Assembly: GCF_035083965.1 (NCBI RefSeq)
Contig: NC_089738.1
Coordinates: forward strand, 7,299,734 to 7,363,733
DNA: 64,000 bases
Origin: Branchiostoma lanceolatum
Taxonomy: Eukaryota; Chordata; Leptocardii; Amphioxiformes; Branchiostomatidae
Reading direction: 5' to 3'
The notes under the pieces were generated by a model, which was given only the letters and a program-made list of their open reading frames with translations, was not told the DNA's origin and did no database searches. Made by a program: the position numbers and the translations under genes. This document shows positions 1 through 64,000 of the stretch, piece after piece. Every line of letters starts with the position of its first letter. Positions within the stretch are counted from its first letter, which is position 1.

Positions 1-2381
1 CGCAGCTACAACCGTGGCTACAATGACGTGAGTACAAGTGTAACACAGGTTTTTCAGATCAGTGTTTCCTCAAAAAGCACTCAAATGGTGAGGTTGAGCT
101 TCACATAGAATTCATCTTAGGGTTGCCATGATGGAAGTACTTTGATGCACATCTCCTTGTAAGTTTCTTGTTCAGAGTTCAGTGGAAACAAGAATAAACT
201 TAAAAACAAGAAGAAGTGCAAAGACAGCCAAAGTCAACCCCCTCTTGTGCCATACCCCAGAGTACAATGATATGTGCAGTGGACAACATATCATTACCTG
301 TTGGCCAAATGGTTTGCCCTTTGACAGCTAAGGAGCTTAACTTTCTTAAGATCCCTATACAATCCCCCACGTACCAACTTGGACAGAATGGGGCAACAGT
401 GTCATCACCATCTCCCTCGGTTTCTCACGAAAGCATGTCTATGAGCTTGATTCTGAAAATGGTTTCATCATATAAACCAGGTGTTGTTTTTTTGTCATGT
501 CCAAGATTTGATAGGAATGACTTGTCTTGCAACAGCAGTATTATTTTACCAAATCAGGGCAACAAATGGAAGTGATAAAGAAGGCTTTGTGTTGAAAATT
601 GAAATCACTTAATTTGGGCAGTTGAATGTAGTCTTCTTTGGCATTACCAGTAGTTACTGAACGGTTAGAAAAAAAGCAATATTGCCTTTGTGTTTTTAAC
701 TAGCACACTTGGCCTATATGATCATAAGAGAGTATCAAACATGAACATTTATTCATAGAATAGTGTACTGCATTTTAAAAAATCTTTTTAGAGAGGGTTT
801 GGATTTTGAAAAGTTATCTGGCCTGGAAAAGGCTTTTTCGTGTAGGGATAGAAATATCCAAAATTCTTACAGTAGAATTCGAAGAAAGGACAAAAATGTT
901 CTACTCTTGAAACTTACTGTATTTGATACAGCTTACTACAAGTAAGAAAATGTATACTGCAGCTCTCTGATTGCAAAAAAAGCAGAACACCACTTTTGAT
1001 TTTGTTGTAAGTAGCTGATCTCAAATTTCCCAAGATGTGAAAAGTAGAAACACCAGTAAAACCTCTCTCTTGGATACTACAGGATTCTTCAGGATACGAG
1101 TCCCGCCAGCATCGGGTAAGCCCAAACTTACACTATTCTGACGAGTGCCGAGTCTTGTTTTTGGAGGCATGCTCCCGAACAAATTCCTTGCAAGTGTTCC
1201 AAACAGTTGGCGATGTGATTTTTGTGATCGGTTGAATTTCAACTTGACATAACTTTCTGATGACTACATTCTATGATTGGTGTGGTGTGATCAAGCATCT
1301 TGTGCAAATCAAAATTTCATATTCCATTCAGGATAACACAAATCCTTTCAAAAATACCTGTACGTTACTTTCATTATCAGAATTGAGGAGTGTGATCTAT
1401 CAGTCCTTTGTGCAGTGCCAGAAAAATCACAGCATGTATTGCATCAGATTGCAAGAGTGTTCTGCCATAATTGGTGTGCCTTGAGTTTCCCTTTTTGCTT
1501 TTCAATCCAACTCATTGGTCTGGTGAAGCTTTGCACTCTGGTTGGCTTTTGAACATTCTTCTCTTTTTTTTTTTTTTGATTAACCCATTCATGAAAAGTG
1601 TGGTTTGTTCTTGTAGAATCAGGCTGCTTCTCCACAAATGTGTTCAAAATGTTGACCTGGTCTTTGTCCTGTTCTTGTTGAGTAATACATCATTAAGCAG
1701 TTCCTGCAAATTAGTTGACAAGGAAAGGATATCTTAAACAAAAAGTACAAAGATTCAGTCTTCTATGAAATTCAATGTGACTTCTAAATTCTGCCAAGAT
1801 GTTTGACTCCAGAAGCATTTTGTACATACAAAATTGTAGAGACGACAACCTAAAGTCCTCGACAGCTGCAGATAGAGTAACTCTTCCACCCTAAGCCTCT
1901 GAAACTAAAACTACAGGCTACTTGTCACTCACATGGGCTTAAGGTCAAAGGGCAGGGCCGAACCATGGTCAACAGGTACTGACTCACCTTGGTGGTTGTT
2001 TTCGGTTTGGGTTCCTCATCTTCCATCCTCCCCTCTGTTCTCGCTGACTCCATCCTGAATACCCGTTGTGTGAAACATGGCACTAACCACACTTTGCCGT
2101 CAGCCTTGTCTGTTGTGGATAAACCTGACAAACCCGTGTTTGGTAAGTTTCACAAGAGACCAATGAAAAGCTTCCTTCCTTCCTTATACTTAAAGTTTTA
2201 ACCACGTTGTATTCAGTTATTCCAGAAACCATGCAAGGCTGACAGTAGCATGGCTTGAAAGGTTTGTCTTCTTGCACTGGTGGTAAAGTGCACAGTAAAA
2301 AAAAGTACATCTCAGCACTATAGAATTATGATAGATATCTCATCTTCCTCCCAACTCTTTTTTCAGTACCAGCCATATTGA
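1..2381 (+). CDS. 3' end of an Arg/Gly/Tyr-rich, probably RNA-binding protein (last three coding exons)
   Basis: Three short segments join in phase 0 with good splice sites. Exon a (1-27, cut by the window edge) reads RSYNRGYND and is followed by GTGAGT. Exon b (1083-1115, 33 nt) reads DSSGYESRQHR, preceded by a pyrimidine tract ending TACTACAG and followed by GTAAGC. Exon c starts at 2367 after a strong tract ending TTTTTTCAG and reads YQPY then stop (2379-2381). The Arg/Gly/Tyr/Asn composition and the tyrosine-final tail resemble C-termini of hnRNP-type proteins (the hnRNP U family is one possibility). The body of the protein lies to the left of the window, so family and function cannot be decided here. 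The 33-nt exon could be an alternative cassette. I see no other coding segment in the introns on this strand. Confidence 0.45.
1988..2053 (-). other. Possible small coding exon antisense to the left-hand gene
   Basis: On the minus strand an ATG at 2053 opens a 22-codon charged segment (MESARTEGRMEDEEP and on to TTTK) that ends at a very good donor, AAG followed by GTGAGT, at 1988/1987. Composition looks coding, but I could not find an in-frame downstream exon before the window edge, and it lies within the last intron of the plus-strand gene. It may be chance. Confidence 0.2.
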
Positions 2382-4175
2382 GAAGCCACAGGACACATCC
2401 CCAAGCCGAAGATGAGGGGAGGTCAACTGTTTACTCTATCAGCACCCAAGGTTACTGAGCTAGTGTCAAAATGTGTATCTTATATCTACCTATAGAAGAT
2501 CCCAGATGGCTCTTAGTGTGAGATGCAGTAAAAGTCATGTAGGAACTTTTCTTTAGGGTGTTTGTATGTTAAACTTTGTCGCATATCTTAGTTTACCCAA
2601 TTCTGTACCTGGTTATGTTAGTTTGAGGTATTCTTGACTATTTGAATTGTTTTCTATATGTACAAGTAGTAATTAGAGTATGCAACAATAATGATATAGT
2701 GTGGAACTGTGACTTAGAAAAACTCACTTTTTTCTTAAAGAATATCTCCCCATATCAATTGGAGAAACATTGGCAAATTCTTGCTGTCATCCATTTTCCT
2801 TCGTATACACCAGATCACAAATCTGTACCAACATGTAAAACGATAACCATAAGTCCACAAATGGCATGTAGTCTTGCTGGGGTGCTAGTTGTTGTGCTTT
2901 TATAACGATAAGACTAAGACTAAGGTAGAACTGTAAGAAGATTTCACCTGAAGTGATAAGGTTGCTTCAGACTATTAATACTAAGTAATTTTTTTTGCCA
3001 ATTTTGATTTTCTGACCGCAGTCCAATTATTTTTCTCCTCTCTGACACTAAAATGGTTTTTGAGGATGATTGAAGTGTTAAGTTCATACTTGTGTCTCCT
3101 TGGAGTTAGAATGTGGACATGTCAACGTGTATTGGAGCAACAGCTGAAACAAGAAGACAGAGACAGACATTGATGTTCTTTGCAAGAACAGAACCAGTGA
3201 GGATGACTTGTGACAAGATACTATTTTTCAAGTGCTAGTCAGTTTTGTTAAGCTGAAATGTAGAGTGCAAATGAGAGATTATGTTCAAATCCTAACAACG
3301 ATAATTCTTGCCTAAAAGTGAGTATCAGATAAAGGCCTCTATATGCAGTAAGTAAAAGTCTAAGCCAATGCAAGGTGTGTTCACTTAAACTCTAGTGCTT
3401 TTCTACCATAAGACTTGAAGACATTGCTGTAGTTAAGAAAAATGTGCTTAAGTAAGGTTTTGACATGTTGGCAGCTGTTACTTGAGGAATCGATCAGTGT
3501 GTTCTAGTATGCTGTTCCAGGCTTGCTACAGGCCACTCCTGTTTTGTTATCTGAAGAAAAGTGGTCATTGTGCATTCCATTGCTTGATAATTTTAAACCA
3601 CTGTATGTCTCATTTACGAAATGTAAGATCGTACAACTATGTACTGGCTATTCCATTTATAAAGTACAAGGGGCAGTCACGAAAAGTTCTCTGAAAAAAG
3701 GGTTGTGAAGATCATGAACAATTTAGTAGAAGGAACGTAAAAGAAGAGGGAGAAAGACTTGCTTATCTCCTCCTTCTAAGATTTTAAATGGAATAGCTCT
3801 AATCTTTCTTGAGATGATGACCATTTCCTGTGGTCCAGTAGTTTAAGTTCATGCCAAAAAGTGAAGAAGTGCTTACAAAGCATCATAAGGTGAACTGATT
3901 TGTTATCAAACCCCCAAAGTTGCTGGTTAATTGTCTATTTTTGTATTGCATTATCTTTTTCCATCAATGTACAAATATTGGATATGTTTGTTTTGACCAA
4001 GTCGAAGAGAGAACCATCGAATATGCCTGATAATTGTATGTCAAGAAAGAACAAGTTGAACCTACATTACTGAAGTGCCACTGAGAGCGAACTGGCAAAA
4101 TCAGAACAACATCCATGTAATTCTTTTTATGCACTTCATTTTTAATTGTCATGAATAAAACGTAGTCTTCGGTAT
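2382..4175 (+). other. Probable 3'UTR of the Arg/Gly/Tyr-rich gene, with poly(A) signal
   Basis: This is AT-rich, non-coding sequence directly after the stop at 2379-2381. The first canonical AATAAA on this strand after the stop is at 4154-4159, which suggests a UTR of about 1.8 kb. No domain-like ORF is present. The end of the transcript is inferred only from the signal. Confidence 0.35.
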
Positions 4176-4239
4176 CTCTGTGACTTCTAGTTTCATTGGT
4201 CAAGGGCATTAAGAAGACAGGACAGACTGGTATGATAAG

Positions 4240-4721
4240 TAGGGGTGGGTACCGGTACCATGTACCGGTACAAAACCGGTATTTCTTAATGGACCGGTCC
4301 AAAAAAAACGGTCCGTAAAGAATCAGTGGACCGGCCTATGGACCGATTAGAAAATTCATAGTACCAGGCTACCAGCAGGCGGCCACATGACTGGTCTAAG
4401 AAAATACAAAACAGCAGATTTAACGAATCGTTTTCGAAGACGTTAGCTGTGAAGCATATCTACAAACACTTAAAGATTAGTAAACAGACGGCGAGCAGAG
4501 TATGGCTATAATTTTGAGACAAAGTGCAAACCTAAGAAATTATTTCGTTCCAGACATGACGTTTGGAGACTTTTACGTGTGTCTCGCTATCCAAAATATG
4601 ATGTACTGCGACACTACTATAATCCGGTACAGGTACAGGTCCGGACCTGGACCTGACCCTCTGGACCTGGACCTGACCCCCTGGACCGGACCTGAATTTT
4701 ATGTACTGGTACCCACCCCTA
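4240..4721. mobile_element. hAT-type MITE (482 bp) with 8-bp target-site duplication
   Basis: The element begins TAGGGGTGGGTACCGGTAC and ends with the inverse GTACTGGTACCCACCCCTA. It is flanked by an exact 8-bp direct repeat, ATGATAAG, at 4232-4239 and 4722-4729. An 8-bp duplication with short TIRs is the signature of the hAT superfamily. No transposase ORF is present, so the element is non-autonomous. The right half contains repeated CCTGGACCTGACC-like words. A partial relative begins at 36515 (GGGTGGGTACCGGTACCGG), and related CCGGACCTG-type words occur at 43090-43460. Confidence 0.85.
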
Positions 4722-4729
4722 ATGATAAG

Positions 4730-6014
4730 ATATCCAAATGTCGACATGCTAAAAAAGATGAGTACACTACAACTGAACAGTAACCTTCAAGCAGATGTTA
4801 TAGTCAAGCTCAGTGCTTTATTTTCACACGTCTTTTTGCAAGATTTTGTACACTTTCCTAGTATTGCACCTTTTATGTTTTAATGATTGGCCCTCCTTGG
4901 AGCAAATGTTGACAAAAAAAACTCCAGGTGTAAGAAAAAAATCTTCAAGCAGATGTAAGTATCCTTACATCTACATTAAGATTAGTAAAACACTACTTGG
5001 AGATTGCATAGATGTCAATGCCATGCAATGGTTGAACTTGTATTGGCAGTGGCACCAAAATACAGTATCTTATTTCTATTGAGAATTAACTAAAACTTGA
5101 TAAAGCGTCATGTCTAAAGCAATCAACGCCCATAAAGTTGAGAGTAATAAGTAAGTAGGAGTAGTATCTATCCTCATTTAGCATTCTTCCAGTGCTAGTC
5201 TATAGTATAGTATTCCATTCTTTGCAGAAAGAGATGATAATGAAAGAAAAACAGCTATATGCTACTGTATGGTGATTCATCCAATGGCACTATACTGCAT
5301 CAACTTTATAAAATCAAGTTCATCTTCAGGTACTTTTCAGAATTCAACCATCAGCATACTTGTGGCAAGAGAGGAAAGGAATTGACGTCAATCTTACCCA
5401 ACCCTTTTCATCATTCCAAATTATTCAGAGCTTAAGTGACCAGACTAAGCATAATATCTATCTATTACATTTCGGAATATAGAGTGACCTTTTGATACCA
5501 TCTTTCTTTCAATTGCTGTGTGTATATCGTGTCAGCTAAAAAAAAGACAAAAGGAAAAGAACTAATCTTCTATATACCACTCATCAGCTTTATAATTCCT
5601 AGTCTGGCCTTCCTACCAATTTCCCTAAATGGAAGTGTTAACAAACCCTATATCTAGCTGCTTCTATGATGCAAATTCCGAGTGGATTGAAAAAAAGTTA
5701 ATGCAATGATACCATCAATTCTTTGATCAGTACATTTACAACACTACAGAGTACAGAAAATTTCATACACCCTATGCATTCTTTTGGCGTTACGATTCAA
5801 GAAAAATAGATTTAGTCATTCTTGTTGGCTGGATAACTGTAGGGAAAGTACGGTTGAAAAATTGCACATATAGCTGTATATGATTAGAAGTATTTTCCCT
5901 ATGGCAGAGATTGGGGATAGGTAGTTGTGTCATTAAAACTACAGGAGATCTCACACCAGGGTTCCGTCATCTTGAAATCTGTCATTGAGGTTTCAACATG
6001 TGGTGCTCTCACAC
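4730..6014. other. Intergenic, no gene seen
   Basis: AT-rich sequence between the hAT MITE and the stop of the DED gene. I see no splice-bounded coding segment, no RNA gene and no clear repeat. The part nearest 6014 is presumably the 3'UTR of the minus-strand DED gene. Confidence 0.4.
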
Positions 6015-9000
6015 CTAAGTTCTATCATATGGTGAATTCTCCTGTAGCTTTTTGACGTTTTCCCTTTCTTTTTTGAGTTGGTCCTCTGCTGTCTTGAGCA
6101 GGGATTGAAGTTTGGTGGCGGCTGATCCCAGCTCCTTACACAACTTCTTCTCCTTTTCAAGACGTGCCTTGAGTGCAGCTATCTCCTCATCCCTTTTGCT
6201 GAGATCCTCCTCTGTGGGACCCTTCAGGCTCTCAAATTCCACCTGCTGCACGACTTCCTGCATTGCACGAACCTCTCCTCTGGCTTGTTCGAGGTCTTTG
6301 CTTGCTAACCTCAGCTTCTCCTGCCACTTCTGTTCCTCTGACCCTGCGGCTCTATTTAATCTGTATAGAATGGATTCTGTGTCAGCCAGAACAGTCTTGT
6401 ATTTCTCACACTCCCTCTGCAGTTCTTTTTCCCTCTCCGCTGCCTCTCTTTTGACTTGTTCGAGGTGTTCGTTTGCTAACCTTAGCTTCTCTTGCCACTT
6501 CCGTTCCTCTGACTCCGAGGCTTTATTCAGTTTGTTCAGGATGGATTCAGTGTCTGCCAGAACAGTCTTGTATTTCTCACACTCCTCCTGCAGTTGCTTC
6601 TCCCTCTCTGCTGCCTCCGCAAGCTTGGATTCAACACCCTCATTCTCTGGAGTCTGGGAAGACACTTCAGCAGTCTGCTTGGTTTTCAGGTCTTCTAGCC
6701 TGGCAATTGCAGCCTTCTCAAAGCTGGTTAACCAGACCTGGTACTCCAGGGTGGCGTCCATGGAGATGTCTGGGAAGATTCTCTGCAGGGCTTCTTTGGC
6801 CCAACTCCTGTCCTTTTCGATGTCTGATATGGCAGCGTCATGTTCTCTTTCTTTTCTGAGTTGATCCTCTGCTGTCTTGAGCAGGGATTGAAGTTTGGTG
6901 GCGGCTGACCCAAGCTCCTTACACAGCTTCTTCTCCTTTTCCAGACGTGCCTTGAGTGCAGCTATCTCCTCATCCCTTTTGCTGAGATCCTCCTTTGTGT
7001 GATCTGCAGGACCAACTTTTGCCTGGCTACTCCCTGCATTTTCTGTGCTTCCCCTTTCCTCGGAATTCCCCTGTAGCTTTTTGACATTTTCCCTTTCTTT
7101 CTTTAGTTGATCCTCTGCTGTCTTGAGCAGGGATTGAAGTTTGGTGGCGGCTGATCCCAGCTCCTTACACAGCTTCTTCTCCTTTTCAAGACGTGCCTTG
7201 AGTGCAGCGATCTCGTCATCCCTTTTGCTGAGATCCTCCTCTGTGGGACCCTTCAGGCTCTCAAATTCCACCTGCTGCACGACTTCCTGCATTGCACGAA
7301 CCTCTCCTCTGGCTTGTTCGAGGTCTTCGTTTGCTAACCTCAGCTTCCCCTCCCACTTCTGTTCCTCTGACTCCACGGTGCTCTGAAGTCTCTTCAGGAT
7401 GGATTCAGTGTCTGCCAGAACAGTCTTGTATTTCTCACACTCCTCCTGCAGTTCTTTCTCCCTCTCTGCTGCTTCCCTTCTGGCTTGTTCGAGGTCTTTG
7501 TTTGCTAACCTCAGCTTCCCCTCCCACTTCTGTTCCTCTGACTCCACGGTGCTCTGCAGTCTGTTCAGGATGGATTCAGTGTCTGCCAGAACAGTCTTGT
7601 ATTTCTCACACTCCTCCTGCAGTTCTTTCTCCCTCTCCGCTGCTTCCCTTCTGGCTTGTTCGAGGTCTTCGTTTGCTAACCTCAGCTTCCCCTCCCACTT
7701 CTGTTCCTCTGACTCCACGGTGCTCTGCAGTCTGTTCAGGATGGATTCAGTGTCTGCCAGAACAGTCTTGTATTTCTCACACTCCTCCTGCAGTTCTTTC
7801 TCCCTCTCTGCTGCCTCCGCAAGCTTGGATTCAGCACTTTCATCCTCTTGAGTCTGCTTGGCAGCTGTCTTCAGGTATCCTAGCCTGGCAATTGCAGCCT
7901 TCTCAAAGCTGGTTAGCCAGACCTGGTACTCCAGGGTGGCGTCCATATTGATTTCTGGGAAAATTCTCTGCAGGGCTTCTCTGGCCCGACTCCTGTCCTT
8001 GTCTGATGTGGCACTGTCATCGTTATTTTTCTGCTGCTTCTCCTCCTCCTCGTTCCTTTTATCTGCCTTCTCAGCCTGTGTCGACCAGCCACCAGGTGGT
8101 TTCTCATCTATGTCCCCCGCCACGTGAGATGCAGCTTGCTTACCGGCCTTCTCTGCGTAGTAACGGGCTTGTTGTAGCTCTTTCTCAAGAACTGTGATCG
8201 TCTCCAGGGCTTCCTTTAACCTGTTCTCTGCAATGATGAGTTTGGACCGCATGGTCATTAAAGTGTCGGAATCCACCTCTGCATTCCTGAGATTCCGGAT
8301 GGCCTGCCTCATCTGGTGTTCTCTCAGCTGGTCCTTCTGCACCAGAGCCTGGACCAGGCTGTAGGAGAAGCCCTGGTACTCCAGACTCTCGGCTATCTGC
8401 AGATGGAGCGGCAGGGCGTCCGAGAACAGGTTCAGAGCAGACAGACTGGACCAAGTCTTGGGCGCCATCTGTTGCTTGTTACCGGCACTGCACCCCACCT
8501 TGATGTCATCGACAGGCAGCTGCCTTTTGATATCTGGAATGGAAGTGACATTTATAGCATGTAAAGTTATAGGTACTTCGGTAATAGTATGATAATTACT
8601 TGATGAAATTCAAAAGAATAATTCAAAACGCACCATACAACTGCGCCCCCTGGTTAACGTTGACAGGTTGTTCACCATCGATTTGCAGTGACTTGACGCC
8701 CATGTACACAAGTCTTGGGTCGGAGTGATTCGCCATGAGCCTCAGCACCGCTGTGTCCTCCCGCGGTATGGTGAAGTGCACCAGGATGCTCTTGTGTTTT
8801 TTAACTCCTCTGAACATAACGTGTGACCTTCTGGTGCGACAAAGGGACGCTAGGTTGTTTCTAAGTTGGTCTAGAGCTTCCTGGGTCATACGCTGTGGGC
8901 CATTTACGACCACGTAGGTGTTTGCCGTTGCAGCACCTGAAAAGATTAAACATATTTTAGTACTGATTGAAATAATCAACCTAAGCTGCATGTTAAAGAT

Positions 9001-9531
9001 GCTTTCAACCCAACAGAAACAACAAAAAAAGGTCGATGATGTTGGAAAAACTTCATCCACAAAATATTAATTTGTAGAGGACGCAAGGTCTAGATCACTT
9101 TGCACAACTTCTAAGTTACATGGTCACGGTGTTTACAACTATTCTTCCTTCTTACCTTCTTCACTTGCATCCTCCTGACTTGTTCCTGGTTGAAGTTCGG
9201 GGTTTTCCGGAATCTCTCGGTCAGGCGGTTGGAACGGCCCCAGGACGTCCCTTATCAAGTCCTGTCGTCCTATCCGTTTCAAGATTTCTTTTATGAAGTC
9301 AAGGTTTTCCTGGTCTATTTTGCCCAGTTGTATTAGCTTCTTAAATACATCAACCGCCTGATCAAGCTGTTCTAACCTGCCGTTTGGAATCAGGTGCATG
9401 CAATACAATTTGACATGTTCCGTCTCTCGCACGGTTAGGTCTTCAGATATCCGTAGTAACGTTTGCACAAAATCAAAATGGCGTCTGTCTACATCTGTTA
9501 TTCCCTCAAATTCCCGGACCGGACCTGCCAT
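6015..9531 (-). CDS. Death-effector-domain protein with duplicated p180/kinectin-like coiled coil
   Basis: Three exons join in frame: 9531-9156, 8936-8634 and 8533-6015, with phase-1 introns, giving about 1065 aa. Residues 1-95 form a death effector domain: FDFVQTLLRIS near the start, then LDQAVDVFKKL, and the RxDL motif of helix 6 as GRQDLIRDVL. Residues 126-226 are a compact unnamed domain ending GVKSLQIDGE. Residues 320-1056 are coiled coil. It has the 57-residue unit EKYKTVLADTESIL...EEQKW three times (about 466-636) and twice (about 866-979), an ALQRIFP...EYQVWLTSFEKA module twice (405-448, 800-844) and an EDLSKRDEEIAALKARLEKE module three times. The tail resembles RRBP1/p180 and kinectin coiled coils; no transmembrane segment is visible. 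Role inferred: a DED adaptor or scaffold for caspase-8/FADD-type assembly. An acceptor (TTTCAG) lies one base before the ATG, so the 5'UTR is spliced. Confidence 0.8.
6276..6617 (-). repeat. 171-bp coding tandem repeat, second block, two diverged copies
   Basis: Two further 57-residue units lie near the C-terminus (landmarks at 6422 and 6593 are 171 bp apart). They are more diverged from each other than the three units of the 7.3-7.8 kb block. With the flanking ALQRIFP and EDLSKRD modules this block looks like a second copy of one larger cassette. Confidence 0.85.
7302..7814 (-). repeat. 171-bp coding tandem repeat, three copies
   Basis: The same stretch recurs with exact 171-bp spacing (landmark GTTCTTTCTC on the plus strand at 7451, 7622 and 7793), encoding three nearly identical 57-residue coiled-coil units. 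Only scattered substitutions separate them, for example N/K after LA and N/K after ESIL, so the expansion is recent or homogenised by gene conversion. The period is a multiple of three and keeps the frame. Confidence 0.95.
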
Positions 9532-9904
9532 TCTGAAACGAAATGAACATCATTCAACTCAATTGTGCTTCTACACCTGAATAATTTATTCCAGTCTTAT
9601 ATTGTATAATGATCCATCAAAAGTTTAAGTGCTTGTGTCACCAATGACACTAAACTACAATAGTTCCTGATTACAAGCAACCATCATAAGTATTAAATGG
9701 ACAAAAACGTTTGTACAAAATATGCACCCTTTTGATGTTATTCAACATCAAACCTTACAAATCATACTTCCCTTTCTTGATATCTGCCTCCAGGTAATCA
9801 AGTTAATTTCCAGCTCATGACGTCATAGTCAACACAGCACTCGGTTCGAAACCTGATACCTCGACCGCTCGAGAAGAAGAAAAGCAAACAAAAATTGAAT
9901 CACA

Positions 9905-10258
9905 ATCTACACGTGCTACATCAGACCAATCCTAGAATATGCTGGACCCCTGGCCTCACCAAAAAAACAAACAGAGAAGCTTGAACAGGTCCAAAAACGG
10001 GCTTGCCGGATCATATTGGGCATTGACTACGCTGGTTGCCCCCATGCCCTGCAACAGCTCGGACTCACAACACTGGCACAAAGAAGAGAGCACTTGATGG
10101 AGTCTAACTTCAGGGACTGGCTGCCGAACACAAGAGGGGGCATATCCGGCTGTAACACCAGAAACAAACTGAAACTCAACACACCACTCTGTCGTACCAA
10201 CAGATCTAGACTCAAAAACTCTCCAATTCCGTACCTTGTAGCTCTGCTGAACGAGTGA
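9905..10258 (+). pseudogene. LINE reverse-transcriptase C-terminal fragment inside the inverted-repeat element
   Basis: The frame reads YIRPILEYAGPLASPKKQ... then EKLEQVQKRACRIILG, a pattern typical of the post-thumb end of CR1/L2/jockey-type ORF2 proteins. It continues in the same frame to a stop at 10256-10258. No catalytic core is present, so this is a 5'-truncated remnant. It lies between the two arms of the 9629-11153 element and differs clearly from the second LINE tail at 10414. Confidence 0.75.
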
Positions 10259-10413
10259 CTGTTCTCACTAACGTGCCCATGCCTTCTCTGCTGCATTGTA
10301 TCAAACAACAAAATCCGAACCGACTGCCGTATTTACGATGACGTCATAAGATGCAAATTAACTTGATTACCTGGTGACAGGTATCAAGAACTGGAAGTAT
10401 GACTTGTAACATT

Positions 10414-11026
10414 TAGAGTTAAGGATGCACTACCACTTCGGCAGAGAATAGCCGTAGTCAACGCCTTGATAATCCCACATATAGACTACTGTTGCTCAGT
10501 ATGGGGAAACACAACACAGAACAACATAAGAAGACTACAGGTGGTTCAGAACAGGGCCGCAAGGCTCGCTCTTGGCTGTGATCGCGACACACATGTGGAC
10601 TACATGCTGAAGACCTTGGGCTGGCTGACTGTTAGGGACAGAATTCAACAGAAAAGCTTTGCCACATTTAGACGAATAATGCTCACCAAACAACCGAGGG
10701 TCCTGTATGACAAACTCACATTCCAGTCAGAGATCCACAATTACCAAACACACTCAGCCAGAACAAACACAATCAGACTTTCAAAACCAAAACTCTCAGA
10801 AAAGGCGCTTTCTGTACAGAATGTCTCAGTTGTGGAACAAGACCGGCGGCTATTAGCAAATAATTGGACTGTAATTATTGTTTTTAAGGAATTATGTTTT
10901 GTCCTCTACTGTCACGTTGTATGTCTTTGTATATCCCGATTGTAATGTGTAAATATGAATGTGTAGACCACAGGAAGAATAGCCTCTTATGAGAATAATT
11001 GTGGATCTAAATAAAACTCAAACTCA
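10414..11026 (+). mobile_element. 5'-truncated LINE 3' end with 6-bp target duplication
   Basis: The frame before and through 10466 reads RIAVVNALIIPHIDYCCSVW and then RRLQVVQNRAARLALG, the C-terminal signature of jockey/CR1-like reverse transcriptases. The coding part ends at 10945 and is followed by an A-rich tail (CTAAATAAAACTC). AACATT is repeated at 10408-10413 and 11027-11032, consistent with a target-site duplication. The insertion breaks the right arm of the older inverted-repeat element. Confidence 0.75.
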
Positions 11027-11478
11027 AACATTCGATGTCAGAATGGTGCATATCTTTTTTACAAACGTCTATGTTCATTGAATCATACTTATGATTGTTG
11101 CTTGTAATCAGGAACTGTTGTATTTTTCTGTCATTGCAATTGGTGACACAAGCAGTAAAGCAAGAGAATTTTCATTTACAAAATCTAAGGAATTTGTTCT
11201 TAAGTAAGCCGTGTTGGAACACATAGGGAACTTTTATCTCAGTGACAACACGCACCACCTAATAACCTGAGCTTGTTTGAATCGCATACTTTGCCCTCAT
11301 ATCTAACAAACAGTGTGGACTGAAGTTCACCCTGACGTCAGCTTGCCAACTTTGGCTTGTTTATTCAAACCAACAATGATTAACAAGTCACACGGACGTG
11401 ACGAGGGGGTGTGGCAATAGATCTTGACATTGATAATTTCATGCCACAAATTATTGATCCATAAGAGCAAGGGAGGAG

Positions 11479-11870
11479 CATCCTCGTTCACCAGGACCCT
11501 TCCGCTCCACGTTACATCGCTCGCGTTAAGGGCCCTGGTAACATGGACTGGCATCCATGGTTATTGCAGGTCGACGAGACTTGCTCATGAATAATTAATG
11601 AGCTAACCCTTATTTGGCACAAACGGCAGTTGTAGCTCATGAATAATCAATGAGCTAGCCGTAACACGAAACCTGATTGGTTGATAGCTTCCCAGCGTTC
11701 TTTGCGCGCTGGCTTCCGATGAGAGGAAGCAAACGGTTTTTAACCCCTCTGATTGGCTGAAGCTGTTTTGGTGGCGATATCGTCATAACCATGGATGCCA
11801 GCCCATGTTACCAGGGCCCTTTACGCGAGCGATGTAACGTGGAGCGGAAGGGTCCTGGTGAACGAGGATG
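11479..11870. repeat. Foldback: 86-bp arms, 84/86 identical, 220-bp loop
   Basis: Arms 11479-11564 and 11785-11870 are reverse complements with only two mismatches that I can count. The loop holds two copies of a self-complementary word (CTCATGAATAAT..ATGAGCT at about 11584 and 11635) and two CCAAT-type words on the minus strand (CTGATTGG at about 11672 and 11749). It could be a MITE or a recombinogenic hairpin. I did not see a clear target duplication. Confidence 0.8.
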
Positions 11871-11989
11871 GGGAGGAGTGGATGGCATGCTTGACCATAT
11901 TATTTATATTACCCAGAAAACCTTTGAAGTACGAGTGGCCACCATTCACAACCGATTAAACTTCCCCACCCGTGTAACGTAGTATCTAA

Positions 11990-12284
11990 GGAAGAACGTT
12001 AGATTCAATTCTAAGACGTAATAAATTTTATCATTTAGCGTCACATTCATCACTAAATACACGTACCGGGTATAGAACCCGATTCGCCTGAAGTTGTAAT
12101 TTTCTCAATCCCATTTGAATGGTACACCTCGCGTCGAGAACAATTTGGGTCTGAAGTTGTGATATTAAAAGGTTCAGCGTAAGACACCTCGACTTTTAAC
12201 TAAAATGGCTGCCTACTTGTCGTGCCATGTTTGCAGTATTCCTCGTCTGGCATGAAATTAAGTTAGGCTTGTTTTGACACTCAC
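11990..12284. other. Probable intron sequence, nothing else seen
   Basis: Between the foldback and the possible 5'UTR exon of the DED gene. No ORF with splice sites, no RNA gene and no repeat recognised. Confidence 0.3.
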
Positions 12285-12420
12285 CTGTGTGAAGTATCGG
12301 ATCCAGGAAGACCTCCAGGAGACACCTTACGATTCAACGAGAGCAAACAGCCTAGTTTTTGTTCAAGACAGACGCGTACGAATTGCTGGTTGTCACAGGT
12401 CTGACGGTTGAAGTACGTAT
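12285..12420 (-). other. Possible 5'UTR exon of the DED gene
   Basis: Reading the minus strand, sequence ending CTTCACACAG is followed by the strong donor GTGAGTGTC (exon end 12285). The DED coding exon has an acceptor one base before its ATG, so an upstream non-coding exon must exist and this is the best donor found upstream. The start of the exon is not defined. If right, the transposon-rich stretch 9535-12284 is the first intron. Confidence 0.35.
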
Positions 12421-12958
12421 ACCAGTGACGTGGCGGATGGAAAACAACGATAGCCCGTTATAAGTTGAACTTTGGTCACCTGCTTACCGTTGGCTTTGGT
12501 CACATAGCAGTGTTTTCATCCACTTGCTTTACAAATAGTGGGGCATGATAAGACCACAAAACAGACACGTAGTGTTAGGCATAAGTGTCCACTATGTAAA
12601 ATGAACCTTTTAGGTTTCAATTGAACTAGAGAATGGTTTTTGAAACAGGTGTTTTAAACGATTTCTATGTATATGTAAACATCAACCAAATATAAGGGAT
12701 ATGGCCAATGGAAATGACAGTTGTCTCTGTGCTGTCTGTTTTACAAGACCCCGTGAAACAAAAACAATTCTGTTCGCATTGATTTACACATTAAAATGAT
12801 ATCTATTGGCATTATTGTTGTAATGTAACCTGTGATATTTTTGTATATATAGAGATAGTTGATACCTTCACAACGTTGGTTGGTTCCTGACCAACACTCT
12901 GGAAGCTGGAAGTCTCAGCATAATGCTATACTAGTGCATATTCCTTCAACGCATTTGC
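12421..12958. other. Intergenic or promoter region upstream of the DED gene
   Basis: Non-coding stretch between the possible 5'UTR exon and SINE copy A. I see no convincing core-promoter motif and no gene. Confidence 0.3.
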
Positions 12959-13195
12959 ATCGTGTGGCGCAATCGGTAGGGTGTTTCGCCCACAACCGAG
13001 AGGTCCCGGGTTCGAAACCACCGATATGCCCCGACTTTACACGACTTTCCTCACTTCACTCAGGTGTAAATGAGTACCTAGCTTCGGTTAGGGACGTCCC
13101 TCGGATAGGACGTTAAATGAAGGTCCCGTGTTTGAGGAGAGTCACACCTCGAGCACGTTAAAGAACCCACCGCACTTATCGAAAAGATTTTAAAA
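12959..13195 (+). mobile_element. tRNA-derived SINE, copy A
   Basis: The 5' part has a box-A-like TGGCGCAATCGGTAGG and a perfect B box GGTTCGAAACC, spaced as in a tRNA gene, but it lacks a matching acceptor stem. The body follows: CACTCAGGTGTAAATGAGTA, CTCGGATAGGACGTTAAATG and GCACTTATCGAAAAGAT. The same body recurs at 24338, 30455 and 39597. RNA polymerase III transcription through the A/B boxes is expected for this class. Confidence 0.85.
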
Positions 13196-13934
13196 CTTGC
13201 TTTGTTGGTAAAGTATAAGGTCATGACATAAGTGTGACGTGTATCATTTCACAAATTACGCATTCATAGACGTAATACGTTATATGACAGTTTAATACAG
13301 ATCAGATGAATAAGATACATAGACAACCAATCAAAGACGTCACACAATCAAAGAAGCCAACAAGTTACAATCGTCAAAATGAAAAGCACAATTTGTTTTG
13401 ATTGAATGAAGTTTGTTTTACGAAATCAAAGTCGCAGGTATATAACGGAGTATACATTCATTGACCTCAAACGTTTTCTGTGATTCGATATTTAAGTAAC
13501 AGCAAGTATTTCCAACACATCCGATGATTCACATCATCGTATCAATCATTTTGAATACTGATATTTCATATTCTGAACATGTCAATTCTAAACCCCTTGA
13601 AATAGAGGCGATTTTATAATTCCCGTTGGTGTGAAAAACTCAATAAATCAATTAGTGACGAAATGAACGCAAGGACGTCGGAATAAGTTTGATATAGATT
13701 ATGATATACAAAATGTACATAAGTACAGTCTCTCCCTCTGTCTCTACATTCAAAATTTGTTTACATTTACCCTGGTATTCCTTACGATTACAATGATGCA
13801 TTTTCATTGCCTTAGGTCCAATACAATCCAATGCAAAAAGCTGTCAACATAGAAAATGTCACTTCACTTCGGACCTATTTGACAATCAGGATATATGACA
13901 TCATTAGAAATTGGACCAATAGAAAACGCCGTCG
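13196..13934. other. Spacer and probable 3'UTR of the receptor gene
   Basis: AT-rich and non-coding. The part next to 13934 is presumably the 3'UTR of the minus-strand receptor. I could not identify a canonical poly(A) signal with confidence. Confidence 0.35.
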
Positions 13935-26678
<12,744 letters not shown>

Positions 26679-27177
26679 TGTCTTGATCCTAGAAAAGGAG
26701 GGCCTCTCTTCTATAGCTTGTCGTGATGTCTTCTGTGTTGGCTCTGTTGTAGGGCCATTTAGTTTTCTGGCTCCCGAAATACCCTCTTCTTGCTCTTGTT
26801 TACCAGATACAAGGTCAGTGTGTAGAATGAACAAGAAGGAATAAAACTAATTCAAACGGAGACTTCAATTTTCAGGACGATTACGCTGGGAGACAAGATA
26901 ACTCAACGGCAACGTTATAGCCGTTCCCCCTCCGTCAGAGGATTAGAAATATGAGACTAGGCACGGAAAGAGGAAACTCCTTCATTAAAACTTCAGTCTT
27001 GCGGTGGTCGTGAGCAACATTCGGCGATGCGATATTAGAGTTAGAGCCGGGTAAATCCCGGTGTAGCGGCCGGAGAGACTGGAATCATTAGTACAGTCAC
27101 CGTACAAAGTACCTCACCACGTCTCTTCCTCACGACGTAATCACTCAGAGGCGGCGTTTGCTACGTGCACGTTAGTC
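26679..27177 (-). other. 5'UTR region of the receptor gene, with a probable non-coding exon at 27118-27177
   Basis: On the minus strand an acceptor (CTCCTTTTCTAG) lies 13 bases before the ATG at 26678, so the 5'UTR is spliced. A candidate non-coding exon is 27177-27118, with acceptor CCTTCCTTCCAG and donor GTGAGGT. An upstream in-frame ATG at 26834 would be removed by this splicing. Confidence 0.4.
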
Positions 27178-27440
27178 CTGGAAGGAAGGGAAAGAATATA
27201 TAAGTTTACTGTCTCGAACATTTTCCAGTCATCGCTTACAACGTTCCGTTTCCTTTTCATATACATCCTGTATAGGTCAAGTTTTATCCCACTTTTATCC
27301 CACAATGATAAGTTAAATCAAACCATGGACTCACTCACATTTACTTAAATCCTCTTCGTGTTTCTTTGCTTTTCCGTTTCCAGGAAACCCGATTGGGGGC
27401 ATTTCTTTAGAAATAACGCCGGAAGAATTGTGTCTTGCTT

Positions 27441-27716
27441 AGCGGGTATCTCACTGGAGCCGCAGCACGTTGGCAACCTCGCTGCGCTCGAGTGATTTGA
27501 CAGTAGCGCGCTCAACGAATTTCATGAAAAATAAATCTAATAAAAAAAATACGAATATTTTCATGCTTTGTGGTCCTTTTTGTGTGTTTCGTTATCTTTT
27601 TAGTCATACTTGTAAATTTTGCATGACATTCCCATTGTAAAGTCAAGGGTAACACAAATCCAATTAAGGACGCAGCGACGGCGCCAACGTGTTGCAGCTT
27701 CAGTGAGATAGTGTCT
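27441..27716. mobile_element. MITE of the same TIR type upstream of the receptor gene
   Basis: Left end GCGGGTATCTCACTGGAGC...CACGTTGGC, right end GCCAACGTGTTGCAG...GTGAGATA, giving inverted termini of about 40 bp. Its outer end GCGGGTATCTCAC matches the TTAA/TTAG-family TIR, but the interior differs from copies 1-3. Confidence 0.65.
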
Positions 27717-27719
27717 TTA

Positions 27720-29285
27720 GTATTCTGGGTCAGGCGTACGGCATCCTTTTCAAAAGTCCTCTTATGTAAGCGGGAAAAACAGTAGATCCCTTAGTACCAA
27801 CAGGATAATCCTTGCCGTTAACAAACCGTGGAATGACATGTTTTAAAAAGCCCAAGTGCCGTCACGGAGGATTCTCCCTTCTATCCCTAAAATCCAAAGT
27901 GCGGTGCGAAGTCATTTTTAGACCCGAGTGTTTTGTCTTCTTCACGCTGAGAGACTTTTTCACTCAACAGGAGAAATAAGGCGGCTCAGAGGATTCTTTC
28001 TTATCACCCGATTTCAGACTGCATAAAATGCATTTCCATCAACCACTATTGTCAAGCCGTTTTCGGCGCTGTGTATGTAATCCTCTAGACGCGCTGTTAA
28101 AAACATCTGCACAGCGCAAATTGTAGAAAAAAGACATGGGATGTAGTTTGGGTGGACGTTACCAGCCACAGTAATAACTGCATGATTGCATATACACTTG
28201 CAATGGAAACACAGTGGGAAGTGAAGAAAAGTTGAAGTTTTATATCGATCCAGTTTAGCTCACTCTTCCACTGGTCGTGGCAGACAAAAGACAGACGCTA
28301 TGTAACGTTACATACAGTATTTTACATGTCCCTGGTACCCGGGAAATTCCCCTAGCTCTTTTTAACAAGCACAATGTCCAGTGGGCCACGGCTTAAGGAC
28401 TGTGACCTTTACCGGTAGCGTGCATGTCGGGTGAGTGACACAACTTCTAGTTCCAGAGGCAGGGCGGCTAACCACTACTCTGCGTACGCTACTGGTACTA
28501 CCAATGGAACGAAGAACGATTTGTATTCAATGTGGAAGTTTACAATTCGACCACTATAATTTAAAACTTTTGGAACGTTTTTCTTTAAAATCCCCCCTAC
28601 CAAGTCAAAGACTGCAATATGTGGTCCCCAGCTAGATCTAGATATGGTAGGTACACCGGAAATTAGCTTCCGTAATTGATTTGATCCCAGTCTCCTTTAC
28701 TTATCGTCCTATCCAATGACTTACGCATGTCAAGACCATATCATCACCTGGGAACCTCTTTATGCACGGACCCATTCACAACGCTGGTAACATGGCATGA
28801 AACACGTATAACATTTGTCAACAGAACATAACAGAATCCCTCCATGACGCAAATGCCCTAGATGCCCATTGTACCATCTTATGTCAGGTCTCGGGAAGGA
28901 AAAACACCATTAGATAAAGAGCTGGCATGTCCAATTTATTTCCCCCGGCGCCATAGCCATTAGATCTATGGAGAAGCGTAGGGGGAATGTTCAAATGTGA
29001 CATAGACAACGTTAACTGACAAATTTACGTCCACTTTGATCGTCCAATTATTTTTTATGTACATTTGATATATTTTTGGAAACCATCAAATCGTCTCTTT
29101 CCCAGATAACAAAGATTTATGATATATTTTGGAGAAAAGGTCATTCGATAGTTTCCTTATAAGATAGTTTTGGCTAGTCAACACCACCATTAAAATTTCA
29201 AGGTTTCTTTAATTATACATATTGTTACTTTCTCCTGATACAAATGATGTTCATCCCTCTAGGCTGTTATACTTTGTGCATGACT
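27720..29285. other. Intergenic, no gene seen
   Basis: Upstream of the receptor gene. No splice-bounded ORF, RNA gene or repeat that I could delimit. Confidence 0.3.
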
Positions 29286-29289
29286 GGAT

Positions 29290-30045
29290 TAAAAGCAACT
29301 ACTTAAAGATTCAGCCTTCACATTCAAAAAAGGCCTTGGGATACAAGATGTCAAAAAAGCTGTGCGTGTGGAATTCTTTATTAGAGACTGTTAGACACTT
29401 ACTCATTTAAATATCCAGAAGGGCGTCTACAAGAATTGATTTGGCAATTTTAAGATCGAATCTTCACATTTGAATTCTAAACGTTGAAAGGCCCTGAGCT
29501 ACAATATGTGAGAAAGTTGTGTATGTTGAATTCTTTATCGGAGATTGTTCAACACTTTTTCATTTTCACATTCAGAAGGGTGTCTACAATAATTGATTTG
29601 GCAATTTTAAGATCGAATCTTCACATTTGAATTCTAAACGTTGAAAGGCCCTGGGCTACAAAATGTGAAAAAGTGGTGTATGTTGAATTCTTTATTGCAG
29701 ACTGATCAACACTTACTCATTTAAACATTCAGAAGGGTGTCTACAATAATTGATTTGGTAATTTTAAGATCGAATCTTCACATTTGAATTCTAAACGTTG
29801 AAAGGCCCTGGGCTACAAAATGTGAAAAAGTGGTGTATGTTGAATTCTTTATTAGAGATTGTTCAACACTTACTACTTTAAACATTCAGAAGGGCGTCTA
29901 CGATGATTTGGTAAGATTCAACCTCCCCGTTCGGAAAGTTACAAGGCCTTGGGCTAAAATATGTGAAAAAGTTGTGTATGTTGAATTCTTGATTAGATAC
30001 TGTGTGTAACTTATTCATTTAAGCATACTGAAGGGTGTCTACGAT
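29290..30045. repeat. 157-bp satellite, about five units
   Basis: The landmark GGGYGTCTAC occurs at 29421, 29578, 29735, 29892 and 30033, with spacings of 157, 157, 157 and 141. Units share GATCGAATCTTCACATTTG, AAAGGCCCTGGGCTAC and TATGTTGAATTCTTTATT. The first and last units are diverged or shortened. Confidence 0.95.
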
Positions 30046-30309
30046 GGTAGCACTTACAGTGAAGGGTTGCATAAAGGTTCCAGTGAGACCAAACATTTTA
30101 ATACATTCAAGCTCAACACCTATACATAACAAGGCTTGAAAGCATCTCAAGGTTGGGCTGCAAGGTTGCGGTTTATATGAATAAGTTGTATATGAATAAG
30201 ACTGATATGGTTTCTTGATTGACCAACTTGCTGGGGACGTAGGAGTGAAGGCTGAAGACCTAGAGCACATAATGGCGGACCATGTCGCCTAGAAGGAGGG
30301 AGTTGCCTT

Positions 30310-30395
30310 AGTCTGTCTGTATCTGTATCTATATAGCCGGTATAACTGCAATTAGGCGTAACACACCAATTTCGCAGGCACGCGGCGCTCGCTCA
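30310..30395 (+). repeat. Dispersed GCAGGCACGCGGC repeat, copy 1
   Basis: CTGTATCTGTATCTATATAG then GCCGGTATAACTGCAATTAG and TTTCGCAGGCACGCGGC. Near copies lie at 46510-46625 (+) and 62105-62240 (-). Unnamed short interspersed family. Confidence 0.7.
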
Positions 30396-30454
30396 CTGAC
30401 AGTGATGACCAAAACATTGTCTCCGATAGGCTAGAGAGTGACACACAAGATTTG

Positions 30455-30760
30455 TTACCGGTGGCATAGGAGCCTTGTGATTTGGGTTGCTTATTCAGAA
30501 CCTGAAGGTACTGAATTCGAATCCCTGACAGGCCCCACGATGTTATGTCCTTGGAAAAGGCATTTTTCACTAATTCCCTCACTCGATTCAGGTGTAAATG
30601 GATATCATGATCCGATTAGGGACGTTCCTCGGATAGGACGTTAAGTGGAGTGGAGAGGAGGACGTTAAGTGGAGGACTTTAAGAGGCCACACCACGATTA
30701 CTTAAAGAACCAACCGCACTTATCGAAAAGAACAGGGGTCCATCCCGATGTGAGTGGAAA
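30455..30760 (+). mobile_element. tRNA-derived SINE, copy C (diverged)
   Basis: Degenerate tRNA-like head (ATTCGAATCCC at about 30513) followed by the family body: CAGGTGTAAATGGATATC, CTCGGATAGGACGTTAAGTG and GCACTTATCGAAAAGAAC. The GGACGTTAAGTGGAG segment is locally duplicated (30638-30680). Confidence 0.75.
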
Positions 30761-30764
30761 ACTG

Positions 30765-31970
30765 CTTTAAGATAGTCCACTTCAATATTAAGGAAGAGAA
30801 TAGCAATTTCTAACCGTGCTTTTCTTGAAACTGTCAAGTTTTCCGATAGCTCCGGTGCGCAAACTGACAACCTTAAGCTCACATGTATTTGGAAAGGATG
30901 CCAATTAATAACTGACATTTACCATAGGGGATTCGACGATCTACACATAAACGGGTCAGCTTATCGATTTTGTAAGATTTACAGTGAAGTTGTTAGGCGG
31001 TTGTATAGTATCTAGTTCATGTCAAAGGTCGGACGCAATACACCCGAAATCTTCTAAGCAAGCAGGTGGTATTGATAACATGTGTTTGACAAGAGACAAA
31101 ACCTTAAGGTTTGGGGGATTTCTGAGAGATTATTGAATTCATTTGAAATGTATTTTATATTCTTTGTTGATAAACGAAATTGATTTTAAAAAGTACAGTT
31201 TCAAGAAATATTTCTATTTCTTGAAACTGTCCTTTTTTTTAAATCGATGGGGTGAGACAGACCAATCTGGTCAATGCATGACCTCCCCCCTTGTCTGATA
31301 ACTAATATAGTGGAAAAACTGAAAGAGAGCAGAAAATTTAGTCATGAATAAAGCAACTTAAAGTTATCACATAAAAACTGATAAGTAAATCAACTACTAA
31401 AAAGTGATAAGTAAATAAAGTGGAACAAAAGAATAACAGTAAAGTTGATGAAACTTAAAATAGCCTTTCTACATTTGTGGAATTTTCGTGATCCAGTGCA
31501 GTTTTGCTAGCCTCCACCAGGCCTTCCTACGGGTGCACGGATCATAGTTATTAACAGAAAGGAGAATGATTGGCCAGGAGAGTCAGTCCGCGAAGTGTTA
31601 GTATACCGCCCCCCCCCCCCCCGACTCAAACTCTACAACCGGCGTAGCTAGTCGGGTGGACATTACAGTGTTGCACCCTGTCTTGTGAATAATCATGTCC
31701 GGGTCATCGTGTCACAAATAGCCCAGTCTGCATCTGTTTTCCCAAACATGCCATGTTCACACGTAACGAACCATCTTTCATAAACACTGACCATCCCTGA
31801 ACCCAGTCTTCACACGGCTTTTATCTAGTGCCACTGCCAAGAATGATCACACGGAGCGTCTTAAGGATCGCATGTGGCGTCTTATCCTCTCAATGCCTTC
31901 ATAGAAGAGGGGAGCGAAGTGCCACGAGGTACGTGAGCACCCATTTGCCGGGAGAGAAGATAGCGATCTT
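30765..31970. other. Intergenic, no gene seen
   Basis: Contains a short inverted word around TTTCAAGAAATATTTCT (31199) and a 14-C homopolymer (31609-31622). No ORF with coding character. Confidence 0.35.
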
Positions 31971-31974
31971 AATA

Positions 31975-32425
31975 CAGCTAGTCTTTGAACAAGGGTGAAT
32001 TATTGACCCCCAGAAGTTCGACCAGTTTATCAAGAAATAGATACGAAAAAGAAAAGTTATTTGAAATTCCGACTTCAGGTGGAAGTATACATGATTTTAC
32101 CGTATTGTGCGGATAGAAGACCACGTAGTTTGTCTTTGAAAAAGAGTAAATTATTGACCCCTAGCAGCTCGACCGGTTTATCAAGAATACAGATACGAAA
32201 TAGAAAAGTTATTTAAAATTCCGACTTCAGGTGGAAGTATACATGATTAAACCGTTTTGTGCGGATAGAAAACCACGTAGTTTGTCTTTGAACAAAAGTG
32301 AATTATTGACCCCTCGACCAGTTTATCAAGAACACCGATACGAAACAGAATCGAAAAGTTATTTGAAATTCCGACTTCAGATGGAAGTATACATTTGACC
32401 GTATTGTGCGGATAGAAAACCACGT
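31975..32425. repeat. ~152-bp tandem repeat, three units
   Basis: TTATTGACCC recurs at 32000, 32151 and 32303. Units share CAGTTTATCAAGAA, TTCCGACTTCAGGTGGAAG and GTGCGGATAGAAAACCACG. Confidence 0.92.
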
Positions 32426-32429
32426 AGCT

Positions 32430-34025
32430 TGTTGTACTGAATATTACAATCGTCATGGTCTAATATTAATTTTTTAATCAGTGAGATTTCACTTGATGAA
32501 CACCGAAGATGGATCACTGCACAACGCTCCAATTTTCAGCACCTTGGACAAACACCATAAAGTCAGGCTGAAAGGACAGCAAGTTACCGACGGAAAACAA
32601 CGTTGTCATTTTAGATTTAATGCCAGGGGCTACTTTCCACGCATCGACAACTTCGATGTGAACTTTAATATCTCTGGGGCTCGTCAGCCTGCCCATAACA
32701 AAGCGAATAAGTCAGCGCCTTAATTGGTTGAAAAACAGTAAAAACTTCGCGGTCTGAACCTTTAGGTGTATCGTGATTTCTTTCTACGTTATGCATATTG
32801 AAATATTCATAAAAAATGTTCAGTTACAAGTATGATTCTTAGTGTTCTGGTTAGCATAGCTTGAGCATAGCGGCCACCTACGTGGTGCTTTTGTCGCCTG
32901 ATCCCCTGTTCTGTGATTTAGGCCATTAAGCTGTCTCTCAACCAAAATATCCACTAGGTGTGATTCTTTTTGAAAAGAACCCTGCGACGCTCCATAAATC
33001 ATTTTCAAAATCAAAAATTTCCTTAAGAATAATGTTATAGCAGGGGAAAACTTTAATTCTCAAAATGTATGTCTCAAAATGTAGAAAATACTAGTATTGT
33101 CTCAGGGGGTTATGAGTTTTGAAATGTTTCGTAATGGGATGCCGGACCACCTATTGTGGTCATTGCTTTTGGAAAGTTCACCTTCTGTTCCTGAACACTA
33201 CGCTGTGAAAAAAATCTGATGAGAACCCTGATTTCAATTTTTGATATGGTAAGGATTGATCTAATACGATAATATAATAGGTAAACTGACGGAGTATAGC
33301 TTATCGCTACTTGCTATGCTGTTTTTGTAGGAATCAAGAAACGTAATGACTAAATTGCCAGCCATTAAATATCATATCGACGGAGTACGGTCCATAAAGT
33401 AAGAAAAGGAAGAGACGGCCGGTTGCAAAGAACTATCATTAAATTCTATCATCGACGAGGGTCTACACTTTGCTTCGAAATATAATTTCAGAAGAAAGAA
33501 ATATGTTCCTATTCTCACAAGCTGTAAAAAGGTTAACAGAGTATATGGACCATACGGGTTTCATAAAACTGCAAAGGCAGCTTCACACTTCATGAAATGT
33601 ACCGCATAAGGGATGGTCTAGCCTATCCACTTGGCGTGTTACTTGATATCAATAATACACTATAGTGTCTGTGCTTCTGGCATCTTTGAATTTTCAATAC
33701 AGCACTAACACGCACACCGTAAATCTCAGGTGATTACTTCTCTGTCTTTTTCTTCAGGGGTGATTTCCTTATTCATCTTCTATAGACAACCTTCAGGCAT
33801 TACGTCCTAAGTGAGCGGTATCTAATACTACAAAAGCTTGGTGCGTGACGACCGTTGCGCTTGGCCTGCGGCCGTTTCTTTTTGTCTACCAGACAAAACT
33901 TTTAAACGATTAGTTGTTAGACTTAAATCATTACCATGCATGAAAGTTGTTCTGAGTTGGTAAATTACATTATTGAAAGATTAAAATGTTGTTCAATTCA
34001 AAGAAATTGGTCTTCTTTAGCACTC
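32430..34025. other. Intergenic, no gene seen
   Basis: No splice-bounded ORF or recognisable repeat. The ORFs at 32481-32723 and 32820-33014 show no domain or splice context. Confidence 0.3.
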
Positions 34026-34029
34026 TGAC

Positions 34030-34425
34030 CCAATCGCGCTTGACACGTGACTTCTCGCATGTGTGACGTCATCAATGGGTCAAAAGTTAGAAGTACTATA
34101 TCGCTCCCCGTCCCGGCTGAGAGAGGTTTTGTGCGCCCTTGTTAGACTTCTTTCTCCGACTGCTTACTACTGCTTTTTCTCGCACGTGTGACGTCATCAA
34201 TGGGTGAAATTTAGAAGTCTATATCGACCCCCGTCCCGGCTGAGAGAGGTTTGGTGCGCCCTTGTTAGACTTCTTTCTCCGACTGCTAACTGCATTTTCA
34301 CGCACGTGTGACGTCATCAATGGGCCAAAGTTGGAAGTCTATATCGCCCCCCGTCCCGATTGAGAGAAGTTTTGTGCGCCCTTGTTAGACTTCTTTCTCC
34401 GATGCTAATTGCATTTTCTGCTATG
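34030..34425. repeat. ~122-bp tandem array carrying TGACGTCA (CRE) sites
   Basis: Three units with the palindromic CRE TGACGTCA at 34064, 34189 and 34309. Each is followed by a CTATATCG word and by GTGCGCCCTTGTTAGACTTC. CACGTG E-box words sit beside the second and third CREs. The conserved order of CRE, TATA-like word and downstream block in each unit looks promoter-like, but no transcript can be seen. Confidence 0.85.
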
Positions 34426-34429
34426 TTTT

Positions 34430-35480
34430 TCTTCTTCTTTTTCCTTCACAATGCTGTTGCACATGTACAAAGCTGCTTACCCTTCACCTGACATGGCCTC
34501 TATGCTGCGGCGAAGCATATACAGAGTAAATCATAGGCCTACCTTGATAATTCTTCAATAGTGGAGAAAAACCCTCCTAGTGAAAATTATTTTTATCTAG
34601 AACACCTTGAAAGCTCCCTGGTAACTTTGATATTATCTTTAGTTTTCAACGGTGCGTTTGCTATGTAATTGTGTAACCTCAATTCGTTTTTTTTCCTTTA
34701 AGATTGATGAAGGTAGACGTAGAACTATGTGTAAGTCTGTAATTGTATCTATGTATTTATGGATGTATAAATTATAGGGCTCCAGTAACGTACAGTAACT
34801 ACGACATATGTTATTAATGAATATCCTAAACAAAGAAACAATCAACTTCTAACGTGATAATGTTTTTGATCGTAACACACTAAGCCAATGTGCTAATAAT
34901 TTTCTAGTATACCTTTATTTTTACAGTGACTATCGTGTTAAAAGTACTTTTAATATCCTGGTTTGAATCTATATCAAAGCAACTGCTTAAGTAATGATGT
35001 CAAGATGATTGTAAACTCAGAATTAGTTGTCACAAATAAAGAACAGAAACCGGGGATGCAAAAAGATTTCTATCGACCAGAGCTAGAGGGGTTGTCCATT
35101 TCGTCCAGAGCTAATTGAAGACGAATATCACTTTTTCATGGTATGTTCCTATCTATAAGAACGTTAGGCTCATTTCGCAGTTGAAAGTCGCTATTACGCT
35201 GTACTTTCAGACCAGTAATCTTCCTAATCTTTGCTGTACTTAAGTTGCAGCCGGAGGGTATTTCACGGTGAACTAAGCCTCTCGTAATTAACCCGGATCT
35301 TTTACATGCTGAATCTACCTTCCCGATCTCATTGTATCACACTGCTTACTATGTGTAAAGGCATCCCATCCTGAGGCTTCAGCACACCTGTATATTGCAC
35401 AAGTCTCGGAGGACTGCCTCTCAGTAATCCACCGCTCTTGAAGTTAAGATCGATAAGCTGCTCGAGCTGAAATGAGACCA
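34430..35480. other. Intergenic, no gene seen
   Basis: AT-rich, no coding segment or delimited repeat. Confidence 0.3.
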
Positions 35481-36514
35481 AACTCTGCGACCTGAGGTCA
35501 TGTTTGAAACTTGTGGAAATATTAGGTAGACTGTAAGGTCGTCATGGCCAGTCGCCCAATTTTGAAAGCTGTACGAATGATTTGTATTCACTCATGTTGT
35601 CAGCTTCAGTTTTGAATTCTCACTTGTTTAGAACAAGTGGGTGGATTCGCAAATGGTTTTGACTGCCAGTGGATACACAGACGTAGCCATCGGCAGTAGT
35701 ACAATCGCCTTTGTCAGCATTCTCAATATTCAATCCACCAGCCACCCAAAATTCAACGACAAGTCTAGACGTTTGTATCATGGCACAAACTTTTTCGACC
35801 GGGGGTCATCTTTGAAATTGTGGAAATATTAGATACCAGACTAAAAGGTCGTCACGGGCAGTCTCCCAATTTTAAAAGCTGTAAGAATGCATGGTTGGTT
35901 TGTAGCCATTCCTCGTGCTCTAAGCTTCATGTTCAATGCAACGTCAAGTTTACACGTCTATATCATGCCACAAACCTCTTCGCCCGGGGGTCATGTTTGA
36001 AATTGTGAAAATATTACATACTACACTAAGAGGGCATCACTGGCAGCGTCCCAATTTTGATAGCTGTGCGAATGGTTTGTAGCCATTCGTCGTGCTCTCA
36101 GCTTCCTGTTCAATGACAAGTCAAGTCTACACGTCTATATAATGGCACAAAGCTCTTCGACCTAGGGTCATGTTTGAACATTTAGACATATTAGATGTAC
36201 TAAAAAGGTATTCACGGGCAGTCTTCCAATTTTGAAAGTGGTAAAGATGATTCGTAGCTTCTCGTGTTCTCAACATCAGTTATGAATCGTCCCTTGTATA
36301 GAACCAGCTAAGTGGCCCGGGTGGATTCGCAAAGGGTTTTGGCCTCCGGTGGATAAAAAAAAAGTAGGCATCGACAGCTAGCAAATACATTCGCCTTTAT
36401 CAGTATTCTTAGATTTCAATCCTCCAGCCACCCAAAATTTAATGAGAAATTTACACGTCCATGGTTTGACACAAACCTCTTCAACCTGTGGTCAAGTTGA
36501 GAATCACGAAAATT

Positions 36515-36690
36515 AAGGGTGGGTACCGGTACCGGTATACCGTTCAAAACCGGTATCGGTACAAACGGTATTTCTTGCAAGAACAAATCAGTGGACCGGT
36601 TTTTGGACCGATTGAAAAATTCACAGTACCAAGCTACCAGCAGGTGGTCACATAATGATCTTACCGGTCTAAGAAAAGAACAAAACAGAT
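36515..36690. mobile_element. Partial copy of the GGGTGGGTACCGG hAT-type MITE
   Basis: Starts GGGTGGGTACCGGTACCGG and shares GTGGACCGG...GGACCGATT...AAAATTCA and ACCAGCAGG words with the intact element at 4240. No right terminus found. Confidence 0.65.
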
Positions 36691-37025
36691 TAGATTCAAA
36701 CGTCTAAACTGTTGCTTAAATAGAACATGTGGGAGGATTCGCAAAGGTTTTTGCTGCCAGTGGGTACAAAAAAAATAGCCTTCGGCAGTAACAATAACAC
36801 CCGCATTTGTCGGCGTGCTCACGTTTCATGCCAACAGCCATCGAATTAAAAGTTTACATGTCCAATTTATGACACAAATCTCTACTACGTGTGGTCATGT
36901 TGGGAATTGTGGAAATACTAGATGTACTAAACGGTCGTCATGGGCAGTCCTCCATTTTTGAAAGCTGTACGGATGATCATTGTCGCTATCCGTGTACTAA
37001 CTGTTACTGGGAGTGAGTGGATTCG

Positions 37026-37134
37026 TACGAGCCTCCGTTGCAGTCCTTCCCACTTGCAATTTGTCATGTTCTTGGTGGGCCGTATCCCCAAGAACCTGAA
37101 AAATCGCTAGTGGGAAGGACTGCAACGGAGGCTA
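37026..37134. repeat. Perfect 25-bp inverted repeat
   Basis: AGCCTCCGTTGCAGTCCTTC and five more bases (left arm from about 37029) are exactly mirrored by the right arm ending near 37134, with about 52 bp between. It lies inside the degenerate array and would form a strong hairpin. Confidence 0.85.
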
Positions 37135-37651
37135 GATTTGTACAGGGTCTTGTTGGCAGTCGATACAAAGAAGTAACCATCGGCAGCAACGTTGGAACCC
37201 TCCCGGTGACAGATGAGGAACGACCCGCCCCCACCTGAATGTGGCTCCGGTGCGACCTAGGCATTTATGGGGAACTCTTCGGACTGTCCTCATGTGCTGA
37301 CAGACATGGCTCGGATTCTGGACTTATGACCATGGACCTCATAAACGGCTGTGGCGATGTCAGGGTTCTGATGCCAGTGGATACAAAGAAATAGCCATCG
37401 GCAGCAAAAATAACATCAGCAGTTGTCAGCGTTCTCACGTTTCACGCCAAAGGCCATCCAATTAGAAGTTCACACGTCCAAACTGTGAAACAATCCTCGA
37501 GCTCTTTAATCTTATGTTACTACCAGCGGCAAACAAAGAAGTACGTAGCCATCGGCAACTAGCAATAAGTGCATTAACCTTTGTTAGCATTGTCACTTTT
37601 CAATGCACCAGCACCCCAAAATTCAAAGACACGTCGATAGTATGACACATC

Positions 37652-37830
37652 ATCATCATCATCATATCGGGCAGCTTGCCCGGACTAGGACTGCTCTCTC
37701 CCTCCAGGCGTCACGGTCCACCATTATTTGGTCTAGATCTTCAGACCTCACCCCCACATCTCCTGCAAGTTGGTCTATGTAGGTCCGTCGGGGTCGCCCG
37801 ACACAGGAGTGCCCATATGAGTTGGTGCCC
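37652..37830 (-). pseudogene. LINE C-terminal remnant with (ATG)n tail
   Basis: Reading the minus strand: GRPRRTYIDQLAGDVGVRSE then DLDQIMVDRDAWRERAVLVR, a pattern typical of the ORF end in RTE/Nimb-like LINEs, followed by a stop and an ATGATGATGATG tail. Heavily 5'-truncated. Confidence 0.75.
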
Positions 37831-38174
37831 AGAGCAGGACTTCGCTTACAAGTTCTGCTTTGTTTCTGTAGCTGTGTCCTGCAAACCGTACCCTTCTCTC
37901 TATGAATATGAGTATGACACAGAACTCTTCAACCTTCCGTTATCATTGTGAATTGCAAAAATAATAAATGCACTACATGTAGTACATCCGCCTTTGCCCG
38001 CATCGTTAAGTTTCAATCCACCAGCAACCCAAAATTTAATGGCAAGTTCACACGTGCATGGTACAAACCTCTTCGACCTGTGGTCATGTTGGAAATTGTG
38101 GAAATATTAGATAGACTAAAAAGGTCGTCACGGTCAGTCTCCCAATGTCGATATCTGTACGGATGATCTGTATG

Positions 38175-39595
38175 CACTAATGTTCTCAGCTTCAGTTTTA
38201 AAATGTCTCTTCACTTATATTCGGGCGGAAATGCTTTAATTCATAAAGCATATTAAGAAAATCATCACCGTTTTGAAGTCGCCTCGATATGCTTTCGTAC
38301 GTACAGTGTTTGGTAGATGAAACCGAGAATTGTCAAGGGGATATGCTTTCATCCGTAAAACGCCAGCGGTGGGAAGAAATCGGGAAACATCAGCATAAAT
38401 CACGATTAAACAGCATTTTTCATTTCTGGTACCTCCTGAAATGCCTGAAAAATATGTCATCGCCAAAAAATCCTAGTACATACCTTAGAGAAAGGCTTGG
38501 AGAAACGACACTCCTTCCGCAAGCAACAAGTGATGAACAGTAGTATTAGGAAAAAGCTGCGATTGGGTTTTGCAGTCGATGCCGCGTCTCCTACCTCTGT
38601 TGGCAACGGAACGTGTGTTGACGAAAACTCGTTGAACTGAACACGACGAAGATAAGGAAAGAAATGACAATGTGTGGATACAAGCTATCTTCAGATGACA
38701 GAAAAGCTGATTCTCAAAATTAAGAAAACTAAACTACAGACATATCGCGGAAAGAAACGCCGAGTCAAGACAAACGAAAACGGACGCCGAGCGAAGAAAC
38801 AGGCGGGCCGATTTCCCGTTCCCGTATGGAAAGGACAGCGCATGCGCAAAGTACAAACCTTCCAGACCTGTCCATTACAGCACTTTTAATCAGCTTTACC
38901 AGACGGGAGAGGCAGAACAGAGTGCCAATCAAATCACGACGTAAGCAACTTATTCTAATCTCAGTAAGTTGTTGATTTCCTCGAATTCGTCGGAAAATTT
39001 CTGGAAATCCATCCACATGAAAGCCAGATCGAAAAGCCCTATTGACTTTGGTTCGGAAATGGTAACATTTTGTGACCTAACAATTGATTGATTCAATCAT
39101 CAGGCGAGTACGTAGCCGTCAGTACGGTGCAAGTTAAATGGCGGGAGAGCCGGGAAAGACTTACGTAAAACAAGTGAGAACTTTTGGGGTATATTTAGCA
39201 GAGTATAGTAGGCTTTCAATTTCAAGTCTAGCCTCCCTTGAAATCTTATTTTAGAATATAAATTTAGGGAATTCAAAAGCACCTTAGGCTGCTCCAGTTT
39301 TCCTTTAACAAAGCACAGGAAACGGGGTGGCTTGAAATATTTTATATCTACACGGCAGACAATACGTCACCGTCTCGTAAGTGAGAGGGTGGTCGACGTA
39401 GACGCGTATGTGGCCAACTTGTTGTTCAGTTGTGTAAACGTCTAAGAATTGATCTGATCACTTCCGTCACCTGTACTTCCTTTAAGACTCGCGTCCTCCT
39501 TAACTCGTAATTAATATGTCAAGGGTGCAGGAAATTGATGTTTGCAAAGGTACGCACCAATAGATTTTGGCAGAGGTATGCACCACTTACGTAGG
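38175..39595. other. Intergenic, no gene seen
   Basis: Non-coding. It holds a GCGCATGCGC word (NRF1-like) at about 38838, but I see no first exon beside it. Confidence 0.3.
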
Positions 39596-39596
39596 G

Positions 39597-39775
39597 TCGT
39601 GTGGCGTAACGGAAGGATGTTTTGCGCAGAACCCAGCGGTCCATGATTCGAATCCCATGAAGCCACCGATGTTGTACCCTTGGGAAAGGCACTTTACACG
39701 ACTTTCTTCACTCTACACAGGTGTAAAAATGGGTACCTAACTTCGGTTGGGGAGGTAAAAGGCAGTAGAAGGAGA
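39597..39775 (+). mobile_element. tRNA-derived SINE, copy D (3'-truncated)
   Basis: Head GGTCGTGTGGCGTAACGG, B-box-like GATTCGAATCCC (39645), then CTTTACACGACTTTCTTCAC and CAGGTGTAAAAATGGGTACC as in copies A-C. The 3' half of the body is missing. Confidence 0.75.
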
Positions 39776-40187
39776 GGGGTGTGCTTCGCCTTCCAATACC
39801 ATGCCCTAGACACGGTTGATAACAACCCACTGCCCCTACGGCCTCAAAAGGGCTATGGGACCGGTACAATTACTGTTTACCTTACGCACCAACTGATTTT
39901 GGCAGAGACACACACCAATTATACTGGATGCAACTAGTGCCAAGAACTTTCCCAGTCGTTAGTGTTCTACCCCTCTACTGAACCGTGCGAGAGAGCACTT
40001 GTAGGACTTTGATGCTAATTGTGTTTTCATATACCGTGATCAAAGATCAAGATTCCCTATACTGAGTGGCTATTAAGCTTGTTATTTGTTTGACTTTGAT
40101 CAACTTTCGAATATATACTCTAAATGCAGAGACGAGCAGCTTATTAATTTTTTCGACAATCCTTATGACGTTAGACGAAACTTTTAA

Positions 40188-40770
40188 GCGGATATCTCAT
40201 GCACTGGACTGCGCCAACTTTGCGGATTTCCCCTTGTGGTGACGCACGCATAAGTAATATGTGACCCCTCCAAACAAAATGGCCGCGCCCAGAATGTCAC
40301 ATTCTCAATTTCGGCTTCAAAGCAGGTACGTGTACAAAATAACTCAAATGGAAATTGCAGTTTTGCTACTGATTTGAAAGAAAGAGAAAAACAAAAGCGG
40401 TGTTTAAAAAACACACCGGCGAAGTGAGATTATGCAAAGTATGTACTCATTTGCATGGTTTATATCTTACTATGTTAACCTCCACGAAACCTTCAAATGC
40501 CACAAGTATGAAGTTCACGTTTATTAGAAATATTGAATAATAGTATTATCTCATTAATTATAGAAATACATGTAAGACGATTAAGATTCATCAAAAAGAT
40601 ATTTACAGTCATTCTGTCGTTTTGCGCCCATTTGTGCCATTTTGCCATAATAAGCGCAATTTCAGGCGACAAATTGGGATCGATTGACGTCGATTTGCGC
40701 CGGTTCGTGCCACTTTAAATTTGGCCTTTCAAAATTTGGTCAATTTGACGCTGTCTGGTGAGATACCAAC
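40188..40770. mobile_element. TTAA-ended MITE, copy 3 (583 bp)
   Basis: TTAA (40184-40187) + GCGGATATCTCAT on the left, GGTGAGATACCAAC + TTAA (40771-40774) on the right. Shares CGCCAACTTTGC, GGCCGCGCCCAGAATGTCAC and GATTCATCAAAAAGA with copies 1 and 2. Confidence 0.75.
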
Positions 40771-40774
40771 TTAA

Positions 40775-41991
40775 CAAGTGGCCACCAAGGTAATACGGGC
40801 AAAGCAATGTTAAAGTCAAATTGTTGTGTATTAATATTCATATCACGTAACGTGTCTTTAGAATTTAATTGAATGTGTACTGCTTTTAACCACCCAAAAA
40901 CTTGCAATTAGGTTTAAGTCAACACCCAAGCGGCGATCCGAGCCGAGTAATATGTATTCTCGCCTGTTGAGTCCAGTCAGACGACGCGTACGTGACAAGA
41001 ATATCAATTAATTAAAGTTTCCTGAATTCAAGAGGCTGAAATGATAACTAGTACAGGTCAATTAAGAATTAGGTTATAATGTTTAGAAATTTACATACGT
41101 CAAGCACTGTAGCCTCCTTTGCAGGTTTTCTGACTGGCGTTTTTTTGTGGGGGGGGGGCGCTGATTCGCGATGATTTTCAAAATATTAGGGCCAGGTTCT
41201 TTTGGTGGAGAAATCTTATCTGCCGCAGAAAGCCTGCTGTCGGTCGGCATACTAAAAGCGGGCGGCAGACAATAGTTCTCCAGCACAAGAAACTGGCACC
41301 GAGATGTTGAAAATGGTGAATCAGCCTCCCCCAAAATTAAACGCCGGTCCCGTCCAGAAAGCTAATTTAAAAGAAGTCTAACGCAATGAAAGTGTTAGGA
41401 TAGCTATTGATATCAATACTGATATGTTGTCCTTTAACATTATAATTGTCTATCACGTAGCAGAATGAATCAGGAACTGAGACCTTAATACAGCGACAGA
41501 ATCACAGATACGTTTTTTTTATATATATACACCGAAAAAACAGGTTTTTACTAATTTACAAGCAGAAATTTCGTAGGGGGTCTATATCGCCCCCTCCCTT
41601 CACAGCGGAGTAGATGAAAAAATCGCGGCCACTCAACCGATGACAGAAACTTCTGCTTGGAAAAATGGTTTCTACAATGTTATACTCCTTTATATTACCT
41701 CTTTACAAATTACACACTCCCTCACATCGAGTTTTGCCATACTCGCTTTAAGTAAAATTCCACCAGATACCGTTATGTAACATATGCACTGCATAACCAA
41801 GAATGACAGCTGGCCAGTCCAGGCTATAACTTTCTTAGACATAAAGAAATTAAGTCTGGACAGAGCAAGGCTACTGTTAGATTACATTGTCTATCCGACT
41901 CTTGTCTTGTAACTTTTCCCATTAATTTTAAAGCATTGTGTATTTTCACCCATGTAAAGTCATCTGAGTTAAAGATATTTCTGAAAACATT
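40775..41991. other. Intergenic and probable 3'UTR of the next gene
   Basis: AT-rich, no ORF of coding character. The portion next to 41991 would be the 3'UTR of the two-exon gene on the minus strand. Confidence 0.3.
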
Positions 41992-44288
41992 TCAATCATG
42001 ATCACTTATTCCTTTTGCGAGTTTTACTTCAGTACCAATGTCCTTGAGGGTAATGGAATTCCTGCGGGCCAATTTCTTAGACGACCTTGGAAAATCTGGA
42101 AGAGTTGTGACGAACGGCAACTTGTTGAGAATCGTCTCATCTTGCGCTTCGTGATCTTCAAGGATTTCGTCAGGAAGACTTCTACGGAGGAACCTTCTGA
42201 CGGCCCAGGTGCCCATGGAACCCTGGTCGAAGTCTTTCTTACCCTCGGCAAGAGAGAGGCGGCGGTTTCCCTTCGCTCGCTGCCGGGGCTTGCCGTGCGA
42301 GTGATGCGGCCGGATGGACTGGTCAAACGCCGAGCACGTTGCTGTGGAAGCCACGCTCATCCGCCTGCCCGTGCTGTAGCGCCTCATGCGGCGGGAACCT
42401 GAAAGACAGCATGGTGCAATCATAGATAGGTGGTAAGGCACCAGGGATATAAGTTTTGAACTACACCGAGTAACTCACGGAAAACTAGTAGTTAAATCTT
42501 ATGATTTTAAATGCAAAGTGTGTATCAACTACCAGTAACTCTGGTACACAATTCAACTACCTTTTGATATCTCGTGGTTTAGCTTTTCAAGAGGGCTAGT
42601 TATGAAACATTTCGATTCTATTTTGGACCACAACTTTGCGTTGCCTATACGTAGAAACTACCCCTTAAACTTTAATAGACAGGCAATGATACAGATTATT
42701 TCTAATCCATACTTCTCCCTAACATGGGTACCATCGTCCGTAGTTGCTGTTCGCTGTCCCTTTTCGCTTGCTTATGCTAAGGGGCCCTGCCGGGTAGTTC
42801 CCGGCCTGTTTTCGGCCCTTTCGGGCGTGACCCCTACCTGGCCCCGTGGCTACCGGGCTATTTTCGGTTAGCCCCGAAAAGTAAAGGTAGTGACAAAACA
42901 ATAACGAAAATAAAGTAGATCCAGAAAGAAGCTTAACTGTGTAACGACCTTCAGCTCAATTTGTTGATCGCTAGAAAGACGCCGAATTTCAAATCGTCGA
43001 GTGTATTTTTCGCCTGAAAATTAACTAATGTTAGTGCTCTCTTACATCGGACGGGCCTCGGTGATAAGATGCGATGTGTATCAAGATAACTCCGGACCTG
43101 CACTGGACTTGTAAAAACGTTTAGGTCCAAGTCCAAAAAAACCTAAACGTCAGGAACCAAGTTCTGACTTGCAAAAAAGTTTCTCTCATTCTCCTTTTTG
43201 TTCTAAACCTTCTAAAACCTTTCATAGATCGTGAAATGTGCGCTGGAATAAAACGAAAACATAACTGTTTTTGTGTTTATGACTGAGCTTTTGTGTTTAC
43301 TACTGACTGTATATCATTTTGTATAAATTTTGCATGTATATTTTTCAAATTGTATGTCAACTTTATGTCAACATGGAATGTTTCATATGCCTTGGGTTCA
43401 GGTATAAGTCCGGACCTGAACCTGAACCCCTGGACTTGAATCCGGACCTGAACCTGAACATGAGTTTAGGTATGCAGCACTACTCGATTGTAATACTATA
43501 TCAAGGACTTATGCTAGCCCTTATGGTATTAGTAATTTGAGTGTCAAGTTTTATTCTATACCTCTATTTTGTATCAGGTTTTGATAGTTGTTGCCAAACA
43601 TTGTACCGTGTACAATTGTCGTGCTATAAAGTTCTTCTATCTTACCTGAGGAACTGTCTTGCACCAGAGTTACGACCGGTTCCGGGACGGGGGGAGGTTT
43701 GGCACTCGGGCGGTAGGACGGACACAACTGCTGCTCGTACAAGGCGAACAACTGCGGCAACTGCGTCCGCCAAGAGCTTCTGGTGGCGGCTGGGGCAGAC
43801 CTAATAGTAGGCAAAGACTTCCCACGGTGGTTATCACTCCTTAGTGCCTGTCTGTGTGTTGTTGGAGAACTTATAGGTAGTGCCTGTCCCCTAAAGTTTT
43901 CTGGTTTTAATGACCTAGTCACTGGATTTGATGTTGACTTGCGAGAGACGTTTAGACTTTTTTTTGCGGCATGTCTATAACGATATTTACTCTCTTCTTC
44001 ATCACAAACGCCTGTCGTTCCTCTCATTAATTCAACGGTTATTTTTGTAGATGTTTGGAAGCTAGATTTATCCTCTTTACTGCTTGTGGTACGGTCGATA
44101 TCTGAAAAGTTCGTTTCTATTTTCTCTACTGCGTTCTTTGCCTGGGTTTGTGGTTTGCAGTTCCCTTTGAAAACTGCCACCTGACGACGAGGGAGGATTC
44201 TGTCTACCAACTGATGAGTGCATAGAAACGATCGCGACTTTGTTTTGCCACTGTTTAGAGGAGTTTGGATAAGTTCCCGGTAGCCCAT
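41992..44288 (-). CDS. Unknown basic protein with four RRxS motifs (two exons)
   Basis: Exon 1 is 44288-43646 and exon 2 is 42398-41992. The donor (CCTCAG/GTAAGA) and acceptor (CTGTCTTTCAG/GTT) join in phase 1, giving 349 aa. The start ACCATGG has a strong Kozak context. I do not recognise the family. The N-terminal 214 residues are Ser/Thr/Arg-rich and low in hydrophobics, with a proline cluster (KPPPVPEP, about 197-204). Exon 2 carries RRYS (220-223), RRMS (226-229), RRLS (260-263) and RRNS (326-329), the consensus of PKA/AGC-kinase sites, and an acidic helix-like stretch (LPDEILEDHEAQDETIL). No signal peptide, membrane span or enzyme motif is seen. Probably a disordered, phosphoregulated cytosolic or nuclear protein. 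Further upstream exons cannot be excluded. Confidence 0.65.
42399..43645. other. Intron of the RRxS gene, with CCGGACCTG-type repeat words
   Basis: Non-coding. It contains a GC-rich patch (CCGGGTAGTTCCCGGCC, about 42790) and, at 43090-43460, repeated CCGGACCTGAACC words like those inside the hAT-type MITE at 4240, suggesting a diverged copy. Confidence 0.4.
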
Positions 44289-47200
44289 GGTAAAGTCTGG
44301 TTGTTAGGAGAGTCGCACGTAAGTGTCTGGTGGGTAGACGGGCGTCGCAATCCTACAAAACGATTGTAAACATTACAGTGTTAAATTTGGAGGCAAAGAA
44401 AACACATAGATATTTAACCACTGTGAAGAACGGCTAAGGCCGACAAAGATATTTCTTAGTCTAAATAACGGTGATTGATTGATTGAATCCGGAAATGATA
44501 CTAGTATTACAACTGAGCATTGCTGATATCTACCTACATATTCGTCGGATTTTGAGCAAGGCTATGGCTGAATTGACCGTCTACAATTACAACGATTTTC
44601 AGCAACTTTTTTCCGTCACAACTTCAAGACAACTGCATTTTGTACCGCACACGATCACGACTGTCCCACGAACATGCCCAAAGTTTCTGTCGTAAACTTA
44701 CAGTACGGCGAATGTGAACAAGTTTGATCATGTAATTTTAGAGTCCTCAAAGCCCTCGAGAAAACAAGTACCCCAGTAGACAATGGAACTACAAAAGAAG
44801 TTGGTATGTCCCCAAAATTGTGCGATAACGAACAATATATATTACGAAAACGTGGAATTCATAGAAGTAGCGTGGATTTTAAACTTACGGATTAGCGTTC
44901 AAACCCTCAAAGAAATACCTGGGGGCAGATTCAGTTGTATGCAGGTGTATGTTTCTCACGATGTCGGCTTTAAAGTCTTGGTTTCTGTGCACGGCTTTTG
45001 AAGTGAAGTGTCGAGGCAAGTTCAGGTATATATCACTCGAAGAATGTGCAAGTCATCTTGGCCCCACCGACGTCAAGGTAAAGAATTCCTTCGCTGATTT
45101 GACGGGTACCAAACGTCCGTGCATCGAATCGTGCAAGTGAATTAAGGCGCTATGAGATATAGAAGAATGAGATCTAAAGTCCAACAAGTCGATTCTGTTG
45201 TTCTCTCCGTCCGCAATTTCCAAAGATAACTACGTTGGTTTATCGGATGTCCGTAGAATCCTCGCTGATAAATACCTTATGATGATCGTGCCATGACAAC
45301 GTCTTCTGATTGTTGCTGTGGAATTCAGCCATTCTCTATCAACATTGTCCGGAATCTGTGCCCTTTGCTGCCTCTCACAATCAACCTCTCCTCTCAACTA
45401 ACAGACACAAAATGTATCTACCTCTTGGTAAAAAGAAACGCTACCAGCACAATAGCTTGGTCTTACCGTCAAATAATCCAGCCTGCTTAAGGAAAGTTTT
45501 TTGTGTAAATAATTCAACATTGGCCACCTGTTTTGAATGACCCGATAGAATAAACATGGCGGCTTCAATCACACGTACCAGTCAAATAGGATCTACAGAT
45601 CATTAAGCGTTGAGAGGGTCAAGAAGGGGCGATGGAGTGGCCGTACCACCTGTGGGGGCCGGTTGCTAAGGCCACGCCATGCGTTGGGCAAATCATTTAA
45701 GTCTTGAAATAGGAAGTGACAACCAGATGTCACTTACTGTAGGTGGGGCATCATTGCACTTTGTCTCTATACGTGTTCATATAAACTTTAGAACGTGCTG
45801 GTAAAACTATAATTAAGTAACGTTGCAAGAGAGACCTTTCTAGCACCCTAGCTGGTTTCAAGTACCCGGGCATCAGAAATAAGTGGCAAGTTTCTACAGT
45901 CTATCTACCTGTGTTATAATGAATGACCTATTTTCACAATGATTTCGCTACATTCCAGCTGCTTATCAACTAGTAACTACATTTAAAAATGGACCCATCC
46001 CACGATAGGTCCTGTCAAAACAGGCAAACGCAGTAGTTTCAACATTATTTCTGCCCTAAAAGTCAATAGATTTGTATTTCAACTTTAACTTCAATTTCAA
46101 TAGCGAAAGCAGTGGCATGTGCGTGCCCATCCCATTAAAAAGTGCCCCAATTACTTTTAAAGGTCATGAGATAGGTTTAGGTGTGGTGGTGCATTCTAAT
46201 GCAAGTGATTACAATGAAATAATTACAATGAAATAACTACAATAATTGCGATATGAATCCAGAGCACATTGCCAATGACTGACAAAACACTGCAAGGTGA
46301 AAATTCAAATTAGAAGCTAGGCTGATGTGCAGTGGAGAAGAAAAGTGGATTCAGAGAAAAGAACTTTCCAACAGAACTAAGTTAGCTTTCAGATATGCCT
46401 TATGTGGCATGCAGAGACTGTCATTCTCATATAGGACTGTTTAGCCATAACCAAAGGTTTGATATGAATTAAGATTTGTGGGTCAAAGAAACAGGGCAGG
46501 TAAATTACTCTAACAAAATCTGTATCTGTATCTACAGCCGGTATAACTGCCATTTGGCGTAAGACACCAGCTTTGCAGGCACGCGGCACGGCAGCAGCTG
46601 GTCACATTACACCGAACGGTCTGTTATACCTAGTCTTCGCATATCTGACTGCAACCGTTCTTCAAAGCTATTCAGTGAGGAAGCTCCTACATTACTTGAT
46701 GACAACGAGTTTCATTCTACTATGGTTCTCTGAAAATATGAATTTCAGGTTGTGGTATAAACTTGTGTGGTGGAAACCTGTGCATTGTAAACTGGTGGTG
46801 GTAAAGCCAGTGTGGTGGAAACCTGTGTAAGTTTTTTTAAGCTTGCTATAAAAGTCAACATTACATCAAGACCGGTTCAATGTAGGGTCGATGCTAGAAA
46901 ATTAATGATCCTCCAATGGCAAAATCATAACTGCTAGCCAAGACAGTCCCCTACAGCCATGGAAAAGAAAGTTGTGTCTCTACAGAAAAGTAGTATGTTT
47001 TGGCTCCCAGTAACAAGTCTCTGTGCTTTCTATTGACCAAAGGAGGCAATATTTTTTATACATAATAATCACGACATGGTCACTGAACATATTTATGTGT
47101 ATCTATATTTCAAAGAGAGAAAAAAAACAGTACAAAAAGATGTAGGGCACCAAGAGAAAATACATATACACGTATCTCCATTTAACACATGATCATTCAA

Positions 47201-47507
47201 CGAAGATCTTCTTAATTTTCTCACATTTTCAACAATAAATTCATGGCTCTTTCATAATGAAACTTTGCCTTTCCATGATTACTTTATCAACAGTCAACAA
47301 AATATGAATGCTTCTAATAAATCGACAGGCTTTTCCAATCATGTTCGTTTGATCTATCAACTTCCTTATGTTGTGAGAGCAGCAAATATTTCAACAGCTG
47401 CAAATATTCCCCACAACCTACAGCATTTGATTATCTTGCCGTATCATTTTCTTTTTAATATCAACTGTACATATTTAATCAATGAAGCTAGTGAAACATT
47501 GTCATAG
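44289..47507. other. Spacer between the RRxS gene and ICE1
   Basis: No gene seen. The ORF starting at 44949 (MFLTMSALKSW...) has no splice or domain support. The dispersed GCAGGCACGCGGC repeat lies at 46510-46625 and short GTGGTGGAAACCTGTG repeats follow at 46765-46830. Confidence 0.35.
46510..46625 (+). repeat. Dispersed GCAGGCACGCGGC repeat, copy 2
   Basis: TATCTGTATCTACAG, GCCGGTATAACTGCCATTTG, ACACCAGCTTTGCAGGCACG, then GGCAGCAGCTGGTCACATTA. It matches copy 1 (30310) and the inverse of copy 3 (62105) over most of its length. Confidence 0.75.
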
Positions 47508-47513
47508 TTTATT
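47508..47513 (-). terminator. Probable ICE1 poly(A) signal
   Basis: AATAAA on the minus strand 108 bases past the ICE1 stop. It is the first canonical signal downstream. Confidence 0.5.
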
Positions 47514-47620
47514 CAAATATACATCTATTTATCAAATAAGATTATTCACAAGCCTTTATGGGTTATGACTAAAGATGATGATTCAACCCCCTCTGAGGGA
47601 AATGGACTAGTCCAACAGTC

Positions 47621-50600
47621 TCATCTATACTGGTTTGCAAGGATTTCCACATTTTGCTGAAGTAGGGGTGGACAGACACATAGTGCAGGCCTTGGAAGCT
47701 TCATCCATGATTGTAGAGCATTCAGGGCGTGGCTGGGGTTGCTAGGCGACAGCTGGACCAATGAGGAGGCTGCTGCTATCTGTATACCCCATGGTACTGC
47801 AGAAGAAATTTTTTCAGTCAGCAAAACAAAACCACAGACATAATATTATTGTCTTTCTACAGATGCTAATTTCAATTTTAATTTGTTTAAATCTAAAACC
47901 TTGTTTAAATGAAATATATTTCATAAACTTTAAGATGTTCCCCTAAGTTTGAGTTTGATATCCAAAATCAGATAATGATGAATGGTTTCTTGGAAAAACT
48001 TACACGAACTGACAGTGGCAGTCAACTTCATGACCGAATTATACTATTTATAGAACATGTTTCCCTTTTAGCTTTGCCCTATTCTAGGACAAAGGCCAGA
48101 GTGACGTACAATTTCAGTTTTCAAGCTCAAAGTTTTATAAACAGTATTGTCAGCAGTGACACCTAGCTGCAGTGCAAAATAGTACCAGTCAGCATTGCCC
48201 AGAGAAAGATGATAGTTGGTCACTGAAATGTCGGCTTGAAAAAAACACCTGGTTGTGTACAGTGACTTACCAACAAGATGAAACTATTCACGGAGAATAA
48301 AAAGGAGGTTGTACCTGAATTCTGATTCTTCTCTGCTTCTGCCAGCATCTTTATCATGACCTGTTGTAGCTGGTTTATAGACGACTGGTCCTCGACTAGA
48401 CCAATCCTCCCGACACAACCTGTTTCAGAAACAAGAGTACCGGTAAGTCCTTTGGAGTTAACTTATTGTTGAAAAAGAAATGGTTACTCAGTACATACAC
48501 ACCATAAGAATCATCTTCAAACAATAAAAAAATGCATTTGGGTTGATCGATTGACTTGACAAAGAGGATATAGGCAAAAGGACTATACACACTTTCATCA
48601 AATGTAGTCAAATTAAGCTGTGGATAATAGCATGCAAATAGTTGAAATGTAACTTCAAACCGAAGAGCAAGCAATCCGAGAAACTTCGATGTGGAAACAG
48701 ACACATGCAAACACAGAAACATGCACACACACAGACATACAGACACACACACAAACAAACATGCACACGTAAGAAGAGAGAGTAAGGAGACAGATAAGTA
48801 AACCCAAAACAATACTTAACAAGTACACAACTACCTATCAACAGAAATAGAAGTTGATAGGAAAGAGCGTAACTCACCAATGACTTGCATGATAGCGACA
48901 ACAGTGCCATGAGGTACGGTGCTTTTGATCGTCCTCGGCCGTGGTGAGATCTTGTTCTCGCGCCACTTTTGTACAACTGGCAGTAGCAGGGTCTGTATCA
49001 GGTAGTCATGGGTCCACTGCCAGCCCTGGTGAGAGGCCAGCAGCTCCAGGGCTTTGGCTGTCTCGTACATTAGGGGGTTCAGACAGGGGTACTTGACTGG
49101 AGGAAAAAGTCCAAAAAGATATGTTGATAAAATTAGACATCCATGCAGGTAATACAAAACACAAGATAAGAATTATCACTCAAGCAGAGTTTGGAAACGA
49201 CCAGACGTTGTCACCGATGAAAGTGATGCTGTCTGAAACATCTGACGGTTTCCAAAATCCATCTAGTTGCTTGTATAACTGTTATCTTGCGAAGTCCCAA
49301 AAGACTTTACTGGAGAGTTGACTTGATGCCTAAGCCTTTGCAAAAGTCAGGAGAAATACATGATGTTGCATGTAGGACAACATGCATGCAATATCACTAG
49401 ACATGGAAAATGCAGCAACATGTAGAATCATCCTAAACAAAGGGCTATGCAGACTTCAAAAACTTACTGGTAAGGGGTGAACGATGCTAGAAGAAATTAT
49501 GTATCCAAAGTATTGTTTTCTCAAAGAATGTCCCACAGATTTGGTCTTTTTCTATAACTCTTAATCATGCTAATTAGCCATCGTCCTTAAATTGATATGC
49601 TGGTTACAACATTGATTTTTGCTACACTGGCACAGGAAAAAAAAACTAAAAAAAGTGGAGCAAAGTGCTGGTACATGTACTTTCAACTTCTGGCAGAACT
49701 CAACTCAAAAGCAATATTTCCATTATGACTACAGTCTTACCTTTAGCAGTGTTAGTCAACAGTTGTGCAGATTCTTTTCTCTGTAGAAGCTCCACAAGTC
49801 TTTCTGCCAGACTGTTCACATCTCCGCCCTTCATATCCTTCCACTGATACAGACTCTTGAAGCACGACTTCAAGTCTTCTTTAATGTCTCGACTCATCAA
49901 GACCAACTCGATTACATGTGACATGGGCCCATCTTCCAGGGCGGGGCCAGTTCTTTGGAGAACCAGTGGCCAGACTGAGACTATGGTCAGGATTCTGTCC
50001 ACTGGGGAGAGCAGCCTTTCTCGGAGAATGTCGTAGACGAGAATTCTTACTGGCTCAAGATTTCCTAGAAGAAAATAACAACAACAAAATAACATCATTA
50101 AAACATTGTCTGAGAAATATCTTGAGTAAAAATGGCAGGAAACCTAAAATGCGAGACAGGTGATTTTACCTCAAGTAGAAACCAGCCTTTCGACTTCTTC
50201 TGTTCAACATTTTTTTTCACATTTTCTACAATAGACCGATCCTGTAGAACACCATATCGAACAAATAGCACCCCCTCTTCTATTTCAGACAGAAATGACA
50301 TGTGTTAAGCAGTCTATAGCCTTTTTCCTTGGCCCGCTCTGAAAGGGTTTCAGAGCCAAAAAAGCTGAGCCGAAGTCAATAGGCATTATTGACAGTCTAA
50401 TGGCAACACCCATTTTTGTCCGTCAAGAGCTGTTTTTGACGGAGGTGTTCGAAATAGAACAGGGGGTGGAGTTTTGTATAGCAGCAGATAACCGGGATGT
50501 ACCATTGTTCATGAACAATAGGGGTGTGCAGGACTTACCTGTTAGCCTACACAGCCCTGTATACAGCCTACAGGTTGCCAATAGGTCCTCTTTTCCGATA

Positions 50601-53600
50601 TTCCTCCTGATCTCTGTCGAGAGGGCGCGGCTTACTCGGTTGACCAGGCCCTTCCACTTGACCAGCTTGACCAGGTAGGTGACCCTGCCCAGTATGGCCA
50701 TCTCGGCTGTGGTCATGACCGGTAGCTTACTGCCAGTTTCACACATGGTCTTCACAGCTGGGAACAGGTCCACTCTGGCCTCCTCACTCTGCAGTAGGTA
50801 CTGCAAATGTAGAAAGACGCATTTAGAAGGTACACATTGCATCATATATGTAAGGTAAAGCGGCTGAAGCTAAGATGGAGGACGAAGCATGATGCTTTTT
50901 GAAGTTTTTCATTAGCTAGTAGTGCAATGCAGCCTTGTAACGGCTAGCATGTTTACCCAAGCATACTGGATCACCCTTACTTTTCTTGATAAGTGTGTTG
51001 GTTTCTTTTAGGTGCAGAGGTTTGAGTCCCCCATACAAGGGCAAATGCAATCCCTTAAAACATGTCTGACCTGGGGCTGACATGTATATACATTATCTTC
51101 AAAGATACTAGTACTAGTCTTAACATTGTAGTCATTTTGGGTGAATGAAATTTTCTCTTTCCACAAGTAGCCACGTTGAAAAGTATGAATTTCTGAAACT
51201 CTTCAGACTATGAAACCTGCATATATTACAGTTACTGTAAATGCATTTAAGTTTGCAAGGATTTAATTACCGTTTTGGGTAGAAAATGGCGTGTTTGCGA
51301 TGGTTTTAAGTTCGCAGTTAAAACAAGAGAGTAGGCATGCAGACGACAGAACAAGCATTTTTGTGGTGGTTTCAAGTTTTTGGTGAAGAGGTCACTGCCA
51401 AAACTGCGAACATTAAACCACTGCAAAAAAATTCCATATCTACAGTATGTACTTACCTCCATGATGATGTTGACTGCACCTGTCAAAGTAGCTCCCCCTT
51501 GCATGTTGCTCATGTATTGCAGCACATGGTCAGCTGTCAGTTTGTCTGTGGGCCCTGTCTTGAGTTTCTTCACTGCTCTTCCCTCCGTCCCCTCCTCATC
51601 ACTTTTATCTGTGATCTCCCCATCTTCTACATCTTCTTCCAGACTCCTTTTGCTTGTTCCACTAACACAAGGAACATCTTTAGATTCAGCTACATCTCGG
51701 ACAGCGTTGAAGGGAACGTCACTATCATGAACTTGCTGGGATTCATTTGTCTTTCCTTCTTTGATTCTGTCTTGAAGATCTACTTCCTTTAGTCTGGGCA
51801 TCCCTGATGTCTGTTTTTCCTTTGCCTCGTCTTGAAGTGTTAAGGACTGCACTTTATTTTTCCTTTCTTCTTTCGTCTGCTTTAGAGTGTGTCTTGAACT
51901 CTCTTCAGGAGTGGTGGTTGTTGCTTTCGTAATGTCCTGGCCATTTTGTGAACAAGATGGCCCATCAAAAACATCTGTTACTTTCTCTTGACCACTCTTT
52001 GCATTTGAGGTTTTTACTGCTTTGGTTTTCAGTTGTTGACTACTGGTGGGCTGAATCAGCAAAGTTGTAGGTCTTGGATTTCCCTTTGCAATCTTCTGTT
52101 TTTCTTGTACCACGGTACTTTTCTTACCACATCTCCAGGCAGTCTTTTCACTCTGAACAAACAGGATGGCTCGTTTCTTAGTAGAATTGTTCCAAGTGTT
52201 TTGAGAGGGGGTATCTTTCCCACCCATGCTAAGAGACCTTGCTGCACCCCTGCCTCTGTTTGCCTTTGGTTTCACCTGCACAGCTCCCTTTGGAGCAACG
52301 GACCGGAACACGCATGGAGAGGGGTGTGGATTTTCTGCATTCGGTGATGTAGCATCCTTTGTAGAAGCGTTTCGGGACAAACTATCCTCACCATGAGGGG
52401 TGACTTGTAAGGGTGATACCACTGGCGGCAGGGGGGTTTCTCGAAGGGGAGAGATGGGTAACTCCTGGGATGGGGATAGACAAGGGGATGCTGACCTCCT
52501 CCATGGCGAGGGCGGCAATGGGGAAATCGGAGCTTCCAACAGGAAAGGAGACACTGGCAGTGGCGAGAGCGCCAAAGACTCAAAAGGAGAGGGTGGGAGG
52601 GGGGAAACTGGGGATGTAGACAAACTGCTACGGTTGGACCTGTTTGACAGTTGAGGACTTATTCTCTCAGGGAGACTTGCCCCAGCCTGTTGACTGATAA
52701 ACACTTCTACAGTATGTTCATGGTGTTCTTGTACACTTACTTCACCACCCAGTACACCATTTGTGGCTTCAGTTTCACTCTCTGATAGCTCCCCTTCCTC
52801 CATAGTATCCTCATCACATGCTAACTCTTGTTCTTTGGGTGCCTCGATGCTAGAACCATCGTTTGCACTGCTTTGTTTTGCTTCATCAAGGGGCTTGTCT
52901 GTATTTACTCTAAGCTCCTTGGGTACCTGGTTTGGTACCTTTGTACTGTCTTCCTTTCTTGCTTCATCGAAGAGCTCATCTGTACTAACTCCGAGTTCTT
53001 GGGGTACCAGTTGGTTAGTTGTATTGTCTGTACTAGCTTCCTCTCTTCCTTGATCTGAGAGCTCTTCAGCATTTACTCCAAGCTCTTGGGATACCCGCTG
53101 GTTAGTTGTATCGTTTGTATTACCTTCTTTTCTAGCTTGATCTTGAAGTTCATGCTCATGTGTATTTGCAACCTGCTCAACTTCAGTCACCTTGTTCTTT
53201 GTAGCAGCAGCTTCTTCCGTGTAGAGTTTTCTACCATGTGCAACATTTTGTTGCTTTCCTGATGACACTATGCTTTGTGATGCTGTCTTCTGTTGTGATG
53301 GTTTGTCCAATGGCTCCAACACAACAACAGCAACTTTGTTGATTGTTCGTCTAATACTTGATGCAGATATTTCTTTTAGACTCTTACAAATAGCTCCATC
53401 CTTTGGCACCTTGCATGTAGGGTTATTAAGCCATTCAGCTTTTGGAAGGGGTTGCTCCATGACCATCTGTGGTGCCATGTACAATGTAGGTGTAACAGTT
53501 CTTTGTGCTGAGAGCAGTTCTTTATCTGATACACTGTCTCCAGATGTATCTTTCATTCCCAAGGGTTTGGGTGATTTTTCTGGTTGCACATTTTTGGTTA

Positions 53601-56600
53601 CACTTTTCTGTGCATTTGTGTTTGTGCTTTTCTCTGATGACAAACTTGCCTTTTCTGATTTTCTTGTCGACCTTCTGGGTGTACCAACTTTAGGAGGGTT
53701 GTCCTTTGCCTCCGCATCGGACAGGCTCTTTTCCGAAGAGGAACTTCTACTCCTTGTTCTTGAGCTTGGACCGTGTATGGGGCTTATCAACTTGGTCTGC
53801 AACCTGGTTACTCTCTTGGGAGAGACGTCCCCCTCCCTCTCTGATGAAGAGCTGTCTCTTCGACCTCCAGGAGTGACCTTGCTGCCCTGACACAGTGACC
53901 TTGTAAGCGGCCTCCTGAACTCTGGCGAATCAGATCTTGGCTGTTCTTCTTGATCTGATTCAGCTTTTGAAATGATGTTCGAAGGCTCTTTATTTACCGA
54001 TGATGCGGCAGGTAGGTCCACGTGAGGCGAAGAAATCTTTAACTCAGAGTTTACGATCTTGTTTTCAATATGACTATTGCATGCTTTGTCAAGGCCTGAT
54101 GGCATTTCGTTCTCTTCTTTACTCTGTAGTTTGGTGGTTTCTTCCTCTTTTAAGGTGTTGTTAATCTTTTTGCTGTCCACTGATTTCTTTTCTTTCTTGT
54201 CCTCTTTTCTTGCCATCTCTTCTTGCAACGTGTCATCATTTTTGTTGACATTTGTCTTGTCCTCAGTATCTTCTGCCTCTATTCTTTCCTCTATTTTGTC
54301 AGTCTTGCTTTCATGCCTTGATCTAAGTTCATACTGGGCTCTAGGAGAGTTCCCTTTTTTCTCCTTAGGCATGTCACAGGCATCTGACTCTGACTTGTTT
54401 TTCTTTCTTGTCATGTCAGTGACCTCACGATTTTGTTCTTGCTCTTCTTTAGCGGAGTCGTGAGACCGTGATCGTAAAGGATACCTAGATGGGGTTGTTA
54501 CTGCTGTCTTCCTTGTCTTTGGTGGAGATATACGCACTTGTGATTTTACTCCTGTTTTCCTCTCTTCTTCAGTTGTGTCATCCTCTGATTGTGGTCCTGA
54601 TGCCATTGCCACTGTAGAACACAGTCTGGCCTTTCGAGGTGGAGAGGCAAAATTCTCAGCACCATCTTTGAATCCATCTTTAGCCTTTGTTTCACTCTCC
54701 TTTTCCTTTTCTGGAGAGGAATCGGACTCACTGTCACTTAGATCCTCTATTTCTCCAAACCAAGAACGGCAATCATTCTCGTAAAAGTCTTTGGTTGCTT
54801 CCACAGGTGGTGTAGTTTTTTCCTCTGTTAGAACAGCCTTAGCTTTTGCTGCTCTCCTCAGAGGTGGTCTTCCTCGTCCTCTTTTGCCACCACGACTTTG
54901 CGCTTGGCTTCTTTCCCTCGTGAGTTTCTGAGGACTTGAGCTGTTAGCAAGATCTCTAGGAGACCACTTAACTTCAGTCTTTCCTTTCTCGTCGGTAACA
55001 TTAACTGTTGGTGACTGTTTTAGAGTGTTGGGCCTAGGAGGTCTATTGTTCTTGACAGGAGAAAGCTTTGGTGGGTCATTCACTTTATCGTCGTCATAAT
55101 CCATGTTGGAGAATGGTAGGGTCTGTGTGCCTCCAAGAAGTTCGTTTTCGATCCTGTCAGCATCATCGTCCATGTCACTGTTGTCATCCGAACTGTCACT
55201 TGAAGAGGAAAACTGCAAAAACATTGGCTTATATAAGTCACAGAAATATAGCAAAGTAATGAATAAGCAAAGATGCATTTTGTAGACTAAGTGTGTATTT
55301 GTGTTACTGTGAGCACAATAAAGCAGTAAATTTCCTGTAATATTTCTCTTAATATGTAGTTACGAAAGGCAGCAGATGCTGTCTAAAACATCTGTTTCCA
55401 AATTCTATGCAGTTGCTTGAGTTACTGTCATTTGGCATATCTTATTTCTTGGATGTCTAACCTTCATCAACATGTTTCTCCTACTGTTCAGCAGAAAATC
55501 TAGAAATACCATTTTTAGCTGTAAATATGCTTAAATGTCTTTAAATTGTTATCAAACAATACAAACAGCCTTCTGACTCGTTTAACATACATGAAAAAAT
55601 GACACAAATCTCTCACCCTATCATCTCTTCTACATGGAGCAGGAGTTGGTGGGAGGGGAGACAAGGGTGACAGAGGCATAACAGGAGACAGAACACCCCT
55701 ATTTGCCACGTTGGACCAGTCCATTTCTTCTTCCTCGTCACTGGTTGCATTGGGCGTATGGGAGCAGCTCATTGCACTGGCAGGGGGTGGTGCTGTTCGT
55801 TTAGGGGTTCTGATACGTGTAATACGGCTTATTCTGGGCTGTCTTGCTGGGTTAACTACAGGAATATGTGTAGTTGCTCCAGCTGTGAAAAATAGGAGAA
55901 GATACATGTAATTGGTAACACAGTACATCATCAATGGGGGAAGGTGAAAGTTTCATCCTCACAATACAAGCTGAAACAAATTGGACAAACTGAAGAAAAA
56001 CTTAAATCTATCTGTACAGTTAAAGGCAGGCTAAACTTAATTTCGTAAAGCATACTGCAGTATGTTAAATATACCACTAAGACCAGTTCTGACTTGTTTT
56101 ACACTAGTCCATCATAGATTAGCGCTTTTACAACATTTGAAATTCGCGGTGTGGTGATATAATACTGGCGATGTCCAAAGCCCTTTGACCTTTGTGACGT
56201 CAGATTCCGAGTCGGAGGAATGGCGTCTGGAGCAATTCCTATGGTGCAGGTGTGGCCGACTCGGAATCTGACGTCACAAAGGTCGAAGGTCTTTGGACAT
56301 CGCCAGTATCACATCACCACACCGTGAATTTCAAATATTGTAAAAACGCTAATCTATGATGGACTAGTGTAAAACAAGTCAGAACTGGTCTTAGTGGTAT
56401 ATTTAAAATACTGCAGTATGCTTTACGAAATTAAGTTTAGTCTGCCTTTAAAGATTATGTCTAAATTTTAAAAGCACCATTTTATTCATGCTTTAGAAAA
56501 AAGTGGGAGTAATCACACATAACTGTAACGTACATAAAAATGTAATCCTATTATTTGCAAAAGTTTGATATAACTGTGACATTATCGATACAAGGACATT

Positions 56601-59600
56601 ATCACCACAATACCTATTGCCCTTACCAAAGGGTTAAGTGCAATACTGAATTCTGAACTTACCTTGTTGCTGTACACTGGAAATCTGCTCCCGAAGCCCT
56701 TCCATCATGACCTAAAACAGAAATGTTTTCATTATTACGCAATGCAATTTCAATGTACCAAAAGACTGTACACCAAGAAAAGAATTTTGGTAAAAATTTG
56801 CACCTTTAAGATAGTTTTGATGCTGAAGATTATGATGATAATTTAGTACCTTTGCTCTGTCTAGCTCTCTCTCCAGGCCCCTGTTCTTTCTTTTCTCTGA
56901 TGCAAGATCAGCTTTCACCTTTGTCAGGTCCTCTGAAGAAATAAAATGTAAGCATACTATTAGGACAAAGAAATAGAAAATCCTTACACTGACTACAAAA
57001 CCAAAAGGCTTGATCTACATAAAAACGAATTATTAAATAATGTGTTTGTCACAAAAGAATATGAAGCGTTCATATATTCATATATTTTATGTAACTTTAT
57101 TTCATATCTTTTCTCTGGGTGGTTTTGAATTGCAAAACATACCTTGTAGCTTGGCAGCAGAAACCTTCTTCTCACTGTAATGAAAATGCAAAACAAAGTA
57201 TATTATTCACATGTTTTAAATCAGACAAAACACATTGTACAATAGTCGGCAATACAGAGCCTTGAAATGAAGTGGGGGGGGGGCATGCAATAGGATCAAA
57301 TGCAGTTGTAAGTAATGACAACAACCCTTTCTTACTGGTGAAATAAACAGAACTTACTTTGAGTTGCTGGCCTCCCTCTCAGCTTCTTCATCTTCAAATT
57401 TCTTGATCACTTCCCTGTACTGCTGGCATAGACCCTGATGGAAAACAAACACAAGCCTTAGTCAACATTTCACAGACACACGTGTGAGTGAAGCCCAGGT
57501 TACACATAGCCGAACATGGCCTCCCAACCTTAAGCTTCCCCTAACAATGGTTGGGAGTGGTTCGGGAGCTAGGTCGGATGTGGTTGGCTTGTGTTCGGTG
57601 CGGTTCGCTGGTGTTCGGCTACACCAGCTGAATGTTTTGAAATTTTCAGCTGTGGATGGTAGGTTTGGAATGAGTTGGCTGGTGGTTGGGAGTAAGTCAG
57701 TAGTGGTCAGGGTGTGTTTGGGAGTCAATTTTGACTCTAAAACTGGTCAGACTGCTCCCGACCTACTGCCAACCTTGGTTGGCTGGTGGGCGGGAGCCAT
57801 GTTTGGCTATGTGTAACCAGGGCTTGAGTGATGCATTGTAATGTGGATGTATGCAACTGTATTCAATTTGGTTAACCAGCTTAACTGCCCTTTTGCATTT
57901 CATACAAGATTTCCAAGTGTACTGTAGCAGATGGCTTGCCACACATACAGTTTGTACTTGCCATTCTATCTACCCTACTTGATGCTAAGTTCCTTCTAGA
58001 AGATAGTTTAAGAGGAAAATGTCACACAACAGCACAAGTGTTGGCCTACCTCACTGGCCCTGATCCTGTCCCTTGCCTCCTCCACTTCCTCCTTGCATTT
58101 CTGCTGGCTTTCCTCAAGTTCCTGTTTCCTCTGGAATTAAGACACAGGTAGTTGTGAGAGTGTTCTTAACATTAATCTTTTCTTGAAAATAAAAATCTTC
58201 CAAAGACTTTAGGGGTGACAAGAGATATTGAACAAATTCTCCCCTATGTTTTAGAACATAACCTATGTTGTGCTTGATATTTTTCGGTGGACGTCTAGAA
58301 CAGATCTAGACTTACCTTTTTAAGAGGCTCCATTTCCTTCAAGGCGCTGTCAAGCTGCATTTGAAGGGTCTCACAATGCCTGAGGGGCAAAGGTTAGAAG
58401 GCAAAGGTCACCAACTTTCACAGTTTCATACCAAGGAGGTTCAAAATTCTATTTTTTAACCTCCTTGTTCAGACCAAGTATAGCTTTTGAGAAAATTCTT
58501 ATCAAAGCCAAAATAAAAAAATATACTTATAATACTTTGATATTTGAGAAACTGACCATACAAGGATACTGTATGAATTCAAAAATGTTGTCTTTCTACT
58601 GTACAATTTAAAAACTCACCTTTCAGTTGATACTAGCTGTCGTGTTGCCTCCTCTATTTTCTGACGCTGAATGTCACATTGTAAACACAAATGTCAAGGA
58701 AAGACAAACAATCAACAACAAACGAATCTGCTTCAGACGTAAATTTTGGTCCAAGAGCCTCGCTTTGCTCAAGTTAAGATCACACATTTTTCCAAATTGA
58801 GTTATCCAAATTATTCGACACTTGATATAAAATTGCAATTGCAAGGGTCCATCAACAGCTGTGAAACTCAGTTATTTTGCCACAAAGCTCAATATGCATA
58901 CCAAAAAACATTATCATGATCCAACAGCATGATTTCAAAATTATACAAATGCATGATATTTCGGCCAATCGATTGGAGCTCATACCAATTGCAAACATTG
59001 TTAACCTTTACCATGCTAGGGGTGACTTGCCAACTTCAAATTGTTTCTGTACACTGCAACAGCAGCATTCTAAGGGTTAACACACTAGTCATTTCTGCTA
59101 TCCATGCATTACATATGCAAGTCAATGTCTAGTTGTTTCACACAAGTGTGAAGATATGTTGATTTCCTGGTGAACTATAATTTTACTGTTCCAGCCAAAA
59201 TATGTACTAGTTTTAGAAGAAATTCGTTGAAGACATTTTTCCCAATACCAAATCTTTCCAACAACTGTTAAGAATTGTTCTTGGACTTTTCCAATGTTAG
59301 GACAAGACAACATACACATCTAGATGTAAGTGTTACAATTTCAAATGATTCCAGAATTTCATGAGTTATCATGTTTCCACTTGTATGAAACCAGCTGTGC
59401 TACCATTTGTAAGGCAGATGCATTCCTAAAGGCACAGGTGACTGGTTTCCATGTTGACAGAGAATCCCGAGCTCCCATTGGACAGATTTTGAAGTGATTA
59501 AGAATCCTGAGCTCCTATTGGACAGATTTTCAGTGATCAAAAATCCTGAGCTCTTTTTGGACTGACTTTGAAGCGATAAAGAATCCTGAGCTCCTATTGG

Positions 59601-62600
59601 GCAGATTTTCATAGTGATAGAGAATCCTGAGCTCCTATTGGACAGATTTTTAAAGTAATAAAGCATCCTGAGCACCTTTTGGTCTACCAATTTTAAAATC
59701 AGTCCCTGATGACAGCAAGCTATTGTGAAACACGGGCTAGTTGTTGGGCCTGACATACAAATAGCATAAATAAATGAACTTTATTTTTTAGTTTTGATTC
59801 AAAGCTAAGCTTGAAAACATTTTTATCTACCAATGCATGCTCCATGTACATGACTTTAAAAATGGGTTAACAGACGAAAATGTCAAACCTGAATTCATTT
59901 TATCAATTTTGAAGGAGTATCCAGTCAGTATTGCAACTAGTATGTCATCACCCTGTGCCTTTAGACTGCCCATACCAAATACCAAACTCAATATGCAAAT
60001 GTACATACCTGGATACGGTGCAAATCATTTGGGAAGTTCCCATCATGCCACAGTGAACGCATCCCACAATTCCACCACAGGGAACCAGATACAGGTGTGG
60101 ATTTTGGTGGTGACAAGAATATGAGGAGAGACAAGATGAAATTCCAACTCATATTTATGCTACATACATGATATCATACATACCAAAAAGGCACAAGCTT
60201 ACCAAAAGATGGCAGGGAGAGTAGCATGAAAGGTCATGCTTCAACTTTTGAGGTACGTACTTCTTTTTTTTGGTATTGTTTTTGTGCCACTTTGCAAATG
60301 AAAATGAGCTCATCATGTTTGCTTGATCTGTTCGTTCTTGAGATTTTGGCGCAAAAAGTTTGCTTGGTATATCAAATGACCAGTGTGAGAAAATGCCTTG
60401 CATTTGTCATCAGTACTAGTAAGCAACATACCAACAAATCAAAACTTTTAATAAGAGTCTTAGTCCAGGAGACTTTTCTTGAGTTATTTGTTCCAATCAG
60501 AAAATAACATTCTGTTTCGAAATATCTCATAATTATGTTTTCACGCAAAAACATTGCAGGATTATAAAATATGCAAAAATATCTGTTTCTTGACTTATCT
60601 ACACTCCAAACACCAGAAATGATGCTGCGCTTGTATAAGTTGTAATGATATATTCCTCAATACAATGCAAATATACTTTAAAATGTGTCTGGTTTAAGGA
60701 GTGTATTGCAAGTTACCTTATCCTACCATCTCAATATGTTATAATAGCATCGAAAACCAGTATTCTGTTCTACATTATGCAAAGACTAATTTGAAGGTTA
60801 ATTCTACATTTCAAAAAACATTCATGATCAACCAAAACTACTTCAATTGAAAGCCAATTGCAACAGTGATGTATGTGTTCTTCAACACTTTGACTTTCCA
60901 ATCTAGGTATTGTTGTTGCGCAAATGTGAAATATATTGTTTTTCTTTTGTAAGAAAATCAAGGTCAATTATTACTAGAAGTTGCCGAATTAACAGCTATA
61001 TATTGATCATTTGTGGCTATGTTATGTAATTGTGTATCTAGTGTATACTATATGTTGCCCATAACCCATATGTAAGGTGTAAACTGGTTTACATATTTGA
61101 GGATATCTTGAGCTTTGGCGTTGTATCTGGCCTTATACTCAGCATTCTGCTTCAACAGCAAGCTGGAAAAACACAAACACAACTGTTAATTGTCATTTTA
61201 CTTCCTTATCATACTTTACTTACCCACATGTATCATACACTGCTATTTTCTGCTATACACTCATCATTGCAATAGACTGATTTTACTGGTGAGTCACAAG
61301 CTAAGGAAACACTACATCATATCCATATGGTAATGCTAACTCTACATACCCGGTGATACAATCTCTCATTCAAAGAAGCATACCGATACTATATGTAACA
61401 CAGATTTCCCTTGCATTCGGGATTCCATTCCTTCATTTTGACAGATAAAAATGGTGTATTACAGCAATTGTATGCCGAGGAAGAAAAATGTTGTGTTTAA
61501 GTACCCTAGAAAGAAAAATGTTGTTTCCCGTTACCCGACCGACCCCAGCAAAAACCTGCTGCCACTAGCCTTTTTTTGTGGGTTGACCACTAACAAGGTA
61601 CATAAAATTTTTGATCCGAGGAATTGAAAATTTAAAACAGAATCCAACAAGTCTTGTATAATTTCCTTGTAAATTTCCTGTATTTCACGCTCAATCTGTT
61701 AACAGATTAAGGCTTTGAATAGGTGTAGTAAACATAATGTACATGTACTTCTTTGTTCATCACTTTATTGATATATTTATGCTTGTACAACGTATATCTG
61801 TACAAATACAATATGGTACCAAAAATACCGGTGTCCTGATGCATTCCAGTTTTGCATTGTTAAACTGTCTGAGAGGACAGAAAAAAACTTAAAGGCTGGA
61901 AAGAAACCCCACCACCCGATATGACTTACTCAGTAGAGATAACCCTCTGTTTGACTGCCAGCCAGACACTCTTGTGTTCGGCCTCTTTGTCCTGCAACTC
62001 CTGTGAAATGATAAAGACACAAAAGTACACTTTTAGTTTCATATCAGAAATATACTACTGTGCCAGCAAAGTTGGAGTTGAATGCTTACAGTCAGATGCA
62101 CAAAGACTAAGTGTGACAGGTCGTTCAGTGTAATATAACCAGCTGTTGCCGTGCTGCGTGCCTGCAAAGCTGGTGTGTTAGTAAGTTGTTAGTGTTATGC
62201 CGAAAGGTAGTAATGCCTGTTATACAGATACTGATATGATAATCAATGTAATCATGAAAATTGCAATTCTACGACATTTCTGATCTTATGATGAACAGTG
62301 TCACACAATGTGGCTGTGTGTCTGGCAAAGTTATCATTCAGAACTATAACCATCGTACTCTACTGGCATGGCAATAAATTTGCCTGTGATCATAGCTATA
62401 GTGTGAAGATGATTTTGAGTACTGCATGCTACTGTGCTAGTCTGCTTAAATATAAAACGTTGCAGGTATAAGACACATTCACACACACACTTAAGTCTGT
62501 GGAAACGCCCCTTCCCTAATTTACCTACTCAACAGTCAGATATGAACCTCCTGTACACAATGATAAGTGCATCCTAGACGATAACATAATTTTGTAAACG

Positions 62601-62728
62601 CAAGTTTGATTTTGTCCTACCTTCCTCAGAGCCTGACATCCGGCGCACCCCTCGCACCAGTTCGGTACTTCCAGCCCCGGCATGGCGCCTCCCGTGTCTC
62701 CGTTTGATACTCCAACGTCTTCAGACAT
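47621..62728 (-). CDS. ICE1: Little Elongation Complex subunit 1 (ICE1), complete 17-exon gene
   Basis: Seventeen exons join in frame: 62728-62621, 62000-61930, 61162-61093, 58666-58620, 58379-58316, 58130-58050, 57434-57358, 57174-57143, 56932-56850, 56711-56663, 55882-55617, 55212-51457, 50800-50539, 50064-49741, 49096-48878, 48419-48315 and 47796-47621. The product is 1929 aa (human ICE1 is about 2266). The N-terminus has a CEGCAGCQAL cysteine motif and a coiled coil (about 37-230) with AVKQRVIST. The 3.76-kb exon is disordered: acidic SSSSDSSDDNSD start, SPLPPSPF repeats and a three-fold QELGV repeat. The last five exons encode an alpha-helical C-terminal domain (about 1569-1929), ending in VPWGIQIAAASSLVQLSPSN. 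ICE1 scaffolds the ELL-containing little elongation complex (with ICE2 and ZC3H8) at Cajal bodies for Pol II snRNA transcription. Assignment rests on N-terminal, C-terminal and layout similarity recalled for the family. Confidence 0.85.
48170..48245 (+). repeat. Short GAAATGTCGG repeat tail in ICE1 intron 16
   Basis: ACACCTAGCTGCAGTGCA, CCAGTCAGCATTGCCC and CACTGAAATGTCGGCTT parallel words in the 19026-19330 repeat. Confidence 0.5.
48690..48775. repeat. Imperfect CA-rich microsatellite in ICE1 intron 15
   Basis: CACACACAGACATACAGACA-type low-complexity run. Confidence 0.9.
49097..49740. other. ICE1 intron 14, nothing recognised
   Basis: AT-rich intron without coding segment. ATCTGACGGTTTCCAAA near 49240 and ATCTGTTTCCAAATTC near 55390 resemble one another weakly. 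Confidence 0.35.
50065..50538. other. ICE1 intron 13, nothing recognised
   Basis: Intron without repeat or coding segment that I could delimit. Confidence 0.35.
51233..51447. mobile_element. TA-target MITE ending against the ICE1 exon 12 donor
   Basis: Left end TACTGTAAATGCATTTAAG, right end ATTCCATATCTACAGTA, TA at both edges. The interior GTTTGCGATGGTTTTAAGTT matches the MITE at 21270-21479. Its right edge is nine bases from the exon 12 end (51457). Confidence 0.75.
55213..55616. other. ICE1 intron 11, nothing recognised
   Basis: Intron without recognisable element. Confidence 0.35.
56020..56452. mobile_element. 433-bp near-perfect palindrome (foldback MITE) in ICE1 intron 10
   Basis: Arms 56020-56215 and 56256-56452 are inverse over about 196 bp with few mismatches, and the loop is 40 bp. 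Termini are TTAAAGGCAG...CTGCCTTTAAA, compatible with a TA or TTAA target. Each arm holds a TGACGTCA word followed by GATTCCGAGTCGG. Confidence 0.9.
57492..57824. mobile_element. hAT-like MITE (333 bp) in ICE1 intron 6
   Basis: Left AGCCCAGGTTACACATAGCC, right GGCTATGTGTAACCAGGGCT, inverted. A 7-bp direct repeat TGAGTGA flanks it at 57485-57491 and 57825-57831. The interior is GTT/GGTT-rich (GGTTGGGAGTGGTTCGGG). CAGGG-type ends with a 7-8 bp duplication point to hAT. Confidence 0.85.
58667..61092. other. ICE1 intron 3, mostly unremarkable
   Basis: The largest ICE1 intron (2.4 kb). Apart from the minisatellite at 59460-59685 I see no element or coding segment. Confidence 0.4.
59460..59685. 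repeat. ~42-bp minisatellite, five to six units, in ICE1 intron 3
   Basis: Units of the form GAATCCTGAGCTCCTATTGG ACAGATTTT...GTGAT repeat from 59460 to 59685. Each carries CTATTGG, a CCAAT-type word on the minus strand. Confidence 0.9.
61163..61929. other. ICE1 intron 2, nothing recognised
   Basis: Short AAGAAAAATGTTGT duplication at 61480-61525. Otherwise plain intron. Confidence 0.35.
62105..62240 (-). repeat. Dispersed GCAGGCACGCGGC repeat, copy 3 (ICE1 intron 1)
   Basis: Minus strand reads ACACACCAGCTTTGCAGGC, ACGCAGCACGGCAACAGCTG, GTTATATTACACTGAACG, matching copy 2 at 46510. Confidence 0.75.
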
Positions 62729-63283
62729 TTCTTAGACGGTTTCCAAACTTCATCTTCGATTTTCTGCTGTCTAGATCACGTTATGCTGCAACATAATAAT
62801 ACACAGCGCAGCGAGGTCCATGTGAAAAGGGGAGGGGGGCACCAACTTCAGAACAATTTACACGCGATTCTTGCAGCACATGCAACGATATGAGACAATA
62901 CTTGTCGTTACTAGCTATATATAAGTTTCCAAAAAGCTATACAACCCTTGTTAGGTCGTATTAAGGGACAAAATTCGTATATTACACCCTCAAATGTATA
63001 AAATGAAAGTCCTTGCTTGTCGTCCTGAAAATGGGACCTCGTAGGGACGACGTATTTTATAGCTGACTAAGGTTGTTGATCACAATGCCAGAATATTTGT
63101 AACACCACATATAAGAGAAATTGTATCAAAATGAAATTAAACGAACAGATATATGTGCAAAAATATTTATTTCAGTCATTTTTTATCTATACATTGTATT
63201 ATCATAGATTAGAATCAAATCTAAGATATTAATTTGAACAGGCAGTAACTATCTCGTGATGGACACACTACATCTAAAGCACA
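62729..63283. promoter_or_regulatory. Putative divergent promoter between ICE1 and a plus-strand gene
   Basis: About 555 bp separate the ICE1 ATG (minus, 62728) from a plus-strand ATG at 63284 that is followed directly by a splice donor. No TATA box or CpG-rich core is obvious. The inference rests on the head-to-head arrangement. Confidence 0.35.
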
Positions 63284-64000
63284 ATGGCGGGTAAGTTGAA
63301 GAATGTGTATTTGGGAGATTGTGGATCTGATTGCTGAAAATTGGCATAACCTTGCCTGATGACTAGCATTGAGCAACGCCAGTCAGTCCAATTTCATCAT
63401 TTTGATCCTTTTATCTTTAAAAGCCCTTTAAAATTCTATCTTTACTGCTTTTATGTGATAATACAAAGTTTCAGAGTACATGATTATGAATAGGTGCAAA
63501 CAATGGTGCAAATAAAGGAATATGAAAGTACCATTAGTTAAGATGTAATTTGTGCCAGGTTGTGGTGAATCCAAGGAGGTTTTGGGTGAATCCCAGGTCA
63601 TGAAATTATGCATGCGTATCAGTAACTCTCAGGCTCCAAGCAGATGTTGGGAGGGATGGAACATTTTCTGACTACCAGGTTTCTCTGATGACTTTGCAAT
63701 TGGGTTTCTCTGACAATCGATTTACTTAATCAGAGAAACAGCAGTCAGAAAACATTACAATCTTCCACCAAACATCTTCATGGACATTATCAGTCCATGC
63801 CTTCTCCCTTTAGGCCATATGGATGACATCCTCCGGGACTCAAAAGCTGATGTGAACGTGCGAAAAAATTAAAGTTGGCAGAAAAAATTTGCCTTCATTA
63901 TGAATGACTAAACACACATTGGTTTAAACCCAACAATAGATTCTCAATTTTTGTTCTTTCCCATCTTCTTCTTTGACTTTAATAGGCATGCTGCAACATT
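63284..64000 (+). CDS. Start of a plus-strand gene leaving the window
   Basis: ACAATGGCGG is followed by the consensus donor GTAAGT (exon 63284-63290, phase 1). Two good acceptors follow: one at 63812-63813 (TTCTCCCTTTAG) and one at 63984-63985 after a long pyrimidine tract (CTTTAATAG). The first gives MAGHMDDILRDSKADVNVRK-N then stop at 63872; the second gives MAGMLQH and stays open to the window edge. The second is the more natural main form, with the first as an alternative or chance exon. The family cannot be told from so few residues. Confidence 0.35.

Follow-up and report, generated by a model that had tools for sequence, protein, structure and literature searches.

A predicted amphioxus protein with a death effector domain, a TRADD-N domain and a kinectin/p180-type coiled-coil tail

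The locus considered here, on the minus strand of a 64,000-nucleotide stretch of the Branchiostoma lanceolatum genome (contig NC_089738.1; hereafter the window), raises the question of whether a death effector domain (DED) and a coiled coil resembling those of the endoplasmic reticulum (ER) proteins kinectin (KTN1) and p180 (RRBP1) belong to one protein and, if so, what such a protein could do. A sequence-only reading had proposed that they do, and that an ER-associated coiled coil was recruited onto the DED, perhaps to place or multimerise a signalosome. Our analysis confirms the observation itself, in that one gene encodes a DED, a TRADD-N domain and a coiled-coil tail, and partly supports the interpretation built upon it.

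Gene structure and the two N-terminal domains

The gene comprises three exons (9531-6015; Table 1) and encodes a protein of 1,065 amino acids, its 1,065 codons running without an internal stop to the stop codon at 6015-6017 (-). Both introns are bounded by GT/AG and both junctions are in phase 1. The third exon had been described as long and intronless, and so it is, with 2.5 kb; the open stretch that contains it extends over 864 codons, whereas shuffling those 2,595 nt 300 times by mononucleotide gave none longer than 191 codons (three frames, one strand). Since a single base lies between the start codon and TTTCGTTTCAG, there could be a non-coding exon further upstream. The poly-A signal, searched for as TTTATT, was no commoner than expected by chance (73 found, 71.3 expected), and a bacterial promoter scan of 5000-6100 is uninformative for eukaryotic DNA.

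It is improbable that this gene model is in error and that exons 1 and 2 form a short protein of DED and TRADD-N, with exon 3 belonging to a separate gene. An internal methionine in exon 3 (residue 249), the less than ideal donor of exon 2 (ATG/GTGCGT) and the exon 2 frame, which if unspliced stops a few codons beyond that donor, would fit two genes, but phase 1 agrees at both junctions and the frame continues across them without a stop, the acceptor of exon 3 combines an AG with a pyrimidine-rich stretch, and exons 2 and 3 are only 100 bp apart on the same strand. C-terminal parts are, moreover, common on dyads of DED and TRADD-N, as described in the covered part of PMC8195603.

The product of exon 1 scores 66.4 bits against the Pfam DED profile PF01335 (2.7e-18; cut-off 35.9), as the sequence-only reading would have it, and its closest PDB sequences in a phmmer search were caspase-8 (4.3e-7), followed by FADD (1.8e-5) and PEA-15. 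The RxDL motif reported beforehand, which is taken as family-defining for DEDs, is present as RQDL at residues 89-92. DEDs assemble by homotypic contact. PADLOC returned no match for exon 1.

Exon 2 does encode a distinct domain, as had been noticed, but one that has a name: Pfam identifies it as TRADD-N through two profiles, PF13820 (2.7e-12, 47.2 bits; cut-off 22.5) and PF20694 (2.9e-12, 46.7 bits; cut-off 23.7), whose scores tie between the NCOA6 and DEDD2 clades. Its AlphaFold model, of middling quality (pLDDT 67.5), resembles S6, ACT and RRM folds, and TRADD was not among the best 50 matches listed in either structure search with that model. The uS motif of TRADD-N consists of a tiny residue and a serine in the turn between beta2 and beta3 (PMC8195603, section 8); in exon 2, Ser 49 lies two residues ahead of a strand at 51-57, which is a prediction only, and is preceded by a lysine rather than a tiny residue. 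Other searches with exon 2 yielded two weak FKBP rows in PDB by phmmer (0.053 and 0.38), one weak row in PADLOC (DUF3644, 0.019), no match in PHROGs and, in a collection of genome contigs, 62 pattern matches of which none was a relative. A single-protein query detects close relatives only, so the scan leaves room for a bacterial TRADD-N.

Lineage-specific expansions of TRADD-N have been described by Kaur et al. 2021 (PMC8195603, here as in what follows from the covered part of that paper). NCOA6-clade proteins number 13-129 in Branchiostoma species and carry a DED, TRADD-N and WD40 tails, and cephalochordates have 46-71 copies of the DEDD2 clade, in which a death-fold domain and TRADD-N are constant and the flanks vary; expansions with such constant signalling dyads and variable flanks were read by those authors as immune conflict systems. 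The protein described here is like those of the Branchiostoma and other marine-animal expansions in having an N-terminal DED, then TRADD-N and a variable C-terminal part, but the tails in PMC8195603 differ, being WD40 propellers in the Branchiostoma NCOA6 clade and GTPases, RNA-binding or other domains elsewhere. DEDD2/FLAME-3 and TRADD also share the junction of a death-fold domain with TRADD-N, without a kinectin-like coiled coil being described for them in the covered part of PMC8195603, and kinectin, RRBP1, KTN1 and p180 are absent from its main text. The frame of DED and TRADD-N is therefore already known, and the kinectin/p180-type tail is a different tail on a known kind of protein. The terms TRADD, coiled and kinectin do not occur in the covered part of PMC2575513, and no published link between DEDs and kinectin, or between amphioxus and kinectin, was found among the literature matches listed, which in itself does not prove its absence. 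Elsewhere in the window there is no second copy of the DED, of TRADD-N or of the tail (tblastn, 0.01, low-complexity filter on).

Table 1. Exons of the gene and segments of its coiled-coil tail, with positions in the window.
Feature	Position	Strand	Remarks
Exon 1	9531-9156	-	376 nt; start codon and DED (DED at 9241-9468), RQDL; donor GTAAG
Exon 2	8936-8634	-	303 nt; TRADD-N (Pfam match about 8659-8889); symmetrical phase 1-1 exon
Exon 3	8533-6015	-	2,519 nt including stop; residues 227-1065; intronless coiled-coil tail
N-terminal tail part	8013..8533	-	helical (AlphaFold, pLDDT 47); no family found
M1 (ALQRIFP..YQVWLTSFEKA)	7860..8003	-	repeat comparison
U1	7644..7814	-	25/40 identical to published KTN1 41-mer
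U2	7473..7643	-	25/40 identical to KTN1 41-mer
U3	7302..7472	-	25/40 identical to KTN1 41-mer
T1	7089..7226	-	RRBP1 1365-1380 peptide, 10/15 aligned residues identical
T2	6843..6980	-	same RRBP1-matched stretch as T1
M2	6675..6818	-	repeat comparison
U4	6444..6614	-	24/40 identical to KTN1 41-mer
U5	6273..6443	-	23/40 identical to KTN1 41-mer
T3	6060..6197	-	same RRBP1-matched stretch as T1; shortly before stop codon

The coiled-coil tail and its kinship with kinectin and p180

The tail is internally duplicated, as the sequence-only reading had observed. It contains five U units of 57 amino acids (171-bp period), two copies of a module M (ALQRIFP...YQVWLTSFEKA) and three copies of a unit T (LKARLEKEKKL...AATKLQSLLKT), in the order N-terminal part, M1, U1-U3, T1, T2, M2, U4-U5, T3. 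For the N-terminal part (8091-8531 scanned) Pfam gave four weak rows, none reaching its own cut-off, and PHROGs no match; the AlphaFold model of the tail's first 230 residues (pLDDT 47) is too poor for use. A phmmer search of PDB with the whole tail found no match at 0.001, and scans of viral contigs with a T unit and a U unit gave 50 and 17 pattern matches, respectively, none of which encodes a relative (tblastn).

The EEF1D-binding segment of human KTN1 has been printed as a 41-mer and used for deletion, and the Discussion of the same paper gives, from the same reference, residues 1125-1165 as those interacting with EEF1D, a range of the same length (PMC13231004, covered part). This 41-mer can be aligned ungapped with each of the five U units (23-25 of 40 residues identical, 45-49 bits), and the sole other place reported for it in the tail reaches 16.5 bits. 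Its Smith-Waterman score against the tail is 125; shuffling the 41-mer 2,000 times gave no score above 69, and masking the U units lowers it to 40. By phmmer it scores 31-34 bits per U unit, while none of 177,635 PDB sequences exceeds 16.9 bits, and a U unit used as query reaches 42.3 bits here and 20.4 bits in the best PDB row. The 16 residues ECEKYKTVLADTESIL, invariant in five out of five U units and shared with the published binding segment, form the longest stretch that is unchanged in all copies, while the downstream parts of the units vary.

The T units match RRBP1 in turn. Residues 1365-1380 of RRBP1 are a merlin-binding peptide (PMC10249358, covered part), and 10 of 15 aligned residues agree between it and the T units, with a score of 51, where the best of 2,000 shuffles scored 45; T3 is located close to the protein's C-terminus, as the peptide is in RRBP1. 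With the published 41-mer and 16-mer as references, the tail is homologous to the C-terminal rods of KTN1 and RRBP1, and the two matches bear out a kinship with kinectin/p180 that goes beyond generic coiled-coil likeness. The Pfam scans brought up no profile of an RRBP1/KTN1 tail. Judged by these alignments and by the Pfam scores of the first two exons, the three parts are very probably what we call them, namely a DED, a TRADD-N domain and a kinectin/p180-type tail.

A provisional sequence of the human RRBP1 C-terminus also aligns with M1-T1 (95.5 bits), U4-T3 (85.5 bits) and U3-T2 (72.0 bits), whereas 300 shuffles did not go beyond 28.1 bits, and the order M-U-T agrees with this provisional tail. 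Human RRBP1 is 1,410 residues long, and the provisional sequence contains the published 16-mer at a position consistent with that length; three of six provisional RRBP1 strings in one set and none in another were matched in the literature, and we treat the alignment as a lead only.

Some helical resemblance to other families exists at lower scores. The WXG100 profile of Pfam was above its cut-off on an array of three U units (1e-7, 32.5 against 27.3 bits, in three stretches), and the PDB search with a U unit returned weak rows for GrpE (20.4 bits) and EsxB. Taken one at a time, the U units match KTN1 more strongly, for which reason WXG100 was set aside as their identity.

ER association, as claimed for the coiled coil, is not supported: there is no transmembrane segment in the 1,065 amino acids, the highest 19-residue Kyte-Doolittle mean being 0.94. 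The protein thus has no means of its own of being placed at the ER and does not act as an ER anchor by itself. KTN1 has one copy of the EEF1D-binding segment, for which CDR2/CDR2L compete; the amphioxus protein shares that segment (23-25 of 40 residues identical) but has it five times, lacks a detectable transmembrane anchor and carries a DED and TRADD-N in front. RRBP1 has ribosome-binding repeats; the protein is like RRBP1 in its T units and unlike it in having neither anchor nor such repeats and in the duplication of the block. Since both KTN1 and RRBP1 are held in the ER by an N-terminal transmembrane anchor (PMC13231004), we regard the protein not as a kinectin but as the bearer of a kinectin/p180-type tail. 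In the covered part of PMC9804665 the origin of p180 is placed before Drosophila and that of kinectin only before zebrafish, so that in an invertebrate a p180-type gene is the likelier donor.

The repeat copies differ in the kind of substitutions that they have accumulated. The P values given here against neutrality are raw and refer to six of the 15 computed copy pairs, chosen by us and overlapping, with U1-U4, U2-U4 and U3-U4 outside the test. The T units are constrained, with an excess of silent changes: over 79 codons the two GEV-T blocks differ by six silent changes and a single replacing one (P 0.0006), T1 and T2 by seven and two (P 0.0007), and T2 and T3 by six and one (P 0.0007). For the U units, U4-U5 (12 silent, 15 replacing; P 0.0045) and U1-U5 (11 silent, 14 replacing; P 0.0075) were tested, and M1-M2 (6 silent, 13 replacing; P 0.21) is indistinguishable from neutral; in raw counts, replacing differences exceed silent ones among U and M copies. 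The highest dN/dS values of the computed pairs are those of U4 with U1 (0.76), with U2 (0.66) and with U3 (1.11; 17 replacing, 4 silent), which leaves constraint on the whole U unit unsupported. U1-U3 are nearly identical in DNA (per pair, 1-4 silent differences and 1-3 replacing ones). Gene conversion is possible. Within ECEKYKTVLADTESIL, U1-U4 are identical in DNA and U5 has four silent changes and no replacing one, so that only U5 is informative and the evidence for constraint on this stretch is thin.

A possible docking adaptor and its alternatives

These resemblances suggest, with a probability that we put at roughly one in two, that the protein is a cytosolic death or immune adaptor whose tail offers EEF1D/eEF1B or CDR2-type partners an array of docking sites of the kinectin type, or pairs with kinectin-like rods. 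The DED would self-assemble or nucleate DED filaments and thus recruit DED caspases or FADD-like partners, TRADD-N would recruit a TRAF/MATH-type partner, and the tail would dimerise, perhaps with kinectin/p180-like rods. The U array could then serve as a multivalent dock for EEF1D, and hence for the eEF1B elongation complex, or for the competing dynein adaptors CDR2/CDR2L; this docking mechanism, which we infer from the KTN1 match, is more tentative than the adaptor as a whole. Such an adaptor would link a death or immune signalosome with the machinery of translation or of ER positioning, either placing the signalosome there or sequestering those factors upon assembly. It may stay in the cytosol and collect its partners, or it may reach the ER by pairing with kinectin-like rods there. 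BAP31/procaspase-8L is a precedent for DEDs signalling close to the ER; BAP31 is a membrane protein, and we know of no TRADD-N in that system.

The TRADD-N of TRADD binds the MATH domain of TRAF2 (PMC8195603, section 8). RRBP1, like KTN1, co-precipitates with EEF1D isoforms that contain exon 5, EEF1D and CDR2/CDR2L compete for KTN1 (citing Teixeira et al. 2025), and loss of the contact between KTN1 and EEF1D frees the eEF1B complex from the ER, with global translation unchanged as measured (all from the covered part of PMC13231004). As losing the KTN1-binding exon of EEF1D left global translation unchanged, the effect of docking may be small. It is doubtful that five copies of an ER scaffold's docking site would let the assembling DED/TRADD-N signalosome capture or shut off eEF1B, or would bait microbial attackers of eEF1B; if true, this would couple death signalling to translation elongation by direct physical contact.

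Coiled-coil repeats multiply easily, and the tail could be an oligomerising rod and nothing else, taken from a kinectin/p180 gene as a good coiled coil and clustering DEDs with no specific client. The variable downstream parts of the U units, the dN/dS of up to 1.11 between U copies and the near identity of U1-U3 in DNA, a sign of recent tandem growth, are what such a rod would lead one to expect. A mere rod would, however, need heptads alone, and the longest invariant stretch is instead the one shared with the EEF1D-binding segment of KTN1, in which the changes of U5 are all silent, an argument kept thin by the identical DNA of U1-U4; we consider the clientless rod possible but not likely. 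The tail might also be bait, as in plant NLRs, which carry integrated decoy domains, so that microbial proteins targeting the ER rod or eEF1B would bind it and trigger the DED and TRADD-N; we know of no microbial partner here, and the T units are constrained rather than diversifying. Five copies might raise avidity, and the constant dyads and variable flanks of TRADD-N expansions, read as immune conflict systems (PMC8195603), would suit a decoy, which we nevertheless hold to be unlikely.

Origin of the fusion and its significance

Kaur et al. proposed that new TRADD-N fusions arise partly through retrotransposons or the insertion of reverse-transcribed transcripts (PMC8195603). This route fits the intronless 2.5-kb exon, the symmetrical phase 1-1 exon of TRADD-N and the traces of mobile elements upstream of the gene. 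The latter comprise inverted arms of 99 nt, 84% complementary and 467 nt apart, and two plus-strand open stretches that recall the ends of LINE reverse transcriptases, with no Pfam family match. Capture of the tail as a reverse-transcribed (processed) copy is thus plausible, although unproven and circumstantial.

Among the many variable tails borne by the DED and TRADD-N proteins of marine invertebrates, the present one contains a stretch whose human counterpart binds a mapped partner, EEF1D, in competition with CDR2/CDR2L. The partner of an invertebrate death or immune adaptor thereby becomes directly testable. If the binding is true, a death signalosome would be tied to translation elongation or to ER positioning, and the long intronless tail exon offers a test case for fusion by reverse-transcribed copies in the TRADD-N family.

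The 5' end of the DED gene and its flank

Upstream of the minus-strand gene that joins a DED and a TRADD-N domain to a kinectin/p180-like coiled-coil tail, an acceptor-like TTTCGTTTCAG, separated from the start codon by one base, hints at a non-coding 5' exon. Immediately 5' of the DED exon sits an inverted repeat (arms 84% complementary, spacer 467 nt) that has the appearance of a DNA transposon or a MITE-like element. The two neighbouring open stretches, in which a Pfam scan found no match, are reminiscent of reverse transcriptases from non-LTR retrotransposons, at their C-terminal ends.

Features of the flank and the wider window
Feature	Position	Strand	Detail
Acceptor-like TTTCGTTTCAG	9532-9543	minus	
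Inverted repeat, arms	9750-9848, 10316-10414		99 nt each
Open stretches	9902-10258, 10406-10855	plus	
Rhodopsin-type receptor exons	13935-16076	minus	Pfam 7tm_1
Long simple repeats	21721-22233		
ICE1_C domain	48834-49172	minus	3e-10

Other loci

Among the receptor exons, the 7tm_1 match at 14000-14348 lies slightly over the Pfam cut-off, and those at 15027-15446 and 15792-16076 slightly under it. The sequence at 26361-26846, without a match in the Pfam scan, resembles a receptor N-terminus. The simple repeats translate as polyNP and polyTH open stretches. ICE1 is little elongation complex subunit 1; the ICE1_C domain may form one gene with an open stretch of 1,370 codons (51247-55359) that had no match in the Pfam scan.
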